In this document: positions 1 to 64,000 of the stretch, in pieces | How the letters are laid out: every line of letters starts with the position of its first letter | Position numbering within the stretch: the stretch's first letter is position 1 | From: Xanthomarina sp. F1114 | GTDB taxonomy: Bacteria > Bacteroidota > Bacteroidia > Flavobacteriales > Flavobacteriaceae | DNA length: 64,000 bases | Direction: 5' to 3' | NCBI RefSeq assembly: GCF_026410255.1 | Contig: NZ_JAPMLL010000006.1 | Coordinates: 62,001-126,000, forward strand | Position numbers and translations under genes: made by a program | Notes under the pieces: generated by a model | Database searches by the model: none | The model's input: only the letters and a program-made list of their open reading frames with translations | What the model was told of the DNA's origin: nothing

Positions 1-1508
1 TTTTTATGAGACAAACCATTATTAATGTGTCTCGATTTATTGAATACGATTTAAAGAATGAAATCTACCAACACTATCAGAAATTATCTCTAAAATTCTA
101 TAAAAACAACAGAACTGGCGATTTAATGAATAGGATTAGTGAAGACGTTGGACGTGTACGTATGTACTCTGGTCCCGCTATTATGTATAGTATCAATACC
201 ATTACACTGTTTATTATTGTCATTGGGTTTATGTACAATCAAGCGCCTTTATTAACACTTTACACCATTGTTCCCTTACCAATTTTATCGTTTATTATCT
301 ATAAATTAAGTAAAGAAATTCATAAAAGAAGTACCATTGTACAACAGTATTTATCCCACTTATCTTCTTCTACTCAAGAATCTTTTAGCGGAATTTCAAT
401 AATTAAGGCTTATGGTTTAGAAAATGAAACCTCTATAAAATTTAATGAGCTTTCTGAAACCAGCAAACAGAAACAATTAAGTCTTGTTAAGGTAAATGCC
501 TTTTTCTTCCCCATGATGATTTTGTTAATTGGAATTAGCAATTTGGTAGTAATCTACGTTGGGGGACTTCAATATATAAATGGTGAAATTACTTTAGGTG
601 TTATTACCAAATTTATTATTTATGTTAATATGCTTACCTGGCCAGTAGCTACTGTTGGGTGGGTTACTTCTATCGTCCAACAAGCAGAGGCTTCTCAAAA
701 ACGTATCAATGCATTTTTAAAAATAACACCGGAAATAACCAATTCCGTAGAAGAACCTTCTGAAATTATTGGAGATATCGAGTTTAAAAATGTTCATTTT
801 ACATATAGCGATACAAATATTGAAGCCTTAAAAGGAGTTTCTTTTAAATTAGCACATGGAAAAACCTTGGCTATTATAGGAAAAACAGGCTCTGGTAAAT
901 CGACTATTCTAGATTTAATTGGTAGACTTTACGATATTGAAAAAGGAGAACTGTTAATAGACAATACACCCATTAATAAACTTAACTTAGCAAGTTTAAG
1001 AGATAGTATAGGCTATGTACCTCAGGATGCTTTTTTATTTTCTGATAGTATTAAAAACAATATAAAATTTGGGAAAGAAGACGCCACGGACCAGCAGGTT
1101 ATTCAAGCAGCAAAATATGCTCAAGTCCATAAAAATATTATCGGGTTTAATAAGGGGTATGATACTGTTTTAGGCGAAAGAGGAATAACTCTTTCTGGCG
1201 GACAAAAGCAACGTGTTTCTATTGCCAGAGCTATTGTTAAAGATCCAAAAATTTTACTTTTTGACGATTCTCTTTCTGCTGTTGATACAGAAACTGAAGA
1301 AAAAATATTAAACCACCTGCATAATATAGCTCAAGGTAAAACCACAATTATTGTAAGTCATAGAGTGTCTTCTGTAAAAAATGCAGATCAGATAATTGTA
1401 TTGGACGATGGAAATATTGTACAATCAGGAACACATAATAGCCTGATAGACACCGAAGGATACTACAAAAACCTTTATATAAAACAACTAAGTGAAAGTA
1501 ATAAATAA
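1..1508 (+). CDS. ABC exporter, fused permease and ATPase (5' truncated)
   Basis: This is a multidrug/lipid-type ABC half-transporter that would work as an inner-membrane homodimer. The frame is open to the window edge, so the N-terminus lies outside; the first ATG at 6 is probably internal, because such proteins are usually about 590 residues and only 500 are visible from there. Counting from that ATG, membrane helices fill roughly residues 45-210. The nucleotide-binding domain follows, with Walker A GKTGSGKST near 292, signature LSGGQKQR near 396, Walker B ILLFDD near 416, and an H-loop in VSHR. The substrate cannot be read from sequence. An MsbA-like lipid flippase or a drug exporter are both possible. 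Confidence 0.9.
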   Translation, partial: FMRQTIINVSRFIEYDLKNEIYQHYQKLSLKFYKNNRTGDLMNRISEDVGRVRMYSGPAIMYSINTITLFIIVIGFMYNQAPLLTLYTIVPLPILSFIIYKLSKEIHKRSTIVQQYLSHLSSSTQESFSGISIIKAYGLENETSIKFNELSETSKQKQLSLVKVNAFFFPMMILLIGISNLVVIYVGGLQYINGEITLGVITKFIIYVNMLTWPVATVGWVTSIVQQAEASQKRINAFLKITPEITNSVEEPSEIIGDIEFKNVHFTYSDTNIEALKGVSFKLAHGKTLAIIGKTGSGKSTILDLIGRLYDIEKGELLIDNTPINKLNLASLRDSIGYVPQDAFLFSDSIKNNIKFGKEDATDQQVIQAAKYAQVHKNIIGFNKGYDTVLGERGITLSGGQKQRVSIARAIVKDPKILLFDDSLSAVDTETEEKILNHLHNIAQGKTTIIVSHRVSSVKNADQIIVLDDGNIVQSGTHNSLIDTEGYYKNLYIKQLSESNK

Positions 1509-1666
1509 AAGAAACGGACATCTTTAAGTTTTTATCCAAATCTTGTTAGCAGATTAAGTGCAGCTTAGAATAATTACAATTTAGAAAAAAAGTATTGACT
1601 TAAAATGTTGGTTGGTAACTCTTTTTTTTAGATTTTTGAAAAACTTTTATAAACAACAATACGATT

Positions 1667-2065
1667 ATGAATAATAATGATATGATGGAGAAAGAAGAGA
1701 TTTTTTCTAAAGTATTAAGAGCTGGCAGAAGAACGTATTTTTTTGATGTAAGATCTACAAAAGCGGGTGACTATTATTTAACGATTACAGAAAGTAAGAA
1801 ATTTACAAACGATGATGGTTCGTTTCATTACAAAAAACATAAAATTTATTTATACAAAGAAGATTTTTCTGAGTTTAGTACTATTCTAAATGAAATGACT
1901 GATTATATAATAAATGAAAAAGGTGATGAAGTTATAAGCGAACGTCATCAAAAAGATTTCAAAAAAGACTACGAATCTCAAGCTACAGATAAAAAAGTAG
2001 CCACTACAGAAACTGAGACTCCATCTACTGAAAAATTTACAGATGTTAATTTCGATGATATTTAA
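1667..2065 (+). CDS. DUF3276 / PUR-family nucleic-acid-binding protein
   Basis: A 132-residue protein whose first 100 residues match the pattern of the PUR-alpha-like DUF3276 family, seen in Bacteroidota and spirochaetes: KVLRAGRRTYFFDVR, then YYLTITESKKF, then a KKHKIYLYKEDF strand. PUR domains bind single-stranded DNA or RNA. The last 30 residues are polar and acidic and probably disordered. The gene stands alone and is followed by a hairpin terminator. A cytoplasmic nucleic-acid-binding role is known for the family; the target here is not known. ATG codons 6 and 7 are possible alternative starts. Confidence 0.8.
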   Translation: MNNNDMMEKEEIFSKVLRAGRRTYFFDVRSTKAGDYYLTITESKKFTNDDGSFHYKKHKIYLYKEDFSEFSTILNEMTDYIINEKGDEVISERHQKDFKKDYESQATDKKVATTETETPSTEKFTDVNFDDI

Positions 2066-2084
2066 TAAATAAGAAGATTATTTT

Positions 2085-2117
2085 AAAAGCCATTACTTTG
2101 TAGTGGCTTTTTTTTGT
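2085..2117 (+). terminator. Rho-independent terminator after the PUR-like gene
   Basis: AAGCCATTAC and GTAGTGGCTT form a stem with one T-G wobble around a three-base loop, followed by a run of eight T. It lies 20 bases after the stop codon of the plus-strand gene and just before the end of the facing acyltransferase gene. Confidence 0.8.
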
Positions 2118-2125
2118 GTCAAAAA

Positions 2126-3157
2126 TTAAAGTTTCACACTTAAAAGAGCTATAAATAAGACGGTTAAGAGATAAGCAATTCCATAAACAGTACCAAAGCT
2201 TAGAGCTATAATAATACAGAGTATCAAAACCCAAAGTGGTACCAAAGTAATACTTAATGCAAATCTAAATGTAGCTATAAATTCAACTTCTTTAATTTTT
2301 GGCTTTATAGAGAACTTCCAAATAACATAAGGTGTAAATAAATTTAGAATTAACAGCGCTTTAAAGAATTGTTTTCCCCCGCTTTTTGTTTGTTTTTGCC
2401 TTGTTTTGCAGTTTTTAAAATTAGAAGCAATACATTTATTTGTAGCTTTTGGATCTAAAAAATTGACATTTAAGGCTTTTAGTTTTGTAATGGTTTTATC
2501 ATAAACAGCACTGTCAATATGTGTGGTTAGACCTTTTATTTTATCCTGTACGGTTTGTTTTAGAGTAACAACTTCTTCATTTGAAAATTCAGAAACTAAA
2601 GGTTTTGCCGGCATAGGTTTTCCGTAATACAAAGCTACACTATCTCCGTAGGTTGACCCCTCTAGATAATTGAGACCAATTGGCACCAATTGTAAATCTA
2701 AATTTGGATAGCTATTTAAGGTTTCGAAAATAATTCTAGTAAAGCCTTTGCTTAATGGTCTTACCGTTCTATTTATATGATGATTCCCCTCTGGAAAAAG
2801 AGCTACTGCTTGATTTTGTTTAAGCTTCTCTGTACACGTTTGAAATATATAATTGTTTTTACTTATAGTACTCCAACCATCTCGAACCCGATATACAGGA
2901 AGCATATTGACACTATGAAGCAACTTAGAAACTAAAGGTTTTTTAAAGACACTAGCTCTCGTTAAAAAATAAGAAAACCTCCCCGATGTTGTAGCAATTA
3001 ATAACGCATCTATTAATGCATTTTGATGATTAGACACAAAAAGAATGGGTTTGTTTTTAGGAATAGTGTCTTCTTTAACTATAATTATCTTTTTATAATA
3101 AAAAAACAAACCAAGTGTTAAATACCCCTTTACTGTATGTAGCCAAAGTTTTTTCAA
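2126..3157 (-). CDS. PlsC-like lysophospholipid acyltransferase family protein
   Basis: A membrane acyltransferase of the 1-acyl-glycerol-3-phosphate acyltransferase superfamily. It has the acceptor motif NHQNALID at residues 43-50 and the FPEGNHH block at 121-127. Two or three hydrophobic helices (about 245-340) form a C-terminal membrane anchor. The TTG start at 3157 is chosen because it overlaps the TGA of the upstream transporter gene (TTGA) and gives the N-terminus MKKLWLHTVKGYL, usual for this family. A longer frame starting at 3238 would overlap the neighbour by 85 bp and adds only out-of-frame sequence. It is third in a minus-strand operon with the SBF transporter and CsaA-like genes. 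The acyl donor and acceptor are unknown. Confidence 0.82.
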   Translation of the reverse strand: MKKLWLHTVKGYLTLGLFFYYKKIIIVKEDTIPKNKPILFVSNHQNALIDALLIATTSGRFSYFLTRASVFKKPLVSKLLHSVNMLPVYRVRDGWSTISKNNYIFQTCTEKLKQNQAVALFPEGNHHINRTVRPLSKGFTRIIFETLNSYPNLDLQLVPIGLNYLEGSTYGDSVALYYGKPMPAKPLVSEFSNEEVVTLKQTVQDKIKGLTTHIDSAVYDKTITKLKALNVNFLDPKATNKCIASNFKNCKTRQKQTKSGGKQFFKALLILNLFTPYVIWKFSIKPKIKEVEFIATFRFALSITLVPLWVLILCIIIALSFGTVYGIAYLLTVLFIALLSVKL

Positions 3158-4068
3158 GAAATTTCGAGTATTTTCTTGTCTTTGTAAGACCAGTAATAAG
3201 AAATAGCCAAGCCGGAAATAATATGCCAAATTCCCCAAAAGGCTGCTAAAATTGCCATTCCTCCTAAACCATTAAAAAAAGTAAAAATTAATAAGAGTCC
3301 CAAACCAGAATTTTGAATTCCTGTTTCAATAGCCAGTGTTTTTTGATTTTGGAAAGACAGATTGAATGCCTTTGCCACTGTAAATCCTAATAAAATAGCT
3401 AAGATATTATGAAGTATACCTATACCAATAACATGATGCGCATATCTATTAAATACGTCTATATTCTTACTAAATGCCAGAATAACTATAACTACAAAAA
3501 CAATTATAGAAAGAGGTTTTAAACGTTTACAAATTAAAATAGCTAGTTTTTCATTTTTTGCTCTTAAGAGCATTCCTAACATTAACGGAATTCCCAGGAT
3601 TAAAAGTACAAGCTCTAAAAGTTTAATAGGGTTTAATTGCACTTCCTTTAAAAGCACTGATGTTGGTTCGTATAAATAACCATAAAACTGAAAATTGAAA
3701 GGCGTCATAAAAATGGCTATAAAAGTTCCAATAGCAGTTAAACTAACAGAAAGTGCCGTATTTCCATTTGCTAAATGAGTCATGAAATTTGAAATATTTC
3801 CTCCAGGACAGGCAGCAACCATCATCATTCCAAGTGCAATACTTGGCTCTGGTTTAATAAGTAATATAAGTAAAAATGTAATAAAAGGTAATAGTACAAA
3901 TTGTAATAAAACTCCAATTAAAACCAATTTTGGTTGTTTAGACAGCCTTTTAAAATCGCTTGGTTTTATTCCTAAAGCAACTCCAAACATAATAACAGCC
4001 AATGCAATGTTTAGAATTAAGAGTCCTCCACTATCAAAATTAATTTTTACCTGGTCTAATTCATTCAT
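3154..4068 (-). CDS. Bile acid:sodium symporter family (SBF/BASS) transporter
   Basis: A 304-residue inner-membrane protein with about nine to ten hydrophobic helices. It carries the family signature AACPGGNISNFMTHLANG at about residues 85-102, where the polar and glycine residues line the Na+ site of BASS transporters. A second conserved stretch, ETGIQNSGLGLLL, lies near 248-260. Family members take up organic anions with Na+; the substrate in Bacteroidota is not established. Only three bases separate it from the upstream CsaA-like gene, and it overlaps the start of the downstream acyltransferase by four, so the three are probably cotranscribed. Confidence 0.87.
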   Translation of the reverse strand: MNELDQVKINFDSGGLLILNIALAVIMFGVALGIKPSDFKRLSKQPKLVLIGVLLQFVLLPFITFLLILLIKPEPSIALGMMMVAACPGGNISNFMTHLANGNTALSVSLTAIGTFIAIFMTPFNFQFYGYLYEPTSVLLKEVQLNPIKLLELVLLILGIPLMLGMLLRAKNEKLAILICKRLKPLSIIVFVVIVILAFSKNIDVFNRYAHHVIGIGILHNILAILLGFTVAKAFNLSFQNQKTLAIETGIQNSGLGLLLIFTFFNGLGGMAILAAFWGIWHIISGLAISYYWSYKDKKILEIS

Positions 4069-4071
4069 ATA

Positions 4072-4407
4072 TTATTGGACTGTAGATCCATTTTGTACTT
4101 TTATTTCTGGGTTTAAAAGAATAACCTCATTTTCTTTAACTGCTCCTAAAACTAAACAATCACTCATAAAATTAGCTATTTGTTTTCTTGGAAAATTAAC
4201 AACAGCTACTATTTGTTTATGCAAAAGATCTTCTTTTTTATATAAAGTAGTTATTTGAGCAGAGGTCTTTTTAATACCTAAGTCGCCAAAATCAACTTTT
4301 AATTGATATGCTGGTTTTCGGGCTTCAGGAAAATCGGATACTTCCAAAATGGTTCCTACCCGTAGATCTACTTTTACAAAGTCTTCAAATTCAATAATTT
4401 CACTCAT
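4072..4407 (-). CDS. csaA: CsaA-like tRNA-binding-domain protein
   Basis: A 111-residue OB-fold protein. The sequence FVKVDLRVGTILEVSDFPEARKP, read in parts, gives the DLRVG-I and PEARKPAY blocks of the EMAP/CsaA tRNA-binding domain, followed by SAQIT and VVNFPRKQI. CsaA proteins are dimeric tRNA-binding or chaperone-like factors. The frame extends to 4449, but the ATG at 4407 (MSEIIEFEDF) is taken as the start because this is the usual N-terminus of the family. First gene of a tight minus-strand operon with the SBF transporter and acyltransferase. Confidence 0.85.
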   Translation of the reverse strand: MSEIIEFEDFVKVDLRVGTILEVSDFPEARKPAYQLKVDFGDLGIKKTSAQITTLYKKEDLLHKQIVAVVNFPRKQIANFMSDCLVLGAVKENEVILLNPEIKVQNGSTVQ

Positions 4408-4548
4408 TTTTATCAGAAATTGGCAGATTAATAATTCAGTTGAATACATAAAAAGTACCGCAATATAAGTATATCCAACTAATTCTAATTGATTTGGAAT
4501 ACTGATTATAAAATTGTAATTTAAATTTTTGACTAAAATAAAGACAAT

Positions 4549-5106
4549 ATGGCAAGAACCCCTTCAAGCATGCTTCCTTTAGGTACAAAGGCTCCTTCTT
4601 TTATTCTAATGGATACAGTTTCTGGAAATAACTATTCTTTAAAAAATTTAAAAGGATTAAAGGCTACAATCGTTATGTTTATATGCAACCATTGTCCTTT
4701 TGTACAACATATTAATAACGAAATTAGCCAACTAGCTAAAGATTATAAAAGCAAGGGTGTAAATCTAATCGCTATTTCTAGTAACGATGTTGAAAATTAC
4801 CCACAGGATTCTCCTGAGAAAATGAAAACCAATGCTTTAGAACAAGATTTTATATTCCCTTATTTATACGATAAATCTCAAGAAGTAGCTCGGGCCTATA
4901 AAGCTGCATGTACTCCAGATTTTTACGTTTTTAATCAAAATTTAGAATTGGTTTATAGAGGACAATTAGACGATTCCAGACCCGACAATGATATTCCTGT
5001 AACTGGAAATGATATCCGACACGCCTTAAACTGTCTAATAAAAAACGAAGAAAACACAAGAAGTCAAAAACCTAGTATTGGTTGTAATATAAAATGGAAG
5101 ACATAA
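4549..5106 (+). CDS. Thioredoxin-fold redoxin (AhpC/TSA-like, PRX-like)
   Basis: A 185-residue thioredoxin-fold protein of the peroxiredoxin-like family. The active-site CNHCP occupies residues 46-50 and is preceded by the strand ATIVMFI. The segment ACTPDFYVFN near residue 118 supplies the cis-proline and another cysteine. A cleavable signal peptide is not evident, so it is probably cytoplasmic. The family probably acts in thiol-disulfide exchange or peroxide reduction; the substrate is unknown. Single gene, divergent from the CsaA-like operon. Confidence 0.82.
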   Translation: MARTPSSMLPLGTKAPSFILMDTVSGNNYSLKNLKGLKATIVMFICNHCPFVQHINNEISQLAKDYKSKGVNLIAISSNDVENYPQDSPEKMKTNALEQDFIFPYLYDKSQEVARAYKAACTPDFYVFNQNLELVYRGQLDDSRPDNDIPVTGNDIRHALNCLIKNEENTRSQKPSIGCNIKWKT

Positions 5107-5196
5107 GTTTTAGTTTTTAGTTGTCGCCTTAAACAGCGTAAACTCAAACCGCTTAAAATTTAAATAATTAAAGAATAAACAGGTACCGTTAATAAG

Positions 5197-6429
5197 CTAT
5201 TTGTTCTTTTCCTCGATCCACTTACTCATATACTTGGTGCTTTGCATACTTTGATGCTGAAGTATTTGCCCGGTAAAATTATGAGTCCGGTGATTTTCCA
5301 ATTGCTTTGATATTTCTTCAATTCTATTTAGAAATTCCTTTTGAAACTGATTTTTCTGAAACCGCTTATTGATTATATCAAAGCCGTTTTTCTGCTTTTG
5401 CATCCAAAGATCTTTATCTCTATATAAATGCACACATTTGTCCGCAAATTCCTGAGAGTCATCTTCTATAAAGCCATTTGGCTCAAGTTTCCCATACATT
5501 CCCTCTGCTCCAATATTTGTTGTAACACAAGGCGTTCCATTTTGCATAGCATCTACCAACTTTCCTTTTAATCCCGCACCAAAACGTATGGGAGCCACAC
5601 AAACTTTTGATTCTTGCATAGCTTCCGAAACATCTTTTGCAAAACCCTTAACTAAAAAACCTTCCCGTTCATTATGCAACTGAGTAACTTTTTGAGATAT
5701 ATAGGCACCAAAAACATGTAGTTCTGCTTTAGGTAATTGTGTCCTAATTAAAGGCCAAATAGTTTCTTTCAAATATAAAACGGCATTATAGTTAGGTTCG
5801 TGAAGAAAATTACCAATACTTATAAAATGCTGTCTAGATTCAAAACCAGGGAGTTTTTCAATCTCGGAAGTTGAAATTTTCTCTAATAAAAAAGGCAAAT
5901 AACACAAAATAGTTTTGGGCACTTTAAACTTTAATTCTAGAAAGTCCATTTCAGCTTCAGAAATAATTAAATTTAAATCGCATCTATATATACTCGCTAT
6001 TTCTCGTTTTGAAGTGTCGTTAAATAAATAATTTAAACCAAAAGCCTTATTTGCCTTTAAAGCCAGTTGTCTGCCTTTACGCAATCCGTGTAAATCTTCG
6101 GTGTCGAGAATTCTTAAAGCTTGAGGACATTGTTCCACAACTCGCCAACCAAACTGTTCTTCCATCATAAACCGATCGAATAGAACAATATTGGGATTTA
6201 TTTTTTTTACAAAAACATCAAAACTAGAACTGTTTAGTTCTATTGGAACTTGCTTCACTCCTATTTCTTCCAGGTTAAAAGCATTGTCACTTTTAGCACA
6301 AGGACTTGCAAAGGTAATATTGTATTTAGCTGTTTGAAATAATTTAATAATTTGCAGCATCCTACTTCCTGCAGCAGAACTTTTGGGTTCTGGCCAAACA
6401 TAACCAATTATTAAAAGGCTTTTTGCCAC
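5197..6429 (-). CDS. Glycosyltransferase, GT4-like (GT-B fold)
   Basis: About 410 residues. The N-terminal half begins KSLLIIGYVWPEPKSSAAGSR, a Rossmann strand and glycine-rich loop typical of these flavobacterial transferases. The C-terminal half has FGAGLKGKLVDAMQNGTP and TTNIGAEGM, the donor-nucleotide region of GT4-like enzymes. The frame is open up to 6534, but the extra 35 residues look non-coding, so the GTG at 6429 is preferred; this is a judgement, not proof. It probably acts on an envelope polysaccharide or glycolipid; donor and acceptor are unknown. No other polysaccharide genes flank it. Confidence 0.78.
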   Translation of the reverse strand: MAKSLLIIGYVWPEPKSSAAGSRMLQIIKLFQTAKYNITFASPCAKSDNAFNLEEIGVKQVPIELNSSSFDVFVKKINPNIVLFDRFMMEEQFGWRVVEQCPQALRILDTEDLHGLRKGRQLALKANKAFGLNYLFNDTSKREIASIYRCDLNLIISEAEMDFLELKFKVPKTILCYLPFLLEKISTSEIEKLPGFESRQHFISIGNFLHEPNYNAVLYLKETIWPLIRTQLPKAELHVFGAYISQKVTQLHNEREGFLVKGFAKDVSEAMQESKVCVAPIRFGAGLKGKLVDAMQNGTPCVTTNIGAEGMYGKLEPNGFIEDDSQEFADKCVHLYRDKDLWMQKQKNGFDIINKRFQKNQFQKEFLNRIEEISKQLENHRTHNFTGQILQHQSMQSTKYMSKWIEEKNK

Positions 6430-6552
6430 GAATTTATTATTGTTTTTAGGTTGAAACTCATAATTTCCGAATAAATATAACAGAGTTTTAAAATCGGTCC
6501 AAATGTAAATAAAAACTATTAAGTACTTAAGCAAACTTACTATTGAAAACGA

Positions 6553-7026
6553 CTATTGTGGTTTTGGCATTAAACTATATTTAAACCTCACTTGTTTTGC
6601 CCATTCTACCATTTCCAGAATTTCAGAATCTGAAAGCTTGGCTTCCTGATGTGTCCATGTATAAGAAGGCAATGGCATTTCTTTTTCTTCAATCATCTCT
6701 ATAAGTTCATCAAATTTATGATCCTTTTTCTTTACAGACAAGCCTTCCCAATTAGACATATTAAAATGCTTTTTTCCATGTTTTACATGATCTGCCATCC
6801 AGTAATTAATAGGAGTTATATTATTATACCACGGATATTTTGTAACATTTGAATGGCAATCGTAACAACTTTCTTTTAAAATAATTTTAATATTTTCTGG
6901 CGGATTAGTTTCAGATAAAAAAGGTTCTAAAGACACCAAATCACCTTTATTCTTTTCCGGGCCAAAAAATTGAGCAACAACAAATACAATTAGCATTACT
7001 AATAATATTTTTTTTGTAGTTTTCAT
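6553..7026 (-). CDS. Haem-binding domain protein (c-type, membrane-anchored)
   Basis: 157 residues with an N-terminal signal or anchor helix (about 6-21), then a periplasmic domain carrying a single CYDCH haem-attachment motif at residues 54-58. This matches the Bacteroidota haem-binding domain family (Haem_bd). The conserved YPWYNNITPINYW follows soon after. The C-terminal MPLPSYTWTHQEAKLSDSE is typical of the family, and a methionine there could serve as axial ligand. Likely a periplasmic electron carrier or redox sensor. Confidence 0.85.
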   Translation of the reverse strand: MKTTKKILLVMLIVFVVAQFFGPEKNKGDLVSLEPFLSETNPPENIKIILKESCYDCHSNVTKYPWYNNITPINYWMADHVKHGKKHFNMSNWEGLSVKKKDHKFDELIEMIEEKEMPLPSYTWTHQEAKLSDSEILEMVEWAKQVRFKYSLMPKPQ

Positions 7027-7064
7027 TTTTGAATAATTTCAGAAAATAAAAATAAGTATTTCTT

Positions 7065-7628
7065 GTGACTAAAGACCAACTTTATAATGAATTAAATTTC
7101 GTGAATCATACGCGAGACAAGCGTTTGAAGTATGCTAATTTAATTTTAGACACACCAGAATTACTTCCTAATTTATTGGATATTCTATTTGATGTAGACG
7201 ATAAAACATCTTGTAGAGCAGCTTGGGTCTTAGAGTTTGTATGCGCCGACAACTTAGAATTACTACTTCCTTACTTGGATGTATTTACTGAAAATATTAA
7301 TAAGGTGCATTTAGATCCAGCAGTAAGACCAATTGCAAAAATATGTGAGTATTTAGCAAAAGCATATTTTTCTAAAACAGCGAATAAGGTACAATTAACT
7401 TTAACCAATAAACACAAAGAGCTAATTGTAGAAACTTGTTTTGACTATATGATTAACGATGAAAAAATAGCACCCAAAGCATATTCTATGAACACACTTT
7501 TCCTCTTTGGAAATGAATTTGATTGGATTCATCTAGAATTAATAACAATTATAGAACGGGATTACCAGATACAGAGCTCGGGTTTTAAAGCACGGGCAAG
7601 GCAGATTTTAAAAAAGATTAAGAAGTAG
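7065..7628 (+). CDS. Conserved helical-repeat protein, HEAT-like (function unknown)
   Basis: A 187-residue, mostly alpha-helical cytoplasmic protein starting at GTG. Helical pairs such as LLPNLLDILFDVDDKTSCRA and WVLEFVCADNLELLLPYLD suggest HEAT/ARM-like repeats. It lies upstream of purB on the same strand with about 120 bp between, including a promoter box. In related bacteria proteins of this type next to purB can carry the name adenylosuccinate lyase by proximity; no lyase motif is present. No function is proposed. Confidence 0.7.
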   Translation: MTKDQLYNELNFVNHTRDKRLKYANLILDTPELLPNLLDILFDVDDKTSCRAAWVLEFVCADNLELLLPYLDVFTENINKVHLDPAVRPIAKICEYLAKAYFSKTANKVQLTLTNKHKELIVETCFDYMINDEKIAPKAYSMNTLFLFGNEFDWIHLELITIIERDYQIQSSGFKARARQILKKIKK

Positions 7629-7682
7629 TGCATTAGCTATAAAATTCACAAATCTTAAATCGACTATAGAAAATGATTTCAT

Positions 7683-7690
7683 TATCTTTG
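7683..7690 (+). promoter_or_regulatory. Predicted -7 promoter box for purB
   Basis: TATCTTTG matches the Bacteroidota -7 consensus TAnnTTTG exactly, about 58 bases before the purB ATG. No clear -33 TTG element is visible at the expected distance, so this is a motif-only call. Confidence 0.5.
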
Positions 7691-7747
7691 CATCTTTAAA
7701 ATTTGCATTGAAAATTAATTTAAAATGCACAAAAACTAACACAACAC

Positions 7748-9091
7748 ATGTCTTTAACATCTTTAAATGCTATTTCTCCTATCGATGGTCGTTACAGAAA
7801 TAAAGTAAACGAATTAGCGCCATATTTTTCTGAAGAAGCCTTAATTAAATATCGAGTTCAAGTAGAAATCGAGTATTTTATTGCACTTTGCGAAGAGCCT
7901 CTACCTCAACTTGAAGCTTTTAACACCAATTTATTTGATGATTTACGTGCTATCTACAAGAATTTTACAGCTATTGATGCGTCTGCCATTAAGGAAATTG
8001 AAAAAGTAACTAATCACGATGTAAAAGCTGTTGAATATTTTATAAAAGACAAGTTTGATGCTTTAGGCATTTCAGAATATAAAGAGTTTATTCATTTCGG
8101 ATTAACATCTCAAGATATTAATAATACGGCTATCCCTTTAAGTATTAAGGAAGCTATGAATGCTGTTTATGTGCCGGAGTACATTATTCTTCATAAAAAA
8201 TTAAAAGATCTTTCTAAAGACTGGGCAAACATTCCAATGTTAGCCAGAACCCACGGACAGCCGGCTTCTCCTACTCGTTTAGGAAAAGAAATTGAAGTGT
8301 TTGTTGTTAGACTTGAGGAGCAATTTAATTTATTAAATGATATTCCAAGTGCTTCAAAATTTGGAGGTGCTACAGGAAACTTTAACGCCCATAAAGTGGC
8401 ATATCCAAATATAGACTGGAGAGCTTTTGGTAAGAATTTTGTTCAGGGAAAATTGGGTATGCAACATTCATTTCCAACCACACAGATTGAGCATTACGAC
8501 CATATGGCGGCTCTATTTGATTGCTTAAAACGCATTAATACTATTTTAATAGATTTAAATAGAGACATTTGGACTTATGTGTCTATGGATTATTTTAAGC
8601 AAAAAATTAAAGCTGGAGAAGTTGGTAGTTCTGCTATGCCACATAAGGTAAATCCGATTGATTTTGAAAATAGCGAAGGAAATTTAGGCATTGCCAATGC
8701 TATATTTGAACATTTATCTGCTAAACTTCCTATTTCTAGGCTACAAAGAGATTTAACAGACAGCACGGTTTTACGTAATGTTGGCGTGCCGTTTGGACAT
8801 ACTTTAATTGGATTTAAATCTACTTTAAAAGGTTTAGGGAAATTACTTTTAAACGAAAGTAAATTTGCTGAAGATTTAGAAAATAATTGGGCTGTTGTGG
8901 CAGAAGCAATTCAAACTATTTTACGTCGAGAAGCTTACCCTAATCCTTATGAAGCTTTAAAAGGATTAACTAGAACCAATGAGAAAATTAATCAAAAGTC
9001 TATTTCAAATTTTATTGATACCTTAGAGGTTTCAGAAAGTATTAAAAAGGAATTAAAAACCATTACTCCAAGTAATTATACTGGAATATAA
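7748..9091 (+). CDS. purB: Adenylosuccinate lyase
   Basis: 447 residues, full length. This homotetrameric fumarase/aspartase-superfamily enzyme acts twice in purine synthesis: it splits SAICAR to AICAR and adenylosuccinate to AMP, releasing fumarate. The signature loop GSSAMPHKVNP with its catalytic serine is near residues 293-303. The TSQDINNTA segment and ARTHGQPASPTRLGKE supply the other active-site blocks. Start at ATG with MSLTSLNAISPIDGRY, the normal family N-terminus. A small membrane-protein gene follows after two bases, suggesting cotranscription. Confidence 0.97.
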   Translation: MSLTSLNAISPIDGRYRNKVNELAPYFSEEALIKYRVQVEIEYFIALCEEPLPQLEAFNTNLFDDLRAIYKNFTAIDASAIKEIEKVTNHDVKAVEYFIKDKFDALGISEYKEFIHFGLTSQDINNTAIPLSIKEAMNAVYVPEYIILHKKLKDLSKDWANIPMLARTHGQPASPTRLGKEIEVFVVRLEEQFNLLNDIPSASKFGGATGNFNAHKVAYPNIDWRAFGKNFVQGKLGMQHSFPTTQIEHYDHMAALFDCLKRINTILIDLNRDIWTYVSMDYFKQKIKAGEVGSSAMPHKVNPIDFENSEGNLGIANAIFEHLSAKLPISRLQRDLTDSTVLRNVGVPFGHTLIGFKSTLKGLGKLLLNESKFAEDLENNWAVVAEAIQTILRREAYPNPYEALKGLTRTNEKINQKSISNFIDTLEVSESIKKELKTITPSNYTGI

Positions 9092-9093
9092 AT

Positions 9094-9321
9094 ATGAGAC
9101 TTACAGACAAACAATCTTTACTAATTTGTGCCATAGTAGCATTTGGATTTTCTGTTTTAGGAATTTTAGGTGCTTTGGAAAATTATGTGGTTGTTGGAAT
9201 TTTGCTCTTCCTTTTTATATTAGTGGTTTATAATTTAGTTAGTAGCAAACATCTGTTTGATAAAGATGAAGAGCCTCTAGAAAAAGAGGATACAATTCTC
9301 CATCAAGATAAAACTTTATAA
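9094..9321 (+). CDS. Small membrane protein of unknown function
   Basis: 75 residues with two hydrophobic helices, about 8-28 and 32-50, and a charged C-terminal tail rich in Asp, Glu and Lys. It begins two bases after the purB stop and ends at a strong terminator, so it is probably the last gene of the purB transcript. I do not recognise a family. Confidence 0.6.
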   Translation: MRLTDKQSLLICAIVAFGFSVLGILGALENYVVVGILLFLFILVVYNLVSSKHLFDKDEEPLEKEDTILHQDKTL

Positions 9322-9361
9322 AAACAAAAATGGCTTCTAAATATAGAAGCCATTTTTGTTT
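9322..9361. terminator. Bidirectional Rho-independent terminator
   Basis: A perfect 17-bp inverted repeat, AAACAAAAATGGCTTCT with its complement, surrounds a six-base loop. A-runs on one side and T-runs on the other allow it to end both the purB unit and the facing DUF4252 lipoprotein gene. Confidence 0.85.
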
Positions 9362-9375
9362 AATGAATGATACTT

Positions 9376-9918
9376 TTAATTAAAAAAGCCTAAAACATCT
9401 TCAAATTGAGAACTATCGATATCTGCTTTTTGTACAGCATCCACAAGAGTTGCCATTTTTTCTGGACGCATATTGCTTCCTAAAACTCTAACAATACCAA
9501 AGCCCATATCTTTCGAGCTGGTGAATACAATAAACTCTTCGGCTGCATCATCATCACCAATATATTTGACAATTACTTTCGCAGTTTTATCGTTAAATTC
9601 AATCAGTTCAATATATTTTTTATTACTTAAAATAGATTTTACTTTAGCAAGCTCTTTAGTGTAAACATCTTGATTGCTATCCGTAATTTTAAATCCTAAA
9701 AAGTTGAGTCTTTTTACCGACTTATAAGCTTCCTTCTGCTCTTCAGTTAAAGAAGTTTCATCTAATTCTACAATAGTTGTAGGAATATCGGCTGAAATAA
9801 AATCCGGAGTTTCTTGATGATCTACAAAGTATGTCTGTAGAGACTCTCCATTATTACAACTTACTAGCATGATGAGTGCTAGTAAGCTGAATAGTGTTGT
9901 TTTAATTGAAGAATTCAT
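9376..9918 (-). CDS. DUF4252 lipoprotein
   Basis: 180 residues. Lipoprotein signal with LVSC, acceptor cysteine at 21, then a DUF4252-type domain of about 130 residues ending DSSQFEDVLGFFN. Function is unknown for the family. It follows another DUF4252 gene by five bases, downstream of an ECF sigma and a probable anti-sigma gene on the same strand, so the four probably form one regulated envelope unit. Confidence 0.72.
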   Translation of the reverse strand: MNSSIKTTLFSLLALIMLVSCNNGESLQTYFVDHQETPDFISADIPTTIVELDETSLTEEQKEAYKSVKRLNFLGFKITDSNQDVYTKELAKVKSILSNKKYIELIEFNDKTAKVIVKYIGDDDAAEEFIVFTSSKDMGFGIVRVLGSNMRPEKMATLVDAVQKADIDSSQFEDVLGFFN

Positions 9919-9923
9919 AAGTT

Positions 9924-10490
9924 TTACTTTTTGTTTTTCTTATCTAAATGCTCACTACCTTGAATGTTCATTTTCTTTGTAAGTTTAGAAATTTGGTTTA
10001 AATCAATGTCACCCGTTAAAGACACAACTACCGTTTCAAACTCACGTTTTTCGCCATTCATATTTACCTCTAAATCTTTTGTAACAGCACTTAGGCCATC
10101 TACAAACATTAGAAATTCACTTACATGGTCTTCGTCTCTTCCTTCTTTTACATAAAAGGTCATATTGACACCATTGTCTTTAACCTCCATGAGTTCTTCC
10201 AAAGCATTTTTACGAGATTGCACCCATTTGGATACATCTCCAGAAATAGTTTTATTACCAGTTGTAATAACTTTAAAGCTGGTTATACTATTTACCATGT
10301 CTATATATTCTTGTGCTTCAGGATCGTCTGTATTAATATCCATTTTTGCTAACATTTGAAACATTTTTGGTTTAATAGACACATAAGTTACTTCCGGATT
10401 ATCGCTGTATTTCGAAAAAATATCCTGTGCCATGGAAGTTAAAGGCAATAACATAATTGCCATTAAAAAGAGAATTGCTTTATTTTTCAT
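9924..10490 (-). CDS. DUF4252 exported protein
   Basis: 188 residues from the ATG at 10490, which gives a clear Sec signal peptide (MKNKAILFLMAIMLLPLTSMAQ, written here as positions 1-22 and ending in a typical SMA-Q cleavage site). An upstream in-frame ATG at 10523 would put eleven basic residues ahead of the signal and is less likely. The mature part has the DUF4252 pattern: FSKYSDNPEV at its start and NINL-like strand repeats, then a lysine-rich tail. Paralogue of the next gene downstream. Confidence 0.7.
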   Translation of the reverse strand: MKNKAILFLMAIMLLPLTSMAQDIFSKYSDNPEVTYVSIKPKMFQMLAKMDINTDDPEAQEYIDMVNSITSFKVITTGNKTISGDVSKWVQSRKNALEELMEVKDNGVNMTFYVKEGRDEDHVSEFLMFVDGLSAVTKDLEVNMNGEKREFETVVVSLTGDIDLNQISKLTKKMNIQGSEHLDKKNKK

Positions 10491-10576
10491 TTTTCTAGTT
10501 TTAAATTTATTATTCGATTTCATTTTAATTATTTTTTTAAGTTTCCTAGCAAGTATTATACCTGAATTGGATGGGT

Positions 10577-11053
10577 TTATTTAAAAATTATTTTTGTTTT
10601 AGTTTCCATTTCGTCCAAATAACCAACCTTAGACATTCCTGCATCTAATTGATCCAGATAACCCAGTTTTTCAGTTCCTTTATTTAAACTATTAGAAATT
10701 AGTTCTAGAGATTTAACCACTTCGTTATACGCGGTCATTGGATCGTCGAAAGTTCCTAAATCGTCTTCTTGTTGAAAGATAGGTGTATTAAAAAAGATGC
10801 CTAATAATAGAATTGCTACTGCTGCTACCGAAATCCACTTATAACTTATAGTTTTCTTAGATTTTAATGGAACAGTTTTAGTAAAGGTTTCTTTTTGGTT
10901 TACCGTAAAGTAAGTAAACATAGGTTTGTAAATCTCTAAATGTGTTGCAACAGTTTCTTGCGAAAAATAGTTTTTTAACTCTTGCTCCTCTTTTAAAGTT
11001 GTTTCGCCGTTTTCGTACTTTTCAAGTAAGTTTTCTATATTATTTAGCTCCAT
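10577..11053 (-). CDS. Probable anti-sigma factor, single-pass membrane protein
   Basis: 158 residues. The N-terminal 60 residues have the IENLLEKYENGETTLKEEQE pattern common to short anti-sigma domains of Bacteroidota, followed by one membrane helix at about 73-89 and an outside domain of about 65 residues. It overlaps the ECF sigma gene by 14 bp, the arrangement usual for a sigma/anti-sigma pair. No FecR domain is visible. The role is inferred from topology and context. Confidence 0.68.
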   Translation of the reverse strand: MELNNIENLLEKYENGETTLKEEQELKNYFSQETVATHLEIYKPMFTYFTVNQKETFTKTVPLKSKKTISYKWISVAAVAILLLGIFFNTPIFQQEDDLGTFDDPMTAYNEVVKSLELISNSLNKGTEKLGYLDQLDAGMSKVGYLDEMETKTKIIFK

Positions 11054-11549
11054 AACTATGTGTTTTAGTTAATTGTTCTCTTATTGATTTTCTTGCTCTG
11101 GACAAAGCCACTCTTACTGCCGTATTTTTCATGTCTAACATTTTGGCTATTTCATCCAAATCGTATTGTTCTATATCTCTTAATTGAATAATTATTTTTT
11201 GCTGTTCGGGTAAATTCTCAATAATTTTTGCTACCCAATTGACACTATCGTTTAATTCAATCTGTTTTTGTAAAGACGTGTTTTTGTCTTGATAATTACT
11301 ATGTACAATTTTTAAGTTTTGCGCATGTTTGGACTTTAATTTATCCAAACAAAAATTCTTGGTCATCGTCATAGAAAATGCTTCCACATTTTTATACTCT
11401 TCAATCTTTGTTTTATTATTCCACAGTTTTAGCAAAATTTCTTGTGTCGCATCCTCTGCTTCTTCCCTCGAAACCAATAATCGTTTTGCTAAACGAAAGA
11501 TTTTGTCTTTAAAAGGTATGACAATATTTAAAAATTCTGCCTGTGTCAT
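11040..11549 (-). CDS. ECF-type RNA polymerase sigma factor
   Basis: 169 residues with region 2 at about 10-80 (EEAEDATQEILLKLW, the core-binding and -10 recognition helix) and region 4 at about 105-160 (LPEQQKIIIQLRDIEQYDLDE then a helix-turn-helix with NTAVRVALSRARKSIREQL). Group 4 extracytoplasmic-function sigma factor. It probably controls its own operon, which includes the overlapping anti-sigma gene and two DUF4252 envelope proteins, and possibly the divergent S41 peptidase. Confidence 0.9.
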   Translation of the reverse strand: MTQAEFLNIVIPFKDKIFRLAKRLLVSREEAEDATQEILLKLWNNKTKIEEYKNVEAFSMTMTKNFCLDKLKSKHAQNLKIVHSNYQDKNTSLQKQIELNDSVNWVAKIIENLPEQQKIIIQLRDIEQYDLDEIAKMLDMKNTAVRVALSRARKSIREQLTKTHSYGAK

Positions 11550-11688
11550 AGTTTTGTTTGGATTGTAACAGCTGGTTTATGTCTGTCTATTATTACGACG
11601 ATACATTTGTTGTTTTGTTACAAAAAATTTTTAGTCTAAGATAAAGTAAGTACTTTTATTCCGATTACTCTGAAGTAAAAGTTCTTTT

Positions 11689-13116
11689 ATGAAAATCAAA
11701 CATTTAAAATTTATTGGTCTATTATTAGTGTCTTCACTCCTTACTGTTGGGTGTTTTGAAGATCTTGACGACCATCCTGCTGCAACTAAAGATTTAAACA
11801 ATTTTGTTTGGAAAGGTCTAAATACCTATTATTTATATAAAGATAATGTTCCTGATTTAGCAAACGATAGATTTTCTACATCTGAATATGAAAATTATTT
11901 AAACAGCTTTTCTTTTCCTGAAGATTTATTCGAAAATCTCATTTACCAAAGACAAACTATTGATAGGTTTAGTTGGATAACAGACAATTATATTGAATTA
12001 CAGCAACAGCTTAACGGAACAACTTATAACAACGGCATGGAGTTTGGACTAGTTCGTTTTTCAAATACAAGTACTGAGGTTTTTGGATATGTCCGTTATG
12101 TGTTACCAAATACAGATGCTGAAAGTAAAGGCATAAAACGTGGAGATATATTCCACGCCATAAATGGTGTTCCTCTAAATATAAATAACTACAGAGACTT
12201 ATTAAGTGCTAATAATTACACCATAAATTTAGCTATATACAACGATAATGGCACAACAGAAACAACTGACGATTCTATAGACCCAATCAATCAAAGTGTA
12301 AATCTAAGCAAGTCTCCTTATACCGAAAATCCTATTTTTATAAAACAAGTGCTAGAAGTGGCCAACCAAAACGTGGGTTATTTAATGTACAACGGTTTTA
12401 CAAGAGATTTCGACATGCAACTTAACGATGCCTTTGGGTATTTTAAATCTCAAAACATCCAAAACTTGGTCCTGGATTTACGTTATAATTCTGGAGGTTC
12501 GGTCAATACGGCAATTCTCTTATCCAGTATGATTACCGGGCAATTTACAGGACAGGTTTTTAATACCAATCAATGGAATAGTGAGATTCAATCGCAATTA
12601 AATCCAGGTTCTTTAATAAATAATTTTGTCAATAATGATGATGGAACTTCGTTAAACAGCCTAAGTTTAGGAAAACTATATGTTTTAACTAGTAAAAGTA
12701 CAGCCTCGGCAAGCGAATTGGTAATTAATTGTTTGAATCCGTATATTGAAGTTGTTCAAATTGGAACAAGTACTACAGGAAAATATCAAGCGTCTATAAC
12801 TCTTTACGACTCGCCAGATTTTAGTGGCAGAGATGTTAACCCAATTCACACCTATGCCATGCAACCTTTGGTTTTAAAAACATCTAATTCCATTGGAAAT
12901 ACAGATTATAACGATGGCCTTTACCCAACAATTCAGGCTAAGGAACGCTATGGACATTTAGGCGTTTTAGGGGATCCAGACGAAACACTATTAGCCATAG
13001 CTTTACAACAAATTACGGATGGTGGCAGAATATCTATACAACCACCTAACTCTATTGAAGTAATTGGAGACAGTAAAGATTTTACTTTTACCAAAAACAG
13101 AATGTATATAGATTAG
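11689..13116 (+). CDS. S41 family peptidase, lipoprotein
   Basis: 475 residues. Lipoprotein signal with cysteine at 22 (TVGC). A PDZ-like segment at about 115-170 (YVLPNTDAESKGIKRGDIF) precedes the C-terminal-processing-protease domain, with LDLRYNSGGSV near 262 and the catalytic serine in STASASEL near 337-344; the lysine of TTGKYQ near 365 is placed as expected for the Ser-Lys dyad. Probably tethered to the outer membrane and acting in envelope proteolysis. Divergent from the sigma operon and directly upstream of the split Dph6-like gene. Confidence 0.9.
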   Translation: MKIKHLKFIGLLLVSSLLTVGCFEDLDDHPAATKDLNNFVWKGLNTYYLYKDNVPDLANDRFSTSEYENYLNSFSFPEDLFENLIYQRQTIDRFSWITDNYIELQQQLNGTTYNNGMEFGLVRFSNTSTEVFGYVRYVLPNTDAESKGIKRGDIFHAINGVPLNINNYRDLLSANNYTINLAIYNDNGTTETTDDSIDPINQSVNLSKSPYTENPIFIKQVLEVANQNVGYLMYNGFTRDFDMQLNDAFGYFKSQNIQNLVLDLRYNSGGSVNTAILLSSMITGQFTGQVFNTNQWNSEIQSQLNPGSLINNFVNNDDGTSLNSLSLGKLYVLTSKSTASASELVINCLNPYIEVVQIGTSTTGKYQASITLYDSPDFSGRDVNPIHTYAMQPLVLKTSNSIGNTDYNDGLYPTIQAKERYGHLGVLGDPDETLLAIALQQITDGGRISIQPPNSIEVIGDSKDFTFTKNRMYID

Positions 13117-13147
13117 AAATGAATAATTTCTACTGTATTTTTAATTT

Positions 13148-13339
13148 ATGACAGCTTACAAAACCTACTTTAATTGGAGTACTGGAAAAGATTCTGCCCT
13201 GGCACTTTATTACTTATTACAAGATAAAGGTTTTAGTGTTGATAAACTAGTAACAACCGTTGAGCACAAGGCTGAGCCAACGCTCGGCAGGCACATTTAT
13301 TTTTTGCCAAACCACGCCATCAAACGCACAAAAAAATAA
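13148..13339 (+). pseudogene. 5' fragment of a Dph6-like ATP-pyrophosphatase gene, split by an insertion
   Basis: The first 37 codons encode YFNWSTGKDSALALYYLL, the ATP-binding PP-loop (SxGKDSA) of the diphthine-ammonia-ligase-like family, and run on to KLVTT. After codon 37 the frame enters foreign sequence and stops at 13339. The rest of the gene, in frame, resumes at 19702 with TINSAFNRVSMHG. Joining the two at the shared AACC gives an open frame of about 232 codons, the usual size of this bacterial family. In bacteria the enzyme's substrate is unknown, because diphthamide is not made. Confidence 0.85.
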
Positions 13340-13350
13340 AAGAGCCTGCT
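13259..13350. repeat. Stem-loop cluster at the left end of the insert (attC-like?)
   Basis: Two nested structures are seen. A small hairpin GCTGAGC-CAAC-GCTCGGC with one T-G wobble lies at about 13271-13288. A large imperfect inverted repeat pairs 13287-13307 (GCAGGC, then TTTATTTTTT) with 13326-13349 (AAAAAATAAA, then GCCTGC), with two mismatches, around an 18-base loop. Together with GTTGAGC at 13259 it resembles a folded single-strand recombination site, but no known attC was matched. A terminator is the plain alternative. Confidence 0.4.
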
Positions 13351-13530
13351 TTCCCACTCTGTAAAACAGGACTTACAAATAAGAAACAAACAAAAACTAA
13401 TTTTCAACTTACTCGTCGTATTTTCATTTTTTCGCGTTAACACTTCTTAACACTATATAACACTGATTAACTATTTTTTGGCTTGTATATGCTTTGCTTT
13501 GTTTTATATAAACAATTAAATTAAAATTTC

Positions 13531-13773
13531 ATGAAAAAATTAGTAACCCTTTCGATGTTAGGACTTATGTCTGTAGCGGTATTTGCCTCAAATGAAGGAA
13601 GTACTAAAGGCTTTTTTGAAGCAAATTTAGAGCACACAAACAGTGCAGAAACTCTTAATGCCGTAAAAGCACAAATTACTGTAAATTGTGAAGACGGTTC
13701 TTCATACACTGTTAGTTGTGATAGTTGCACTACTGGGCAACTTATAGATATTGCATGGACTTTGTGTAACTAA
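13531..13773 (+). CDS. Small secreted cysteine-rich peptide precursor
   Basis: 80 residues. A Sec signal peptide (about 1-19, ending VFA) is followed by a polar leader with the segment AETLNAVKAQITVNC and a C-terminal part holding all four cysteines at 53, 63, 66 and 79 (CEDGSS, SCDSC, TLCN). The layout recalls the NVEALA-type small exported peptides of Bacteroidota, though the exact NVEALA box is not present. It is first in the inserted cassette, closed by its own terminator, and followed by a GLPGLI protein and an outer-membrane barrel. A role as secreted signal, toxin or structural peptide is inference only. Confidence 0.7.
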   Translation: MKKLVTLSMLGLMSVAVFASNEGSTKGFFEANLEHTNSAETLNAVKAQITVNCEDGSSYTVSCDSCTTGQLIDIAWTLCN

Positions 13774-13782
13774 ACTATCTAC

Positions 13783-13812
13783 CCTTCTCGGTTGAACTGA
13801 GAAGGATTTTTA
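13783..13812 (+). terminator. Terminator after the small peptide gene
   Basis: CCTTCTC and GAGAAGG, extendable to eleven pairs with one mismatch, form a stem followed by ATTTTTA. It lies ten bases after the stop codon and 25 before the next gene, so it may set peptide mRNA above that of the downstream genes. Confidence 0.7.
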
Positions 13813-13837
13813 TACAATTAAAAACAATCACAGTATT

Positions 13838-14632
13838 ATGAGATATTTAATATTTTTCTTCCTTGTTACATTAACTGATATCTGTAGTGCCCAGAATAAG
13901 GGCATTGTTTATTATGGACATATAGAAAGCCCTGGAAAAGGTGGTCCTGCCGGGTTGGACTTTAATGCTTATTTGGTCTTTGACAAGACTGCTTCCTATT
14001 ATGTAACTGCAAAAGATTCACTGGAAAATCAAGCTGAATTAGAAAGGCAACAAACCAAAGAAGTAAATGGAACAACCCAAATGTATGTGGGTAAGCATAC
14101 ATTGCCACAAGGTAAGCAGGTATATTATAACCGCCACAAAGACAGCCTTTGGTGGAACAAAAAGTATAAAGAACCTGTTTATGGTCGTGAAAAAAGAGAT
14201 AGAATCAATTGGAAATTAGAATCCGAAACCAAAACCTTTGGAGGACTTACTTGTCATAAAGCTACCGGAGTTTTCAGAGGGAAAACCTATACTGCTTGGT
14301 ATACAAAAAAAATACCTTTGCCATACGGGCCTTGGAAACTACAGGGACTTCCAGGGATTATACTTGAAGCCTACGATGAGAAAAAGGAAATGTACTTGTA
14401 TTTTAAATCAATAGAATATCCTACACCACAGAACCTATCAATAGGGCCAGTTGTAAAACCCAAAGAAGACAGCAATTACAATTGGATTTCACTTAACGAG
14501 TACAAAAACTTATTAGAAAAATTAGTCGAAAGAAACAAAACGAAAGCCATACTGATTGCCAAACAAATAGGTGGAGATGTAACCGTAGATTCAGGAGGCA
14601 TTGAAACATTAAGCGTTGAGCTTTTTAATTAA
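13838..14632 (+). CDS. GLPGLI family protein
   Basis: 264 residues, signal peptide of about 18 residues (ending CSAQ). The naming motif appears as WKLQGLPGIILEAYD near 167-181, with LTCHKATGVFRGKTYTAWYT upstream, which is the typical strand pattern of the family. GLPGLI proteins are periplasmic or surface proteins of Bacteroidota, often coded beside TonB-receptor-like barrels; their biochemical role is unknown. Here it lies between the small peptide gene and an 868-residue outer-membrane protein, followed by a terminator. Confidence 0.85.
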   Translation: MRYLIFFFLVTLTDICSAQNKGIVYYGHIESPGKGGPAGLDFNAYLVFDKTASYYVTAKDSLENQAELERQQTKEVNGTTQMYVGKHTLPQGKQVYYNRHKDSLWWNKKYKEPVYGREKRDRINWKLESETKTFGGLTCHKATGVFRGKTYTAWYTKKIPLPYGPWKLQGLPGIILEAYDEKKEMYLYFKSIEYPTPQNLSIGPVVKPKEDSNYNWISLNEYKNLLEKLVERNKTKAILIAKQIGGDVTVDSGGIETLSVELFN

Positions 14633-14657
14633 ATTTCGATTTTTTTTAAGTTTTATC

Positions 14658-14688
14658 AAACCCCATTTGCTTATGGGGTTTCATTTTT
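14658..14688 (+). terminator. Terminator after the GLPGLI gene
   Basis: AAACCCCAT and ATGGGGTTT form a perfect nine-base stem around TTGCTT, followed by CATTTTT. It lies 14 bases before the ATG of the outer-membrane protein, so read-through or a promoter inside this short gap would be needed for the next gene. Confidence 0.75.
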
Positions 14689-14701
14689 ACAAGATGCCTC
14701 A

Positions 14702-17308
14702 ATGAGATCTATATTACCTCTTATATTCCTTTTCGTAACTATCCGTATTTTGGGGCAAGATATCAGCGTTTCGGGCTCAATAACTAACCATCAACTTCAA
14801 CCTATTGAAAGTGCTCTTGTATTAGTTAAGAGCCAAAATAATGATGTTTTGAGTTATACATATAGTAATGAAAAAGGCTTCTATCTGTTAGAATTTGAAA
14901 CAGACACCGTGCAATTATATTTGATCGAAGTTTCAAGTTTGGGCTATACTACAATTAAAAGGGAAGTAGAGATAAACAAACCCACTCAGAACATCAACTT
15001 TAAAATGGAGGAGCAAATGGAGTCCTTAAAAGAAGTTGTAGTAGAAGCACACCAAAAAATTAGGATAAACGCTGATACTACTTTTATCAGGGTGTCCCCA
15101 TACACCACAAAAACAGAAGAAACTGTTGAAGATGTTTTAAGGCGGTTGCCAGGAATAGAAATTTTACCCGATGGCAGTATAAAAGCCCATGGAAAACCTA
15201 TAGAAAGCCTGTTGATAGAAGGAGAAAATATTTTAGGAAAAAACTATAAAATTCTATCCAAGAATTTGGATGCTAAAACATTGGAGGAAGTCCAAATTTT
15301 AGACCATTACGAAGAGAATCCCATTTTCAAAAACCTGTCAAATTCAGAAAAAGTAGCCATAAACCTAAAGTTAAAAAATGATTTTAAAAATATTTGGTTT
15401 GGCAATGTTTCTGCAGGTTATGGATTTAAAAACCGTTATCAAAGAGCAATAACATTAGGTTTGTTGAAAAAGCGGATAAAACTGCTGGAATTTAGCAATG
15501 GTAACAACATAGGGGATAAAGCAGCGAACCTTTTGAGCAATGATGAAATCGTGATTGATTTATCTCAAATGTTTCAACATATAGAGAAGAAACCATTTTT
15601 GGTTTTTTCAATCGATGAGCAGGAAAACAATGTGTTTAATAGTAGGAGTAGTTTCAACACGTCCATGCTTCATTCGCTTGGCCTGTCTTCAAAAATAAGC
15701 GAAAGGTTTACCGTTAGAGGTTCTGCAAATTTTGTTTATGACAAAACCACACAAGACTATCAAGCCATTACCCAATATAATACAGGGGAGAACTCGACTA
15801 CATTTTCAGAAACAAATAACTATCAAAATAATAACCAGGCTGGTTCAGGAGAATTAGAACTAAAATACATTCCTAACTCAAAAAATTACCTAACTAATAT
15901 TATTAAATATACCTTTAATCCTCAAAAAGCATTTAATGGCATAATCTTAGGCAACACAAATGTATTGCAACAAAACGATGCTTTTTCAGAAACATTTTAT
16001 AACCATTTAGAACACACCTATCTTTTAACGCCTAATACAGCATTGTATAATTATCTTTATTTAGGCTATGGCAGTTCAAAGGAAAGCGTAAAAATTGAAT
16101 ACCCAGTCCTAAATGATTTTTTAGAAATAGAAAACCCCGAACCTGTTTTTCAGGATGCTTCAGATAAGTTTAATTATTACGGTTTGCAAAGCACCTTGCT
16201 TACTAAACGAAGAAAATGGGAAAACCAGTTGAAGTTTTACGCCCATATGGAAAATGAAAATGCTTCAAGCAGACTTTTTACTAAAAACCAAAATGATTTT
16301 GAAGATTATACAAATAACCTAAAAATCGATAATAATTTTGTTTCGGTATCCAATGCTTTTAAATATAAACTAAAACAAGATAATTACATAAGAGGCAGCT
16401 TTATTTTTACCCAAGATTGGTTTAATAAAAATAACTATTTACTAAAAAGTGCCTCTCTCACTTTTAGACAAAAGTTAAAAAATATTGGAGACATTAGGAT
16501 AGGCTACAATTACAAAGAAGATTTGCCAAAAACACCAATGCTTCTATATAATTTTGCTTTAAACTCATATCAAGGTTTCGAAAAAGGAACCAATAAAATT
16601 ACCAAATTGAAAAGTTCAATTTTTTCATTTAATTACAGTTTTTACAACGATATTAAAGGGTTCTCTGTTAATAGTTCTGTATTGCACACAATTACGCATT
16701 TGGGTTATGCAACCAATACATCTATAAACAATAATTTCATTTTCGTCGATTTGTTACCTTATTCTGGAGGAAGTAATACTTTAGCCAATGCCAGTCTTAC
16801 CAGTTATTTTAGTAAATTAAAAATAGCCACCAAATGGGAAACTAGTCAAAGTTTTATAGAATCCCCTCTTTCTGACGACGGAGAAGAAGTATTTAACCTT
16901 AAAAATTATTCAGGAAACTATGCTTTTTCTGCAAGCTCTTATTTTAACAAATGGTTTAATTTTTCAGGTGGGTTTTCTTATAAGTTTTCTTCTTCAAAAG
17001 TAGATAGGGAATCGAATTCTTTTAAATCAAAAAAGGTTTTCTTAGACTTAAATATTAAAATTTCAGAATCATTAAAAGCCACTGTAAATAATGAGTCTTA
17101 TTTATTGGAAAATGATACATATCTTTTTTTAAACGCAACCATTACCTACGAGCCTCAAAAAAGCAGATGGTCTACAAGCTTATACTTAAATAATTTATTT
17201 AATGAAGAAGATTATCTGGTTGAACAGATTAGCTCATTTATGTCCTATCAAAAACTCATTAAGTTAGCGCCTGCATATGCACTTTTCAGTATAAAATATA
17301 GATTTTAG
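14702..17308 (+). CDS. TonB-receptor-like outer-membrane protein with carboxypeptidase-regulatory-like domain
   Basis: 868 residues. Signal peptide of about 18 residues; a CarboxypepD_reg-like beta-sandwich at about 22-105 (VSGSITNHQLQPIESALV ... KVEI-like end); a plug domain at about 118-215 (VEDVLRRLPGIEILPDGSI, IEGENILGKNYKILSKNL); then a long aromatic-rich beta-barrel ending in FSIKYRF with the terminal phenylalanine of outer-membrane barrels. This is the Bacteroidota barrel class that often accompanies GLPGLI proteins and lacks a clear TonB box. It could take up or export a ligand, possibly the peptide coded upstream; that is inference. Confidence 0.87.
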   Translation: MRSILPLIFLFVTIRILGQDISVSGSITNHQLQPIESALVLVKSQNNDVLSYTYSNEKGFYLLEFETDTVQLYLIEVSSLGYTTIKREVEINKPTQNINFKMEEQMESLKEVVVEAHQKIRINADTTFIRVSPYTTKTEETVEDVLRRLPGIEILPDGSIKAHGKPIESLLIEGENILGKNYKILSKNLDAKTLEEVQILDHYEENPIFKNLSNSEKVAINLKLKNDFKNIWFGNVSAGYGFKNRYQRAITLGLLKKRIKLLEFSNGNNIGDKAANLLSNDEIVIDLSQMFQHIEKKPFLVFSIDEQENNVFNSRSSFNTSMLHSLGLSSKISERFTVRGSANFVYDKTTQDYQAITQYNTGENSTTFSETNNYQNNNQAGSGELELKYIPNSKNYLTNIIKYTFNPQKAFNGIILGNTNVLQQNDAFSETFYNHLEHTYLLTPNTALYNYLYLGYGSSKESVKIEYPVLNDFLEIENPEPVFQDASDKFNYYGLQSTLLTKRRKWENQLKFYAHMENENASSRLFTKNQNDFEDYTNNLKIDNNFVSVSNAFKYKLKQDNYIRGSFIFTQDWFNKNNYLLKSASLTFRQKLKNIGDIRIGYNYKEDLPKTPMLLYNFALNSYQGFEKGTNKITKLKSSIFSFNYSFYNDIKGFSVNSSVLHTITHLGYATNTSINNNFIFVDLLPYSGGSNTLANASLTSYFSKLKIATKWETSQSFIESPLSDDGEEVFNLKNYSGNYAFSASSYFNKWFNFSGGFSYKFSSSKVDRESNSFKSKKVFLDLNIKISESLKATVNNESYLLENDTYLFLNATITYEPQKSRWSTSLYLNNLFNEEDYLVEQISSFMSYQKLIKLAPAYALFSIKYRF

Positions 17309-17319
17309 CCTTGTTGAAA

Positions 17320-18006
17320 TCACACTACAAACTTGTAGCCAACTCCTCTAACATTTAAGATTTTGATAGTTTTATCTTGAGATAATTTTTTTCTTAATTT
17401 ACTGATAAATACATCCATACTTCTAGCAGAATAAAAAGAGGTGTCTCCCCACAATTGTTTTAACACTAAAGAACGCTCCACAACTTTATTTTTGTGTTGC
17501 AACAAAAGTAACAGCAGTAAACTTTCTTTACTAGTAAGGTCTTCCTTATTTTCTTCTTTATATTGAAGTGTTTGCTTTTTAGAATTAAACTTATAATTAC
17601 CTATAACCATGTCTTTTTCTCCATGAGAAACCATTTGTTTATTGTTCAACAAATTTTTAATTCGCGCAATAAGTTCCTCTATACTAAATGGTTTTTTTAG
17701 ATAATCATTACCACCAGTATTAAATCCTTCAACAACGTCATGAGGTTGTGATTTTGCTGTTAGGAAAATTATTGGCGTTTCCTCATCTGTTTTCCTGATG
17801 TGTTGCGCTAAAGTAAAACCATCCATTTTTGGCATCATGACATCAAGCACCAAAATATCTGGTTTTTGAGCCCTGTACAATATAAACGCCTCATCTCCAT
17901 CATGGCATAGTTGTACGACAAAACCTCTAGTTTCAAGACTTTCTTTTACAATTTGACCAAGCGTTATTTCGTCTTCTGCAAATAAAATGGTGTGCTCTTT
18001 ATTCAT
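17320..18006 (-). CDS. OmpR-family response regulator
   Basis: 228 residues. Receiver domain 1-120 with acidic pair E11/D12, phospho-acceptor D55 (LVLDVMMPK), the threonine in IIFLTAKS and the lysine of LKKPFS. Winged-helix DNA-binding domain from about 130 to the end (LTSKESLLLLLLLQHKN, SMDVFISKLRKKL, NVRGVGYKF). The gene overlaps the histidine kinase by four bases (ATGA) and converges on the outer-membrane gene with only 11 bp between. It probably controls the peptide/GLPGLI/barrel genes of the same insert. Confidence 0.92.
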   Translation of the reverse strand: MNKEHTILFAEDEITLGQIVKESLETRGFVVQLCHDGDEAFILYRAQKPDILVLDVMMPKMDGFTLAQHIRKTDEETPIIFLTAKSQPHDVVEGFNTGGNDYLKKPFSIEELIARIKNLLNNKQMVSHGEKDMVIGNYKFNSKKQTLQYKEENKEDLTSKESLLLLLLLQHKNKVVERSLVLKQLWGDTSFYSARSMDVFISKLRKKLSQDKTIKILNVRGVGYKFVV

Positions 18007-19379
18007 TCGTTTGGTATTGATATTATAAATGTTGTTTTGTTATCCTTAAAAAACACTTTTGCCATCCCATGATGTTTTTCCGCTATTTTTTTAACGTGAT
18101 ACAACCCGACTCCATAGCCCTTTACTTCGTGAAGATTACCGTGGGGAACACGGTAAAATTTATCAAAAACTTTTGCTCTTTGTTCTTTATTCAGGCTATT
18201 TCCATTATCGCTTACAGCAAGGGTAAATTCTTGAGTATTTTCAACTAAAATTTCAATTTGATTTCCTCCATATCTTATAGCGTTGTCCAACAAGCAACCC
18301 AAGGCATTCCCTAAATGAAATGGATCTATAAACGTCTGGTTTTGGATGACTTTAGACACCTCCATTACAATCTCTTTTTCAGAGTTCAACTTGTAATTTT
18401 CAACAATTGGAGCTATCCATTCTTTTATGTTTATGGTTTGCCTGTTTAAGTTCCAGTCATTAGTATCTAAAAAGGCTGTGTCCATAAGTTGATTTACCAT
18501 TTTTTCCAACTTTCCCAATTGTTGGTTAGAATAGTCCAAATATCTGTTGGTTTTTTCAAGATCATTGGAATCATTAAAGTATCGGATGCTTTCCAGTGCT
18601 GTTCCAATGATAGCAATAGGTGTCTTGAACTCGTGGGAAATGTTGCTAATCAAATCATTTTTTATTTCAGAAAGTTGTTTTTGTTGCTTTACTATGTACA
18701 ATAAATAAAACAAGGCAAATAGAATGATTATTACCAATAAAAATGATAAAATAATATTGATCAGACTTTTTTTAAGGATAACCTTAACCGCATTGGGAAA
18801 CAACATTTCAATTTTTTCTCCTTTTTTCAAATAAGTGGATTTCCCCTTTGTAGAAAGATGTTTAGAAAATATAGCTCCTCTATGTGATGTTGCAAAAAGT
18901 GTGTCCTGCTTGTAATAATTTAAGGTATAAGGAATAGTATATTCTTTTCTATCCAATTCATTGTCCAGAAAGACCTTTAGCTTTTTAAAATTGATGGAAT
19001 CCTTGTTTATTGATATATTTATCATTTTAACATTTGCAGTAGAGGAAAGGCTCTCATGTATTTTGTCGTCTTTAAAAACTGAAATGTTTTTCGGTTCTCC
19101 CTTCATAGAAATAGCCCCCATAACCTTCTTTTCTATAGATAGATTAGACGGTCTTTCCAGGGAATCTGTTGGAACAATTAAGGTGATGTTTTTTTGCTCG
19201 GAAACCTTTATAAAATAATTGTCAAGAGCAACATCCAATGATTGTTGCATTTCCCTTTTAAAATTTGAACTGTTTTTTTGGAAATCAATATAACCTGAAT
19301 ACAATTGCACTGCTATTGTAGCTAGAATGGCAATAGTTAATAAATATGGTATTCGACGATATAATTTTTGCATAATCAA
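18003..19379 (-). CDS. Membrane sensor histidine kinase
   Basis: 458 residues. Two membrane helices (about 10-28 and 207-232) enclose a periplasmic sensor of about 180 residues with no recognised fold. The H-box SNISHEFKTPIAIIG has its histidine near 249; N-box LLDNAIRYGG, G1 VSDNGN and G2 GYGVGLYHV follow. HisKA plus HATPase class. It forms an operon with the response regulator. The signal is unknown; a periplasmic sensor beside an exported peptide gene and an outer-membrane barrel makes an envelope or peptide cue plausible. Confidence 0.92.
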   Translation of the reverse strand: MIMQKLYRRIPYLLTIAILATIAVQLYSGYIDFQKNSSNFKREMQQSLDVALDNYFIKVSEQKNITLIVPTDSLERPSNLSIEKKVMGAISMKGEPKNISVFKDDKIHESLSSTANVKMINISINKDSINFKKLKVFLDNELDRKEYTIPYTLNYYKQDTLFATSHRGAIFSKHLSTKGKSTYLKKGEKIEMLFPNAVKVILKKSLINIILSFLLVIIILFALFYLLYIVKQQKQLSEIKNDLISNISHEFKTPIAIIGTALESIRYFNDSNDLEKTNRYLDYSNQQLGKLEKMVNQLMDTAFLDTNDWNLNRQTINIKEWIAPIVENYKLNSEKEIVMEVSKVIQNQTFIDPFHLGNALGCLLDNAIRYGGNQIEILVENTQEFTLAVSDNGNSLNKEQRAKVFDKFYRVPHGNLHEVKGYGVGLYHVKKIAEKHHGMAKVFFKDNKTTFIISIPNE

Positions 19380-19437
19380 ATCAAAGGTAGTGTATTATTA
19401 TTTTTAGAAAAACAAATATGGTGATAACTGTCCATAA

Positions 19438-19596
19438 CAACAACTTCAAATTCACGCAAGCACAACCCGTTTTTACCAGCGTAAAAAGCCATCCCTCAAT
19501 AAACGGGAAGAGCTTGCTAATTTAGGTCGTCTGAAGAAACTAACGGCTGAATTGCAAGCTGTACTCAGAAAACCCAGTGCTCAACAATGGCTATAA
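19438..19596 (+). pseudogene. Start-less coding remnant, C-terminal part of an unknown protein
   Basis: A 52-codon stretch, opened only by a stop and lacking a start, translates to a basic helical C-terminus with KKPSLNKREELANLGRLKK and VLRKPSAQQWL before its stop. The base composition is visibly richer in G and C than the flanks. It sits between the histidine kinase and the right junction of the insert, where a transposition or integration gene would be expected, but I do not recognise the family. Confidence 0.45.
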
Positions 19597-19668
19597 AAAA
19601 CAGCTAATTAATACTTAACTTAAACTTTTTGCTATATTTATAACGAAAAAGATTGCTCGGAAAGGTCA

Positions 19669-19684
19669 GCGTGCACTTGCACGC
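19669..19684. repeat. Perfect short hairpin near the right end of the insert
   Basis: GCGTGCA-CT-TGCACGC is a perfect seven-base inverted repeat, 17 bases inside the right junction. No T-run follows, so it is not a typical terminator. It could be an end structure of the inserted DNA. Confidence 0.4.
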
Positions 19685-19701
19685 CACTTTTCATCGCCAA
19701 A

Positions 19702-20292
19702 ACCATAAACAGCGCTTTTAATCGGGTGTCCATGCATGGCATTAGAATTTCCTTATTGGAAAAACAAGTTGCAGCTTTAGGAATTCCTCTTTCGCTAATA
19801 AAACTTCCAGAACAACCCAGTATGGAGGATTACAACCGTATTATGACCCAAGCTACAAATCAACTTAAAAAAGATGGTTATAGTTATGGGGCGTTTGGCG
19901 ATATTTTATTAGAAGATTTAAAACAATATCGTGAAAAACAATTAGGAAATCAAGGGATAAAAACGGTGTTTCCACTTTGGCAACGAAATACAAGCGAATT
20001 AATGCAAGAGTTTCTTGATGTAGGCTTTAAGGCAGTTGTAGTTTGTGCCGATTCAAAACATTTTTCGGAAGATTTTGTTGGAAGAACGTTGGACGAAGAT
20101 TTAATTGCTTCCCTTCCAGAGGTAGTTGATCCGTGTGGCGAAAATGGCGAATTCCATACTTTTTGTTTTGATGGTCCTATATTTAAAAATCCTATAGAAT
20201 TTGAAGTGGGAGAAAAAACCTATCGCGAATATCCAAAACCGAATTCTACCGATGCTGCTTCAGGGTTTTGGTTTTGCGATTTACTTGGATAA
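19702..20292 (+). pseudogene. 3' fragment of the Dph6-like ATP-pyrophosphatase gene
   Basis: Continues the gene begun at 13148: in-frame codons from ACC at 19702 give TINSAFNRVSMHG, then LPEQPSMEDYN, YGAFGDILLEDL, and the C-terminal VDPCGENGEFHTFCFDGPI that is the hallmark of this family, ending FWFCDLLG. A GTG at 19726 could restart translation, but the product would lack the ATP-binding PP-loop, so activity is unlikely. The coding frame is otherwise undamaged, which suggests the split is recent. Confidence 0.85.
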
Positions 20293-20294
20293 CC

Positions 20295-20343
20295 ATAAAA
20301 AAATGCCACTAATCTTAATTGGAGATTAAGGATATAGCGGCAT
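20295..20343 (-). terminator. Terminator of the BtuG-like/BtuB-like operon
   Basis: Read on the minus strand, a long imperfect hairpin (TGCC/GGCA at the base, CTTAAT/ATTAAG at the top, loop of five) ends in a run of seven T. It lies about 75 bases past the stop of the minus-strand lipoprotein gene. Confidence 0.65.
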
Positions 20344-20416
20344 CTAATACAAATAAAATGTTTTACTAAATTTTATATTTCAGTAAAAACCCGATACTTT
20401 AATATCGAACAAAAAA

Positions 20417-21481
20417 CTAATTAAAATAAATTTTTGAAGCGATCAGTCCTACTTCAAAAGTATGAATTACAGATTTCGTGTTTAAATCATAAACAACCAA
20501 ATCGCTTAAAGACACAAAGTCTTTGGCATCTGTAACATATAATTTATCATCTTTCACAGACATTCCATAAGGGGAAATTGCACCTAAGTTAATTATTGAT
20601 GTACTAGGCAATGAACTGGCAGAGTCGCTTAACTCAAAAATCTCATTTCCAGACTGGTAATATACTTTTCCGTTTGTATATCCCATAACGCTTGGATGTA
20701 CGCCATTGGCAAAAGTCAAAGTTTCAACAACTGTATTGGACGATAAATCTATTTTAGAAATAGACGCAGGGGTTTCATCACCTGTCCAAGCAGCTTTGCC
20801 TTCACATAAAACTACTAATTGTCCACTATTATTAATAATCATTTCATCTGGAACATCATTAACTAGAATAGTAGAAACATCAGAATTTGACACATTAATT
20901 ACAGAAACTATATTATTAGAGCCATATCCTCCTTTATGAGATACATATAACTTATTTCCAACACTTAGTATTTGCTCCGGTCCTTCTTCTACCGGGATAG
21001 TATCAATTACCGCATTGGTTGCTAGATCTACAACTGCAATAAAATCATCTGTAGAATCTGTAGGATCTCCCCAATTTGTTACATAACCATTTCCTCCGGC
21101 AAAAGCTATAAATCTTGGTAGTTCCAACCCAGCAGAAATTGTTGCTTCTTTTATAAAACTATATCTATTTACTACATGGATATTATTGTTGTCAACAACC
21201 ACATAGGCATTATTGTCATTAATTCCCATAGATTGCACATAAGTTCCTAATTCTTCAGCATTAACATTAAAAAACACATTGGTTTCTGAAGTAGAAAAGT
21301 CATTAGAAATAAAAGACACCGAACCTGAAAGTGTACCACCTTCTGCACTAACAAAAATTCCATTCTCATAATCGCCTAAAGCAACTGGAGGATTCACAAA
21401 ATTGTCATCGTCGTCACTACAAGACGTGGTTAGAAAACCAAATACTAAGACTAAAGTTAAAAATTTAAATACGTTTTTCAT
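20417..21481 (-). CDS. BtuG-like surface beta-propeller lipoprotein (DUF5074/YncE-like)
   Basis: 354 residues. Lipoprotein signal with cysteine 21 followed by SDDDDN, an acidic stretch of the kind used as a surface-export signal in Bacteroidota. The mature part has repeated blades such as YVVVDNNNIHVVNRYSF and LYVTDAKDFVSLSDLVVYD, fitting a YncE/DUF5074 seven-bladed propeller. In Bacteroides, BtuG is a surface lipoprotein of this fold that binds B12 and sits on BtuB. Here it follows a BtuB-like receptor gene by four bases, behind a cobalamin riboswitch, so the same role is likely. Confidence 0.8.
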   Translation of the reverse strand: MKNVFKFLTLVLVFGFLTTSCSDDDDNFVNPPVALGDYENGIFVSAEGGTLSGSVSFISNDFSTSETNVFFNVNAEELGTYVQSMGINDNNAYVVVDNNNIHVVNRYSFIKEATISAGLELPRFIAFAGGNGYVTNWGDPTDSTDDFIAVVDLATNAVIDTIPVEEGPEQILSVGNKLYVSHKGGYGSNNIVSVINVSNSDVSTILVNDVPDEMIINNSGQLVVLCEGKAAWTGDETPASISKIDLSSNTVVETLTFANGVHPSVMGYTNGKVYYQSGNEIFELSDSASSLPSTSIINLGAISPYGMSVKDDKLYVTDAKDFVSLSDLVVYDLNTKSVIHTFEVGLIASKIYFN

Positions 21482-21485
21482 TTTT

Positions 21486-23321
21486 TTAAAAATTAAGGTT
21501 TATATAAAAGTTATAATTAATTCCAGGCATATATCTATTTACTACTGCCTGATAATTGACATTAAAAAGATTCTCAAATTGAATTCCTACAGTGTAATTA
21601 AGGTGTTTTCCAAAGGCATATTCTGCTCCAGCATTCGATAATAAATAAGCATCTAAAACATACTTTGGATTATTATCTGATAATGTAAACACTTCTCCCA
21701 CATATAACATTTGGTAATATGCAGACACACGTTTGTATTGATAATTCAAGGAAGCCGTAGCTTTATGGTAAGGCACATAAATTAGCTGCTTTTTGGTTTC
21801 TTTATTCTCAGACACGGTATAAGCATAAGTGCTTCCTAGAGATATTTTATGAGCTTGAAATTGTTGTTCAAACTGAAATTTAGCTTCAAGTCCGTAACTT
21901 AAAACCTTATCGGTATTTATAGGTGTCCATATACTTCCGTTAGGAAGCCAACGAATCATATTTTTAATGTCGTTATAATACGCTACCACAGAAAAAGACA
22001 ATTTGTTAAACTTTAATTCATTTCCTAGTTCTATCTGGTAGGATGTTTCTGGGTTTAACTCCAAGTTTCCACTTCCAAACCAATACAAATCGTTGTATGT
22101 AGGTATTCTAAAATTCTTAGAACCATTAATATTGATACGATAGTTGGGAGTTACACGATATTGCAATCCCAGACTATACAGCAAAGGACTTTCATAATTA
22201 TTAGTAAGTTCTTTTCTAAGACTGGCTTCGTATAAAAACTTATTAAAGGTTTGCTTAAACAATAAACTGAAACTAGAAATAGTTCGTTCATTTTTAGCAA
22301 TATCAGAGCCTTCTCCCGTGGTAGTTTTTAAATCTAAAACACCTTGTAAACTAGCATTTTTAAGAATCTTATAGTCTAACTGATACTTTCCTATAAACGA
22401 TTTTGCATCTCCAAAACTAAAGTTCTCCTTTTCTATATTCGGGAAGTATTTATATTTTTCTGTTATATGTGCCAGGCTCATGGTAGAAATAAACCTCCCA
22501 TAAAAACCTTGCCATTCTAAAAGGTTTCTAGTATTAAAATCTTGATATTTTGTAGGAGTTTCCGAAGGAAAAATTAAAGAAAAATGACGGTCGGAATCAA
22601 ACAAATAACTGTACAGCTTTACAACATTCTTATTATTTATTTTGTAACCAACATTTGCAGAAAATGTAGCATTATAAAATTGACCATTTAAATTAGTTTT
22701 ATCGCTGTCTACGTACGGATAATCGTTTGAGGAACTTGTTCTACTTAAGCCTATTTCAACAGAAAATTTATCTGTAGATATGCTTCCATTATAGCTAAGA
22801 TCTAATGTATTAAAGCTACCATAATTAGCGTAAAGTTTGTTTTGGAAACCAGAATTAAATTTCAGATTATTATTTAAATGTACCGAACCACCAATAGCAC
22901 CACTTCCATAGAGCACAGAGCCACCTCCACTTCTAACTGTAATATTATTGAAGTTTCTAATATTAATGGTATTAAAATCTGTTTGCCCATTAAATTGTGA
23001 ATTAATATTAATCCCATTCCAAATAACGGCTGTTTGCTGCGCAGTTGTCCCTCTAAAAGATGGAGACGACACCATACCTAAACCATTTTCCTTAAAGTAA
23101 ATAGAACCATTATTATTGAGCAGTTGTGTTAAAGATGAAGCGCTTCTTGTTAAAACACTATCTTTTAAAACACTTGTGAGCTGCGTATCTGAAAACGTTT
23201 GTAGATAGCTATCAGATTTTAAAACAATTTCGTCAAGTTGTTGTATGGAGTCCAGAGGCGACTGCGACCATGCCACAACACCTATATGTAATACCAGAAA
23301 AAAGCTAAAAACCTGTTTCAT
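21486..23321 (-). CDS. btuB: BtuB-like TonB-dependent cobalamin receptor
   Basis: 611 residues. Signal peptide ending AWSQ; TonB-box-like LDEIVLKS near residues 29-36; plug domain about 45-150 (GMVSSPSFRGTTAQQTAVIWNG, then VRSGGGSVLYGSGAIGG); beta-barrel to the C-terminal NFYINLNF. Size and plug motifs fit outer-membrane vitamin B12 receptors. Assignment to B12 rests mainly on the cobalamin riboswitch just upstream and on the BtuG-like and BtuFCD-like neighbours. Confidence 0.87.
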   Translation of the reverse strand: MKQVFSFFLVLHIGVVAWSQSPLDSIQQLDEIVLKSDSYLQTFSDTQLTSVLKDSVLTRSASSLTQLLNNNGSIYFKENGLGMVSSPSFRGTTAQQTAVIWNGININSQFNGQTDFNTINIRNFNNITVRSGGGSVLYGSGAIGGSVHLNNNLKFNSGFQNKLYANYGSFNTLDLSYNGSISTDKFSVEIGLSRTSSSNDYPYVDSDKTNLNGQFYNATFSANVGYKINNKNVVKLYSYLFDSDRHFSLIFPSETPTKYQDFNTRNLLEWQGFYGRFISTMSLAHITEKYKYFPNIEKENFSFGDAKSFIGKYQLDYKILKNASLQGVLDLKTTTGEGSDIAKNERTISSFSLLFKQTFNKFLYEASLRKELTNNYESPLLYSLGLQYRVTPNYRININGSKNFRIPTYNDLYWFGSGNLELNPETSYQIELGNELKFNKLSFSVVAYYNDIKNMIRWLPNGSIWTPINTDKVLSYGLEAKFQFEQQFQAHKISLGSTYAYTVSENKETKKQLIYVPYHKATASLNYQYKRVSAYYQMLYVGEVFTLSDNNPKYVLDAYLLSNAGAEYAFGKHLNYTVGIQFENLFNVNYQAVVNRYMPGINYNFYINLNF

Positions 23322-23362
23322 ATCCTTAAAGTTCTTTTCCCGAAAACTTTTAATTTAAGTTG

Positions 23363-23615
23363 ATAATCATGGCAGGTCTCCTGACTTGTTTTATGCTATT
23401 GAACCTTCCCAGCTTTTATAAACCAGTGGTTATTGAAGTAATAGCCTCTCTAAAATGAGATACGTTTAATTAAGACGTATAAACTTACAGTTGCGGGAAC
23501 AGTCCAAGAATGAAGATTAACGCATATTGGTTTTTGATTTTATGAACTACAACATATAATTCAACAATCGCTTTTTAACAAGCATCAATCTTTTCACTTG
23601 ATTCCCTTTTAATCG
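23363..23615 (-). promoter_or_regulatory. Cobalamin (AdoCbl-type) riboswitch
   Basis: On the minus strand the element reads, in order: GGGAATCAAGTGAAAA near 23590-23607, GGACTGTTCCCGCAACTG near 23490-23508, CCACTGG with GGGAAGG near 23408-23432, and AGTCAGGAGACCTGCC near 23371-23387. These are the conserved blocks of the B12 riboswitch, including the B12 box, in the right order and spacing. It precedes the BtuB-like gene by about 40 bases and would switch off the receptor and lipoprotein genes when cobalamin is plentiful. Confidence 0.93.
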
Positions 23616-23688
23616 ACTATTTAGTCGAACCAAAATTCTTTACAAAAATAGATTAATAAAAATGAATTACTCAAAGAACTTTAGAAAA

Positions 23689-23796
23689 TTATTTTTTCTT
23701 ATTGAGTTTGTAGATAAGATAAACGAAGCCAACTAAAAAATGGAAGATTATTATTCCTGCTACTATATATATTGTTAAATTTGACCCGTCTCTCAT
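23689..23796 (-). CDS. Small single-pass membrane protein, 35 residues
   Basis: An ATG-started frame encoding MRDGSNLTIYIVAG, a hydrophobic helix of about 22 residues, and the basic end YLIYKLNKKK before a TAA. The sharp helix boundaries, Asn/Lys-rich ends and clean start and stop make it a credible small gene, although short. It lies upstream of the riboswitch on the same strand and divergent from the BtuF-like gene. I do not recognise a family. Confidence 0.5.
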   Translation of the reverse strand: MRDGSNLTIYIVAGIIIFHFLVGFVYLIYKLNKKK

Positions 23797-23861
23797 GGTT
23801 TTAATTTTTACAAATTTAAAACTTTGAGCATTCTTAGAAAGTTACAAATGTTACATAAATT

Positions 23862-25004
23862 ATGATTTCTAGATATTTTTTAATTGGTCTTTTTTTTCTA
23901 CTATTTAATTGCAAAGACAAAGAAACCCGTACTTCTTTAAAACTAGATGTGGCAAAGACAGAATTAGCCCATGCCAAAGGTTTCGAGATAAAACACCACG
24001 AGAATTTTACGAGCTTAATTATAAAAAGTCCTTGGCCAGAATCTAAAAAAACATATCATTATGCTTTGGTGCATAAAAACATGGCTTCAAAAGTTACCTT
24101 AAACAAAGATAATTTCGATGGTATAATTACTGTTCCTATTGAAAAAATGGTGGTTACTTCCACCACGCATATTCCAGCTTTAGAACTTTTAGAAGTAGAA
24201 AATACACTTATAGGATTTCCTGGAACCGACTATATTTCTTCAGAAAAAACAAGAGCCAGAGTTGATAATGGTTCCATTAGAGAATTGGGCAAAAACGAAG
24301 GTATAAATACCGAAGTTTTATTAGAAATACGTCCGGATGTTGTTATTGGCTTTGGCATGGACAATAACAATAAATCTTTCGATAATATTAAAAAAGCTGG
24401 AATTCCTGTGATTTATAATGGCGACTGGGTGGAACACTCTCCCTTAGCAAAAGCCGAATGGATCAAGTTTTTTGGTGTGTTATATAATAAAAGAACAGAA
24501 GCTGATTCTATTTATAATACTATTGAAAAAAATTATTTAGAGGCAAAAGCTTTAGCTTCAGACGCAAAAAACAAGCCCACCGTTTTAAGCGGCGCCATGC
24601 ACAAAGACATGTGGTATTTGCCAAATGGCACAAGCACCGAAGCTCAGATTTTAAAAGATGCACATGTAGATTATTTATGGAGTGAAACCGAAGGGGTTGG
24701 CAGTTTATCTTTAAACTTTGAAGTGGTTTTTGAAAAAGCCAAGAATGCGCAATTATGGATCAACCCTTCGTATTACACTTCTTATGAAGCACTAGAAAAA
24801 GCCAATCCGCATTATACAAAATTTGAAGCCTTTAAAAATAAAAACATGTACACTTTTGCCAATACAAAAGGAGCTACCGGAGGCGTTTTGTATTACGAAT
24901 TGGGTATTGCCAGACCAGATTTAGTATTAAAAGACATTATTAAAGTTTGTCATCCAGAACTATTAGAAAATTACACACCCTATTTTTTTAAACCTTTAGA
25001 ATAA
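23862..25004 (+). CDS. btuF: BtuF-like ABC substrate-binding lipoprotein
   Basis: 380 residues. Lipoprotein signal with cysteine 17 (LFNC). A class III periplasmic-binding-protein fold follows: MVVTSTTHIPALELL, then EVLLEIRPDVVIGFG, a long backbone helix, and a second lobe ending near EASPLV-like IKVCHPELL. It is followed with no gap by a FecCD-type permease and then an ATPase. B12 or corrinoid is the likely ligand given the riboswitch-controlled receptor next door; an iron-chelate importer is the alternative. Confidence 0.82.
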   Translation: MISRYFLIGLFFLLFNCKDKETRTSLKLDVAKTELAHAKGFEIKHHENFTSLIIKSPWPESKKTYHYALVHKNMASKVTLNKDNFDGIITVPIEKMVVTSTTHIPALELLEVENTLIGFPGTDYISSEKTRARVDNGSIRELGKNEGINTEVLLEIRPDVVIGFGMDNNNKSFDNIKKAGIPVIYNGDWVEHSPLAKAEWIKFFGVLYNKRTEADSIYNTIEKNYLEAKALASDAKNKPTVLSGAMHKDMWYLPNGTSTEAQILKDAHVDYLWSETEGVGSLSLNFEVVFEKAKNAQLWINPSYYTSYEALEKANPHYTKFEAFKNKNMYTFANTKGATGGVLYYELGIARPDLVLKDIIKVCHPELLENYTPYFFKPLE

Positions 25005-26033
25005 TTGCCAAAAACAAACACATATACTTTTTCTTTTATAGCATTAATCCTTTTATTGATTATATGCTTTTTCTTGAATATTAGTTTGGGTTCTGTTTCC
25101 ATTCCAAATTGGGCTATTTTTAAAAGTTTCTTTGGAACCTTAGAACATGAATCTTGGTCATACATTATTCAGGATTACAGACTTCCAAAAGCATTAACAG
25201 CAATTTTGGTGGGCTCTGGTTTAGGAATTTCAGGCTTATTAATGCAAACCTTATTCCGAAACCCCTTAGCCGGACCATTTGTGTTGGGTATTAGTTCTGG
25301 AGCTAGTTTAGGAGTCGCATTAGTTATATTAGGCGCTGGTATATTTGGTGGTGTTTTTGCATCTTTATTAATCTCTAAATGGAGTATTGTTATTGCTGCC
25401 AGCTTGGGTAGTTTTTTAGTATTACTTGCTGTATTAGTGGTTTCATCTAGGGTAAAAGACACCATGGCTATTTTAATTATCGGACTCATGTTTGGAAGCA
25501 TTACAGCTGCAGTGGTAAGTGTCCTTTCCTATTTTAGCTCGGCCGAACAATTACAACAGTATATTTTTTGGGGCTTTGGAAGTTTGGGAAATTTATCTTG
25601 GAACGAACTTCTTATATTTTTTATTATTTATTGCTTCGGAATTTGTCTAAGCATCATTTCCATAAAAGGTCTAAACACCTTACTTTTAGGAGAAAACTAC
25701 GCAAAAAGTCTGGGATTAAACATCAAACAAAGTCGTTTTATAATTATTATTGCAACTAGTTTATTAGCAGGAACTATCACGGCTTTTGCCGGACCTATTG
25801 CTTTTATAGGTTTGGCAATTCCACATATTACAAGACAGGTTTTTAACACCTCCAATCATAAAATATTATTACCGGCAGTGTTTTTATTTGGAGCTATTAT
25901 CATGCTAATTTGCGATAGTATTGCACAAGTTCCAGCAAGCGACTATACCTTACCTATAAATGCCATAACATCTTTAATTGGAGCTCCGGTAGTTATTTGG
26001 TTATTGGTAAGAAAACGTAAAATGATTTTTTAA
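25005..26033 (+). CDS. btuC: BtuC-like FecCD-family ABC permease
   Basis: 342 residues with about ten membrane helices. Family motifs: LPKALTAILVGSGLGISGLL and QTLFRNPLAGPFVLGISSGA in the first third, and GTITAFAGPIAFIGLAIPH, the coupling-helix region, near residue 255. The TTG at 25005 is the first in-frame start and directly follows the TAA of the BtuF-like gene; no internal ATG leaves a complete first helix, so TTG is accepted. Works with the flanking binding protein and ATPase. Confidence 0.87.
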   Translation: MPKTNTYTFSFIALILLLIICFFLNISLGSVSIPNWAIFKSFFGTLEHESWSYIIQDYRLPKALTAILVGSGLGISGLLMQTLFRNPLAGPFVLGISSGASLGVALVILGAGIFGGVFASLLISKWSIVIAASLGSFLVLLAVLVVSSRVKDTMAILIIGLMFGSITAAVVSVLSYFSSAEQLQQYIFWGFGSLGNLSWNELLIFFIIYCFGICLSIISIKGLNTLLLGENYAKSLGLNIKQSRFIIIIATSLLAGTITAFAGPIAFIGLAIPHITRQVFNTSNHKILLPAVFLFGAIIMLICDSIAQVPASDYTLPINAITSLIGAPVVIWLLVRKRKMIF

Positions 26034-26055
26034 ATTATAGATTAAGACTGAATTA

Positions 26056-26850
26056 GTGTCAGAAAACAAAGAACATATCATTCTAGAAACAGAAAACCTT
26101 AATATTGGTTATAAAACCAAAAAGAAGGAATCTGTAATAGCATCAAAAATCAATATTCAACTACAAAAAGGAGAACTTATTGGTTTGGTTGGTGCTAATG
26201 GCATTGGAAAGTCTACCTTATTACGAACTCTGACAAATGTTCAAAACGCACTAAATGGCGAAGTTTTTATTAATGGAAAATCACTTTCAAACTACAGTTC
26301 CGAAGAACTTGCAAAATCCATGAGTCTGGTTTTAACAGATCCCATTGCTTCAAAAAACTTATCGGTTTTCGAATTGGTGGCTTTAGGAAGACATCCATAC
26401 ACCAATTGGGTTGGAAATTTAACTACCGAAGACATCAACATTGTTAATCAGGCTTTAGTTCACACAAATATTGAAACTTTAAAGCATAAAAAATGTTTTG
26501 AATTAAGCGATGGGCAACTTCAAAAAGTATTGATTGCTCGTGCTTTAGCTCAAGATACAGATTTAATTATTCTCGATGAGCCAACCACGCATCTAGATAT
26601 GTACCACAAAGCTTATATTTTAAAATTGCTTCAAAAATTGGTGAAAGATACAGGGAAAACCATCTTATTTTCTTCGCATGAAATAGATTTAGCTATTCAG
26701 CTCTGCGATAAAATGATAGTTATGACTCCCGAAAAAGTGGTTACAGATCAACCTTGTAATTTAATTTCAGAAGGAACTTTTAATACGCTTTTTCCCAAAG
26801 ATTTAATTGTTTTCGATGAAACAACTGGGAGTTTTAGGGTGAAGAAATAA
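26056..26850 (+). CDS. btuD: BtuD-like ABC ATPase
   Basis: 264 residues, GTG start. Walker A GANGIGKST at 46-54, Q-loop region near 90, signature LSDGQLQKV near 154 (an unusual D in place of the second G of LSGGQ), Walker B LIILDEPTTH near 173 and the H-loop in FSSHE. Subfamily for iron-chelate and cobalamin importers. It is the third gene of the binding-protein/permease/ATPase operon. No riboswitch is visible directly upstream of this operon. Confidence 0.88.
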   Translation: MSENKEHIILETENLNIGYKTKKKESVIASKINIQLQKGELIGLVGANGIGKSTLLRTLTNVQNALNGEVFINGKSLSNYSSEELAKSMSLVLTDPIASKNLSVFELVALGRHPYTNWVGNLTTEDINIVNQALVHTNIETLKHKKCFELSDGQLQKVLIARALAQDTDLIILDEPTTHLDMYHKAYILKLLQKLVKDTGKTILFSSHEIDLAIQLCDKMIVMTPEKVVTDQPCNLISEGTFNTLFPKDLIVFDETTGSFRVKK

Positions 26851-26930
26851 TCTCTTGCTACACAATACAAAATGTGAGTTCTGAAGCTCAATTCTTAGAT
26901 TCTTCTCTTTATTCAGAATAACTAATTTCC

Positions 26931-26938
26931 TATCTTTG
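26931..26938 (+). promoter_or_regulatory. Predicted -7 promoter box for rmuC
   Basis: TATCTTTG, an exact match to TAnnTTTG, 20 bases before the rmuC ATG. A TTTA at the -33 distance (26908) is a weak match to the second element. Confidence 0.5.
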
Positions 26939-26958
26939 ATAAAATTCAATTTTAATTC

Positions 26959-28287
26959 ATGACCGATAACCTTATTCTCATTGTAGCCATTCTTATTGCT
27001 GGTGGTATTGGTGCCTATCTTGGTATGGCTTTTACAAAACTTAAAACTAAAGGCGAAAAAAGCACACTCGAAGAACGTCAGAATCAACTAAACCTTGCTA
27101 TAACCGATTTAAAAGCTACAATTTCCAAGATTGAAGTTGAACGCAATGACATTCGCAACGAGAAAGACTTATTAAATTCTGAATTAACCAAACGCAATAC
27201 CGAATACGAAAATTTAGAGAAGCAACTTTTAAAACGCGATAAAGAAATTGCACTCCAACAAGAGCAATTACGCAAAGATTTTGAACTTCTGGCTACAAAG
27301 ATTTTAGATGAAAAATCTGAAAAATTTACACTTCAGAATAAAGAAAATATCAAACAAATATTAAACCCTCTACAAGAAAAAATTCAAGTTTTTGAAAAGA
27401 AAGTTGAAGACACTCAAAAGGAAAGCATTAGCATGCATTCTGCTTTAAAAGAGCAGTTATTAGGCTTAAAAGACTTAAATCAGCAAATGACTAAAGAAGC
27501 CACTAACCTTACCAGAGCTTTAAAAGGCGATAGTAAAATGCAAGGAAATTGGGGAGAATTGGTGCTAGAACGTGTTCTTGAAAAATCAGGCTTAGAAAAA
27601 GATCGCGAGTATTTTGTACAACAAAGCTTTACCCGCGAAGATGGTTCTCGCGTACTTCCAGATGTGGTTTTACACTTGCCAGATAATAAGCGCATGATTA
27701 TTGATAGTAAAGTATCGTTAACAGATTACGAACGCCTGGTAAATGCTGAAGATGACGAAAGAGCTTTGTGGTTAAAGGCGCATGTAAACTCTATTAAGAG
27801 ACATGTGGATCAGCTTTCTGAAAAGAAATACGAAGATTTATACGATATAGAATCTCCTGATTTCGTCCTGATGTTTATACCTATTGAACCTGCATTTGCT
27901 GTGGCTATAAACGAAGATAATACGCTTTACAATAAAGCTTTTGAGAAAAATATTGTTATTGTAACTCCAGCCACTTTATTAGCTACTTTACGTACTGTTG
28001 ATACCATGTGGAATAATGAAAAACAACAAAGAAATGCCTTAGAGATTGCCAAACAAGCTGGGGCACTTTATGATAAATTTGAAGGCCTAGTAATTGATTT
28101 AACTGGGGTTGGCAAAAAAATTGATGCTGCAAAAACGGATTATTCGGCAGCCATGAACAAATTGGTGGAAGGAAGAGGCAATATTATTGGTCGTGTTGAA
28201 AAACTAAAAAAAATGGGAGCTAAAGCAAAGAAATCACTTCCGGATGCTATTATAAAACGTGCTCAAATTCAAGATGACGAGGAGTAG
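26959..28287 (+). CDS. rmuC: RmuC-family DNA recombination protein
   Basis: 442 residues. An N-terminal membrane helix (about 4-22) is followed by a long coiled coil (about 30-185) and the conserved RmuC domain (about 190-400) with MQGNWGELVLERVLEKSGL, DVVLHLPDNKRMIIDSKVSL and FVLMFIPIEPAF. RmuC proteins resemble restriction-endonuclease-fold nucleases and limit inversions at short repeats; the mechanism is not settled. Two genes follow closely on the same strand. Confidence 0.92.
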   Translation: MTDNLILIVAILIAGGIGAYLGMAFTKLKTKGEKSTLEERQNQLNLAITDLKATISKIEVERNDIRNEKDLLNSELTKRNTEYENLEKQLLKRDKEIALQQEQLRKDFELLATKILDEKSEKFTLQNKENIKQILNPLQEKIQVFEKKVEDTQKESISMHSALKEQLLGLKDLNQQMTKEATNLTRALKGDSKMQGNWGELVLERVLEKSGLEKDREYFVQQSFTREDGSRVLPDVVLHLPDNKRMIIDSKVSLTDYERLVNAEDDERALWLKAHVNSIKRHVDQLSEKKYEDLYDIESPDFVLMFIPIEPAFAVAINEDNTLYNKAFEKNIVIVTPATLLATLRTVDTMWNNEKQQRNALEIAKQAGALYDKFEGLVIDLTGVGKKIDAAKTDYSAAMNKLVEGRGNIIGRVEKLKKMGAKAKKSLPDAIIKRAQIQDDEE

Positions 28288-28302
28288 TAAAACAAAAACT
28301 TT

Positions 28303-28671
28303 ATGAAAAATTTTCTTATTAAATTTTTAATCGTAATTATTTTAGTTCTTTCGGGCTATGCTGTTTTCGTGTATTTTGCAACCTATAGCAATGGAATTAG
28401 AGCTGGAGAACTAGTACAGTTTAGCAGTAAAGGAGTTATTATAAAAACCTGGGAAGGCGAGATAAGCCAAGGAGTATCCGAAGGACAGTTATTTAAATTT
28501 TCTGTGGAAGACAAAGAAAAGGAAGTCATTCAAAATTTAAAGGATTTTCAAGGTAAATACGTAAAACTTCACTATTTTGAACGTTATAATAAGATATTTT
28601 GGTTAGGAGACACTAAGTTTTTTATAACCAAAGTTGAAGAAGACACAGAACGCAATAACAGACGCTTTTAA
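28303..28671 (+). CDS. Conserved membrane-anchored protein of unknown function
   Basis: 122 residues with one N-terminal hydrophobic helix (about 5-28) and a small soluble domain containing GELVQFSSKGVIIKTWEGE and YVKLHYFERYNKIFWLGDT. The pattern is a beta-rich domain outside the membrane. It lies 15 bases after rmuC and touches the thioesterase gene (stop and start adjacent), so the three are probably cotranscribed. Proteins like this are sometimes named 6-phosphogluconate dehydrogenase; nothing here supports that. Confidence 0.68.
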   Translation: MKNFLIKFLIVIILVLSGYAVFVYFATYSNGIRAGELVQFSSKGVIIKTWEGEISQGVSEGQLFKFSVEDKEKEVIQNLKDFQGKYVKLHYFERYNKIFWLGDTKFFITKVEEDTERNNRRF

Positions 28672-29217
28672 ATGAGAGACACTTTTAAACCAGCAGAATA
28701 TTCCCGAATTTCCATTTCTGAATTAATGAAACCCTCCCACTCCAATTTTAATGGCAAAATACATGGAGGGTATCTTCTTAATTTAATGGATCAAATTGCT
28801 TTTGCTTGTGCTTCTAAACATTCGGAAGCTTATTGTGTTACAGCTTCTGTGGATACGGTAGATTTTTTAAACCCTATAGAAATTGGAGAATTATTAACCA
28901 TGAAAGCTTCTATAAATTACGTGGGAAACACATCTATGGTGGTTGGAATTCGCGTGATTTCAGAAAATATTATTACAGGAAAAATTAAACATTGCAACTC
29001 TTCGTATTTTACAATGGTAGCTAAGAGTGATGATAATAAATCTGTTTCTGTTCCGGGTTTAATTTTAACTACTAAAGTTGAAATTAGACGTTTTTTAAAA
29101 GCTATTGAGCTTATTAAAACCAAAAACTCAAGACATAAAGAGTTTAATCAAAAGTCTTTCTCAGCAACAGATTACCTGCATGTACTAGAGCCATACAAGG
29201 TTAAAGTAAAATTATAG
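28672..29217 (+). CDS. Acyl-CoA thioesterase, hotdog fold
   Basis: 181 residues. The hotdog signature NGKIHGGYLLNLMDQIAFACAS (read as HGGYLLNLMDQ near 32-42) has the acidic residue of the YciA/ACOT-type active site. VTASVDTVDFLNPIEIGELL follows on the next strands. It probably hydrolyses acyl-CoA to free acid and CoA in the cytoplasm; chain preference is unknown. Start codon directly follows the previous gene's stop. Confidence 0.85.
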   Translation: MRDTFKPAEYSRISISELMKPSHSNFNGKIHGGYLLNLMDQIAFACASKHSEAYCVTASVDTVDFLNPIEIGELLTMKASINYVGNTSMVVGIRVISENIITGKIKHCNSSYFTMVAKSDDNKSVSVPGLILTTKVEIRRFLKAIELIKTKNSRHKEFNQKSFSATDYLHVLEPYKVKVKL

Positions 29218-29266
29218 AGCACTTATTCTACTGGTTTTCAGTATAAATATTTAATTTTCTTCAAAA

Positions 29267-29274
29267 TATATTTG
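29267..29274 (+). promoter_or_regulatory. Predicted -7 promoter box of the SatD-like operon
   Basis: TATATTTG matches TAnnTTTG exactly. Transcription would start near 29280, placing all three operator-like sites (29302-29379) just downstream of the start, a location suited to repression. Confidence 0.4.
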
Positions 29275-29301
29275 CATTTACCATAAAACAAACTATCTTT
29301 A

Positions 29302-29379
29302 TTATCACGCAATAAGGTGATATTTAATAATATCCCTTAATAACGTGATAATTATTATTATCATGTAATAACGTGATAA
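29302..29379 (+). promoter_or_regulatory. Three tandem 22-bp palindromic operator-like sites
   Basis: Sites at 29302-29323, 29330-29351 and 29358-29379 fit the palindrome TTATCACGTAATAACGTGATAA with 19, 19 and 21 of 22 matches. Their starts are exactly 28 bp apart. They end 26 bases before the start of the SatD-like gene, whose C-terminus looks like a helix-turn-helix, so autoregulation is the simplest reading. Confidence 0.7.
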
Positions 29380-29405
29380 TATTAGACTGCAATTAATTAG
29401 AAGAA

Positions 29406-30020
29406 ATGACAAGTGTAATAACAGGAGACATCATAAAGTCTCGAAGTGTAAACAATCCGGAGCTTTGGTTACAGACCTTAAAAACTGCCTTGACTACTAT
29501 AGAAGCAGATAAATCTTTATGGGAAATTTACAGAGGAGATAGTTTTCAACTAGAAATAAAGGATATTAATAAAAGTTTTGAAGCTGCCATCTATCTTAAA
29601 GCTTGTATAAAAACTATTAAAGAGTTAGATGTTAGACTTGCCATTGGCATTGGATCTAAGACATATTCTGGAAAACAGATTACAGAATCACAAGGTGAAG
29701 CATTTCAACATTCAGGGGAAACTTTAGAAACTTTAAAAAAAGAGAAACAGAATCTCAAAATAAAAACCTCTAATAAACAGTTAAACAAGGAGTTAAATCT
29801 TTATTTTAGATTAGCTTTATTAAGTATGGATAGCTGGACAGTGAATTCTGCCGAAATTATCAAATTAAGCCTAGAAAATCCTAATGCCATTCAAGAAGAC
29901 TTAGGTAAACTTTTAGGAATTAATCAGAATACCATTAGTAGAAGACAAAAACGAGCTAATTTGGACGAAATTCTAGAATTGAACAGTATGTATCAACAAA
30001 AAATAACACAAGAATTATGA
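29406..30020 (+). CDS. SatD-like protein with C-terminal helix-turn-helix
   Basis: 204 residues. It begins MTSVITGDIIKSR and has WEIYRGDSFQLEI and VRLAIGIGSKTYSG, matching the SatD family, an alpha/beta domain of unknown activity. Residues about 155-190 (NPNAIQEDLGKLLGINQNTI, then SRRQKRAN) form a helix-turn-helix. Three palindromic sites precede the gene. It overlaps a DUF3307 membrane-protein gene by four bases, a pairing that appears to be common in the family. A DNA-binding regulator that controls its own operon is likely; the effector is unknown. Confidence 0.82.
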   Translation: MTSVITGDIIKSRSVNNPELWLQTLKTALTTIEADKSLWEIYRGDSFQLEIKDINKSFEAAIYLKACIKTIKELDVRLAIGIGSKTYSGKQITESQGEAFQHSGETLETLKKEKQNLKIKTSNKQLNKELNLYFRLALLSMDSWTVNSAEIIKLSLENPNAIQEDLGKLLGINQNTISRRQKRANLDEILELNSMYQQKITQEL

Positions 30021-30721
30021 TGCTTTTAATCAAGCTATTTTTGGCACATTTAATTGGCGACTTTGTTTTTCAGACTAAAAAATCGATAAAACAGAAAGAG
30101 AGATTAAAACTAAAATCTCCCGTTTTATATATTCATATTGCCATTCATTTTGTTTTACTATCACTTATTCTTTGGGATATTTCATTATGGCCAATTATTC
30201 TAACTATCACTATTTCTCACTTTATAATAGATGTTTTAAAACTAAAATTTCAGAAGAAAAAAACAAAGCGTTTATGGTTCTTTTTAGACCAATTGTTTCA
30301 TATAATCATGATTTTTGTGGCGTACTTCCTCTTTACAGATAACAGTCTTGAAGTCTCGACCATTTTTACGGAAACAAATGTATTGCTTCTTACCTGTGTG
30401 CTTTTTCTAACCCAGCCTGTTTCTATAATCATGATGACTATTTTTAGCAAATGGAACATAGAAAAGTTAACAACAGGTAATGAGTCTTTAAAAGATGCCG
30501 GTAGATATATTGGAATGTTAGAGCGCTTGTTGGTGTTTATATTTATAATTTCAGATCATTGGGAAGCTGTTGGATTTTTAATAACAGCAAAGTCGGTATT
30601 TAGGTTTGGAGATTTAAAAGAAAGTAAGCATAGAAAGTTAACCGAATATATTTTAATAGGAACGCTAATTAGCTTTGGAATTGCCATTCTTACAGGATTA
30701 CTCTTTCTTTATTTAACATAA
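30017..30721 (+). CDS. DUF3307 membrane protein
   Basis: 234 residues with about six to seven hydrophobic helices. The N-terminal LFLAHLIGDFVFQTKKSI is the DUF3307 hallmark, a helix with the HLIGDF motif. A second conserved part, NESLKDAGRYIGMLERLLV, lies near 155-173, and FRFGDLKESKHRKLTEYILIG is near the end. It is the second gene of the SatD-like operon and ends at a terminator. The role is unknown. Confidence 0.82.
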   Translation: MMLLIKLFLAHLIGDFVFQTKKSIKQKERLKLKSPVLYIHIAIHFVLLSLILWDISLWPIILTITISHFIIDVLKLKFQKKKTKRLWFFLDQLFHIIMIFVAYFLFTDNSLEVSTIFTETNVLLLTCVLFLTQPVSIIMMTIFSKWNIEKLTTGNESLKDAGRYIGMLERLLVFIFIISDHWEAVGFLITAKSVFRFGDLKESKHRKLTEYILIGTLISFGIAILTGLLFLYLT

Positions 30722-30725
30722 ATAA

Positions 30726-30757
30726 AAAAGCCACCAGAAATAATCTGATGGCTTTAA
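30726..30757. terminator. Terminator between DUF3307 and carB
   Basis: AAAGCCACCAGA and TCTGATGGCTTT form a stem with one mismatch around AATAA. The A-run upstream reads as a T-run on the minus strand, so it can end carB as well as the SatD-like operon. Confidence 0.7.
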
Positions 30758-30778
30758 ATATTATTTAAAACAGGTAAT

Positions 30779-33631
30779 TTATTTACTTAAATACATTTTA
30801 CGTCTTGCGTATAAGTTGTAAAATTCGTCGTCTTTTAAACTATCTATAAATAGAATACTCTCTCCGGTACTTTTCATTTCAGGACCTAATTGTTTATTCA
30901 CATTATGAAATTTATTAAAAGAAAAAACTGGTTGCTTGATTGCAAAACCTTTTAACTGTGGATTGAAGTTAAAATCTGTTACTTTCTTTTCGCCCAACAT
31001 AATTTTAGTTGCATAATTTACATAAGGTTCTCCGTAAGCTTTAGAGATAAAAGGTACAGTTCTAGAAGCTCTTGGATTGGCCTCTATAATGTAAACAATA
31101 TCGTCTTTTATTGCAAATTGAATATTAATTAAACCAACTGTTTTTAAAGCTAGCGCTATTTTTTTGGTATGATCTACAATTTGTTGCATCACAAATTCGC
31201 CAATATTAAAAGGAGGTAAAGTAGCATTACTATCACCAGAGTGGATTCCACACGGCTCAATATGTTCCATTACACCAATTATATATACATTTTCACCATC
31301 GCAAATGGCATCTGCCTCGGCTTCAATAGCTCCATCTAAATAGTGGTCTAATAATAATTGATTTCCTGGCATTTGTCTTAATAAATCAACAACATGCTCT
31401 TCTAAATCTTGTTTATTAATTACAATCTTCATTCCCTGTCCACCTAGTACATAAGAAGGTCGAACTAAAATAGGGAAGTCTAAAACATCTGCAATGGCAG
31501 CTGCTTCGTCTGCTGTTGTAGCAATATCGAATTGAGGATAAGGAATATTATTTTCTTTAAGTAAATTAGAAAACAACCCTCTATCTTCTGCTAAATCTAA
31601 AGATTGATAAGTAGTACCAATAATTTTAATTCCATATCTATCTAATTTTTCGGCAAGCTTTAAAGCTGTTTGTCCACCAAGTTGTACAATAACACCTTCT
31701 GGTTTTTCGTGCTTGATAATGTCGTAGATATGCTCCCAGAATACAGGCTCGAAGTATAATTTATCGGCCGTATCAAAATCTGTTGAAACCGTTTCTGGAT
31801 TACAGTTAATCATAATGGTTTCGTATCCACATTCTGCAGCCGCCAAAACGCCATGAACACAGCAATAGTCAAACTCTATTCCTTGACCAATTCTATTTGG
31901 ACCAGAACCTAGAACAATAATTTTTTTCTTATCGGATACCACGCTTTCATTATCTGAGAAACGTTTCCCATCTACTGTTTCAACTTCGTTTTCGAAAGTT
32001 GAGTAATAATATGGCGTTTGTGCTTTAAATTCGGCCGCACAGGTATCTACTAATTTATAAACACGATTAACACCTAACTCTTCACGTTTTTTGTAAACCT
32101 GACTTTCTAAGCAGTTTAGCATGTGAGCAATTTGTCTGTCGCCATAGCCTTTTTGCTTAGCTTCAAGAAGTAAATCGCGTTCTAAAGTGTCTATAGTGTA
32201 ATTTGAAATCTCTTTTTCAAGAAAATATAGCTCTTCATATTGCTTTAAGAACCACATATCAATTTTTGTAATTTCGTGAATTCTACTCAATGGAATTCCC
32301 ATTTGAATAGCGTCGTAAATTACAAATACACGATCCCAGCTAGCATAAGTTAATTTGCTAATAATCTGATCGTAATTCTTATAACCTTTTCCATCTGCTC
32401 CTAATCCATTACGTTTTATCTCTAGAGATTGTGTGGCTTTATGAAGTGCTTCCTGGAACGAGCGTCCAATTCCCATTACTTCTCCTACAGATTTCATTTG
32501 AAGTCCTAAGGTTCTATCACTCCCTTCAAATTTATCAAAATTCCATCGTGGAATCTTCACTATTACATAGTCTAGAGTAGGTTCAAATAAAGCAGATGTA
32601 GATTTTGTAATCTGATTTTCTAATTCATCTAAATTATAACCAACAGCTAATTTGGCTGCTATTTTTGCAATAGGATAACCGGTTGCTTTTGAAGCTAAAG
32701 CCGAAGAGCGAGATACTCTTGGATTAATTTCAATAGCAATAATATTTTCTTCATCATCTGGACTAACCGCAAATTGCACGTTACATCCTCCGGCAAAATC
32801 GCCAATACTACGCATCATATGTATAGCCATATCGCGCATTCTCTGGTAAGTTTTATCGCTCAATGTCATAGCTGGAGCTACTGTTATGGAGTCTCCTGTA
32901 TGGATTCCCATAGGGTCCATATTTTCTATAGAACATATAATTACTACGTTGTCGTTTCTATCCCGAAGTAATTCTAATTCGTATTCTTTCCACCCAATAA
33001 GTGCTTTATCAATCATAACTTCGTGAATTGGAGAAATTTCCAAACCACGGGTTAATAACTCATCAAATTCTTCCTCTTTATACACAAAGGATGCTCCTGC
33101 TCCACCTAAAGTAAAGGAAGCTCTAATAACTAATGGAAAGCCAAATTCTTGAGCTATTTCTTTTCCTTCCAGATAAGAAGTTGCGGTAGCTTGCGGAGCC
33201 ATTGGCACTCCAATACCTAACATTAACTCTCTGAACTTTTCACGATCTTCAGTAATATTAATGGCTTCAATATCTACACCAATAATTTCCACATTAAAAT
33301 CTTCCCAAATGCCTTTTTCATCAGCTTCAATACATAAATTTAATGCTGTTTGTCCACCCATTGTAGGTAAAACGGCATCAATTTGCGGATGATCTTTTAA
33401 TATTTGAACAAGAGATTTTGTAGTAAGTGGCAATAAGTAAACATGATCCGCCATAGAAGGATCTGTCATTATTGTTGCTGGATTAGAGTTAATTAAAATG
33501 GTTTCTATTCCATCTTCTCTTAGCGATCTTAATGCTTGAGTGCCTGCATAATCAAATTCGCATGCTTGACCAATAACTATTGGACCAGAACCAATAATTA
33601 ATATAGACTTAAGGTTTGTATTTTTAGGCAT
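30779..33631 (-). CDS. carB: Carbamoyl-phosphate synthase large subunit
   Basis: 950 residues. Two homologous ATP-grasp halves are seen: the first starts ILIIGSGPIVIGQACEFDY and contains MDKALIGWKEYELELLRD; the second starts IIVLGSGPNRIGQGIEFDY and has DHYLDGAIEAEADAICDG. It makes carbamoyl phosphate from bicarbonate, ammonia from the small subunit, and two ATP. Ordinary CarB is about 1,070 residues; this one ends soon after the second ATP-grasp, so the C-terminal allosteric MGS-like domain is missing. No carA is in the window. Confidence 0.95.
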   Translation of the reverse strand: MPKNTNLKSILIIGSGPIVIGQACEFDYAGTQALRSLREDGIETILINSNPATIMTDPSMADHVYLLPLTTKSLVQILKDHPQIDAVLPTMGGQTALNLCIEADEKGIWEDFNVEIIGVDIEAINITEDREKFRELMLGIGVPMAPQATATSYLEGKEIAQEFGFPLVIRASFTLGGAGASFVYKEEEFDELLTRGLEISPIHEVMIDKALIGWKEYELELLRDRNDNVVIICSIENMDPMGIHTGDSITVAPAMTLSDKTYQRMRDMAIHMMRSIGDFAGGCNVQFAVSPDDEENIIAIEINPRVSRSSALASKATGYPIAKIAAKLAVGYNLDELENQITKSTSALFEPTLDYVIVKIPRWNFDKFEGSDRTLGLQMKSVGEVMGIGRSFQEALHKATQSLEIKRNGLGADGKGYKNYDQIISKLTYASWDRVFVIYDAIQMGIPLSRIHEITKIDMWFLKQYEELYFLEKEISNYTIDTLERDLLLEAKQKGYGDRQIAHMLNCLESQVYKKREELGVNRVYKLVDTCAAEFKAQTPYYYSTFENEVETVDGKRFSDNESVVSDKKKIIVLGSGPNRIGQGIEFDYCCVHGVLAAAECGYETIMINCNPETVSTDFDTADKLYFEPVFWEHIYDIIKHEKPEGVIVQLGGQTALKLAEKLDRYGIKIIGTTYQSLDLAEDRGLFSNLLKENNIPYPQFDIATTADEAAAIADVLDFPILVRPSYVLGGQGMKIVINKQDLEEHVVDLLRQMPGNQLLLDHYLDGAIEAEADAICDGENVYIIGVMEHIEPCGIHSGDSNATLPPFNIGEFVMQQIVDHTKKIALALKTVGLINIQFAIKDDIVYIIEANPRASRTVPFISKAYGEPYVNYATKIMLGEKKVTDFNFNPQLKGFAIKQPVFSFNKFHNVNKQLGPEMKSTGESILFIDSLKDDEFYNLYARRKMYLSK

Positions 33632-33664
33632 TTTCTTGGTAATGTATTGTTATTATTGTGTTTG

Positions 33665-33672
33665 CAAAAATA
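33665..33672 (-). promoter_or_regulatory. Predicted -7 promoter box for carB
   Basis: TATTTTTG on the minus strand, an exact TAnnTTTG match, 33 bases before the carB ATG. No clear -33 element is seen. Confidence 0.4.
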
Positions 33673-33687
33673 CTGAATAGTACATAT

Positions 33688-33720
33688 AAAAAAAGGCGTT
33701 ACCGTAAAGTAACACCTTTA
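33688..33720 (-). terminator. rpmH terminator
   Basis: On the minus strand AAAGGTGTTAC and GTAACGCCTTT pair with one mismatch around TTTACG, followed by seven T. It lies 22 bases after the rpmH stop and separates it from carB. Confidence 0.75.
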
Positions 33721-33741
33721 TATATTAACAATTGTTAATCA

Positions 33742-33903
33742 TTATCTTTTATGACTTGCTTCAGAAGATACAGATATTTTCTTTCTTCCTTTGGCTCTTC
33801 TACGAGCTAATACCTTTCTACCATTGGCAGAGGCCATTCTTTCTCTAAAGCCATGTTTATTCTTTCTCTTTCTTTTTGACGGCTGAAATGTTCTTTTACT
33901 CAT
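33742..33903 (-). CDS. rpmH: 50S ribosomal protein L34
   Basis: 53 residues, strongly basic. Begins [20 protein letters not shown] and has the L34 core [24 protein letters not shown] (positions 18-41). The C-terminal extension [11 protein letters not shown] is short. L34 is a component of the large ribosomal subunit and is normally 44-53 residues. Here it stands alone between carB and an envelope-protein gene and has its own terminator; it is not next to rnpA, which is not in the window. Confidence 0.97.
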
Positions 33904-34072
33904 TACTTATATCTTTAAAAATCTTCTTAATTAGCTAAATCAATTGTTTTATCCCTATGTCTAAAACTGAGCGCAAATATACGAAGCCTTTTTTATTTCA
34001 CAAACCTTATTTTAAAAATATTTTTTCAATAAAATTTTAGTTTCTTTGCAGTATCAAAACAATCGCTTTAAA

Positions 34073-34969
34073 ATGAACCTTTTTGTTGTAAAAATATCAA
34101 TTTGTTTTCTCTTGTTTTCTACACTAGCATTTGGGCAACAAACCTTAGAATATAAACTTAATATAGGTGATAATCTGACTGTTACACAAGTTGCTCTACA
34201 AGAAATTGTTCAAAACATGAACGATTCTAAGCATGAAATGACCAACAATTTAGAATGTGATTTTAATTTAATTGTCACTGCTAAAACAGATAGTTCTTAC
34301 CTTATTAATTTCAGTTTTAAACGATTAAAACTAAAAACCACCTCTAATATCTATGGTGAATTAATGAATGTAGACACCAATAAAGAGATAAAAGAAGGAG
34401 ATGTTGAGGCAAAAATGTTTGCAGGTCTAACTAATGCCGTTCTAAAAATGGAAATGTTAAAAACAGGCAAAATAGTAAAAATAACAGGTACAGAAGCTAT
34501 GATTAAAAAAATGGTTAATGAAACTGGAATAGAAGACGAATTTACCAAAGAACTCATGTTTGAAGCTGTAAAAAAAGAATATGGTAGCGAAAGTCTGTCC
34601 AGAAGTTTCGAACAAATGACCTACTGCTATCCTGAGAAAAAAGTTAAACTAAACGACCAATGGACAAATAGTTTTTCTGGAGATCTAGACGCCACAAATA
34701 TTTGGACACTAAAAGAAATTAGCAATAATATTATACTAAGTGCTGCCAGTGATGTTAGTATCACTTCTGAAGAGGAAACACATGTTATGAAGTTAAAAGG
34801 CACCCAGAAAACACAAGTTATTGCAAATAAAACATCTGGATTTCCAGAGTTTATTACAGTCGATTCTAATACCAAAGGAGTAACTGTAATGGATCAAATG
34901 AAAAAAGTAAAAATACCAACAACAATTATATCTAAAACAACTTATAAAACTAAAAAACATGTACAATAA
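34073..34969 (+). CDS. Exported protein of unknown function (DUF6263-like)
   Basis: 298 residues from the ATG at 34073, which gives a signal peptide ending FGQQ. An open frame from TTG at 34046 would only add polar residues ahead of the signal. The mature part starts LEYKLNIGDNLTVTQVALQE and alternates beta strands with a long charged middle; the pattern agrees with the DUF6263-type exported proteins of Bacteroidota. The next gene overlaps its 3' end by 11 bp. No function is proposed. Confidence 0.68.
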   Translation: MNLFVVKISICFLLFSTLAFGQQTLEYKLNIGDNLTVTQVALQEIVQNMNDSKHEMTNNLECDFNLIVTAKTDSSYLINFSFKRLKLKTTSNIYGELMNVDTNKEIKEGDVEAKMFAGLTNAVLKMEMLKTGKIVKITGTEAMIKKMVNETGIEDEFTKELMFEAVKKEYGSESLSRSFEQMTYCYPEKKVKLNDQWTNSFSGDLDATNIWTLKEISNNIILSAASDVSITSEEETHVMKLKGTQKTQVIANKTSGFPEFITVDSNTKGVTVMDQMKKVKIPTTIISKTTYKTKKHVQ

Positions 34970-35531
34970 AGTATTTAAATTAATAATTGCAGGTTTAATA
35001 ATTGCTTATGCTATTTATCAATTTACCGAAGGGTTTATAGGTAATGGTATTATGTATCTTCTTTTATCTACAATTTTTATTTTTCTGTATTTTAAAAACG
35101 AATTTATTCTATTGGCTTTTTTACGCTTGCGTAAACAGGACTTTGCAGGTGCAAAAAAATGGTTAAACAAAATTAAAAACCCTGAAACGGCATTGGTAAA
35201 AAAACAACAAGGATACTTTAACTATCTTCATGGGATTATGGTTTCTCAGGAAAATATGAATGAAGCCGAACGATACTTTAAAAAAGCTATAGATTTAGGT
35301 TTATCTATGGATCATGATTTGGCAATGGCAAAATTAAACCTGGCAGGAATTGCATTCAGCAAAAGACGAAAAAATGAGGCTCAAAAACTTTTAAGTGAAG
35401 CTCAAAAGCTAGATAAACGAAACATGCTTACTGATCAAATTAAAATGATGAAAGACAATATGAAAAAAGCACAAATGCCAAATCAGCATTTTGGAGGTCA
35501 TAAACAACAACGTGCAGGAAAACGCAGATAA
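34959..35531 (+). CDS. TPR-repeat membrane protein
   Basis: 190 residues with two hydrophobic helices (about 7-24 and 28-47) followed by a soluble helical part holding about two TPR-like repeats (KKQQGYFNYLHGIMVSQE, MNEAERYFKKAIDLGL, NLAGIAFSKRRKNEAQKLL). The end is basic and Gln-rich. Its start overlaps the upstream exported-protein gene, so they are probably cotranscribed. Likely an inner-membrane scaffold protein; partners unknown. Confidence 0.72.
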   Translation: MYNKVFKLIIAGLIIAYAIYQFTEGFIGNGIMYLLLSTIFIFLYFKNEFILLAFLRLRKQDFAGAKKWLNKIKNPETALVKKQQGYFNYLHGIMVSQENMNEAERYFKKAIDLGLSMDHDLAMAKLNLAGIAFSKRRKNEAQKLLSEAQKLDKRNMLTDQIKMMKDNMKKAQMPNQHFGGHKQQRAGKRR

Positions 35532-35626
35532 TTTTAGATGCTTAGTATTATAGTTTGAAGTCTCAAGGATTATAATTCAGAGTCTCTGGTTATTGACAGG
35601 CAATAAAAACCTTTAATACCAAATAT

Positions 35627-35668
35627 TAAAAAAGCTTAACTCCCATAATAAGAGTTAAGCTTTTTTTT
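35627..35668 (+). terminator. Strong terminator between the TPR protein and the epimerase
   Basis: A perfect stem, AAAAAAGCTTAACTC with its complement, surrounds CCATAATAA and is followed by eight T. Being symmetric, it may serve both the plus-strand pair and the facing epimerase gene. Confidence 0.85.
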
Positions 35669-35710
35669 ATGCTAAATATTTAGTTTACAATGCTTTTTAC
35701 GTATAAAAGT

Positions 35711-36652
35711 TTATAAAAAATTAGTTTTATACCACTCTACTTGTTTTTTAACCCCTTCCAATAAAGTTGTTTTAGGATTATAATCAAGTAGTTTTTTAGC
35801 TTTATCAATATTAGCTTTGGTGCGCAGTTGGTCTCCTGCTCTAGCTTCTACATGATTCATTTTAATAGATTTACCAATTACTTTTTCAACAGCTTCAATA
35901 CCTTCCTGGGTAGTGTGTTCAACTTCTGTTCCTAGGTTTATAATTTCACCATCTACTCGAGTTTCTTTATCAATAACACTTACAATTCCATCTACAATAT
36001 CTCCTACATACGTAAAGCTTCTTAAATGTGTGGTACTACCTTGATATAATGGAAAGGCTGTATTATTAAAAGCACAAGCAATTAATTTAGTGTACATTTT
36101 TTCAGGTCTTTCACGTGGACCAATAACTGAATACAGTCTTAAAGAACACGACTTTAAGAGTTTTTCTCTAGATTTTTGAAGCACCAACTGTTCTGCAGCT
36201 AATTTAGTAACTCCGTAATGCGATGCTGGTTTAGCTGCCATGCTTTCCGGAAATGTTGCTTCTAAACCATAAATAGATGAAGTTCCAATATTAACCAGCA
36301 TTTTTAAATCTGGTAATTGTAACGCATAATCCAATAAGTTTTTGGTAGCTAATATATTATTCGTGAAATAATCTTCAAAAGTTGAAGTTTTAGATATACC
36401 AGGTTGTGCTGCAAAATGGAAGATATAATTAATATCCTTAGGCAAAGAAGATACAAGATCTTCATCTCTTAAATCTTTTTGAATAACAGTTATGCCTTTA
36501 TCGGTAAGTGCTTTCTCATTTAACTTTTTAAGAGTTTCACTGTAATACGGCGAGAAATTATCGACACCTATAACCTCATGTCCTAAACTTTGTAAACGCT
36601 CTGCAGTATGAGAACCAATAAAACCAACGGCTCCAGTTATTAAAATTTTCAT
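35711..36652 (-). CDS. NAD-dependent sugar-nucleotide epimerase/dehydratase
   Basis: 313 residues, short-chain dehydrogenase extended family. NAD-binding GAVGFIGSHTAERL at 7-20, then DNFSPYYS; catalytic YGVTKLAAEQL with Tyr and Lys near 166-170 and the serine of GTSSIYG before it. YVGDIVDGI follows near 216. It resembles UDP-glucuronate/UDP-glucose 4-epimerases; the true sugar is unknown. It is divergent from a three-gene operon for envelope glycosylation and may provide its sugar donor. Confidence 0.85.
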   Translation of the reverse strand: MKILITGAVGFIGSHTAERLQSLGHEVIGVDNFSPYYSETLKKLNEKALTDKGITVIQKDLRDEDLVSSLPKDINYIFHFAAQPGISKTSTFEDYFTNNILATKNLLDYALQLPDLKMLVNIGTSSIYGLEATFPESMAAKPASHYGVTKLAAEQLVLQKSREKLLKSCSLRLYSVIGPRERPEKMYTKLIACAFNNTAFPLYQGSTTHLRSFTYVGDIVDGIVSVIDKETRVDGEIINLGTEVEHTTQEGIEAVEKVIGKSIKMNHVEARAGDQLRTKANIDKAKKLLDYNPKTTLLEGVKKQVEWYKTNFL

Positions 36653-36780
36653 ATTTATTTTCCTATTAAAATGTATTTCAAAAAATATAAGATTTCTTCT
36701 TCGTCCTAAATTTATGAATAATTAAACTATTACAAAGAAACATTTTTTTTTCTGTAAGATTAGAATTCTTTAAAAAAGAA

Positions 36781-36788
36781 TACATTTG
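36781..36788 (+). promoter_or_regulatory. Predicted -7 promoter box for the glycolipid operon
   Basis: TACATTTG, an exact TAnnTTTG match, 19 bases before the ATG of the family 2 glycosyltransferase. Confidence 0.45.
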
Positions 36789-36807
36789 CAGAACCAAGAA
36801 TGAGTTT

Positions 36808-37524
36808 ATGAGTTACCAGTTTACCATTATAGTTCCTGTATATAATGAGGAAGATAATTTAATTCGAGTAGAACAGGTTCTTTTGGATTACACAAAAATA
36901 GCAAGCAAAAAAGCTAAAATATTGTTTGTTAATGATGGATCTAAAGACAAGAGTCAAGAGCTTATTGAAGCTATTTGCAGCAGACAGGCTAATTTCACTT
37001 TTATTAGTTTTAAGGAAAATAGAGGTTTAAGTGCTGCCATAAAAGCTGGTTTTGATTATACAGACACAGAACTTGTTGGTTATATAGACTCCGATCTACA
37101 AACAGCTCCTGAAGATTTTAATTTACTTTTAGAACATATTGGAGAATACGATTTGGTAACTGGTGTTCGAGCCAATAGAAAAGATAGTTTTGTAAAGAAT
37201 ATGTCGTCTACCATTGCCAATGGAATTCGCCGTGCCTTTACACATGATGGAATGGATGATACGGGTTGTCCATTAAAAGTTATCAAAACAGATTATGCCA
37301 AACGCATACCCATGTTTAACGGCTTACACAGGTTCTTACCCGCCATGATTTTATTACAAGAGGGGAAAGTTATTCAAATTCCTGTACAGCATTTTCCAAG
37401 AATAGCAGGAACAGCAAAGTTTGGGTTATGGAATAGATTGTTTGGACCTTTAATGGATTGCTTTGCTTATTTATGGATGAAGAAAAAATACATCAACTAT
37501 TCTGTAGCTAAAAAGAGTTCATGA
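36808..37524 (+). CDS. Family 2 glycosyltransferase, polyprenyl-phosphate type (DPM1/ArnC-like)
   Basis: 238 residues. GT-A fold: FTIIVPVYNEEDNLIRVE at the start, FVNDGSKDKSQ near 50, and the metal-binding DSDLQTAPED near 93. C-terminal membrane helices are not evident, which fits the DPM1 rather than the long ArnC type. It probably loads a sugar onto undecaprenyl phosphate. It overlaps the next gene by four bases, and an ArnT-like transferase follows, so the sugar is probably passed to an envelope lipid. Confidence 0.84.
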   Translation: MSYQFTIIVPVYNEEDNLIRVEQVLLDYTKIASKKAKILFVNDGSKDKSQELIEAICSRQANFTFISFKENRGLSAAIKAGFDYTDTELVGYIDSDLQTAPEDFNLLLEHIGEYDLVTGVRANRKDSFVKNMSSTIANGIRRAFTHDGMDDTGCPLKVIKTDYAKRIPMFNGLHRFLPAMILLQEGKVIQIPVQHFPRIAGTAKFGLWNRLFGPLMDCFAYLWMKKKYINYSVAKKSS

Positions 37525-38141
37525 GTAGCTGGTTAATATATAGCATTGGTTTTTTAGCGCAGATTTTGTTTTCTTCAAGACTAATTGTCCAATGGCTAAC
37601 TTCAGAAAAGCAAAAACAAGTTACCACGCCAACCTTATTTTGGTCTTTAAGTTTAATAGCATCCTTTTTATTATTTGTTTATGGTTATTTAAGAAACGAC
37701 TTTGCTATTATGCTTGGGCAATCCCTGACCTATTTTATATATATTAGGAATTTACAATTACAGAATCAATGGCAACGGTTACCTAAATTGGTACAGCTTT
37801 TTTTATTTTTTGTACCCATACTCATTGTAATATTCTATTATAATAACAATGCTATAGACGTGGATTTATTGTTTAAAAACGAAGCAATTCCAGTTTGGTT
37901 ATTGGTTTTAGGAATAGTATCTCAAACTATATTTACACTTCGTTTTGTGTATCAATGGATATATTCCGAAAAACGCAAAGAGTCTACTTTACCCCTGGGT
38001 TTTTGGCTTTTAAGCCTAATAGGATCTATATTGATATTGATTTATGCTATTTTTAGAAAAGATCCAGTGCTCTTTGTAGGACATATTTTAGGAACTATTA
38101 TTTACGTTAGAAATCTTGCTTTATTACATAAATCGACATGA
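37521..38141 (+). CDS. Double LAB_N-domain membrane protein
   Basis: 206 residues with two copies of a three-helix unit: residues about 5-75 (IGFLAQILFSSRLIVQWLTSE, then ITYFIYIRNL) and about 127-203 (LGIVSQTIFTLRFVYQWIYSE, then GTIIYVRNLALL). This is the LAB_N fold found at the N-terminus of some lipid-A-disaccharide synthases. It sits between a polyprenyl-phosphate glycosyltransferase and an ArnT-like protein and overlaps both by four bases. A flippase-like or sugar-lipid-handling role is plausible but not shown. Confidence 0.82.
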   Translation: MSSWLIYSIGFLAQILFSSRLIVQWLTSEKQKQVTTPTLFWSLSLIASFLLFVYGYLRNDFAIMLGQSLTYFIYIRNLQLQNQWQRLPKLVQLFLFFVPILIVIFYYNNNAIDVDLLFKNEAIPVWLLVLGIVSQTIFTLRFVYQWIYSEKRKESTLPLGFWLLSLIGSILILIYAIFRKDPVLFVGHILGTIIYVRNLALLHKST

Positions 38142-39775
38142 TAGAAGGCATTAAAAACAATCCCGTTTTAAGTATTTGTTTGTTTACAACAATTGCGCTG
38201 TTACCAAATCTTGATGTTATAAACGTTACTATTATGGAAGCTAGAAATTTCATTACGGCTCGAGAAATGGTTCAAGATGGCAATTGGTTATTAACTACAA
38301 TGAACGGCGAAGCTCGATACGAAAAACCGCCTTTACCAACTTGGTTAACCGCTCTTTCGGGAATGATTTTTGGATTAAAAAGTGTATTTGGATTAAGGCT
38401 ACCGGCTATTTTATTTATAATGTTTTTAGCTGTTTCTATTTTTAAAATATCCATGCTGCTAGTAAAAGACAGAGCGCAAAGCGTACAGCATGCATTTATT
38501 GCTTTAACTTCATTTTATATTATTGGCATCACCATTGAAGCTCCTTGGGATATATTCTCTCATGCCTTTATGTGTTTTGCCGTCTATCAGTTATTTCTTC
38601 TGTTTGAGAAAGATAAAAAATACTGGAAACACACTATTTTGGCAGGTTGCTTTATTGGGTTCTCTATTTTAAGCAAAGGTCCCGTTTCCATGTATGCTTT
38701 AATGCTTCCTTTTCTATTAGCTTATGGTTTTACTTATAAATTCAAGAATATAAAAGCCAAAGCATTTTCTTATTTAAGCGTTATTATTTTAGCTTTAATT
38801 GTTGGAGGTTGGTGGTATCTGTATGTTAGACTTCAAGATCCGATTACGTTTAATGCTATTACTGAAAAAGAAACCTCAAACTGGTCTAGCTATAACATAA
38901 GACCATTTTATTATTATTGGAGCTTTTTTACTCAAAGTGGACTTTGGACAATCCCGGCCTTTATTAGTTTATTATATCCGTATTTAAAGTCTAGAGTCAA
39001 CCATTTAAAAGCCTATCAATTTAGCTTACTTTGGACACTTTTAGCTGTGGTATTATTATCGCTAATTCCAGAAAAAAAATCGAGATATTTAATGCCTGTT
39101 TTAATTCCTTTAGCAATCAATATAGGATTTTATATTAACTATTTAATTAGACGCTTTAAAACTATTAAAGACAAACGGGAAACATTTCCTGTATACTTCA
39201 ATTTTGGGTTAATTGCTCTAATAGGACTTGCTTTTCCGGTGTTAGCCTTCGTGTTTTTAAAAGATAATATCTCAAGTCATTGGTTTTCATATATACTTGC
39301 ATCTATAGTTTTATTTACAATAGGTGTATTTATCATTTTCTATTTAAGAAGAAAAAATATAATCATGGTTTTTAGACTCACAGTCTTATTTTTTGGAAGT
39401 GTAATCTTAACAGCTTTACCTCTTTCTGAAGGATTAACTAGCGAGACATATAACCCGATTTCAAGTCTTAAAGACGAAGTAGATCTTGAAGGTATTCCCA
39501 TGTACGGAAATCATTATATTTCTCCAGAAATGCTTTGGTATTATGGCGGAAAGATTCCGTTTATTTCTTTAAATGATAATTTAGATACATTTCCGAAGGA
39601 GAAAAAATTTGGACTTCTTACATCTGAAACGATAGATAAAAACACATTAGAAAAATTGCAAGAAGCATTTATTGTAAAAAGAATAACTACCTACAACTTA
39701 AATCGAGCCTCAGTAGATTCCAGGCAATACAACGACAGGCTTCTAAATGTGTATTATGTTTTTGAAAGAAAATAA
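38138..39775 (+). CDS. ArnT-like family 39 glycosyltransferase
   Basis: 545 residues with about twelve membrane helices and periplasmic loops. The first loop has the acidic motif MEARNFITAREMVQDGNW and then EARYEKPPLPTWLTAL, the ArnT/PMT catalytic region. EKKSRYLMPVLIPLAI near residue 310 is another family block. Such enzymes move a sugar from an undecaprenyl-phosphate carrier to a lipid or protein outside the inner membrane. With the previous two genes it forms a compact ArnC-like/LAB_N/ArnT-like operon, most likely for lipid A or another glycolipid; aminoarabinose itself is not shown. Confidence 0.87.
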   Translation: MIEGIKNNPVLSICLFTTIALLPNLDVINVTIMEARNFITAREMVQDGNWLLTTMNGEARYEKPPLPTWLTALSGMIFGLKSVFGLRLPAILFIMFLAVSIFKISMLLVKDRAQSVQHAFIALTSFYIIGITIEAPWDIFSHAFMCFAVYQLFLLFEKDKKYWKHTILAGCFIGFSILSKGPVSMYALMLPFLLAYGFTYKFKNIKAKAFSYLSVIILALIVGGWWYLYVRLQDPITFNAITEKETSNWSSYNIRPFYYYWSFFTQSGLWTIPAFISLLYPYLKSRVNHLKAYQFSLLWTLLAVVLLSLIPEKKSRYLMPVLIPLAINIGFYINYLIRRFKTIKDKRETFPVYFNFGLIALIGLAFPVLAFVFLKDNISSHWFSYILASIVLFTIGVFIIFYLRRKNIIMVFRLTVLFFGSVILTALPLSEGLTSETYNPISSLKDEVDLEGIPMYGNHYISPEMLWYYGGKIPFISLNDNLDTFPKEKKFGLLTSETIDKNTLEKLQEAFIVKRITTYNLNRASVDSRQYNDRLLNVYYVFERK

Positions 39776-39828
39776 ATCGTGATAATTTCTACTGAATACC
39801 AAACTCATGTATTATAATATAACATTTC

Positions 39829-40368
39829 GTACCTAAAGGCACGAGGTTTTATTTGAACATTGTTTGCTACCAATATATTGTCCCTAGTGGGACAGGAAAA
39901 CATTAAAACTTATAATAGCTACCAATATATTGTCCCTAGTGGGACAGAAAACATTAAAACTTATAATAGCCACCAATATATTGTCCCTAGCGGGACAGGA
40001 AAATATTAAAACTTATAATAGCTACTACCAATATATTGTCCCTAGCGAAACAGGAAAATATTAAAACTTATAATAGCCACCAATATATTGTCCCTAGCGG
40101 GACAGGAAAACATTAAAACTTATAATAGCCACCAATATATTGTCCTTAGCGGAACAAAAAAATCGTGATACTTTTACCAATATGCGAATCCTATTGGACG
40201 GGAGAAAACAAAAATCTTTTGACGCCTATAACAAGATCTCTTACCCTACAGAATAGAAATATGAAAAAAACCCTATGTTCTACTTTTTGATAAAACAGCC
40301 ATTGTCCCTTTAGGGACGATATACCGGTAAAGAAAAGTATGGAGAATTTCAGTTGTGCCTTTAGGTAC
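39829..40368. repeat. Palindromic repeat array bounded by inverted 14-mers
   Basis: Six copies of a unit starting ACCAATATATTGTCCCTAG begin at 39869, 39921, 39972, 40027, 40079 and 40131, that is every 51-55 bp. Each holds the palindrome CAATATATTG and the hairpin GTCCC-TAGY-GGGAC (some copies mutated), then AAAACTTATAATAG. A lone GTCCCTTTAGGGAC lies at 40304-40317. GTACCTAAAGGCAC (39829-39842) and its exact reverse complement (40355-40368) enclose the whole. Nearly identical units rule out CRISPR spacers. REP-like or small non-autonomous mobile element; no transposase nearby. This fills the 640-bp gap, which has no gene. Confidence 0.8.
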
Positions 40369-40418
40369 AAAATATGAGGTGAAAACAGTCTTAATTTTAA
40401 TTAAAACACCCAAATAAA

Positions 40419-40991
40419 TTAATACAACTTATATTTATTCTTTAAATACTGACTTAATTTATAAAACATAAAACCAGAAAGCGCTCCAAAAAGAAAGCCA
40501 CATACAACATCTAGTGGGTAATGAACTCCAATATATATTCTACTATAACCCATTGCTGCAGACCAAAACAGCAAACCAAAAATAAGGTATTTGTATTTTT
40601 GTCTTAATAAAAGACCTGCAAAAACAGCTACAGCCATAGAGTTTGATGCATGACCAGAGAAATAGCCATATTGTCCACCACAGCCTTTTTTAACAATTCT
40701 CATTACCTCTTTTACTCCTTCTTGATGACAAGGCCTTAAACGTTCAAAGCTATATTTAAACAAATTGGTTATTTGATCTGTAAACGTTACCATAAGAGCA
40801 ATTGTTACTAAGATAATTAAGAACATACGTGGGGTATGTTGTTTAAAAATTAAATATAACAAAATGGCATAAAAAGGGATCCAATAGAACTTTGTGGTAT
40901 AAAACATCCAAAAACCATCCCAGGTATTGCTACCTAAATTATTGAGGTATAAAAAAAGTTCTGTATCTAAATGTAGTAACTGCTCCAACAT
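40419..40991 (-). CDS. PAP2-family membrane phosphatase
   Basis: 190 residues with about five to six membrane helices. The three phosphatase motifs are present: KYSFERLRP near 79-87, YFSGHAS near 109-115, and SRIYIGVHYPLD near 149-160, with the catalytic histidines in SGH and GVH. Type 2 phosphatidic acid phosphatase or undecaprenyl-pyrophosphate phosphatase activity is typical; the substrate is unknown. Near the glycolipid operon but on the opposite strand. Confidence 0.88.
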   Translation of the reverse strand: MLEQLLHLDTELFLYLNNLGSNTWDGFWMFYTTKFYWIPFYAILLYLIFKQHTPRMFLIILVTIALMVTFTDQITNLFKYSFERLRPCHQEGVKEVMRIVKKGCGGQYGYFSGHASNSMAVAVFAGLLLRQKYKYLIFGLLFWSAAMGYSRIYIGVHYPLDVVCGFLFGALSGFMFYKLSQYLKNKYKLY

Positions 40992-41074
40992 ATTAAAAAG
41001 TATCTAAAATTATAAGTGTTTTTGACTCTCTAGGTTATCAACCTATTAGAAGCTCTAAAGTACTTTAAGTTTTA

Positions 41075-41302
41075 TTAATCCTCATAACGAGAAATTTCTC
41101 TATCGTAAAACTCATTGGCTTGCTGAATTAATCCTTCAGCCTCAATTTCAAGTTCTTTTTGATCATGCTGATCGAAATCCTCCAGCCACTCTACTTCATC
41201 ATCTTCTAGATTGATTATAAATCTAGGAAAATCTGTATGTATTACAAAAATTGCTGTTGGAAAATCGGTATTATCACCTAATAAGAATTTTGGAAAGTCC
41301 AT
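41075..41302 (-). CDS. Small acidic conserved protein (unknown)
   Basis: 75 residues, cytoplasmic, rich in Asp and Glu, starting MDFPKFLLGDNTDFPTAIFV and containing HTDFPRFIINLEDDEVEW. Two DFP-type repeats (about 10-17 and 24-30) may be noteworthy. It starts 11 bases after the MATE gene stop on the same strand and is probably cotranscribed. I do not recognise its function. Confidence 0.6.
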   Translation of the reverse strand: MDFPKFLLGDNTDFPTAIFVIHTDFPRFIINLEDDEVEWLEDFDQHDQKELEIEAEGLIQQANEFYDREISRYED

Positions 41303-41313
41303 TCTTTATAATA

Positions 41314-42690
41314 TTATTCGTTATTTAAAATTAGTTTTTTGGTCAGATAATTAAATCGAATATACAACAAAATTGCGGCTGTTGTTAATCCTGCCAAAAG
41401 TCCGAGCCAAATACCAAAACTACCATAGGCTTCTTCTCTTCCTAAATAAAAACTAATAGGAAAGCCAATCATCCAATAAGAGATAAAAGTTATAATAGTT
41501 GGAATTTTAACATCCTGTAAGCCTCTTAAAGCACCAAGCATGACTACTTGAATGCTATCGCTTATTTGGAAGAATGCAGCTGCAATTAATAATTTAGACG
41601 CAATTGTTACTACTTCGGTATTATCAATTAGATTATCTAAATCGTCAAAATCGACATATATTTTCGGTAATTGTTTATGAAAAACAAAAAAGATGGTAGC
41701 AAAAAATACAGCTAAACACATTCCTAGTAAAAAAATGGAAAAAGCAATACGTCTCAACTCCGTAAAATTTTTCAAACCTTTTTGATTTCCAACACGAATC
41801 ATAGCGGCCACACTTAAGCCAGTAGCAACCATAAAAGTCATGGACGACAGATTTAAAGCAATTTGATTGGCCGCCTGAGGGTTTTTACCAAGCAATCCAC
41901 TAATCCAAACGGCAGAGGTAAAAATACCAACTTCAAAAAACATTTGCATGGCGCTGGGCGCACCTATATTCAACATTTTTTTAATCATAAACTTATCTAA
42001 AACAAAAATCTTAATATTTGTTACATAAGCTTTAGATTTCTCCTTCCCCTTTAATAGCCACCAGATGTAAGCAACCATAACAAATCTAGAAATTAAAGTT
42101 CCATAAGCGGCTCCAACAATACCTAGTTCTGGGAAACCAAATTTTCCAAAAATTAACAGATAGTTAAAAAAAACATTAACCACATTTGCCAGGATAGTAG
42201 CGTACATGGGGTATTTAGTCATAGACAAGCCATCACTAAACTGTTTAAAAGCCTGGAAAATAATTAAAGGAATTAATGAAAATGCTACTAAGTCCAAATA
42301 TGGAATAGCCAACTCTACCACTTCAATGGGCTGTTTCATTAAATACATTAGAGGTTTTGCAAAAAGCAATATTGTGAAAAGTACAAGTCCTAATGCTGTA
42401 CATAAAAACAACCCATGCTTTAAAGCAGATTTACCTCTTACAAAATTATTTGCAGCATCTGCTTCTGCAACCAAAGGTGTGATTGCGGTTGAAAAACCAA
42501 TTCCCAGAGACATAGCTACAAACATAAAACTATTACCTAAAGACACGGCTGCCAAATCTGCCGTACCTAACTGTCCAACCATGATGTTGTCTATAAACTG
42601 TACAAAGGTATGCCCAAGCATACCTAGCATAACGGGAGCAGACAATTTCCAGTTGTATTTAAATTCTTTGGTGTAGTTCTTCAAAACCAT
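41314..42690 (-). CDS. MATE-family multidrug efflux transporter
   Basis: 458 residues with twelve membrane helices in two homologous halves. The N-terminal PVMLGMLGHTFVQFIDNIMVG is the MATE block for helix 1, and the second half has GAPSAMQMFFEVGIFTSAVW. NorM-type exporters use Na+ or H+ to expel cationic drugs; the substrate is unknown. A TAnnTTTG box lies four bases before the ATG, so the transcript may be leaderless. Confidence 0.92.
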   Translation of the reverse strand: MVLKNYTKEFKYNWKLSAPVMLGMLGHTFVQFIDNIMVGQLGTADLAAVSLGNSFMFVAMSLGIGFSTAITPLVAEADAANNFVRGKSALKHGLFLCTALGLVLFTILLFAKPLMYLMKQPIEVVELAIPYLDLVAFSLIPLIIFQAFKQFSDGLSMTKYPMYATILANVVNVFFNYLLIFGKFGFPELGIVGAAYGTLISRFVMVAYIWWLLKGKEKSKAYVTNIKIFVLDKFMIKKMLNIGAPSAMQMFFEVGIFTSAVWISGLLGKNPQAANQIALNLSSMTFMVATGLSVAAMIRVGNQKGLKNFTELRRIAFSIFLLGMCLAVFFATIFFVFHKQLPKIYVDFDDLDNLIDNTEVVTIASKLLIAAAFFQISDSIQVVMLGALRGLQDVKIPTIITFISYWMIGFPISFYLGREEAYGSFGIWLGLLAGLTTAAILLYIRFNYLTKKLILNNE

Positions 42691-42694
42691 TTTG

Positions 42695-42702
42695 CAAAAG
42701 TA
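42695..42702 (-). promoter_or_regulatory. -7 promoter box abutting the MATE start codon
   Basis: TACTTTTG on the minus strand, an exact TAnnTTTG match, ending four bases before the ATG at 42690. Transcription would start at or next to the start codon. Confidence 0.45.
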
Positions 42703-42809
42703 GTATTTCGCTTTTTGTTATACTAACTAAGAATGCTTTTTGTAACAGTTTAACATGGCATTAAGAATTCCATATATTTTCATTAAGTATCTTGTTTCAA
42801 ATTTTTTTT

Positions 42810-43748
42810 ATGAAATTATTTATCTTCATTTTACTCATCACTTTTACTACTTTAGGTTTTTCACAACAAAACCCTAAACCTTTTCTATCAGAAATAACCA
42901 ACACCTTTCCTAATGTTAGAGATCTTGCAATATCTCCCAATGGAAATGAAATACTATTTACCGCTCAAAGTGTCATGGGGAATTTGTCAGCCATTGTGTC
43001 TTCAAAAAGAATAAATAACTCATGGACTAAGCCAGAAGTGGTATCATTTTCTGGTCAATTTTATGATTTAGAGCCTTACTTTTCTTCAAATGGCCTGAAA
43101 CTTTATTTTGTCTCTAGCAGACCTTTATCTAACGAAACTTTAGAACCTAAAGATTTTGATATTTGGTATGTGGAACGCCCAACTTTTAGCGATCCATGGT
43201 CTGAACCAAAAAACATGGGATCTCCTATAAATTCAGAACATGGAGAGTTTTATCCTTCTATTGCTGATAATGGTAATCTTTATTTTACTCGAGATAATCC
43301 AGATTTAAAAACGAAAGACGACATCTATGTAAGTGAATTTATAAAAAATAAATACGAAACTCCTAAAAAATTACCAAACGGCATAAATTCTGAAGGTTAT
43401 GAATACAATGCTTTTATAGCTCGGGACGAATCTTATTTACTATTTGGTAGTTATAATAGAAAAGATGGTTTTGGAAGTGGCGATTTATATATTAGTTTTC
43501 TAACAAAAGAAGGCTGGTCTGTTGCTGAAAACTTAGGCGACACAATCAATTCTGACAAAATGGATTATTGTCCGTTTGCTGATAGCAAAACAAACACCTT
43601 ATACTTTACAAGTAAACGAGATAATACCAAAGTACAGCATAAAAAACCTTTAACTACTGAAGAATTTATTACTGAAGTAAACAAGGCAGACAATGGTTCT
43701 AGTAGGTTATATCAGGTTTCTATAGATGGTTTTTTGAAAAGAAATTAA
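42810..43748 (+). CDS. Exported PD40/TolB-like beta-propeller protein
   Basis: 312 residues from the ATG at 42810, which gives a clean signal peptide ending GFSQ; six upstream in-frame codons are unlikely to be used. The mature part has repeated PD40 blades: DLAISPNGNEILFTAQ, then LEPYFSSNGLKLYFVSSR, FYPSIADNGNLYFT and CPFADSKTNTLYFTSKR. This is a WD40-like propeller, probably periplasmic and structural or peptide-binding. Single gene. Confidence 0.82.
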   Translation: MKLFIFILLITFTTLGFSQQNPKPFLSEITNTFPNVRDLAISPNGNEILFTAQSVMGNLSAIVSSKRINNSWTKPEVVSFSGQFYDLEPYFSSNGLKLYFVSSRPLSNETLEPKDFDIWYVERPTFSDPWSEPKNMGSPINSEHGEFYPSIADNGNLYFTRDNPDLKTKDDIYVSEFIKNKYETPKKLPNGINSEGYEYNAFIARDESYLLFGSYNRKDGFGSGDLYISFLTKEGWSVAENLGDTINSDKMDYCPFADSKTNTLYFTSKRDNTKVQHKKPLTTEEFITEVNKADNGSSRLYQVSIDGFLKRN

Positions 43749-43764
43749 CAATTGGCATTTCTGA

Positions 43765-43824
43765 CACAAAGAGCTTAACCTCCACAAACTCATCTATCAT
43801 GTCATTCACTTTTTGAGCTGCAGA
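43765..43824 (-). pseudogene. Decayed copy of the 3' end of the nitronate monooxygenase gene
   Basis: Translated on the minus strand, this stretch gives AAQKVNDMIDEFVEVKL, against AAQIVADMMHEFEESKL at the C-terminus of the enzyme coded at 44630-45571. The match continues at the base level across about 50 positions. It begins right after the stop of the MORN-type gene between the two. It has no start and no own frame of length, so it is a remnant left by duplication or by insertion of the intervening gene. Confidence 0.55.
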
Positions 43825-43825
43825 A

Positions 43826-44581
43826 TTATAAACTCGGTATTTGAAATCTACAACTTATATAAGCATCCACTTTTTTTCCATTAAGTTCAGCAGGTAACCA
43901 CTCTCCTCTGGTTTTGTTTATTTTTTCTTTTATAATGTCAGAAAAATCTGGATTCCAAAAAGAATTTGTAGACTTAATTTCTCCTATAGTCCCATCTTTT
44001 TTTATTAAAATAAGAACATGCGCATAAAAATCTTTATTGTCTTGATGCTTCTTTTTTAACATAATATATTCAAGTTCTATGTCCTGTTTCGTGTATAAGA
44101 ACTCTCCAATTAATAAAGGTGGACTATCCAGAGTTTCCCAAACAGATTCTCCATTAATAACCACCTCATATTCACTCGTTTTAATATACTTATCAACGTA
44201 TAATAATGTATTCGTATCAAAATTAAACGTTTGAAGCTTTTTTCCGTATACACCATCATAATATTCCCAAACTCCAACCTTTCTTCCATCTTTATAATAC
44301 CCTATGCTTCTAGGTAATCTAGTTGATGTAAACCACTCTTGCCATAAGCCATTCTTTTCATTTAAATGATAATTTCCAGAAACTATTAGCATTCTATGAG
44401 ACAAATTATACTCTTTATAGTACCCTTGTTTTGTTTTTTTATCGGATTTTAGTACTTGGTATTGGGTTGAAACTAAAAAATTCTTTTCTGTTATTCTTTT
44501 AAGTTTTTCTGGCTTTTGGGCTGTAGAAATCGACACACAGAGTAACAAACAGAAAGAAGCTATAAGATATTTTATTTTCAT
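43826..44581 (-). CDS. Exported MORN-repeat protein with TonB-C-like end
   Basis: 251 residues with a signal peptide ending STAQ. The middle has MORN-like repeats (NEKNGLWQEWFTSTRLPRS, YYKDGRKVGVWEYYDG), and the C-terminal 90 residues (FYAHVLILIKKDGTIGEIKS, then GEWLPAELNGKKVDAYIS) look like a TonB C-terminal-type domain, though without a membrane anchor. Function unknown. It lies between the nitronate monooxygenase gene and a decayed copy of that gene's end, so it may have entered this place later. Confidence 0.7.
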   Translation of the reverse strand: MKIKYLIASFCLLLCVSISTAQKPEKLKRITEKNFLVSTQYQVLKSDKKTKQGYYKEYNLSHRMLIVSGNYHLNEKNGLWQEWFTSTRLPRSIGYYKDGRKVGVWEYYDGVYGKKLQTFNFDTNTLLYVDKYIKTSEYEVVINGESVWETLDSPPLLIGEFLYTKQDIELEYIMLKKKHQDNKDFYAHVLILIKKDGTIGEIKSTNSFWNPDFSDIIKEKINKTRGEWLPAELNGKKVDAYISCRFQIPSL

Positions 44582-44629
44582 AGAATTTGGGGGTGAAAAA
44601 TTTAATAAAAAACTAACATAAGAAATAAT

Positions 44630-45571
44630 TTAAATTTTTGAAATATTCAACTTAGACTCCTCAAACTCGTGCATCATATCTGCTACAATTTGTGCTGCTG
44701 GTTTTATATCGTGAATTAGACCTGATATTTGTCCTATTTCTAATTCCCCATCCTCTAAATCGCCTTCAAACATGCCTCGTTTGGCTCTGGCTCTTCCTAG
44801 TAGTTCTATGAGTTCTTCTTTAGTTGGAGAGGTTTTATATAAGTCTTGAATCTCATTAAAGAATTTGTTTTTTATCAATCTTACTGGCGCCAATTCTTTT
44901 AAAGTTAATTGGGTATCCCCTTCTTTAGCATCTACAACTACTTGTTTAAAAGCTTGATGTGCTGAACTTTCTTCGCTAGCCACGAATCTGCTTCCTACTT
45001 GTACAGCATCGGCTCCTAAAACCATGGCTGCCAACATGGCTTTTCCAGTAGCAATCCCTCCAGCCGCAATTAGTGGGATTTGCAATTGCTCCTTCACCAT
45101 TGGAATTAAAGTTAGAGTTGTAGTTTCATCTCTTCCATTATGTCCCCCGGCTTCAAATCCTTCTGCAACTACGGCATCCACCCCAGCTTCTTGAGCTTTT
45201 AAAGCAAATTTCACACTACTCACCACATGAACCACAGTAATCTCCTTATCATGTAACCAACTGGTCCATGTTTTTGGATTTCCTGCCGAAGTAAAAACAA
45301 TTTTCACACCTTCTTCCACGATAATATCCATAATTTCCTGAATATTAGGATAGAGCATAGGTACATTCACCCCAAAAGGTTTATCGGTTGCCTTTTTACA
45401 TTTCTGAATGTGTTCTCTTAGAACATCTGGATACATAGATCCGGCTCCAATTAGGCCTAAAGCGCCTGCATTACTTGCTGCTGAAGCCAGACGCCAGCCG
45501 GAATTCCAAATCATCCCTGCTTGAATTATTGGGTATTTTATTTGAAAGAGTTGGGTTATTCTATTTTGCAT
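44630..45571 (-). CDS. Nitronate monooxygenase (2-nitropropane dioxygenase family)
   Basis: 313 residues, FMN-binding TIM barrel. KYPIIQAGMIWNSGWRLASA at the start, then VVAEGFEAGGHNGRD near 133-147 with the conserved glycines and histidine, PLIAAGGIATGKAM near 165, and LGADAVQVGSRF near 184. Oxidises nitroalkane anions; some relatives are FabK enoyl-ACP reductases, so that role cannot be excluded. Its start shares one base with the stop of the subtilase gene upstream (TAATG). Confidence 0.88.
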   Translation of the reverse strand: MQNRITQLFQIKYPIIQAGMIWNSGWRLASAASNAGALGLIGAGSMYPDVLREHIQKCKKATDKPFGVNVPMLYPNIQEIMDIIVEEGVKIVFTSAGNPKTWTSWLHDKEITVVHVVSSVKFALKAQEAGVDAVVAEGFEAGGHNGRDETTTLTLIPMVKEQLQIPLIAAGGIATGKAMLAAMVLGADAVQVGSRFVASEESSAHQAFKQVVVDAKEGDTQLTLKELAPVRLIKNKFFNEIQDLYKTSPTKEELIELLGRARAKRGMFEGDLEDGELEIGQISGLIHDIKPAAQIVADMMHEFEESKLNISKI

Positions 45572-47172
45572 TATTTTTTAATAAGTTTTTTAGTTATCGT
45601 GCCGTTTTGGGTTTCTATTTTTAATAAGTAAACCCCATTAGATAAAGACGACACATTAATTTTAGATGAATTTAATAAGTTTTTTTCTAACATCTCTTTT
45701 CCTAAAATGTTATATAAAGTTATTTGTACTTGTTTTTCTGAAGCTGGAAAAGATATGTATAGATTGTTACTAAATGGATTTGGATAGATATGAATTTTAT
45801 CCTGTAATATTTCAACATCTTCAATACTTAAACCTTGGTTTAAAGCCGAAGCCAAATTAGGAATTCCATAACCCATTAAATAGTCTGGTGCATTGTATTG
45901 AGAAGCCGATTCTCGAATTAATTGCATAATTTGAGAATTATTTAAATCTGGTAAAGCCTGCCACAAACAAGCTATAGCTCCAGCCATTATGGGCGAACTA
46001 AAAGACGTACCATTTGCAACACCAATTACATTATCTTCCCAAATAATAGCACTTGCTTGCCCTTGAGTTACCACATCTGGCTTTTGAGTAGGCTGAAATG
46101 CACTACCTTGAGAGCTGAAATTTGCATAATCGCCATTAGAATCCACGCCACCAATGGTAAAAACTCCTGCAGCATCGGCCGGAGCATTTAATCCGTTTGC
46201 CCCTTCGTTTCCAGCAGAATTGACCACTAGAATTCCTTTTTCAAAAGCAATATTAGCGCCTTTACTAATATAAGTAGTTAAGCCATCTAAATCTGCATCT
46301 AAATGTGTGTAATTTGGATTATCGTAAGTTTTATAGCCTAAAGAAGAATTAATAATATCTACCCCTAAACTATCTGCACGTTCGGCAGCCTCAACCCACA
46401 GGCTTTCTTCTATCGGGTTTTCGTTAGGCGCATTTTCAGTTCTAAATAAATAATAAGACGCATCTGGAGCTGTGCCCACATATTCATCTTCTATATATCC
46501 AGCCATTGTACTTAGAACATTAGTACCGTGAGAACTTGAAGTGTTAGCATAAACATCTGGGTTTCTATCGTAGAAATCATAACCACCTAAAATTCCATTA
46601 TTGTCTCTTAATCGCTGAAAACCTCCCATGGTATTTACATTAGGAAAACCTGCATCAATTACTGCTATAGTTATTCCAGTTCCAGTATAATTATCTTGAT
46701 GAAGGAGATCGCCTTGAATCATTTCAATTTGATTGGCTGCAGAACCATAATTAAAACTTGTCCGACGTGTTTCTAACTCAAATTTATTCTTAGGAACCTC
46801 TAGTCTAGCGTTAAGATTATTATCGGCAAAAACAATGTCGACCACATAAGCTAAACTTAATAAACTATTAATATCACTTTCAGTTCCTCTAACATGGACC
46901 GCATTAAACCATTTGGATTTTGAATGAACGCTAATGCCTGTTTCAGCTTTTAACTGGGAAATATAAGTTTCGTTTACAGGGACATCGCGTGCATCGATAG
47001 AAACCCCATGAGCTTGCTTTCTATCGATAGCTTTTTGAGTTAAAATAGATATGGGATTTGCTATGGATGCAGCAACATTTTCTTTATCTGTTAAATACAC
47101 CCAAGCATCTTCCTGTGCAAAAATCTGAAGTTGAGAACAAAGTAGTAATAAAAAAAGTAGTCTTGAGATCAT
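45571..47172 (-). CDS. Subtilisin-like S8 serine protease, type IX secreted
   Basis: 533 residues. Signal peptide ending IFAQ, an inhibitor-like propeptide, then the S8 domain: Asp in TIAVIDAGFPN (near 172), His in SSHGTNVLSTMAG (near 213), Ser in GTSFSSPIMAG (near 393). The last 75 residues, with IYPNPFSNNLYISFP and a final KTENGTITKKLIKK-type end, are the T9SS type A sorting domain. The product is exported through the type IX system and attached or released at the surface. Translationally coupled to the nitronate monooxygenase gene. Confidence 0.93.
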   Translation of the reverse strand: MISRLLFLLLLCSQLQIFAQEDAWVYLTDKENVAASIANPISILTQKAIDRKQAHGVSIDARDVPVNETYISQLKAETGISVHSKSKWFNAVHVRGTESDINSLLSLAYVVDIVFADNNLNARLEVPKNKFELETRRTSFNYGSAANQIEMIQGDLLHQDNYTGTGITIAVIDAGFPNVNTMGGFQRLRDNNGILGGYDFYDRNPDVYANTSSSHGTNVLSTMAGYIEDEYVGTAPDASYYLFRTENAPNENPIEESLWVEAAERADSLGVDIINSSLGYKTYDNPNYTHLDADLDGLTTYISKGANIAFEKGILVVNSAGNEGANGLNAPADAAGVFTIGGVDSNGDYANFSSQGSAFQPTQKPDVVTQGQASAIIWEDNVIGVANGTSFSSPIMAGAIACLWQALPDLNNSQIMQLIRESASQYNAPDYLMGYGIPNLASALNQGLSIEDVEILQDKIHIYPNPFSNNLYISFPASEKQVQITLYNILGKEMLEKNLLNSSKINVSSLSNGVYLLKIETQNGTITKKLIKK

Positions 47173-47196
47173 GAGTGTGACATTTACTCATGCAAT

Positions 47197-48390
47197 TTAA
47201 GAAATTACTCCTGAACCAACTAATTCATCCTCCAGATACCATGCAACAAATTGCCCTTCGGTTATGGCCGATTGTGGCGCTTGAAATTCTACATACATTC
47301 CAGAATCTACTTTATATAAAGTTGCCTTTTCTAGAGGTTGTCTATATCTAATTCTAGCCATAACCTCCATAGTTTCGTCTAATTGAAGTTCTAAATCTTC
47401 ACGAACCCAATGCAATTCTTCGTTTGAAACAAAGAGAACTGTTTTATACAAACCTGGATGTTGTTTACCTTGTCCTGTATAAATAATATTATCTTCTACG
47501 TTAGTTTCTATCACAAAAAGTGGATCTACTGTTCCACCAACTGCCAAACCCTTACGTTGTCCTTTAGTAAAATAATGAGCCCCTTGATGTTTCCCAACTA
47601 CTTTTCCATCTTGTTGGGAATACCTAATTCTTTTTGATAAAAACTTAAGCTCTTCTTCTTTAGATTGAAAAGCTGGACGCTTTTGTTGATAAGCATTAAA
47701 ATCTTCTGAAACCTCAACAATAACACCTTCTTTGGGTTTTAATTGTTGCTGAAGAAATTCTGGTAATCGCACCTTTCCAATAAAACAAAGGCCTTGAGAG
47801 TCTTTCTTTTCGGCAGTTATTAAATTTTGTTTTGCTGCTATTTCCCTTACTTCGGACTTTTGTAATTCGCCTATTGGAAATAAGGCCTTTGCCAATTGTG
47901 CTTGAGACAGCTGACATAGAAAATAGGATTGATCTTTATTTGCATCTGCTCCAGCTAATAATTGATGAATCTCTTTTCCGTCCTTTTCAATGGTGTTTTT
48001 TCTACAGTAATGACCAGTTGCAACATAATCTGCACCAAGGTTCAATGCAATTTTCATAAAGACGTCAAATTTGATTTCTCTATTACAAAGTACATCAGGA
48101 TTTGGAGTTCGCCCCTTTCGGTACTCGTTAAACATGTAATCTACAATACGTTCTTTGTATTGCTCACTTAAATCGACAGATTGAAAAGGTATCCCTAGCT
48201 TATCTGCTACTAGCATGGCATCGTTACTATCGTCTAACCAAGGACATTCGTTAGAAATAGTCACGGAATCGTCATGCCAATTTTTCATAAATAAGCCAAT
48301 AACCTCATAACCTTGCTCTTTTAACAAGTAGGCTGCCACACTGGAGTCTACACCTCCAGAAAGTCCAACTATAACGCGTTTTTTCTTCAT
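47197..48390 (-). CDS. mnmA: tRNA 2-thiouridine synthase MnmA
   Basis: About 397 residues. PP-loop SGGVDSS at 11-17; nucleophile Cys in [12 protein letters not shown]; persulfide Cys in [11 protein letters not shown]. It thiolates U34 of Lys, Glu and Gln tRNAs. The ATG at 48390 is chosen because an earlier TTG at 48403-48405 lies inside the promoter's -7 box. Single gene, 24 bases upstream of the subtilase on the same strand. Confidence 0.95.
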
Positions 48391-48402
48391 AATTTCAGTT
48401 TG

Positions 48403-48410
48403 CAAAGATA
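48403..48410 (-). promoter_or_regulatory. -7 promoter box for mnmA
   Basis: TATCTTTG on the minus strand, an exact match to TAnnTTTG, twelve bases before the mnmA ATG, giving a leader of only a few bases. Confidence 0.55.
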
Positions 48411-48630
48411 CGATTTTTAGATAAAAGCATAGCTATTAGCTTCTTATTAAATTATTCAAGACTATATAAACATCTACTTATCAGCTTATTAAATCCTATT
48501 ATCAGACATTTCAAAATATAGTGTTTTAAATGTGAGTATTTTTTAATACTTTTACTGCACTTAAATTTAGGTAATTCTTCTACTTCGATTGATTAATAGC
48601 TTACTCATCTTGAGGCATACCTAAAAAAGT
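48411..48630. other. Intergenic stretch without visible gene
   Basis: AT-rich sequence between mnmA and the next terminator. I see no open frame of credible length, tRNA, or repeat on either strand. Confidence 0.5.
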
Positions 48631-48660
48631 GAAGCTCCTTATTTTTATAAGGAGCTTTTA
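48631..48660. terminator. Terminator of the MORN-repeat gene
   Basis: AAGCTCCTTAT and ATAAGGAGCTT form a stem around TTTT, with a run of six A at 48623-48628 that reads as T on the minus strand. It serves the minus-strand gene ending at 48685 and could act in both directions. Confidence 0.7.
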
Positions 48661-48684
48661 TATTTTAAGAGCAATTTAATGCTT

Positions 48685-49398
48685 TTAGTCCCTTTTTAAA
48701 TATGGGTTTTTACTATAAACGGTATAATCCTTTTCTTCACTTAAAGTCCCATCCTCCTTATAATATTTCCAAACTCCATCTTTTCTATCGTTTTTATATT
48801 GTCCTTCAATTTCTAGAACTCCGGCAGATGTATAAAATTTAGCCTCACCATGTAAAAGTCCATCCTTGTATGTATAAACCTTCATTACTTTTCCGTTCTC
48901 ATAAAACCAAGTAGCCTTACCATCTAGCTTCCCTTTTTTATAAAAACGTTTTTCGGCTATTTGACCAGATTTATAATAAACCAAACTCTCGCCCGCCAAA
49001 ACACCTTCATTATTATAGTGCTCTAAAGTCATTATCTCCTTAGAATCTTTATGATAATAAATCCATTCTCCAATATAGTCTTTACCATTCATCTGGCCTT
49101 TACTGATTGTGTTCCCATTAGACGCATAAAAAAAGACTTCAGCCAAATTATCTTTCTCATTAAACTCTTTGGAGGCTGTTAAAACAGCATTATTATTAAT
49201 GTTTTTATAAAATTTAAAGATACCTATTTCTTTTCCATGTTTAAATTCGCCTTCATAACGAACAATGTCGGTGTTTTCAAAATTCTTTTTCCAAACACCA
49301 TGTCTTTTACCATTTTCATCAAATTGGTTAATAGTTTGTGCTAAGAAAATACTTGGCATAAATAAAATTAAAATAACTAGAATCTGCTTCATACTCAT
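48685..49398 (-). CDS. Exported MORN-repeat (YwqK-like) protein
   Basis: 237 residues with a signal peptide ending FLAQ. At least five MORN-like repeats follow: NGKRHGVWKKNF, EFKHGKEIGIFKFY, MNGKDYIGEWIYY, KKGKLDGKATWFY and LLHGEAKFY. ATG codons at 49398 and 49392 are both possible starts. Proteins of this type are often auto-named YwqK antitoxin; no toxin gene is adjacent. Likely periplasmic; function unknown. Confidence 0.75.
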   Translation of the reverse strand: MSMKQILVILILFMPSIFLAQTINQFDENGKRHGVWKKNFENTDIVRYEGEFKHGKEIGIFKFYKNINNNAVLTASKEFNEKDNLAEVFFYASNGNTISKGQMNGKDYIGEWIYYHKDSKEIMTLEHYNNEGVLAGESLVYYKSGQIAEKRFYKKGKLDGKATWFYENGKVMKVYTYKDGLLHGEAKFYTSAGVLEIEGQYKNDRKDGVWKYYKEDGTLSEEKDYTVYSKNPYLKRD

Positions 49399-49460
49399 TA
49401 AAAGTTTACAATTTAGAAATCGTTATTATAACGATGGGATTATAAAAATGTTATCTAACA

Positions 49461-49488
49461 AAAAAGCTGCCAAAAATGGCAGCTTTAA
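49461..49488 (-). terminator. yidC terminator
   Basis: AAAGCTGCCA and TGGCAGCTTT form a perfect stem around four bases; on the minus strand a T-run follows. Its near base is next to the yidC stop. Confidence 0.8.
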
Positions 49489-49489
49489 A

Positions 49490-51394
49490 TTATTTCTTAT
49501 TTTTATTTTGTGCTTGTTTTTGCTGCTCTGCCTGCTCCATCATTTCCTCCATTTTCTTTTGGAAGCGATTTTGTTTTTTAGGTTTCTTTTTATTCACCTG
49601 TATTTGCGCATGAATTTTATCTTCGTCCAGGATATAGTTCTTAATTACTAACATAATACCAATACTAATGGTATTAGAAATAAAGTAATACAAACTCAAT
49701 CCTGACGCATAGTTGTTAAAGAAGAAAAGCATCATTAATGGCGAGAAGTAAATCATGTACTTCATCATTTTACCCATATCAGGCATTCCTTCTTGTGTTG
49801 GCTGCGATGCCATTTGTTGTCCTGTTGTCATTTTCATATAAAAGAAAATAGCGATAGCTGCCAAGATTGGGAACAAACTAACATGATCTCCATAAAATGG
49901 AATTTTAAATGGTAAATATAATACAGCATCATAAGATGATAAATCGTCTGCCCAAAGGAAACTTTTCTGTCTTAAATCGAATGCTGTTGGGAAAAACATA
50001 AATAAAGCATAAAATACCGGCAATTGAATAAGTCCTGGTAAACAACCACTTAACGGACTAGCACCAGCTTTATTTTGAAGCGCCATAGTTTCTTGTTGCG
50101 CTTTCATTTTATTGTCTTTGTTTTTTTCTCTAATAGCGTCTAATTCTGGTTTTAACACCTTTAATTTTGCCTGAGATAAAAATTGCTTGTACTGCACAAA
50201 CGACATTAACAATTTAATAAGAATAGTCATGACAATAATAGCAATTCCATGAGGCAAGAAACTACTTAAGAATCCGAAAAGAGGAATAAAAATGGCTTTA
50301 TTAATCCAGCCAAAAATACCCCATCCAAATGGAATACTTTCATCTAAATTATCGTCGTATTTTTTTAATACTTTACTGTCTGTAGGTCCAAAAAAGAACT
50401 TTAAAGGCTGATTTACTTCTCCAGCTTCGAAAGTTAAAGGAAACTTTGTTGTATAACGTTTTGTAAATACTGTATCGATATCTTCGTTTTCAACTAAATC
50501 TTCAGACGTAATTCTAACGCTTTTTATTGGGTTCTTAGAAACTAAGATAGAACTAAAAAAGTGCTGTCTGTAAGATAACCATTTAGCATCTTTTACTGTT
50601 TCCTCATCTTCTCCCGCTTGAGATAGTTTGTCAACTTTTTTACCGTCGTGTTGATAGGTTAAACGCGTATACCGGTTTTCGTACGAAATACTTTGATCAT
50701 GACGATAGGTATCTAAATCCCAATTCAGGTTTACTTCTTGAGAACTGTTTATTACATTGCTTAAACCTTGTGATCTAATGGTAAAATCTACCATATAATC
50801 GTCCGGTTTTAGTTCATAACGGTATTCTAAATATTTATCCGGAGATACTTGTAATTTCATTGAAACCACCGTGTTTTCTCCATTTTTAGAAATAGTTGGT
50901 TCGAAGTAAAGATCTCTGGTATTTAAGATTCGGCTATCTGTTGTACCAAAATTAATATTAAAATCTGTATTTCCATTTCTTACTAAATAAATAGGAATTG
51001 AATCGAAATCGACAAATTGTTTCAATCTAATTTCAGATAAATACCCACCTTTATTGCTAAATTTAAGAGCTAGAACGTCATTTTCAACCAGTGTTTCTTT
51101 ATTGGTAGCCGATGGAAGTGTTGAAGAATATGCAAACGCACCTAATTTATTATTTAAAGCAACTAATTGCATAGAATCTGTAACTGTAGCTGCAGAAAAA
51201 TCCTCTGCAGTTGTTACAGCTGTATTTGTTTTTTCGGTTGCTTTTTTCTCTGCCTCAACTTGTTCTTGTTTGGCTTGTTCTTGAGCTGCTTTTTCTTCTT
51301 CGGTAGGCGCATTAGTATACATCATGTACACTAAAATTCCAAAAATAAGTACAAATCCGATAATCGAATTTATGTCAATTTTCTTTTCTTCCAT
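49490..51394 (-). CDS. yidC: Membrane protein insertase YidC
   Basis: 634 residues. N-terminal membrane helix (about 10-24), large periplasmic P1 domain (about 50-350), then the conserved insertase core with about five helices: LPHGIAIIVMTILIKLLMSF, GCLPGLIQLPVFYALFMFF, and MMKYMIYFSPLMMLFFFN. The C-terminal tail (KKKPKKQNRFQKKMEEMMEQ) is basic and Gln-rich and could contact the ribosome. Inserts and folds inner-membrane proteins with or without Sec. Confidence 0.96.
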   Translation of the reverse strand: MEEKKIDINSIIGFVLIFGILVYMMYTNAPTEEEKAAQEQAKQEQVEAEKKATEKTNTAVTTAEDFSAATVTDSMQLVALNNKLGAFAYSSTLPSATNKETLVENDVLALKFSNKGGYLSEIRLKQFVDFDSIPIYLVRNGNTDFNINFGTTDSRILNTRDLYFEPTISKNGENTVVSMKLQVSPDKYLEYRYELKPDDYMVDFTIRSQGLSNVINSSQEVNLNWDLDTYRHDQSISYENRYTRLTYQHDGKKVDKLSQAGEDEETVKDAKWLSYRQHFFSSILVSKNPIKSVRITSEDLVENEDIDTVFTKRYTTKFPLTFEAGEVNQPLKFFFGPTDSKVLKKYDDNLDESIPFGWGIFGWINKAIFIPLFGFLSSFLPHGIAIIVMTILIKLLMSFVQYKQFLSQAKLKVLKPELDAIREKNKDNKMKAQQETMALQNKAGASPLSGCLPGLIQLPVFYALFMFFPTAFDLRQKSFLWADDLSSYDAVLYLPFKIPFYGDHVSLFPILAAIAIFFYMKMTTGQQMASQPTQEGMPDMGKMMKYMIYFSPLMMLFFFNNYASGLSLYYFISNTISIGIMLVIKNYILDEDKIHAQIQVNKKKPKKQNRFQKKMEEMMEQAEQQKQAQNKNKK

Positions 51395-51513
51395 ATTTAA
51401 TTTTTCTCTTCGTTTTTGATTGAAGGAAGGCTGTGTGATTAATTTTTAAAAAACTTATTCTTTAACAGTTTATCGGTCAAGGAAATATTTTTAAGTCAAA
51501 AATTACTCCGTTT

Positions 51514-53163
<1,650 letters not shown>

Positions 53164-53174
53164 TTAAACGCCGG

Positions 53175-53182
53175 CAAATTTA
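53175..53182 (-). promoter_or_regulatory. Predicted -7 promoter box for pyrG
   Basis: TAAATTTG on the minus strand, an exact TAnnTTTG match, 20 bases before the pyrG ATG. Confidence 0.4.
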
Positions 53183-53330
53183 CAAAATTAAAAGAGTTAA
53201 TAAGGTATTGTTTAAAGGAATTTACTTCTATTTATATATTTTTAATAAATAGTTGAATTTCAAAAATATAAAAAAAATAAACACTAAATTTATAGTAAAG
53301 TTATCCACCCAATTACTTAAAAATTAAATT

Positions 53331-53912
53331 ATGAAAATATTGACAAACCATTGTATTTATTTAATCTTATTTTTACTTACCACACAAGTTAGTTTAGCTC
53401 AAATTACAGACAAGGTTTTACCGGATAAGGAAAAAAGAGAACTTGTTGAAAAGAAAGGTAAAATAACAGAAATAAACAAAGATACTCGTGAAGTTACCAT
53501 TATGGGTTCTACAGGAGAATTACATACTGTTACTGCTGGAGAAGAGGTTAAACGGTTTAACGATATTGAAGTTGGAGACGATGTTACTTTTAGTTTTTAC
53601 AAATACATAAAAGCTGAATTTCGTGATCCAACTGAGGAAGAATTAAAGAACCCTCTGGTAGTTGTAACTGAAAAGGATAAAGCCGATCTAGAAAGGAAAC
53701 CCGGGGCAGTTTTAGGCGCTATTGTTCAAGCCGTAGTTACTATTCAAGTAATTAATTTACCATTTATGTATGTAAATATTGAAGGCCCAAACGGGAATTT
53801 CACTTCCATACAAATGGAAGATAAAGAATTAATTAAGAAACTGCATGTAGGTCAGGTTGTAGTTTTAACTTATGCAGAAGCTATGGCTCTAAGTTTAGAA
53901 AAAGTTGATTAA
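53331..53912 (+). CDS. Exported protein of unknown function
   Basis: 193 residues with a signal peptide ending SLAQ. The mature part appears to hold two similar beta-rich halves: GKITEINKDTREVTIMGSTG with VTAGEEVKRFNDIEVGDDVT, and later LPFMYVNIEGPNGNFTSIQ with LHVGQVVVLTYAEA. Both halves end in an OB- or SH3-like strand pattern. The duplicated design suggests a small binding domain. I do not recognise the family. Confidence 0.65.
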   Translation: MKILTNHCIYLILFLLTTQVSLAQITDKVLPDKEKRELVEKKGKITEINKDTREVTIMGSTGELHTVTAGEEVKRFNDIEVGDDVTFSFYKYIKAEFRDPTEEELKNPLVVVTEKDKADLERKPGAVLGAIVQAVVTIQVINLPFMYVNIEGPNGNFTSIQMEDKELIKKLHVGQVVVLTYAEAMALSLEKVD

Positions 53913-53933
53913 TTTAAATCTAAAAATAGTAGC

Positions 53934-53970
53934 AACGCCAATTTCTTTATTTAGGAAATTGGCGTTTTAT
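53934..53970. terminator. Terminator overlapping the 3' end of the DUF3820 gene
   Basis: AACGCCAATTTC and GAAATTGGCGTT form a perfect 12-base stem around nine bases, followed by TTAT. The right arm lies within the last codons of the minus-strand DUF3820 gene, so the hairpin serves both facing genes. Confidence 0.75.
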
Positions 53971-54183
53971 ATTTCTTATTAATTCTTCTAGTCCGTTTAG
54001 TTTAAGTTCGTAAACAGTTTCTAGCATGTCTCCTAATTTTCCATTTGGAAAACCTTTATTGTGATACCAAACCACATAATATTCGGGTAAATCTATGAGA
54101 TAACGATCTTTATATTTACCAAATGGCATTTTGGTATGTGCCAATTTTATAAGAAATTCTTTATCTGGTTGCAATAAGCTCAT
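53947..54183 (-). CDS. DUF3820 family protein
   Basis: 78 residues, cytoplasmic. MPFGKYKDRYLIDLPEYYV followed by WYHNKGFPNGKLGDML is the DUF3820 signature. Relatives have been described as putative quorum-sensing-regulated factors, but the activity is not known. It starts three bases after the LysM gene stop codon, so it is probably cotranscribed with it. Confidence 0.85.
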   Translation of the reverse strand: MSLLQPDKEFLIKLAHTKMPFGKYKDRYLIDLPEYYVVWYHNKGFPNGKLGDMLETVYELKLNGLEELIRNIKRQFPK

Positions 54184-54186
54184 AGC

Positions 54187-56103
54187 TTAATTTACTTCAA
54201 TAATCTTTAAATCTTGATATTTAACCAGGTACACGGTATCGTTATAATATCCGCCTAAAAACTTATTTTTATAAGCAAACTTATTTTCAACGTATTCTGT
54301 TAAAGGTGCTTCATTTACCGATGAGATTAAATCTTCCGAAGTTACTAAACGCAAAACTACATCCATGGTTAAATCGAAACCCCGAACAGCAATCTTATTT
54401 GGTGTTATTCCATAAAGTTTCTCATAAGCTTTTACGAAAGAGTTATTATCGTCTTCGTTATATGATTTTGCTATGGTAGGAAAATGAAATTCAAGATTAG
54501 ACAAGTGATAATTTGAAACCTCATCGTTTTCAAAAGCAGCATTCATATTAGTTGTAATCAAGATAATGTTCTTCTCCTTACTTTTCATAGAATTTAATTT
54601 ACTAGTAACATTAGAAATAAACCCAGGATTATCCGATTCTAAAAACACCACATTATTTCCAGTCTGTAATTTACTGGTAATATCAGCATCCAAAACATAA
54701 AAAGCATCTTCACCCTTTTTATTTTTTCTTGAAAATATTTGAGGAGCAGAAGGAAATTTACTTTTTAAATTATTATTTACTTTGGTGTGCTTTTCATCAG
54801 AAATAATAATTACATTGTTTTTTGTACTATCCTTCTTAACATAATTTACCGCTTTATCATAAAGCAAAGATTCTGACGGTCTAGATTGGAATACATTTTC
54901 TGAAAGCACCACTTTTTTAGTAATTGGCGATACTACAGGAACGTTAAATGGTTTTAATTGCGTAGCAACCTTTTCAATATTGTTAGAAACTAATGGTCCA
55001 ATTACAGCATCTACATCATTAAAAGTATTAGTCTTTAGAATATCCATGACTTCACTTAAAGAGTTTCTAGTATCGTACACATCAACCTTTAAGGAAACAC
55101 CTAATTTTTTAAGTGAATCTAATGCCATTAAAGATCCAGAATAAAAATCTAAGGACATCCCTAAATAAGGATTGGTAACCACTTCTTTTTTAGCATCTTG
55201 AATGGAATCTGCATTAACCTTATTAAGCTGGAAAGGCAACATAAATACCAGATGCTTGGTGTTGTAGTTATTTATATGTTTTGTTAAATCTGTACCTTTT
55301 AATTCTGTATTAGAATTCTCTTCAAGTGTAGCATTGTGCGGTACTTTTAAAATCATCCCTACTTTTAATCCTGATTCTTTAAGTTCTGGATTTAAAGCTT
55401 CCAATTGTTCTTGCTCAAGACCCAATTTTACTTTTAATCTATAAAACCCTTCTTTTGGTAAAACTGTATAATAAGAATAGGCGTCGTCAATTGGTTTTTC
55501 TTCTTTTATTCCAATATTTGGCACCTTAATTATATCTCCCACATTTAAAACCTCTTCCATATCAGGATTTAGTTCTTCTAATTGCTCTACAGTAATACCG
55601 TATTTATAGGCTATTCGCCATTTCCCTTCTTTTGGTAATACCGCATAGCTTTTGGTTGCAGTTTCTGGTTCTGTTACTTGTAAAACCTTTTTATAAACTG
55701 GAATTTTTAACATATCTCCTTTTCTTAGGTTATTAGCATAAAGAAAAGTGTTGTGCTTTTTTAATTCGTCTTGAGTAACATCAAATTCTTTAGAAAGGCT
55801 GTAAAGGGTTTCTTTACGTTTAACTTTATGTTCTTTAAAACCAATTAACTCTTTTTCAATACTAGCTTGTGGCGCTGGATTATAGCCTTTGGATTTGGGA
55901 ATTATAATCACTGAATTAGGTTTAATTCCTTTTTTGGCATCTGGGTTTAAACTGTAAATATCGCTTGAAGAGACATGGTACAATTTTGCAATACTTTCAA
56001 CAGATTCTCCTTTTTTTACTTTATGTGTTTTAAAGCCTTGTGCTTGCGTTGAACCACAACCAAACATTAAAACTAAAGATAAAATGTATATTATTTTTTT
56101 CAT
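54187..56103 (-). CDS. LysM lipoprotein with periplasmic-binding-type domain
   Basis: 638 residues. Lipoprotein signal (LMFGCGSTQ, cysteine near 16). Four LysM modules at about 24-70, 92-137, 148-195 and 212-258, each with KKGESVESIAKLYHVS-type or EGxxxLKxxxG-type cores and IPK/VP ends. From about 280 the chain has a class I periplasmic-binding-protein (ABC-type, LivJ-like) fold: LVFMLPFQLNKVN, then AVIGPLVSNNIEKVATQL. It should bind peptidoglycan and perhaps a small ligand. ATG at 56103 preferred over the GTG two codons earlier. Confidence 0.85.
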   Translation of the reverse strand: MKKIIYILSLVLMFGCGSTQAQGFKTHKVKKGESVESIAKLYHVSSSDIYSLNPDAKKGIKPNSVIIIPKSKGYNPAPQASIEKELIGFKEHKVKRKETLYSLSKEFDVTQDELKKHNTFLYANNLRKGDMLKIPVYKKVLQVTEPETATKSYAVLPKEGKWRIAYKYGITVEQLEELNPDMEEVLNVGDIIKVPNIGIKEEKPIDDAYSYYTVLPKEGFYRLKVKLGLEQEQLEALNPELKESGLKVGMILKVPHNATLEENSNTELKGTDLTKHINNYNTKHLVFMLPFQLNKVNADSIQDAKKEVVTNPYLGMSLDFYSGSLMALDSLKKLGVSLKVDVYDTRNSLSEVMDILKTNTFNDVDAVIGPLVSNNIEKVATQLKPFNVPVVSPITKKVVLSENVFQSRPSESLLYDKAVNYVKKDSTKNNVIIISDEKHTKVNNNLKSKFPSAPQIFSRKNKKGEDAFYVLDADITSKLQTGNNVVFLESDNPGFISNVTSKLNSMKSKEKNIILITTNMNAAFENDEVSNYHLSNLEFHFPTIAKSYNEDDNNSFVKAYEKLYGITPNKIAVRGFDLTMDVVLRLVTSEDLISSVNEAPLTEYVENKFAYKNKFLGGYYNDTVYLVKYQDLKIIEVN

Positions 56104-56237
56104 ATTCACTTCCCGTGAAAACGGAAATCTTTTTAATTAAACTTTTGAGTTTCTTTGAAACTGCCAATAAGTATACCCAAAAAAAAACAAACATATTAAC
56201 TCTTAATCATGAGACCCCTTTTTTCAAAGGGATTTGT

Positions 56238-57773
56238 TTATTCCCATTCGATAGTTGCTGGCGGTTTTGAGCTTATATCATACACTACTCTATTAACGCC
56301 TTTTACTTTATTTATTATATCGTTTGATGTTTTTTGTAAAAATTCGTAAGGTAAATTTACCCAATCGGCTGTCATTCCATCTGTACTTTCTACGGCTCTA
56401 AGTGCTACACATTTTTCGTATGTACGTTCATCTCCCATAACTCCAACGCTATTAACTGGTAAGAGTATAGCTCCTGCTTGCCAAACTTTATCGTACAAAT
56501 TCCATTCCTTTAAACCGTTTATAAAAACAGCATCAACTTCTTGCAAAATACGAACTTTTTCGGGAGTAATATCTCCCAAAATACGAATAGCTAATCCTGG
56601 TCCTGGAAATGGATGACGGCCTAAAAGGTTTTTATCCATATCCATAGAAGCTCCAACACGACGAACCTCATCTTTAAATAAAGCTTTAAGAGGTTCTACA
56701 ATTTTGAGTTTCATAAAATCCGGTAAACCACCTACATTATGGTGACTTTTAATGGTTGCACTTGGACCACCAGTGGCTGAAACACTTTCTATAATATCTG
56801 GATAGATAGTTCCTTGAGCTAACCACTTTACATCTGTAATTTCATGAGCTTCATCATCAAAAACTTCAATAAACACACGACCAATAGCTTTACGTTTTTC
56901 TTCCGGATCACTTAAGCCTGCAAGTGCCTCTAAAAAGCGACTTGAAGCATCAACACCCTTTACATTAAGCCCCATATCTTTATATTGTTCCAGAACATCT
57001 GTAAATTCATTTTTTCGTAATAAACCATTATTCACAAAAATACAATACAGGTTTTTGCCAATTGCTTTGTGTAATAACATGGCAGCTACAGAAGAATCAA
57101 CTCCTCCAGAAAGTCCAAGCACGACTCTATCGTTTCCTATTTTATTTTGTAAATCTTCTACAGTTTCTTCTACAAAAGATTGTGGTGTCCAATCTTGCTC
57201 AACTTTGGCAATATTTACTAAAAAGTTCTCTAGTAATTGTTTCCCATCTGTTGAATGATATACTTCTGGATGAAACTGAATAGCGTAAGTATCTTCGCCT
57301 TCAATTTTGTATGCAGCATTATGTACATCGTGCGTACTTGCCAATAAAACACCGTTTGTTGGTAGACTTTTGATAGTATCACTATGACTCATCCATACTT
57401 GACTTCCTACTTGTAAGTTTTCAAAGAAAGCTTCGTCAGGTTTTATATAAGACAGCTTAGCACGGCCATATTCTCTGGTATTTGAAGGAGCTACTTCGCC
57501 TCCAGAAAAATGAGCCAGATATTGAGCTCCATAACAAACAGCCAATAAAGGTTTTTTAGCTCTAATTTGAGATAGATCTGGATGAAGTACATTTTCTGCT
57601 CTTACAGAATTTGGACTTCCCGATAGAATAACTGCTTTGTATTCATCAACCTCTTTAGGGATTTTGTTGTATGGATAAATCTCACAATAAATGTTGAGTT
57701 CTCTCACGCGACGTGCAATAAGTTGTGTGTATTGCGAGCCGAAATCTAAAATAAGTACTTTGTTGTGTTGCAT
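56238..57773 (-). CDS. guaA: GMP synthase (glutamine-hydrolysing)
   Basis: 511 residues. Class I amidotransferase domain with Cys in [11 protein letters not shown] (near 80) and His/Glu in [12 protein letters not shown]-pyrophosphatase domain with [15 protein letters not shown] near 218-232. C-terminal dimer domain with [19 protein letters not shown] and the final PPATIEWE. Makes GMP from XMP. The ATG at 57773 ([13 protein letters not shown]) is the normal start; a TAnnTTTG box ends three bases before it, so the transcript is probably leaderless. Confidence 0.96.
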
Positions 57774-57776
57774 GCG

Positions 57777-57784
57777 CAAAAATA
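57777..57784 (-). promoter_or_regulatory. -7 promoter box abutting the guaA start codon
   Basis: TATTTTTG on the minus strand, an exact TAnnTTTG match, ending three bases before the guaA ATG at 57773; start of transcription would coincide with the start codon. Confidence 0.5.
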
Positions 57785-57902
57785 ACAATTGATTTTTGAT
57801 TAACTATTTATGAGTTAGACTTTTTTGTCTTGAACTCCTAAATGCCTTTTAAACACAGAAAAATATGCATTATTTTTTTTCTAATAAGTTTAAAAAACAC
57901 TT

Positions 57903-59273
57903 TTAATTCATAGACTCTAAAATCTTTTGAATATCATTTTCTGTGGTATCTGGGTTGATAAAGCAGAAACGAGAAACCGTTTCAAAAGTATCACCATTTT
58001 TCCATTTAGTTGGGGTTACTAAAGCAAAACCTTTTTCATGATTTTCGTAAGTCCAATGCGTATAATCTTCCGGTTTCCATCCAATTCTTCTATATAAAAC
58101 ACATGATAAACTTGGCTCTCTTACTAGTTCTACATTCGGATTCTCTTCAATTAATCTACCAGCAATCTGTGCTAATTCAATACCTCTTTCTACAGATTTT
58201 TTGTATTGATCTGTACCATGGGTTGCCAATGAAAACCATAATGGTAAACCTCGAACACGACGTGTTAACTGGAGTTGATAATCGGTTGGATTAAATCCGT
58301 GAGCACCTTCGTCTTTAAATATATCTAAATAAGAACCTTGTTGAGAATGGGCATTTTTAGCCAATTCCGGATCTTTATAAATAACGGCTCCACAATCGTA
58401 TGGAGAGAACATCCATTTATGCGGATCTATAGTAATACTGTCTGCTCTTTCAATACCATTAAACAAATGTCTTACAGAGTCGGCTGCTAAAGCTCCTCCT
58501 CCGTAGGCTGCATCTACATGAAACCAAATATTTTCTTTCTCACAAACTTCAGCAATTCCTTCTAAATCGTCAATAATACCTGCATTGGTTGTTCCACCAG
58601 TGGCAACAACTGCAAATAGACGTTTACGTTGGTGAAAATTTAATTTATCGATTGTTTTTCTAAGGTCTTCTCCCGTTAATTCTTCTTCAGAGTCTACTAA
58701 TAAAATATCCACATCCGCCACTTTTGCCATAGCTTTAATAGAAGAATGTGCTCCAATTGAAGTAATAATTAAACCTTTTTCTCTTTTATAAGTGTCGTCT
58801 TCTCTCCAGTGTTCTCTTGCAGTAACAATGGCAGATAAATTAGCTGCTGTTCCTCCACTGGTAAACACTCCAAAAGCTCCTGCCGGCATACCTGTTAAAG
58901 ATACAATCCACGACATGGCTTCGTTTTCGCAGAAAATTCCACCAGCACCTTCCATCCAATATGCGCCATGAATACTAGAAGCAGAAGTAACCAAATCGAA
59001 CATTACAGCAGCACGGGTTGGAGCAGCTGGCACAAAGGCCAAATTTCTAGGATGATCTACTGGAACATTAGCTTTTGACAAATGATCCTTCCATAAGTTG
59101 AAGGCATATTCTCCTCCTATCCCATTTTCGGTAACGGTTTCGCCAACAAGGGCTTTAAGTTCTTCGTATTTTTTTGGTTTTCCTATAGGATGCTCGGTAG
59201 CTGAAATTCTACCAATAGCGAATTTCATGACATCTAAGGTCATTTCTATTAGGTCAATATCTATTTTATGCAT
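57903..59273 (-). CDS. PLP-dependent group II amino-acid decarboxylase
   Basis: 456 residues, fold type I. GAGGIFCENEAMSWIVSLTG near 105, TSGGTAANLSAIVTARE near 138, HVDAAYGGGALAA near 253 and the PLP lysine in SITIDPHKWMFSPYDCG near 286. Family includes glutamate, aspartate, tyrosine and aromatic decarboxylases; the substrate cannot be read from sequence. It lies four bases downstream of the bshC stop on the same strand, so bacillithiol synthesis and this decarboxylase may share a transcript. Confidence 0.86.
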   Translation of the reverse strand: MHKIDIDLIEMTLDVMKFAIGRISATEHPIGKPKKYEELKALVGETVTENGIGGEYAFNLWKDHLSKANVPVDHPRNLAFVPAAPTRAAVMFDLVTSASSIHGAYWMEGAGGIFCENEAMSWIVSLTGMPAGAFGVFTSGGTAANLSAIVTAREHWREDDTYKREKGLIITSIGAHSSIKAMAKVADVDILLVDSEEELTGEDLRKTIDKLNFHQRKRLFAVVATGGTTNAGIIDDLEGIAEVCEKENIWFHVDAAYGGGALAADSVRHLFNGIERADSITIDPHKWMFSPYDCGAVIYKDPELAKNAHSQQGSYLDIFKDEGAHGFNPTDYQLQLTRRVRGLPLWFSLATHGTDQYKKSVERGIELAQIAGRLIEENPNVELVREPSLSCVLYRRIGWKPEDYTHWTYENHEKGFALVTPTKWKNGDTFETVSRFCFINPDTTENDIQKILESMN

Positions 59274-59277
59274 GGAT

Positions 59278-60882
59278 TTACTCTAAATTTAATATTAAAA
59301 ACTCTTGGTTTAGAGGTTGCAAATTTAACATTAACTGTTGAATAAATTGGTCTCCATATTCTAAATAAAACTCAGAAAAATTTGCCTGTCTTTCCTGAAG
59401 GCTTTTATTTGGGAATAATTCGTTTTGAAGTGAGGTTACACGACCTAAAACCTCTTTTAGTTTTCTCTTTTGAGCTTTTAGCAATCTCTTTTCAAGATTT
59501 TCAAGACCTTTAATCTGTTTTCTTTCTTGTGCTGACACGGCTCCAAGAAAAGATTTATCCGTTTTTTTTGCCAATTCGTACAAGTCTTCAAACTGTTTTT
59601 CCAAGAAGGATTTCTGATTTGAAAAATCGATTTCAATTTCTGAACGTTCTCTACTTACTTTTTCGAGTAAAGCGTCTTGTTTTAAAAATAAATCAGTTAT
59701 CGGCAATTCTAACTTTTTAAGTTTACTCTGTTGTTTTTTAGAAACTAACACGGCTGAATTCCGAAGTAATAACACAGGAAAAGCTACGTTTTGCGTTTCA
59801 AAATTAGATTTTAGTTGAAACCAATAAGCTAGTTCGCCTCCTCCACCGATATAACAAAGGTTTGGAAGAATAACTTCTTGATATAAAGGTCTTAAAATAA
59901 CATTGGGACTAAAGCGTTCCGGCGCTTCATTTAAGTGTTTTATTAACTCATTCTTGTTCCAGGTTATATTAGTATTTAAAACCTTGTATAAATCATCTTC
60001 AAAAACTATTCGTTCTCTCAAGTTTTCTTTTAAATAGAATAAGTTTATCTCTCGCGGATTAACTTGTATTTTATAGTTTGTAGATAAGTTGTTTAACTTT
60101 TCGGAAGTTTCAGTAACCTTTTTAAAGGATGTTTGATTGAGTAATTCATCCTTAGCATAAGGAAGAAATAGACGTTTTAGATCTTTGTCATTTCCGTCAA
60201 GAATAACCAAGCCTGTATCGGCAAAAAGTTCATTCACCAAAAACCTAGTCGCTTCTGTTAAGTTATTGTGATTGGTATAAGCCTTTTCAAAAAGTTTTTT
60301 TAAAGTTGCTGCATTTTTACCTGTATTTAACTGCGAAGCAAATAAATCTGACACTTGTTGTAAACCAGCCAAATCTAATTCTCCAACCGCTCCAGAAGCT
60401 TTTTTATTCCATCGGATTTTTTTGCCCTCAAAATTGAAAAAATTAATTTCCTCAAAATCATGGTCCTCTGTCGCCATCCAATAAATAGGCACAAAATCTT
60501 CCTTAGGATATGTTTTTTTAAGCTCTTTACAGAGATTAATGGTCGAAATAATTTTATAGAAAAAATACAAAGGTCCAGTAAACAAATTTAATTGATGCCC
60601 CGTTGTTATTGTAAAGGTATTGCCCTTCAAAAGTCCATTTATATTAGCTTCTGTTTTACTGGAAGTTTCAACATGTTTGTATTGTGTTTTTAAACTGTTG
60701 ACTAAAACCCTTCTGGAATTTTCTGAAAACTGAGATTTTTTTTCGGCTATTTGGGTTTGAAAATTTTTAAGGTTTGGAAACTTATTATAAAAAGGTTTTA
60801 AAGTATCTTTTTCTTCTAAATAATCACAGATTAGACTAGAAAAATAGTTGGTGTCTTTAAAGGAAATACAGTCTGTTGGCAT
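59278..60882 (-). CDS. bshC: Bacillithiol biosynthesis cysteine-adding enzyme BshC
   Basis: 534 residues. BshC pattern: TITTGHQLNLFTGPLYFFYK near 95-114, then FVPIYWMATEDHDFEEI and LVILDGNDKDLKRLF, with a Rossmann-like core and long helical coiled coil near 390-490 (KLKKLELPITDLFLKQDALL). In the pathway it adds cysteine to glucosaminyl-malate to make bacillithiol. BshA and BshB are not in the window. First gene of a minus-strand operon with a PLP decarboxylase. Confidence 0.92.
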   Translation of the reverse strand: MPTDCISFKDTNYFSSLICDYLEEKDTLKPFYNKFPNLKNFQTQIAEKKSQFSENSRRVLVNSLKTQYKHVETSSKTEANINGLLKGNTFTITTGHQLNLFTGPLYFFYKIISTINLCKELKKTYPKEDFVPIYWMATEDHDFEEINFFNFEGKKIRWNKKASGAVGELDLAGLQQVSDLFASQLNTGKNAATLKKLFEKAYTNHNNLTEATRFLVNELFADTGLVILDGNDKDLKRLFLPYAKDELLNQTSFKKVTETSEKLNNLSTNYKIQVNPREINLFYLKENLRERIVFEDDLYKVLNTNITWNKNELIKHLNEAPERFSPNVILRPLYQEVILPNLCYIGGGGELAYWFQLKSNFETQNVAFPVLLLRNSAVLVSKKQQSKLKKLELPITDLFLKQDALLEKVSRERSEIEIDFSNQKSFLEKQFEDLYELAKKTDKSFLGAVSAQERKQIKGLENLEKRLLKAQKRKLKEVLGRVTSLQNELFPNKSLQERQANFSEFYLEYGDQFIQQLMLNLQPLNQEFLILNLE

Positions 60883-60972
60883 AGTAAAGCTTTGCAGTTT
60901 TAAAACGTAAAGATACGGCTTCTAGTCTTAAAATTAACTTAAAATATAGACTGTAAAACCTTGAAAACCAAT

Positions 60973-61004
60973 AATACATTTCTTCAAAACTGAAGAAATG
61001 TATT
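60973..61004. promoter_or_regulatory. Perfect 14-bp inverted repeat between bshC and the Dsb pair
   Basis: AATACATTTCTTCA-AAAC-TGAAGAAATGTATT is a perfect palindrome with a four-base centre. It lies 49 bases before the DUF5993-like ATG and 91 before the bshC start, between divergent genes. No T-run follows in either direction, so an operator or RNA hairpin is more likely than a terminator. Confidence 0.45.
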
Positions 61005-61052
61005 GAATAACTAATTAAAAAAACTATATTTAATAAACTTTATTCCGGAACC

Positions 61053-61205
61053 ATGAGTATTATATTTTTAATTTATTTCTTAGCTTTTCTGAGTGTCATA
61101 AAAAAAAGTCAAAAACTAGCCTATTTGCTTTTTGGAATAGCTACTATTTCAAGTATTCTTATGTTTTTATATCATAGTGATTCAACATTAAATCTAAGTT
61201 TTTAA
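61053..61205 (+). CDS. DUF5993-like small membrane protein
   Basis: 50 residues with two hydrophobic helices (about 3-16 and 22-40) and the tail FLYHSDSTLNLSF, which fits the short DUF5993 family. These proteins are often coded beside a DsbB-type thiol oxidase. Here the next gene, starting two bases downstream, is a dsbB gene with an in-frame stop. Start ATG at 61053 and stop TAA give a clean frame. A role in thiol oxidation is inferred from context. Confidence 0.68.
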   Translation: MSIIFLIYFLAFLSVIKKSQKLAYLLFGIATISSILMFLYHSDSTLNLSF

Positions 61206-61206
61206 T

Positions 61207-61734
61207 ATGATGAAAACATTAAAATATGCCAATAGTTTATCCATTTTAATTGTTTGTAGTATTCTAATTGGTGCTTTATACTTTTAATTTGGATTACATG
61301 AAGATCCTTGCCCTTTATGCTTACTTCAACGTTTAGCAATGTTTGGGGTTATTTTCGGCTTGTCGCTTAACATCTATTTTGGCTTTAAACCTCAACATTT
61401 TGCTGTTGTAATTATAGCTGCTATCATAGGGTGTATGTTTTCCATGAGACAGGTTTTACTCCATATATGTCCGGATCCGGGTAATCTTGGATACGGCACA
61501 CCAATATTCGGTTTTCATTTATATACATGGGGTGTTTTTATTTTTGGAGCAAGTATCTTAGGATCTGCTATATTTTTATTTTTTAGCAATTCGTTTAAAA
61601 AGATGAAAAATGTGATTCTTCCATTCGAAAAATACACCTTTTATTTAGCTACAGCCATCTTATTGATTAACGTTGTAGCAACTTTTTTTGAATGTCAACT
61701 AGGACCTTGTTGTGAAAACGGACCCTGTGTTTAA
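61207..61734 (+). pseudogene. dsbB: DsbB-type disulfide-bond formation protein with in-frame ochre stop
   Basis: One frame runs from the ATG at 61207 to 61734, broken only by TAA at 61285-61287 (codon 27), where relatives are expected to have Gln: LIGALYF-stop-FGLHEDPCPLCLLQR. A single C-to-T change (CAA to TAA) explains it. The part after the stop has the CPLCLLQRLAMFG active site, further membrane helices and a cysteine-rich tail ending CENGPCV. Restart at ATG 61339 would lose the CPLC pair. Either a recent pseudogene, a base-calling error, or a recoded stop. Confidence 0.75.
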
Positions 61735-61858
61735 AGAAAATCCAATTTTTGTAAATAACTAGACCTATTAGGTCGTTTATTTACAGTTTTCACTCTTAAA
61801 ACTACTTATAAATTTTGAGCAAGAAAGATTGCTTATCTTTACTAAAAAATATATTTTC

Positions 61859-62440
61859 ATGTTAGGATTAAAATTAGCTACAGACCCACGTTGGGTTAAT
61901 ATTGCAGAAGCGAATTTAGAAGAAATACTTACAGATCATGCCTGGTGCGAACAGAAAGCAGCAACCAATGCTATAACCATAATTACACTTAATTCTGAAT
62001 ATCCGGATTTGGTAACCGAATTATTAGCTCTAGCAAAAGAAGAGTTAGAACATTTTGAGATGGTACATGATATTATAAAACAAAGAGGGTATACCCTTGG
62101 AAGAGAACGCAAAGACAGCTACGTAAATGAGCTTTATAAATTTATGAATAAAGGTGGAAGCCGGGTTCAAGCTATGGTAGACAGGCTCTTATTTTCTGCC
62201 ATGATTGAAGCTAGAAGCTGCGAACGTTTTAAACTTTTATCTCAAAACATTAAAGATCCTGAATTAGCTAAGTTTTATCATGAATTAATGATTAGCGAGG
62301 CTGGACATTATACACTCTTTATTGGTTTTGCCAGAAAGTACGGAAAAGAAGTAGATGTAGATAAACGTTGGAAAGAACTTATTGACTTTGAAGCTGAAGT
62401 GATTCAACGATATGGAAAACAAGAAACCATACATGGGTAA
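61859..62440 (+). CDS. miaE: tRNA-(ms2io6A)-hydroxylase MiaE
   Basis: 193 residues from the ATG at 61859; an open frame starting at 61829 has a non-family N-terminus. Ferritin-like di-iron helical bundle: TDHAWCEQKAATNAI, ELLALAKEELEHFEMVHDI and MIEARSCERFKLL give the Glu and His ligands (E...EELEHF, EARSCER, EAGHY). It hydroxylates ms2i6A37 of tRNA. A TATCTTTA sequence, close to the -7 consensus, lies about 20 bases upstream. The gene ends at a strong terminator. Confidence 0.9.
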   Translation: MLGLKLATDPRWVNIAEANLEEILTDHAWCEQKAATNAITIITLNSEYPDLVTELLALAKEELEHFEMVHDIIKQRGYTLGRERKDSYVNELYKFMNKGGSRVQAMVDRLLFSAMIEARSCERFKLLSQNIKDPELAKFYHELMISEAGHYTLFIGFARKYGKEVDVDKRWKELIDFEAEVIQRYGKQETIHG

Positions 62441-62448
62441 TAAATAAT

Positions 62449-62494
62449 AGATGCTTTTGAGGGGCAAAAAACCTCAAAAGCATCTACTTTTTTT
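62449..62494 (+). terminator. miaE terminator
   Basis: AGATGCTTTTGAGG and CCTCAAAAGCATCT form a perfect 14-base stem around GGCAAAAAA-type loop, followed by A-C-T8. Confidence 0.85.
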
Positions 62495-62549
62495 AAGCTG
62501 TTTTTTCCCGAAGATTTAATTATTCTATAGACAACACTAAAAAACGTTT

Positions 62550-63890
62550 ATGTCAGTAATCAAAACAGATTTTCTTGAACTTGTTAAAAACAGAAAATGG
62601 CGTGCTTTAAAGCGTTCCTTGAATAATTTAGATGCCTTAGATACTGCACATCTAATTGAAATTGTATCTAAAAATGATAAAATAATATTTTTTAGATTAT
62701 TATCTAGAAGTCAAACTAAGGCTGTTTTTAAACTGCTTCCTCACTCCGAGCAAGAGGCCATTATCGATGGGTTAACAGAGAATTTTCAAAAACTATCTCG
62801 GGTACTTAACGATATTAACCCAGATGATAGAACGGCATTTTTTGAAGAATTGCCAGGAGATATTGCACAACGTCTTATTGAAAGGTTATCTCCCGAAGAA
62901 CAAAAAATTACCGTTCAGCTTTTAAGTTATCCTAAAGATAGTATTGGACGACTAATGACTCCAGAATTTGTTGCAATAAAAGAAGGGTTTACAGTAGCTC
63001 AAGCTTTTGAGCATATTAGAAAACACGGAAAAGATTCTGAAACATTAAATGTTATATATATTATAGATAATGATTGGAAATTAATTGACGATATATCTAT
63101 AAAAGAATTAATCTTAGCATCTCCAGATCAACTTATAGAAGAGTTAATTGATCATAAATTCACCTTTTTAAATGCCATGGACGACCAAGAAATGGCGATT
63201 CCAGTTTTTAAGGATTACGATCGCGTAGCATTACCGGTTTTAAGCCAAGAAGGTGTGCTTTTAGGGATTGTCACTTTCGACGATATTATGGATGTTGTTG
63301 AAGAAGAATCTACAGAAGACTTTCATAAATTTGGTTCTATTCAAAATGCGGGTATTAATCCTCTAAAAGAACGTATTTTCAATTTATACAAAAACCGAAT
63401 CATGTGGTTAGTGCTTTTGGTTTTTATGAATATTTTCTCGGGAGCTGCCCTGTCTAATTTTGAAGATGTTATTCAATCTACGGTCTCTCTAGTATTCTTT
63501 TTACCCTTATTAATTGATAGTGGTGGTAACGCAGGTTCTCAATCGGCAACCCTTATGATTAGATATCTAGCTTTAGGCAAAGTGCAAATAAGCGATTGGT
63601 ATAAATTAATTGGAAGAGAAGTTTTGGTTTCCTTTCTATTAGGAGTTACTATGGCTGCCAGTATTGCTGCTGTTGCAAGTTTTAGAGCCCCAGACATTAT
63701 AGCTGTAGTTTCTATTGCAATGGTTTTAAATGTCATGTTAGGAAGTTTAATTGGACTATTATTACCTTTTATCTTTACAAAATTAAAAGTTGACCCAGCT
63801 ACAGCTAGTGCGCCTTTAGTAACCTCTCTTTCGGATATTTGTGGTGTACTGATTTATTTTTCTATTGCCTCAAAGTATTTTGGGTTTTAA
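62550..63890 (+). CDS. mgtE: MgtE-family magnesium transporter
   Basis: 446 residues. N-terminal superhelical domain (about 1-130, with FFEELPGDIAQRLIERL and IGRLMTPEFVAI), two CBS motifs (about 135-250), a plug helix and five membrane helices (about 275-445) containing LIDSGGNAGSQSATLMIR, the ion-conducting signature, and DICGVLIYFSIA. Mg2+ channel gated by intracellular Mg2+ through the N and CBS domains. Single gene. Confidence 0.96.
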   Translation: MSVIKTDFLELVKNRKWRALKRSLNNLDALDTAHLIEIVSKNDKIIFFRLLSRSQTKAVFKLLPHSEQEAIIDGLTENFQKLSRVLNDINPDDRTAFFEELPGDIAQRLIERLSPEEQKITVQLLSYPKDSIGRLMTPEFVAIKEGFTVAQAFEHIRKHGKDSETLNVIYIIDNDWKLIDDISIKELILASPDQLIEELIDHKFTFLNAMDDQEMAIPVFKDYDRVALPVLSQEGVLLGIVTFDDIMDVVEEESTEDFHKFGSIQNAGINPLKERIFNLYKNRIMWLVLLVFMNIFSGAALSNFEDVIQSTVSLVFFLPLLIDSGGNAGSQSATLMIRYLALGKVQISDWYKLIGREVLVSFLLGVTMAASIAAVASFRAPDIIAVVSIAMVLNVMLGSLIGLLLPFIFTKLKVDPATASAPLVTSLSDICGVLIYFSIASKYFGF

Positions 63891-63946
63891 TAAAAAACAA
63901 ACATGAGTAATAAATCAAATACAATTAACTGATATGAATGAGATAA

Positions 63947-64000
63947 TTATGAAGTTACAACCTCAGCATACAAATCAAAATCGGCTGCCTCTGTGACTTT
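63947..64000 (-). CDS. Possible C-terminus of a minus-strand gene running off the window
   Basis: On the minus strand the last 54 bases read KVTEAADFDLYAEVVTS followed by TAA. The composition looks coding and the frame is open to the window edge. Nothing identifies the protein. Confidence 0.35.
   Translation of the reverse strand, partial: KVTEAADFDLYAEVVTS

Follow-up and report, generated by a model that had tools for sequence, protein, structure and literature searches.

An integron-type gene cassette in a dph6-type gene of Xanthomarina sp. F1114 and the cassette arrays of the same genome

Known integrons and the flavobacterial system

The closest described systems are the class 1 integrons and the chromosomal integrons of Vibrio. 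The system described here, found in the flavobacterium Xanthomarina sp. F1114 and in its relatives, resembles them in its recombinase gene, its attI-like site and its arrays of attC-ended cassettes, as well as in the complementarity between R'' and R' boxes, the GTT at the crossover and the better folding of the attC bottom strand. It differs from them in attI and attC sequences that are peculiar to the group, in a recombinase that did not qualify as IntI in the tests applied, and in the cassette starts on contig C22, none of which (0 of 10) fits GTTRRRY, given as the R' motif in a passage of PMC10127599. Passages of the same article also provide precedents for off-array insertion in class 1 integrons (PMC10127599).

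Excerpts of PMC9024848 mention only In0 elements for Bacteroidetes in an earlier survey, followed by a single complete integron, from Salinibacter ruber, and in parts of two other articles Bacteroidota or the Bacteroidetes/Chlorobi group are counted with the groups that have integrons or intI (PMC8618304, PMC2426708). The presence of integrons in the phylum is therefore no novelty in itself. Among the matches listed from open-licence PMC articles (no preprints), titles and the starts of abstracts gave no report of flavobacterial cassette arrays, which is not proof of absence.

The window analysed in this work is a stretch of 64,000 nucleotides, in which an insert interrupts a dph6-type gene. 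We hold it highly probable that this insert is one cassette of a flavobacterial integron system, joined into dph6 by the tyrosine recombinase encoded on contig C22 or by a relative of it.

The interrupted gene and the boundaries of the insert

The first-pass annotation had proposed a single gene split by an insert, with AACC at both junctions and an in-frame restoration on removal of the insert. Both junctions were confirmed (Table 1), and excision of the insert leaves 232 codons and a stop, a length identical to that of the gene in the sister genome G004. The sister gene is whole and occupies one open frame; the joined flanks align with it without a gap through the junction, where a single G/A difference occurs. 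This exact empty site, observed directly, supports the proposed insertion into a living gene and supplies the uninterrupted relative that had been suggested as a check. The 3' part has matches in 47 of 149 genomes, own included, mostly within a single open frame of about 213-273 aa, and halves that are normally separate genes, which would have spoken against a split, are not the pattern in the listed relatives' matches. Internal stops were noted in four of the matches listed (G008, G021, G108 and G135), and that of G085 is short (169 aa). Within the genus (8 genomes including the own one), matches to the dph6-type gene were obtained in G000 and G004. For the Pfam family Diphthami_syn_2, the ORF of the 3' part scores 101.2 bits, and the ORF at 13148-13339, which continues into the insert, reaches 21.4 bits against a cut-off of 23.2.

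Table 1. Features of the interrupted gene, the insert and its cargo (window coordinates)
Feature	Position	Strand	Basis
5' part of dph6-type gene	13148..13258	+	37 codons including PP-loop; Pfam, sister alignment
AACC, left junction, crossover overlap	13255..13258	+	sequence; sister alignment
Integron-type gene cassette, 6446 bp, precise insert	13259..19704	+	sister alignment, R''/R' match, attC model
Cassette start GTTGAGCAC (R' box)	13259..13267	+	9/9 complementary to R'' 19577-19585
HP5, 5' hairpin, stem1-ACA-stem2-loop-stem2'-AGA-stem1'	13281..13359	+	80.1 bits (1 of 11 model seeds); covariation
80-aa ORF, by eye a secreted Cys-containing peptide	13531..13773	+	without family match (Pfam, NCBIfam)
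GLPGLI family protein, 264 aa	13838..14632	+	TIGR01200, 136 bits
868-aa protein, CarboxypepD_reg_2 domain, probably outer-membrane type	14702..17308	+	domain match
OmpR-type response regulator	17320..18006	-	best NCBIfam match RprY, under cut-off
Sensor histidine kinase, HisKA + HATPase_c	18003..19379	-	domain matches
HP3, 3' hairpin, CAAGC-ACA-ACCCGTTT...AAACGGGA-AGA-GCTTG	19456..19517	+	32.6 bits
attC of cassette, 128 nt	19577..19704	+ (folded strand = minus)	R'' 19577-19585; 23.9 bits, E 0.0043
AACC, right junction	19701..19704	+	sequence; sister alignment
3' part of dph6-type gene	19705..20292	+	Pfam, sister alignment

Since dph6 is broken after the PP-loop, its function was very likely lost through the insertion. 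Over the gene, the window and the sister differ by 13 synonymous and 8 non-synonymous changes (pS 0.090, pN 0.015; pN/pS about 0.16), none of them in the first 111 nt, and neither half contains a stop or frameshift. The open frames and the low pN/pS are consistent with an insertion that is recent compared with the divergence from the sister; with just 21 differences in all, changes are not assignable to one lineage, and the word recent rests mostly on the open frames. The earlier suggestion of a probably recent event is thus supported by the few amino-acid changes, the absence of stops in both halves and the ends of the insert, each of which is single copy in the own genome. The whole left-end stretch, the only end searched in relatives, is absent from the other 148 of 149 genomes.

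The insert is an integron-type gene cassette and not a transposon. Its first nine bases are the exact complement of its own R'' box, GTGCTCAAC, whereas the same start pairs at no more than seven of nine positions with any of the nine attC sites of contig C22. The start also fits GTTRRRY (GTTGAGC at 13259). A model built solely from eight C22 array attCs recovers the site, weakly, on the minus strand at 19577-19713 (scores in Table 1), and the site is missing from the hits of the whole-genome attC scan, in which 150 of 521 candidates were scored. Its strand energies are close (-20.9 for the bottom and -20.1 for the top strand). The insert, at 6446 bp, exceeds all array cassettes measured (n=42, median 842 bp, maximum 2712 bp) and also the first C22 cassette (3234 bp). 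Both attC and start are intact in the window cassette, and its excision may be possible.

A transposon or IS-like element that duplicated 4 bp of its target (AACC) would likewise leave this sequence at both junctions, and, if its transposase had been lost or acted in trans, would agree with the lack of a transposase or recombinase among the five insert ORFs in Pfam and NCBIfam profile scans, a lack already reported by the first-pass annotation. This origin is nevertheless very improbable and was rejected, because the ends are a cassette boundary and neither terminal inverted repeats nor a transposase was found: the termini are not mutual inverted repeats by inspection, the start complements an R'' lying 128 nt in from the right end, an arrangement also seen in array cassettes, and each insert end occurs once in the genome. 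There is no need to read AACC as the target duplication of a transposon; it represents the overlap of an integron cassette boundary. Even less probable, to the point of being nearly negligible, is an assembly chimera of an array cassette and dph6. The assembly is a draft of 56 contigs in which those with arrays are either short or terminate in an array, but the cassette ends are single copy, merely 4 bp are common at the junction, and contig C53 is long (208 kb).

Cassette arrays, attI-like sites and the recombinase

The genome that carries the interrupted gene also has a gene for a tyrosine recombinase of 408 aa, together with an attI-like site and arrays that contain 47 attC sites. On contig C22, the recombinase gene is followed by genes up to the contig end, with attC-like sites in the gaps between them. 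Each of the nine complete cassettes on this contig starts with GTT and six further bases, and these nine positions are exactly complementary to nine at the end of the same cassette, while mismatched pairings over the same stretch reach a best fit of 5 to 8 of 9. Across the five array contigs, full 9/9 complementarity between start and end was found in 40 of 42 internal cassettes as compared with 25 of 1722 non-own pairs, a count based on 46 of the 59 attC hits of the genome scan and the first C22 attC. The bottom strand is the more stable one in all ten attCs evaluated with DNA energies (nine from C22 and that of the window, all found without the attC model), and L-box wobbles number 26 on the bottom strand and 0 on the top strand; two of the ten sites were fitted at a shifted register.

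With 150 of 521 candidates scored, the scan of the own genome yielded at least 48 sites at E<=1e-8, of which 46 lie in the five array contigs, one on C54 and one on C42. Sites at E<=1e-5, from 22 scored candidates for each genome, occur in at least 89 of the 149 genomes of the Flavobacteriales, comprising at least 79 of the 90 in the family and at least 10 of the 59 others of the order. For a set of named species, 26 of 28 further cassettes showed 9/9 complementarity, and the bottom strand was favoured in 39 of 40 sites, with 98 vs. 3 wobbles. These 40 sites were taken from 45 hits, leaving out two opposite-strand echoes, two cut ends and one partial site; as they were found with a bottom-strand model, their strand result leans towards the bottom strand.

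Of the 149 genomes, 143 contain a match to the 408-aa protein; many of the more distant matches, with lengths near 300 aa and 30-35% identity, are probably ordinary Xer proteins. Among the best 30 recombinase loci, attC sites were detected in 21 within the DNA examined. In 20 of these 21 loci, the first cassette begins 26-111 nt past the recombinase stop, behind a TATATAAC-like sequence; the start matches R'' at 9/9 positions in 18 loci and at 8/9 in three. One of the 18, L083, has the attI-like motif but its matched cassette lies 3.2 kb off. No attC was found in the other nine loci, eight of which have no more than 359 nt of downstream DNA and one of which, L079, has 2164 nt. The attI motif or a variant is present in all 30. 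Together, 29 of them give the consensus nGnnTATATTnGTnnnnATATAACnA/GTT, and the thirtieth has GTATAACAA/GTT; two of the 29 aligned sites score poorly in the common register (-10.5 and -5.3).

In a separate set of named organisms, 13 of the 17 loci from Flavobacteriaceae or related Bacteroidia had an attC and 14 had the attI motif; the 15 other loci showed no attC (0/15). Four of the 17 loci are without attC: the downstream DNA amounts to about 60 nt in L172, about 110 nt in L177 and 5.9 kb in L186, and the frame is broken in L185. The attI pattern search gave no match in L170, L185 and L186. In one case, on contig C71 of the sister genome, a recombinase at 36% identity adjoins an attC. Several observations sit less easily with a cassette in the window: the low score and near-equal strand energies of its attC, the unusual size, the A/G after AACC, and the attC-less loci L079 and L186.

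By sequence comparison, the C22 recombinase shares with IntI (TIGR02249; VchIntIA, PDB 2a3v) its character as a tyrosine recombinase, a score of 107 bits to 2a3v and a position beside attI and an array. In contrast to IntI, the IntI-specific insertion is missing (15 residues between aligned blocks vs. 59 in VchIntIA, and no inserted block in an alignment of 15 homologues), and an extra N-terminal domain of about 90 residues, which gave no confident Pfam or PDB sequence match, has been added. With 179.3 bits for TIGR02249 against a cut-off of 265, the protein falls outside the IntI definition, and no protein of the own genome scores above this cut-off. XerA, XerC and XerD are similar in that the best NCBIfam profile is NF040815 (203 bits) and that 5hxy ranks first in Foldseek by E-value; these ranks are weak evidence because the AlphaFold model is moderate (pLDDT 77, pTM 0.47, C-terminus poor). 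Unlike Xer proteins, however, the C22 recombinase stays under the XerA cut-off of 220 and has the added N-terminal domain. Xer proteins are not known to act on cassette arrays. Their role is given as chromosome dimer resolution in a passage of PMC8138268. Two other tyrosine recombinases of the genome, on C1 and C54, are not favoured as the array enzyme, because attI and the array adjoin the C22 gene.

The system appears to work like an integron, and the window cassette has the features tested, with a recombinase outside the IntI definition. We lean towards the view that Flavobacteriaceae have an integron class of their own, with folded attC-like sites and attI and a XerA-like recombinase that lacks the IntI insertion and has an added N-terminal domain. 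If so, the IntI-specific insertion, called essential for integron function though not fully conserved in a passage of PMC8138268, would be dispensable for cassette recombination, and the C22 recombinase makes the claimed need for it testable. Provided that the array recombinase is functional, a large pool of cassettes in this family would escape surveys based on IntI.

Cargo, hairpins and insertion outside the arrays

The window cassette is unlike class 1 and Vibrio cassettes in its length of 6.4 kb, its five ORFs on both strands and the hairpins near both ends. Its cargo is a self-contained module that comprises a small ORF, a GLPGLI protein, an outer-membrane-type protein and a two-component system. 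A paralogue on contig C32 (GLPGLI and outer-membrane-type protein, 34% identity) was considered as the source of the insert and rejected, as no hairpin was found there and the sequence has diverged. A strict hairpin scan of the window, designed after such sites had been seen, returned exactly two sites, HP5 and HP3, with 0.2 per window expected from five mononucleotide shuffles; a profile search of the window recovered both and a weak match at 56991-57062 (22.4 bits, E 0.12). Among 11 hairpin sequences, two-sided changes occur in six pairs, five of stem 1 and one of stem 2. At gathering score, Rfam matched only a cobalamin riboswitch in the window, which leaves the hairpins without a known RNA family.

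Strong hairpins were found in 51 of 149 genomes, at one to six per genome, and this hairpin also lies directly behind the tyrosine recombinase gene on C22 of the own genome. A search with the left end of the insert gave short matches in 16 of 148 other genomes, nine of which have the hairpin in common. Several of these nine loci adjoin a motif resembling (A)CCGTTGTGCATAATGC, and an attC lies directly before the hairpin in five of them (L050, L051, L054, where it is weak, L055 and L057); none was found in this position in L052, L053, L056, where the hairpin is at the contig start, and L058. At these other loci, the hairpins stand before self-contained modules for restriction-modification, for DarT with a helicase and an ADP-ribosylglycohydrolase, or for an RND transporter. 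As a guess, they may serve as insulators or terminators for cassettes with their own promoters.

For the arrival of this module in dph6, a circle bearing the attC would have been excised from an array or taken up from an external source, and would then have been joined at the short AACC/G(T) site, which is not attI-like. The tyrosine recombinase encoded beside the C22 array, or a relative, would have catalysed this step, with the folded bottom strand of attC as the likely substrate, presumably reacting in single-stranded form as in integrons. The outcome would be a chromosomal copy of the module at the very likely cost of dph6 function. The base right after AACC is G in the sister and A after the right AACC of the window, so that the crossover may have been before or after the G; the difference itself has to be put down to a mutation or to a polymorphism of older date.

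The target itself scores -16 as an attI site, and 1001 of 2856 GT sites in the window score as high. An unremarkable target and the AACC common to target and cassette end are also what would be seen if host repair at a 4-bp microhomology, and not a recombinase, had joined the cassette circle to dph6. We regard this as improbable, given that the crossover falls exactly at an array-type cassette boundary, one position of 6446 in the circle. Joining by the C22-type recombinase or a relative is therefore preferred. Lying outside an array and not being attI-like, the dph6 target marks a natural off-array, attG-like case. Loot et al. in 2024 and Recchia and Hall in 1995 reportedly described off-array cassette insertion at attG or secondary sites. 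The dph6 event is like these in that a single cassette was inserted precisely at a short non-attI site outside an array, and unlike them in being natural, on a flavobacterial chromosome, with a coding gene split and the empty site known from a sister. Insertions of this kind, if the proposed route is correct, would reshape chromosomal genes, possibly reversibly.

Two further off-array attCs, single sites on C54 and C42, have no exact start for their R''. Their left sides are attI-like, with only 2 and 0, respectively, of the 2856 window GT sites scoring as high. On C54 the right junction is common with the sister, in which different DNA of about 6.4 kb takes the place of about 0.5 kb in the own genome, and on C42 about 1.5 kb in the own genome corresponds to about 0.1 kb in the sister.

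Hairpin element near cassette ends

The hairpin element, two copies of which (HP5 and HP3) lie near the ends of the cassette splitting the dph6-type gene, combines an ACA/AGA internal loop with a covarying stem. It is located close to the ends of multi-gene cassettes and was found in 51 of the 149 genomes. In several of the loci L050-L058, restriction-modification, DarT-type and metal-transport modules occur 3' of the hairpin.

Coordinates of the annotated features (window or locus positions)
Feature	Location	Genome:contig
Hairpin element, HP5	window 13281-13359	
Hairpin element, HP3	window 19456-19517	
Hairpin element	L067:7714-7789	
Hairpin element	L146:259-338	
Single off-array attC	L142:7128-7263	G000:C54
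Single off-array attC	L143:7844-7978	G000:C42
Recombinase	18924-20039	G004:C71
Recombinase N-terminal domain	L174:6016-6267	
Cass2 domain gene	L067:15329-15775	
GLPGLI paralogue pair	L131:1-3684	G000:C32
Cobalamin riboswitch	window 23354-23649	
TonB-dependent receptor gene	window 21486-23321, minus strand	

Off-array attC sites and array recombinases

Both single off-array attC sites have attI-like left junctions, no recombinase was noted beside either, and their contents differ between the own genome and sister genome G004. The array recombinases, including homologues of the tabulated example, share a conserved N-terminal alpha/beta domain of ~90 aa, for which Pfam and PDB sequence searches returned no confident match. 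The G004 recombinase, ~36% identical to the 408-aa C22 protein of the own-genome array, adjoins attC sites. The protein product of one array cassette gene has a Cass2 domain, of the integron-associated effector-binding type.

Chromosomal paralogues and a riboswitch

A chromosomal pair encoding GLPGLI and outer-membrane-type proteins is 34% identical to its cassette counterparts and is preceded by the apparent terminal part of a small ORF. Within the window, a cobalamin riboswitch (Rfam RF00174, 74.3 bits) lies upstream of the TonB-dependent receptor gene.
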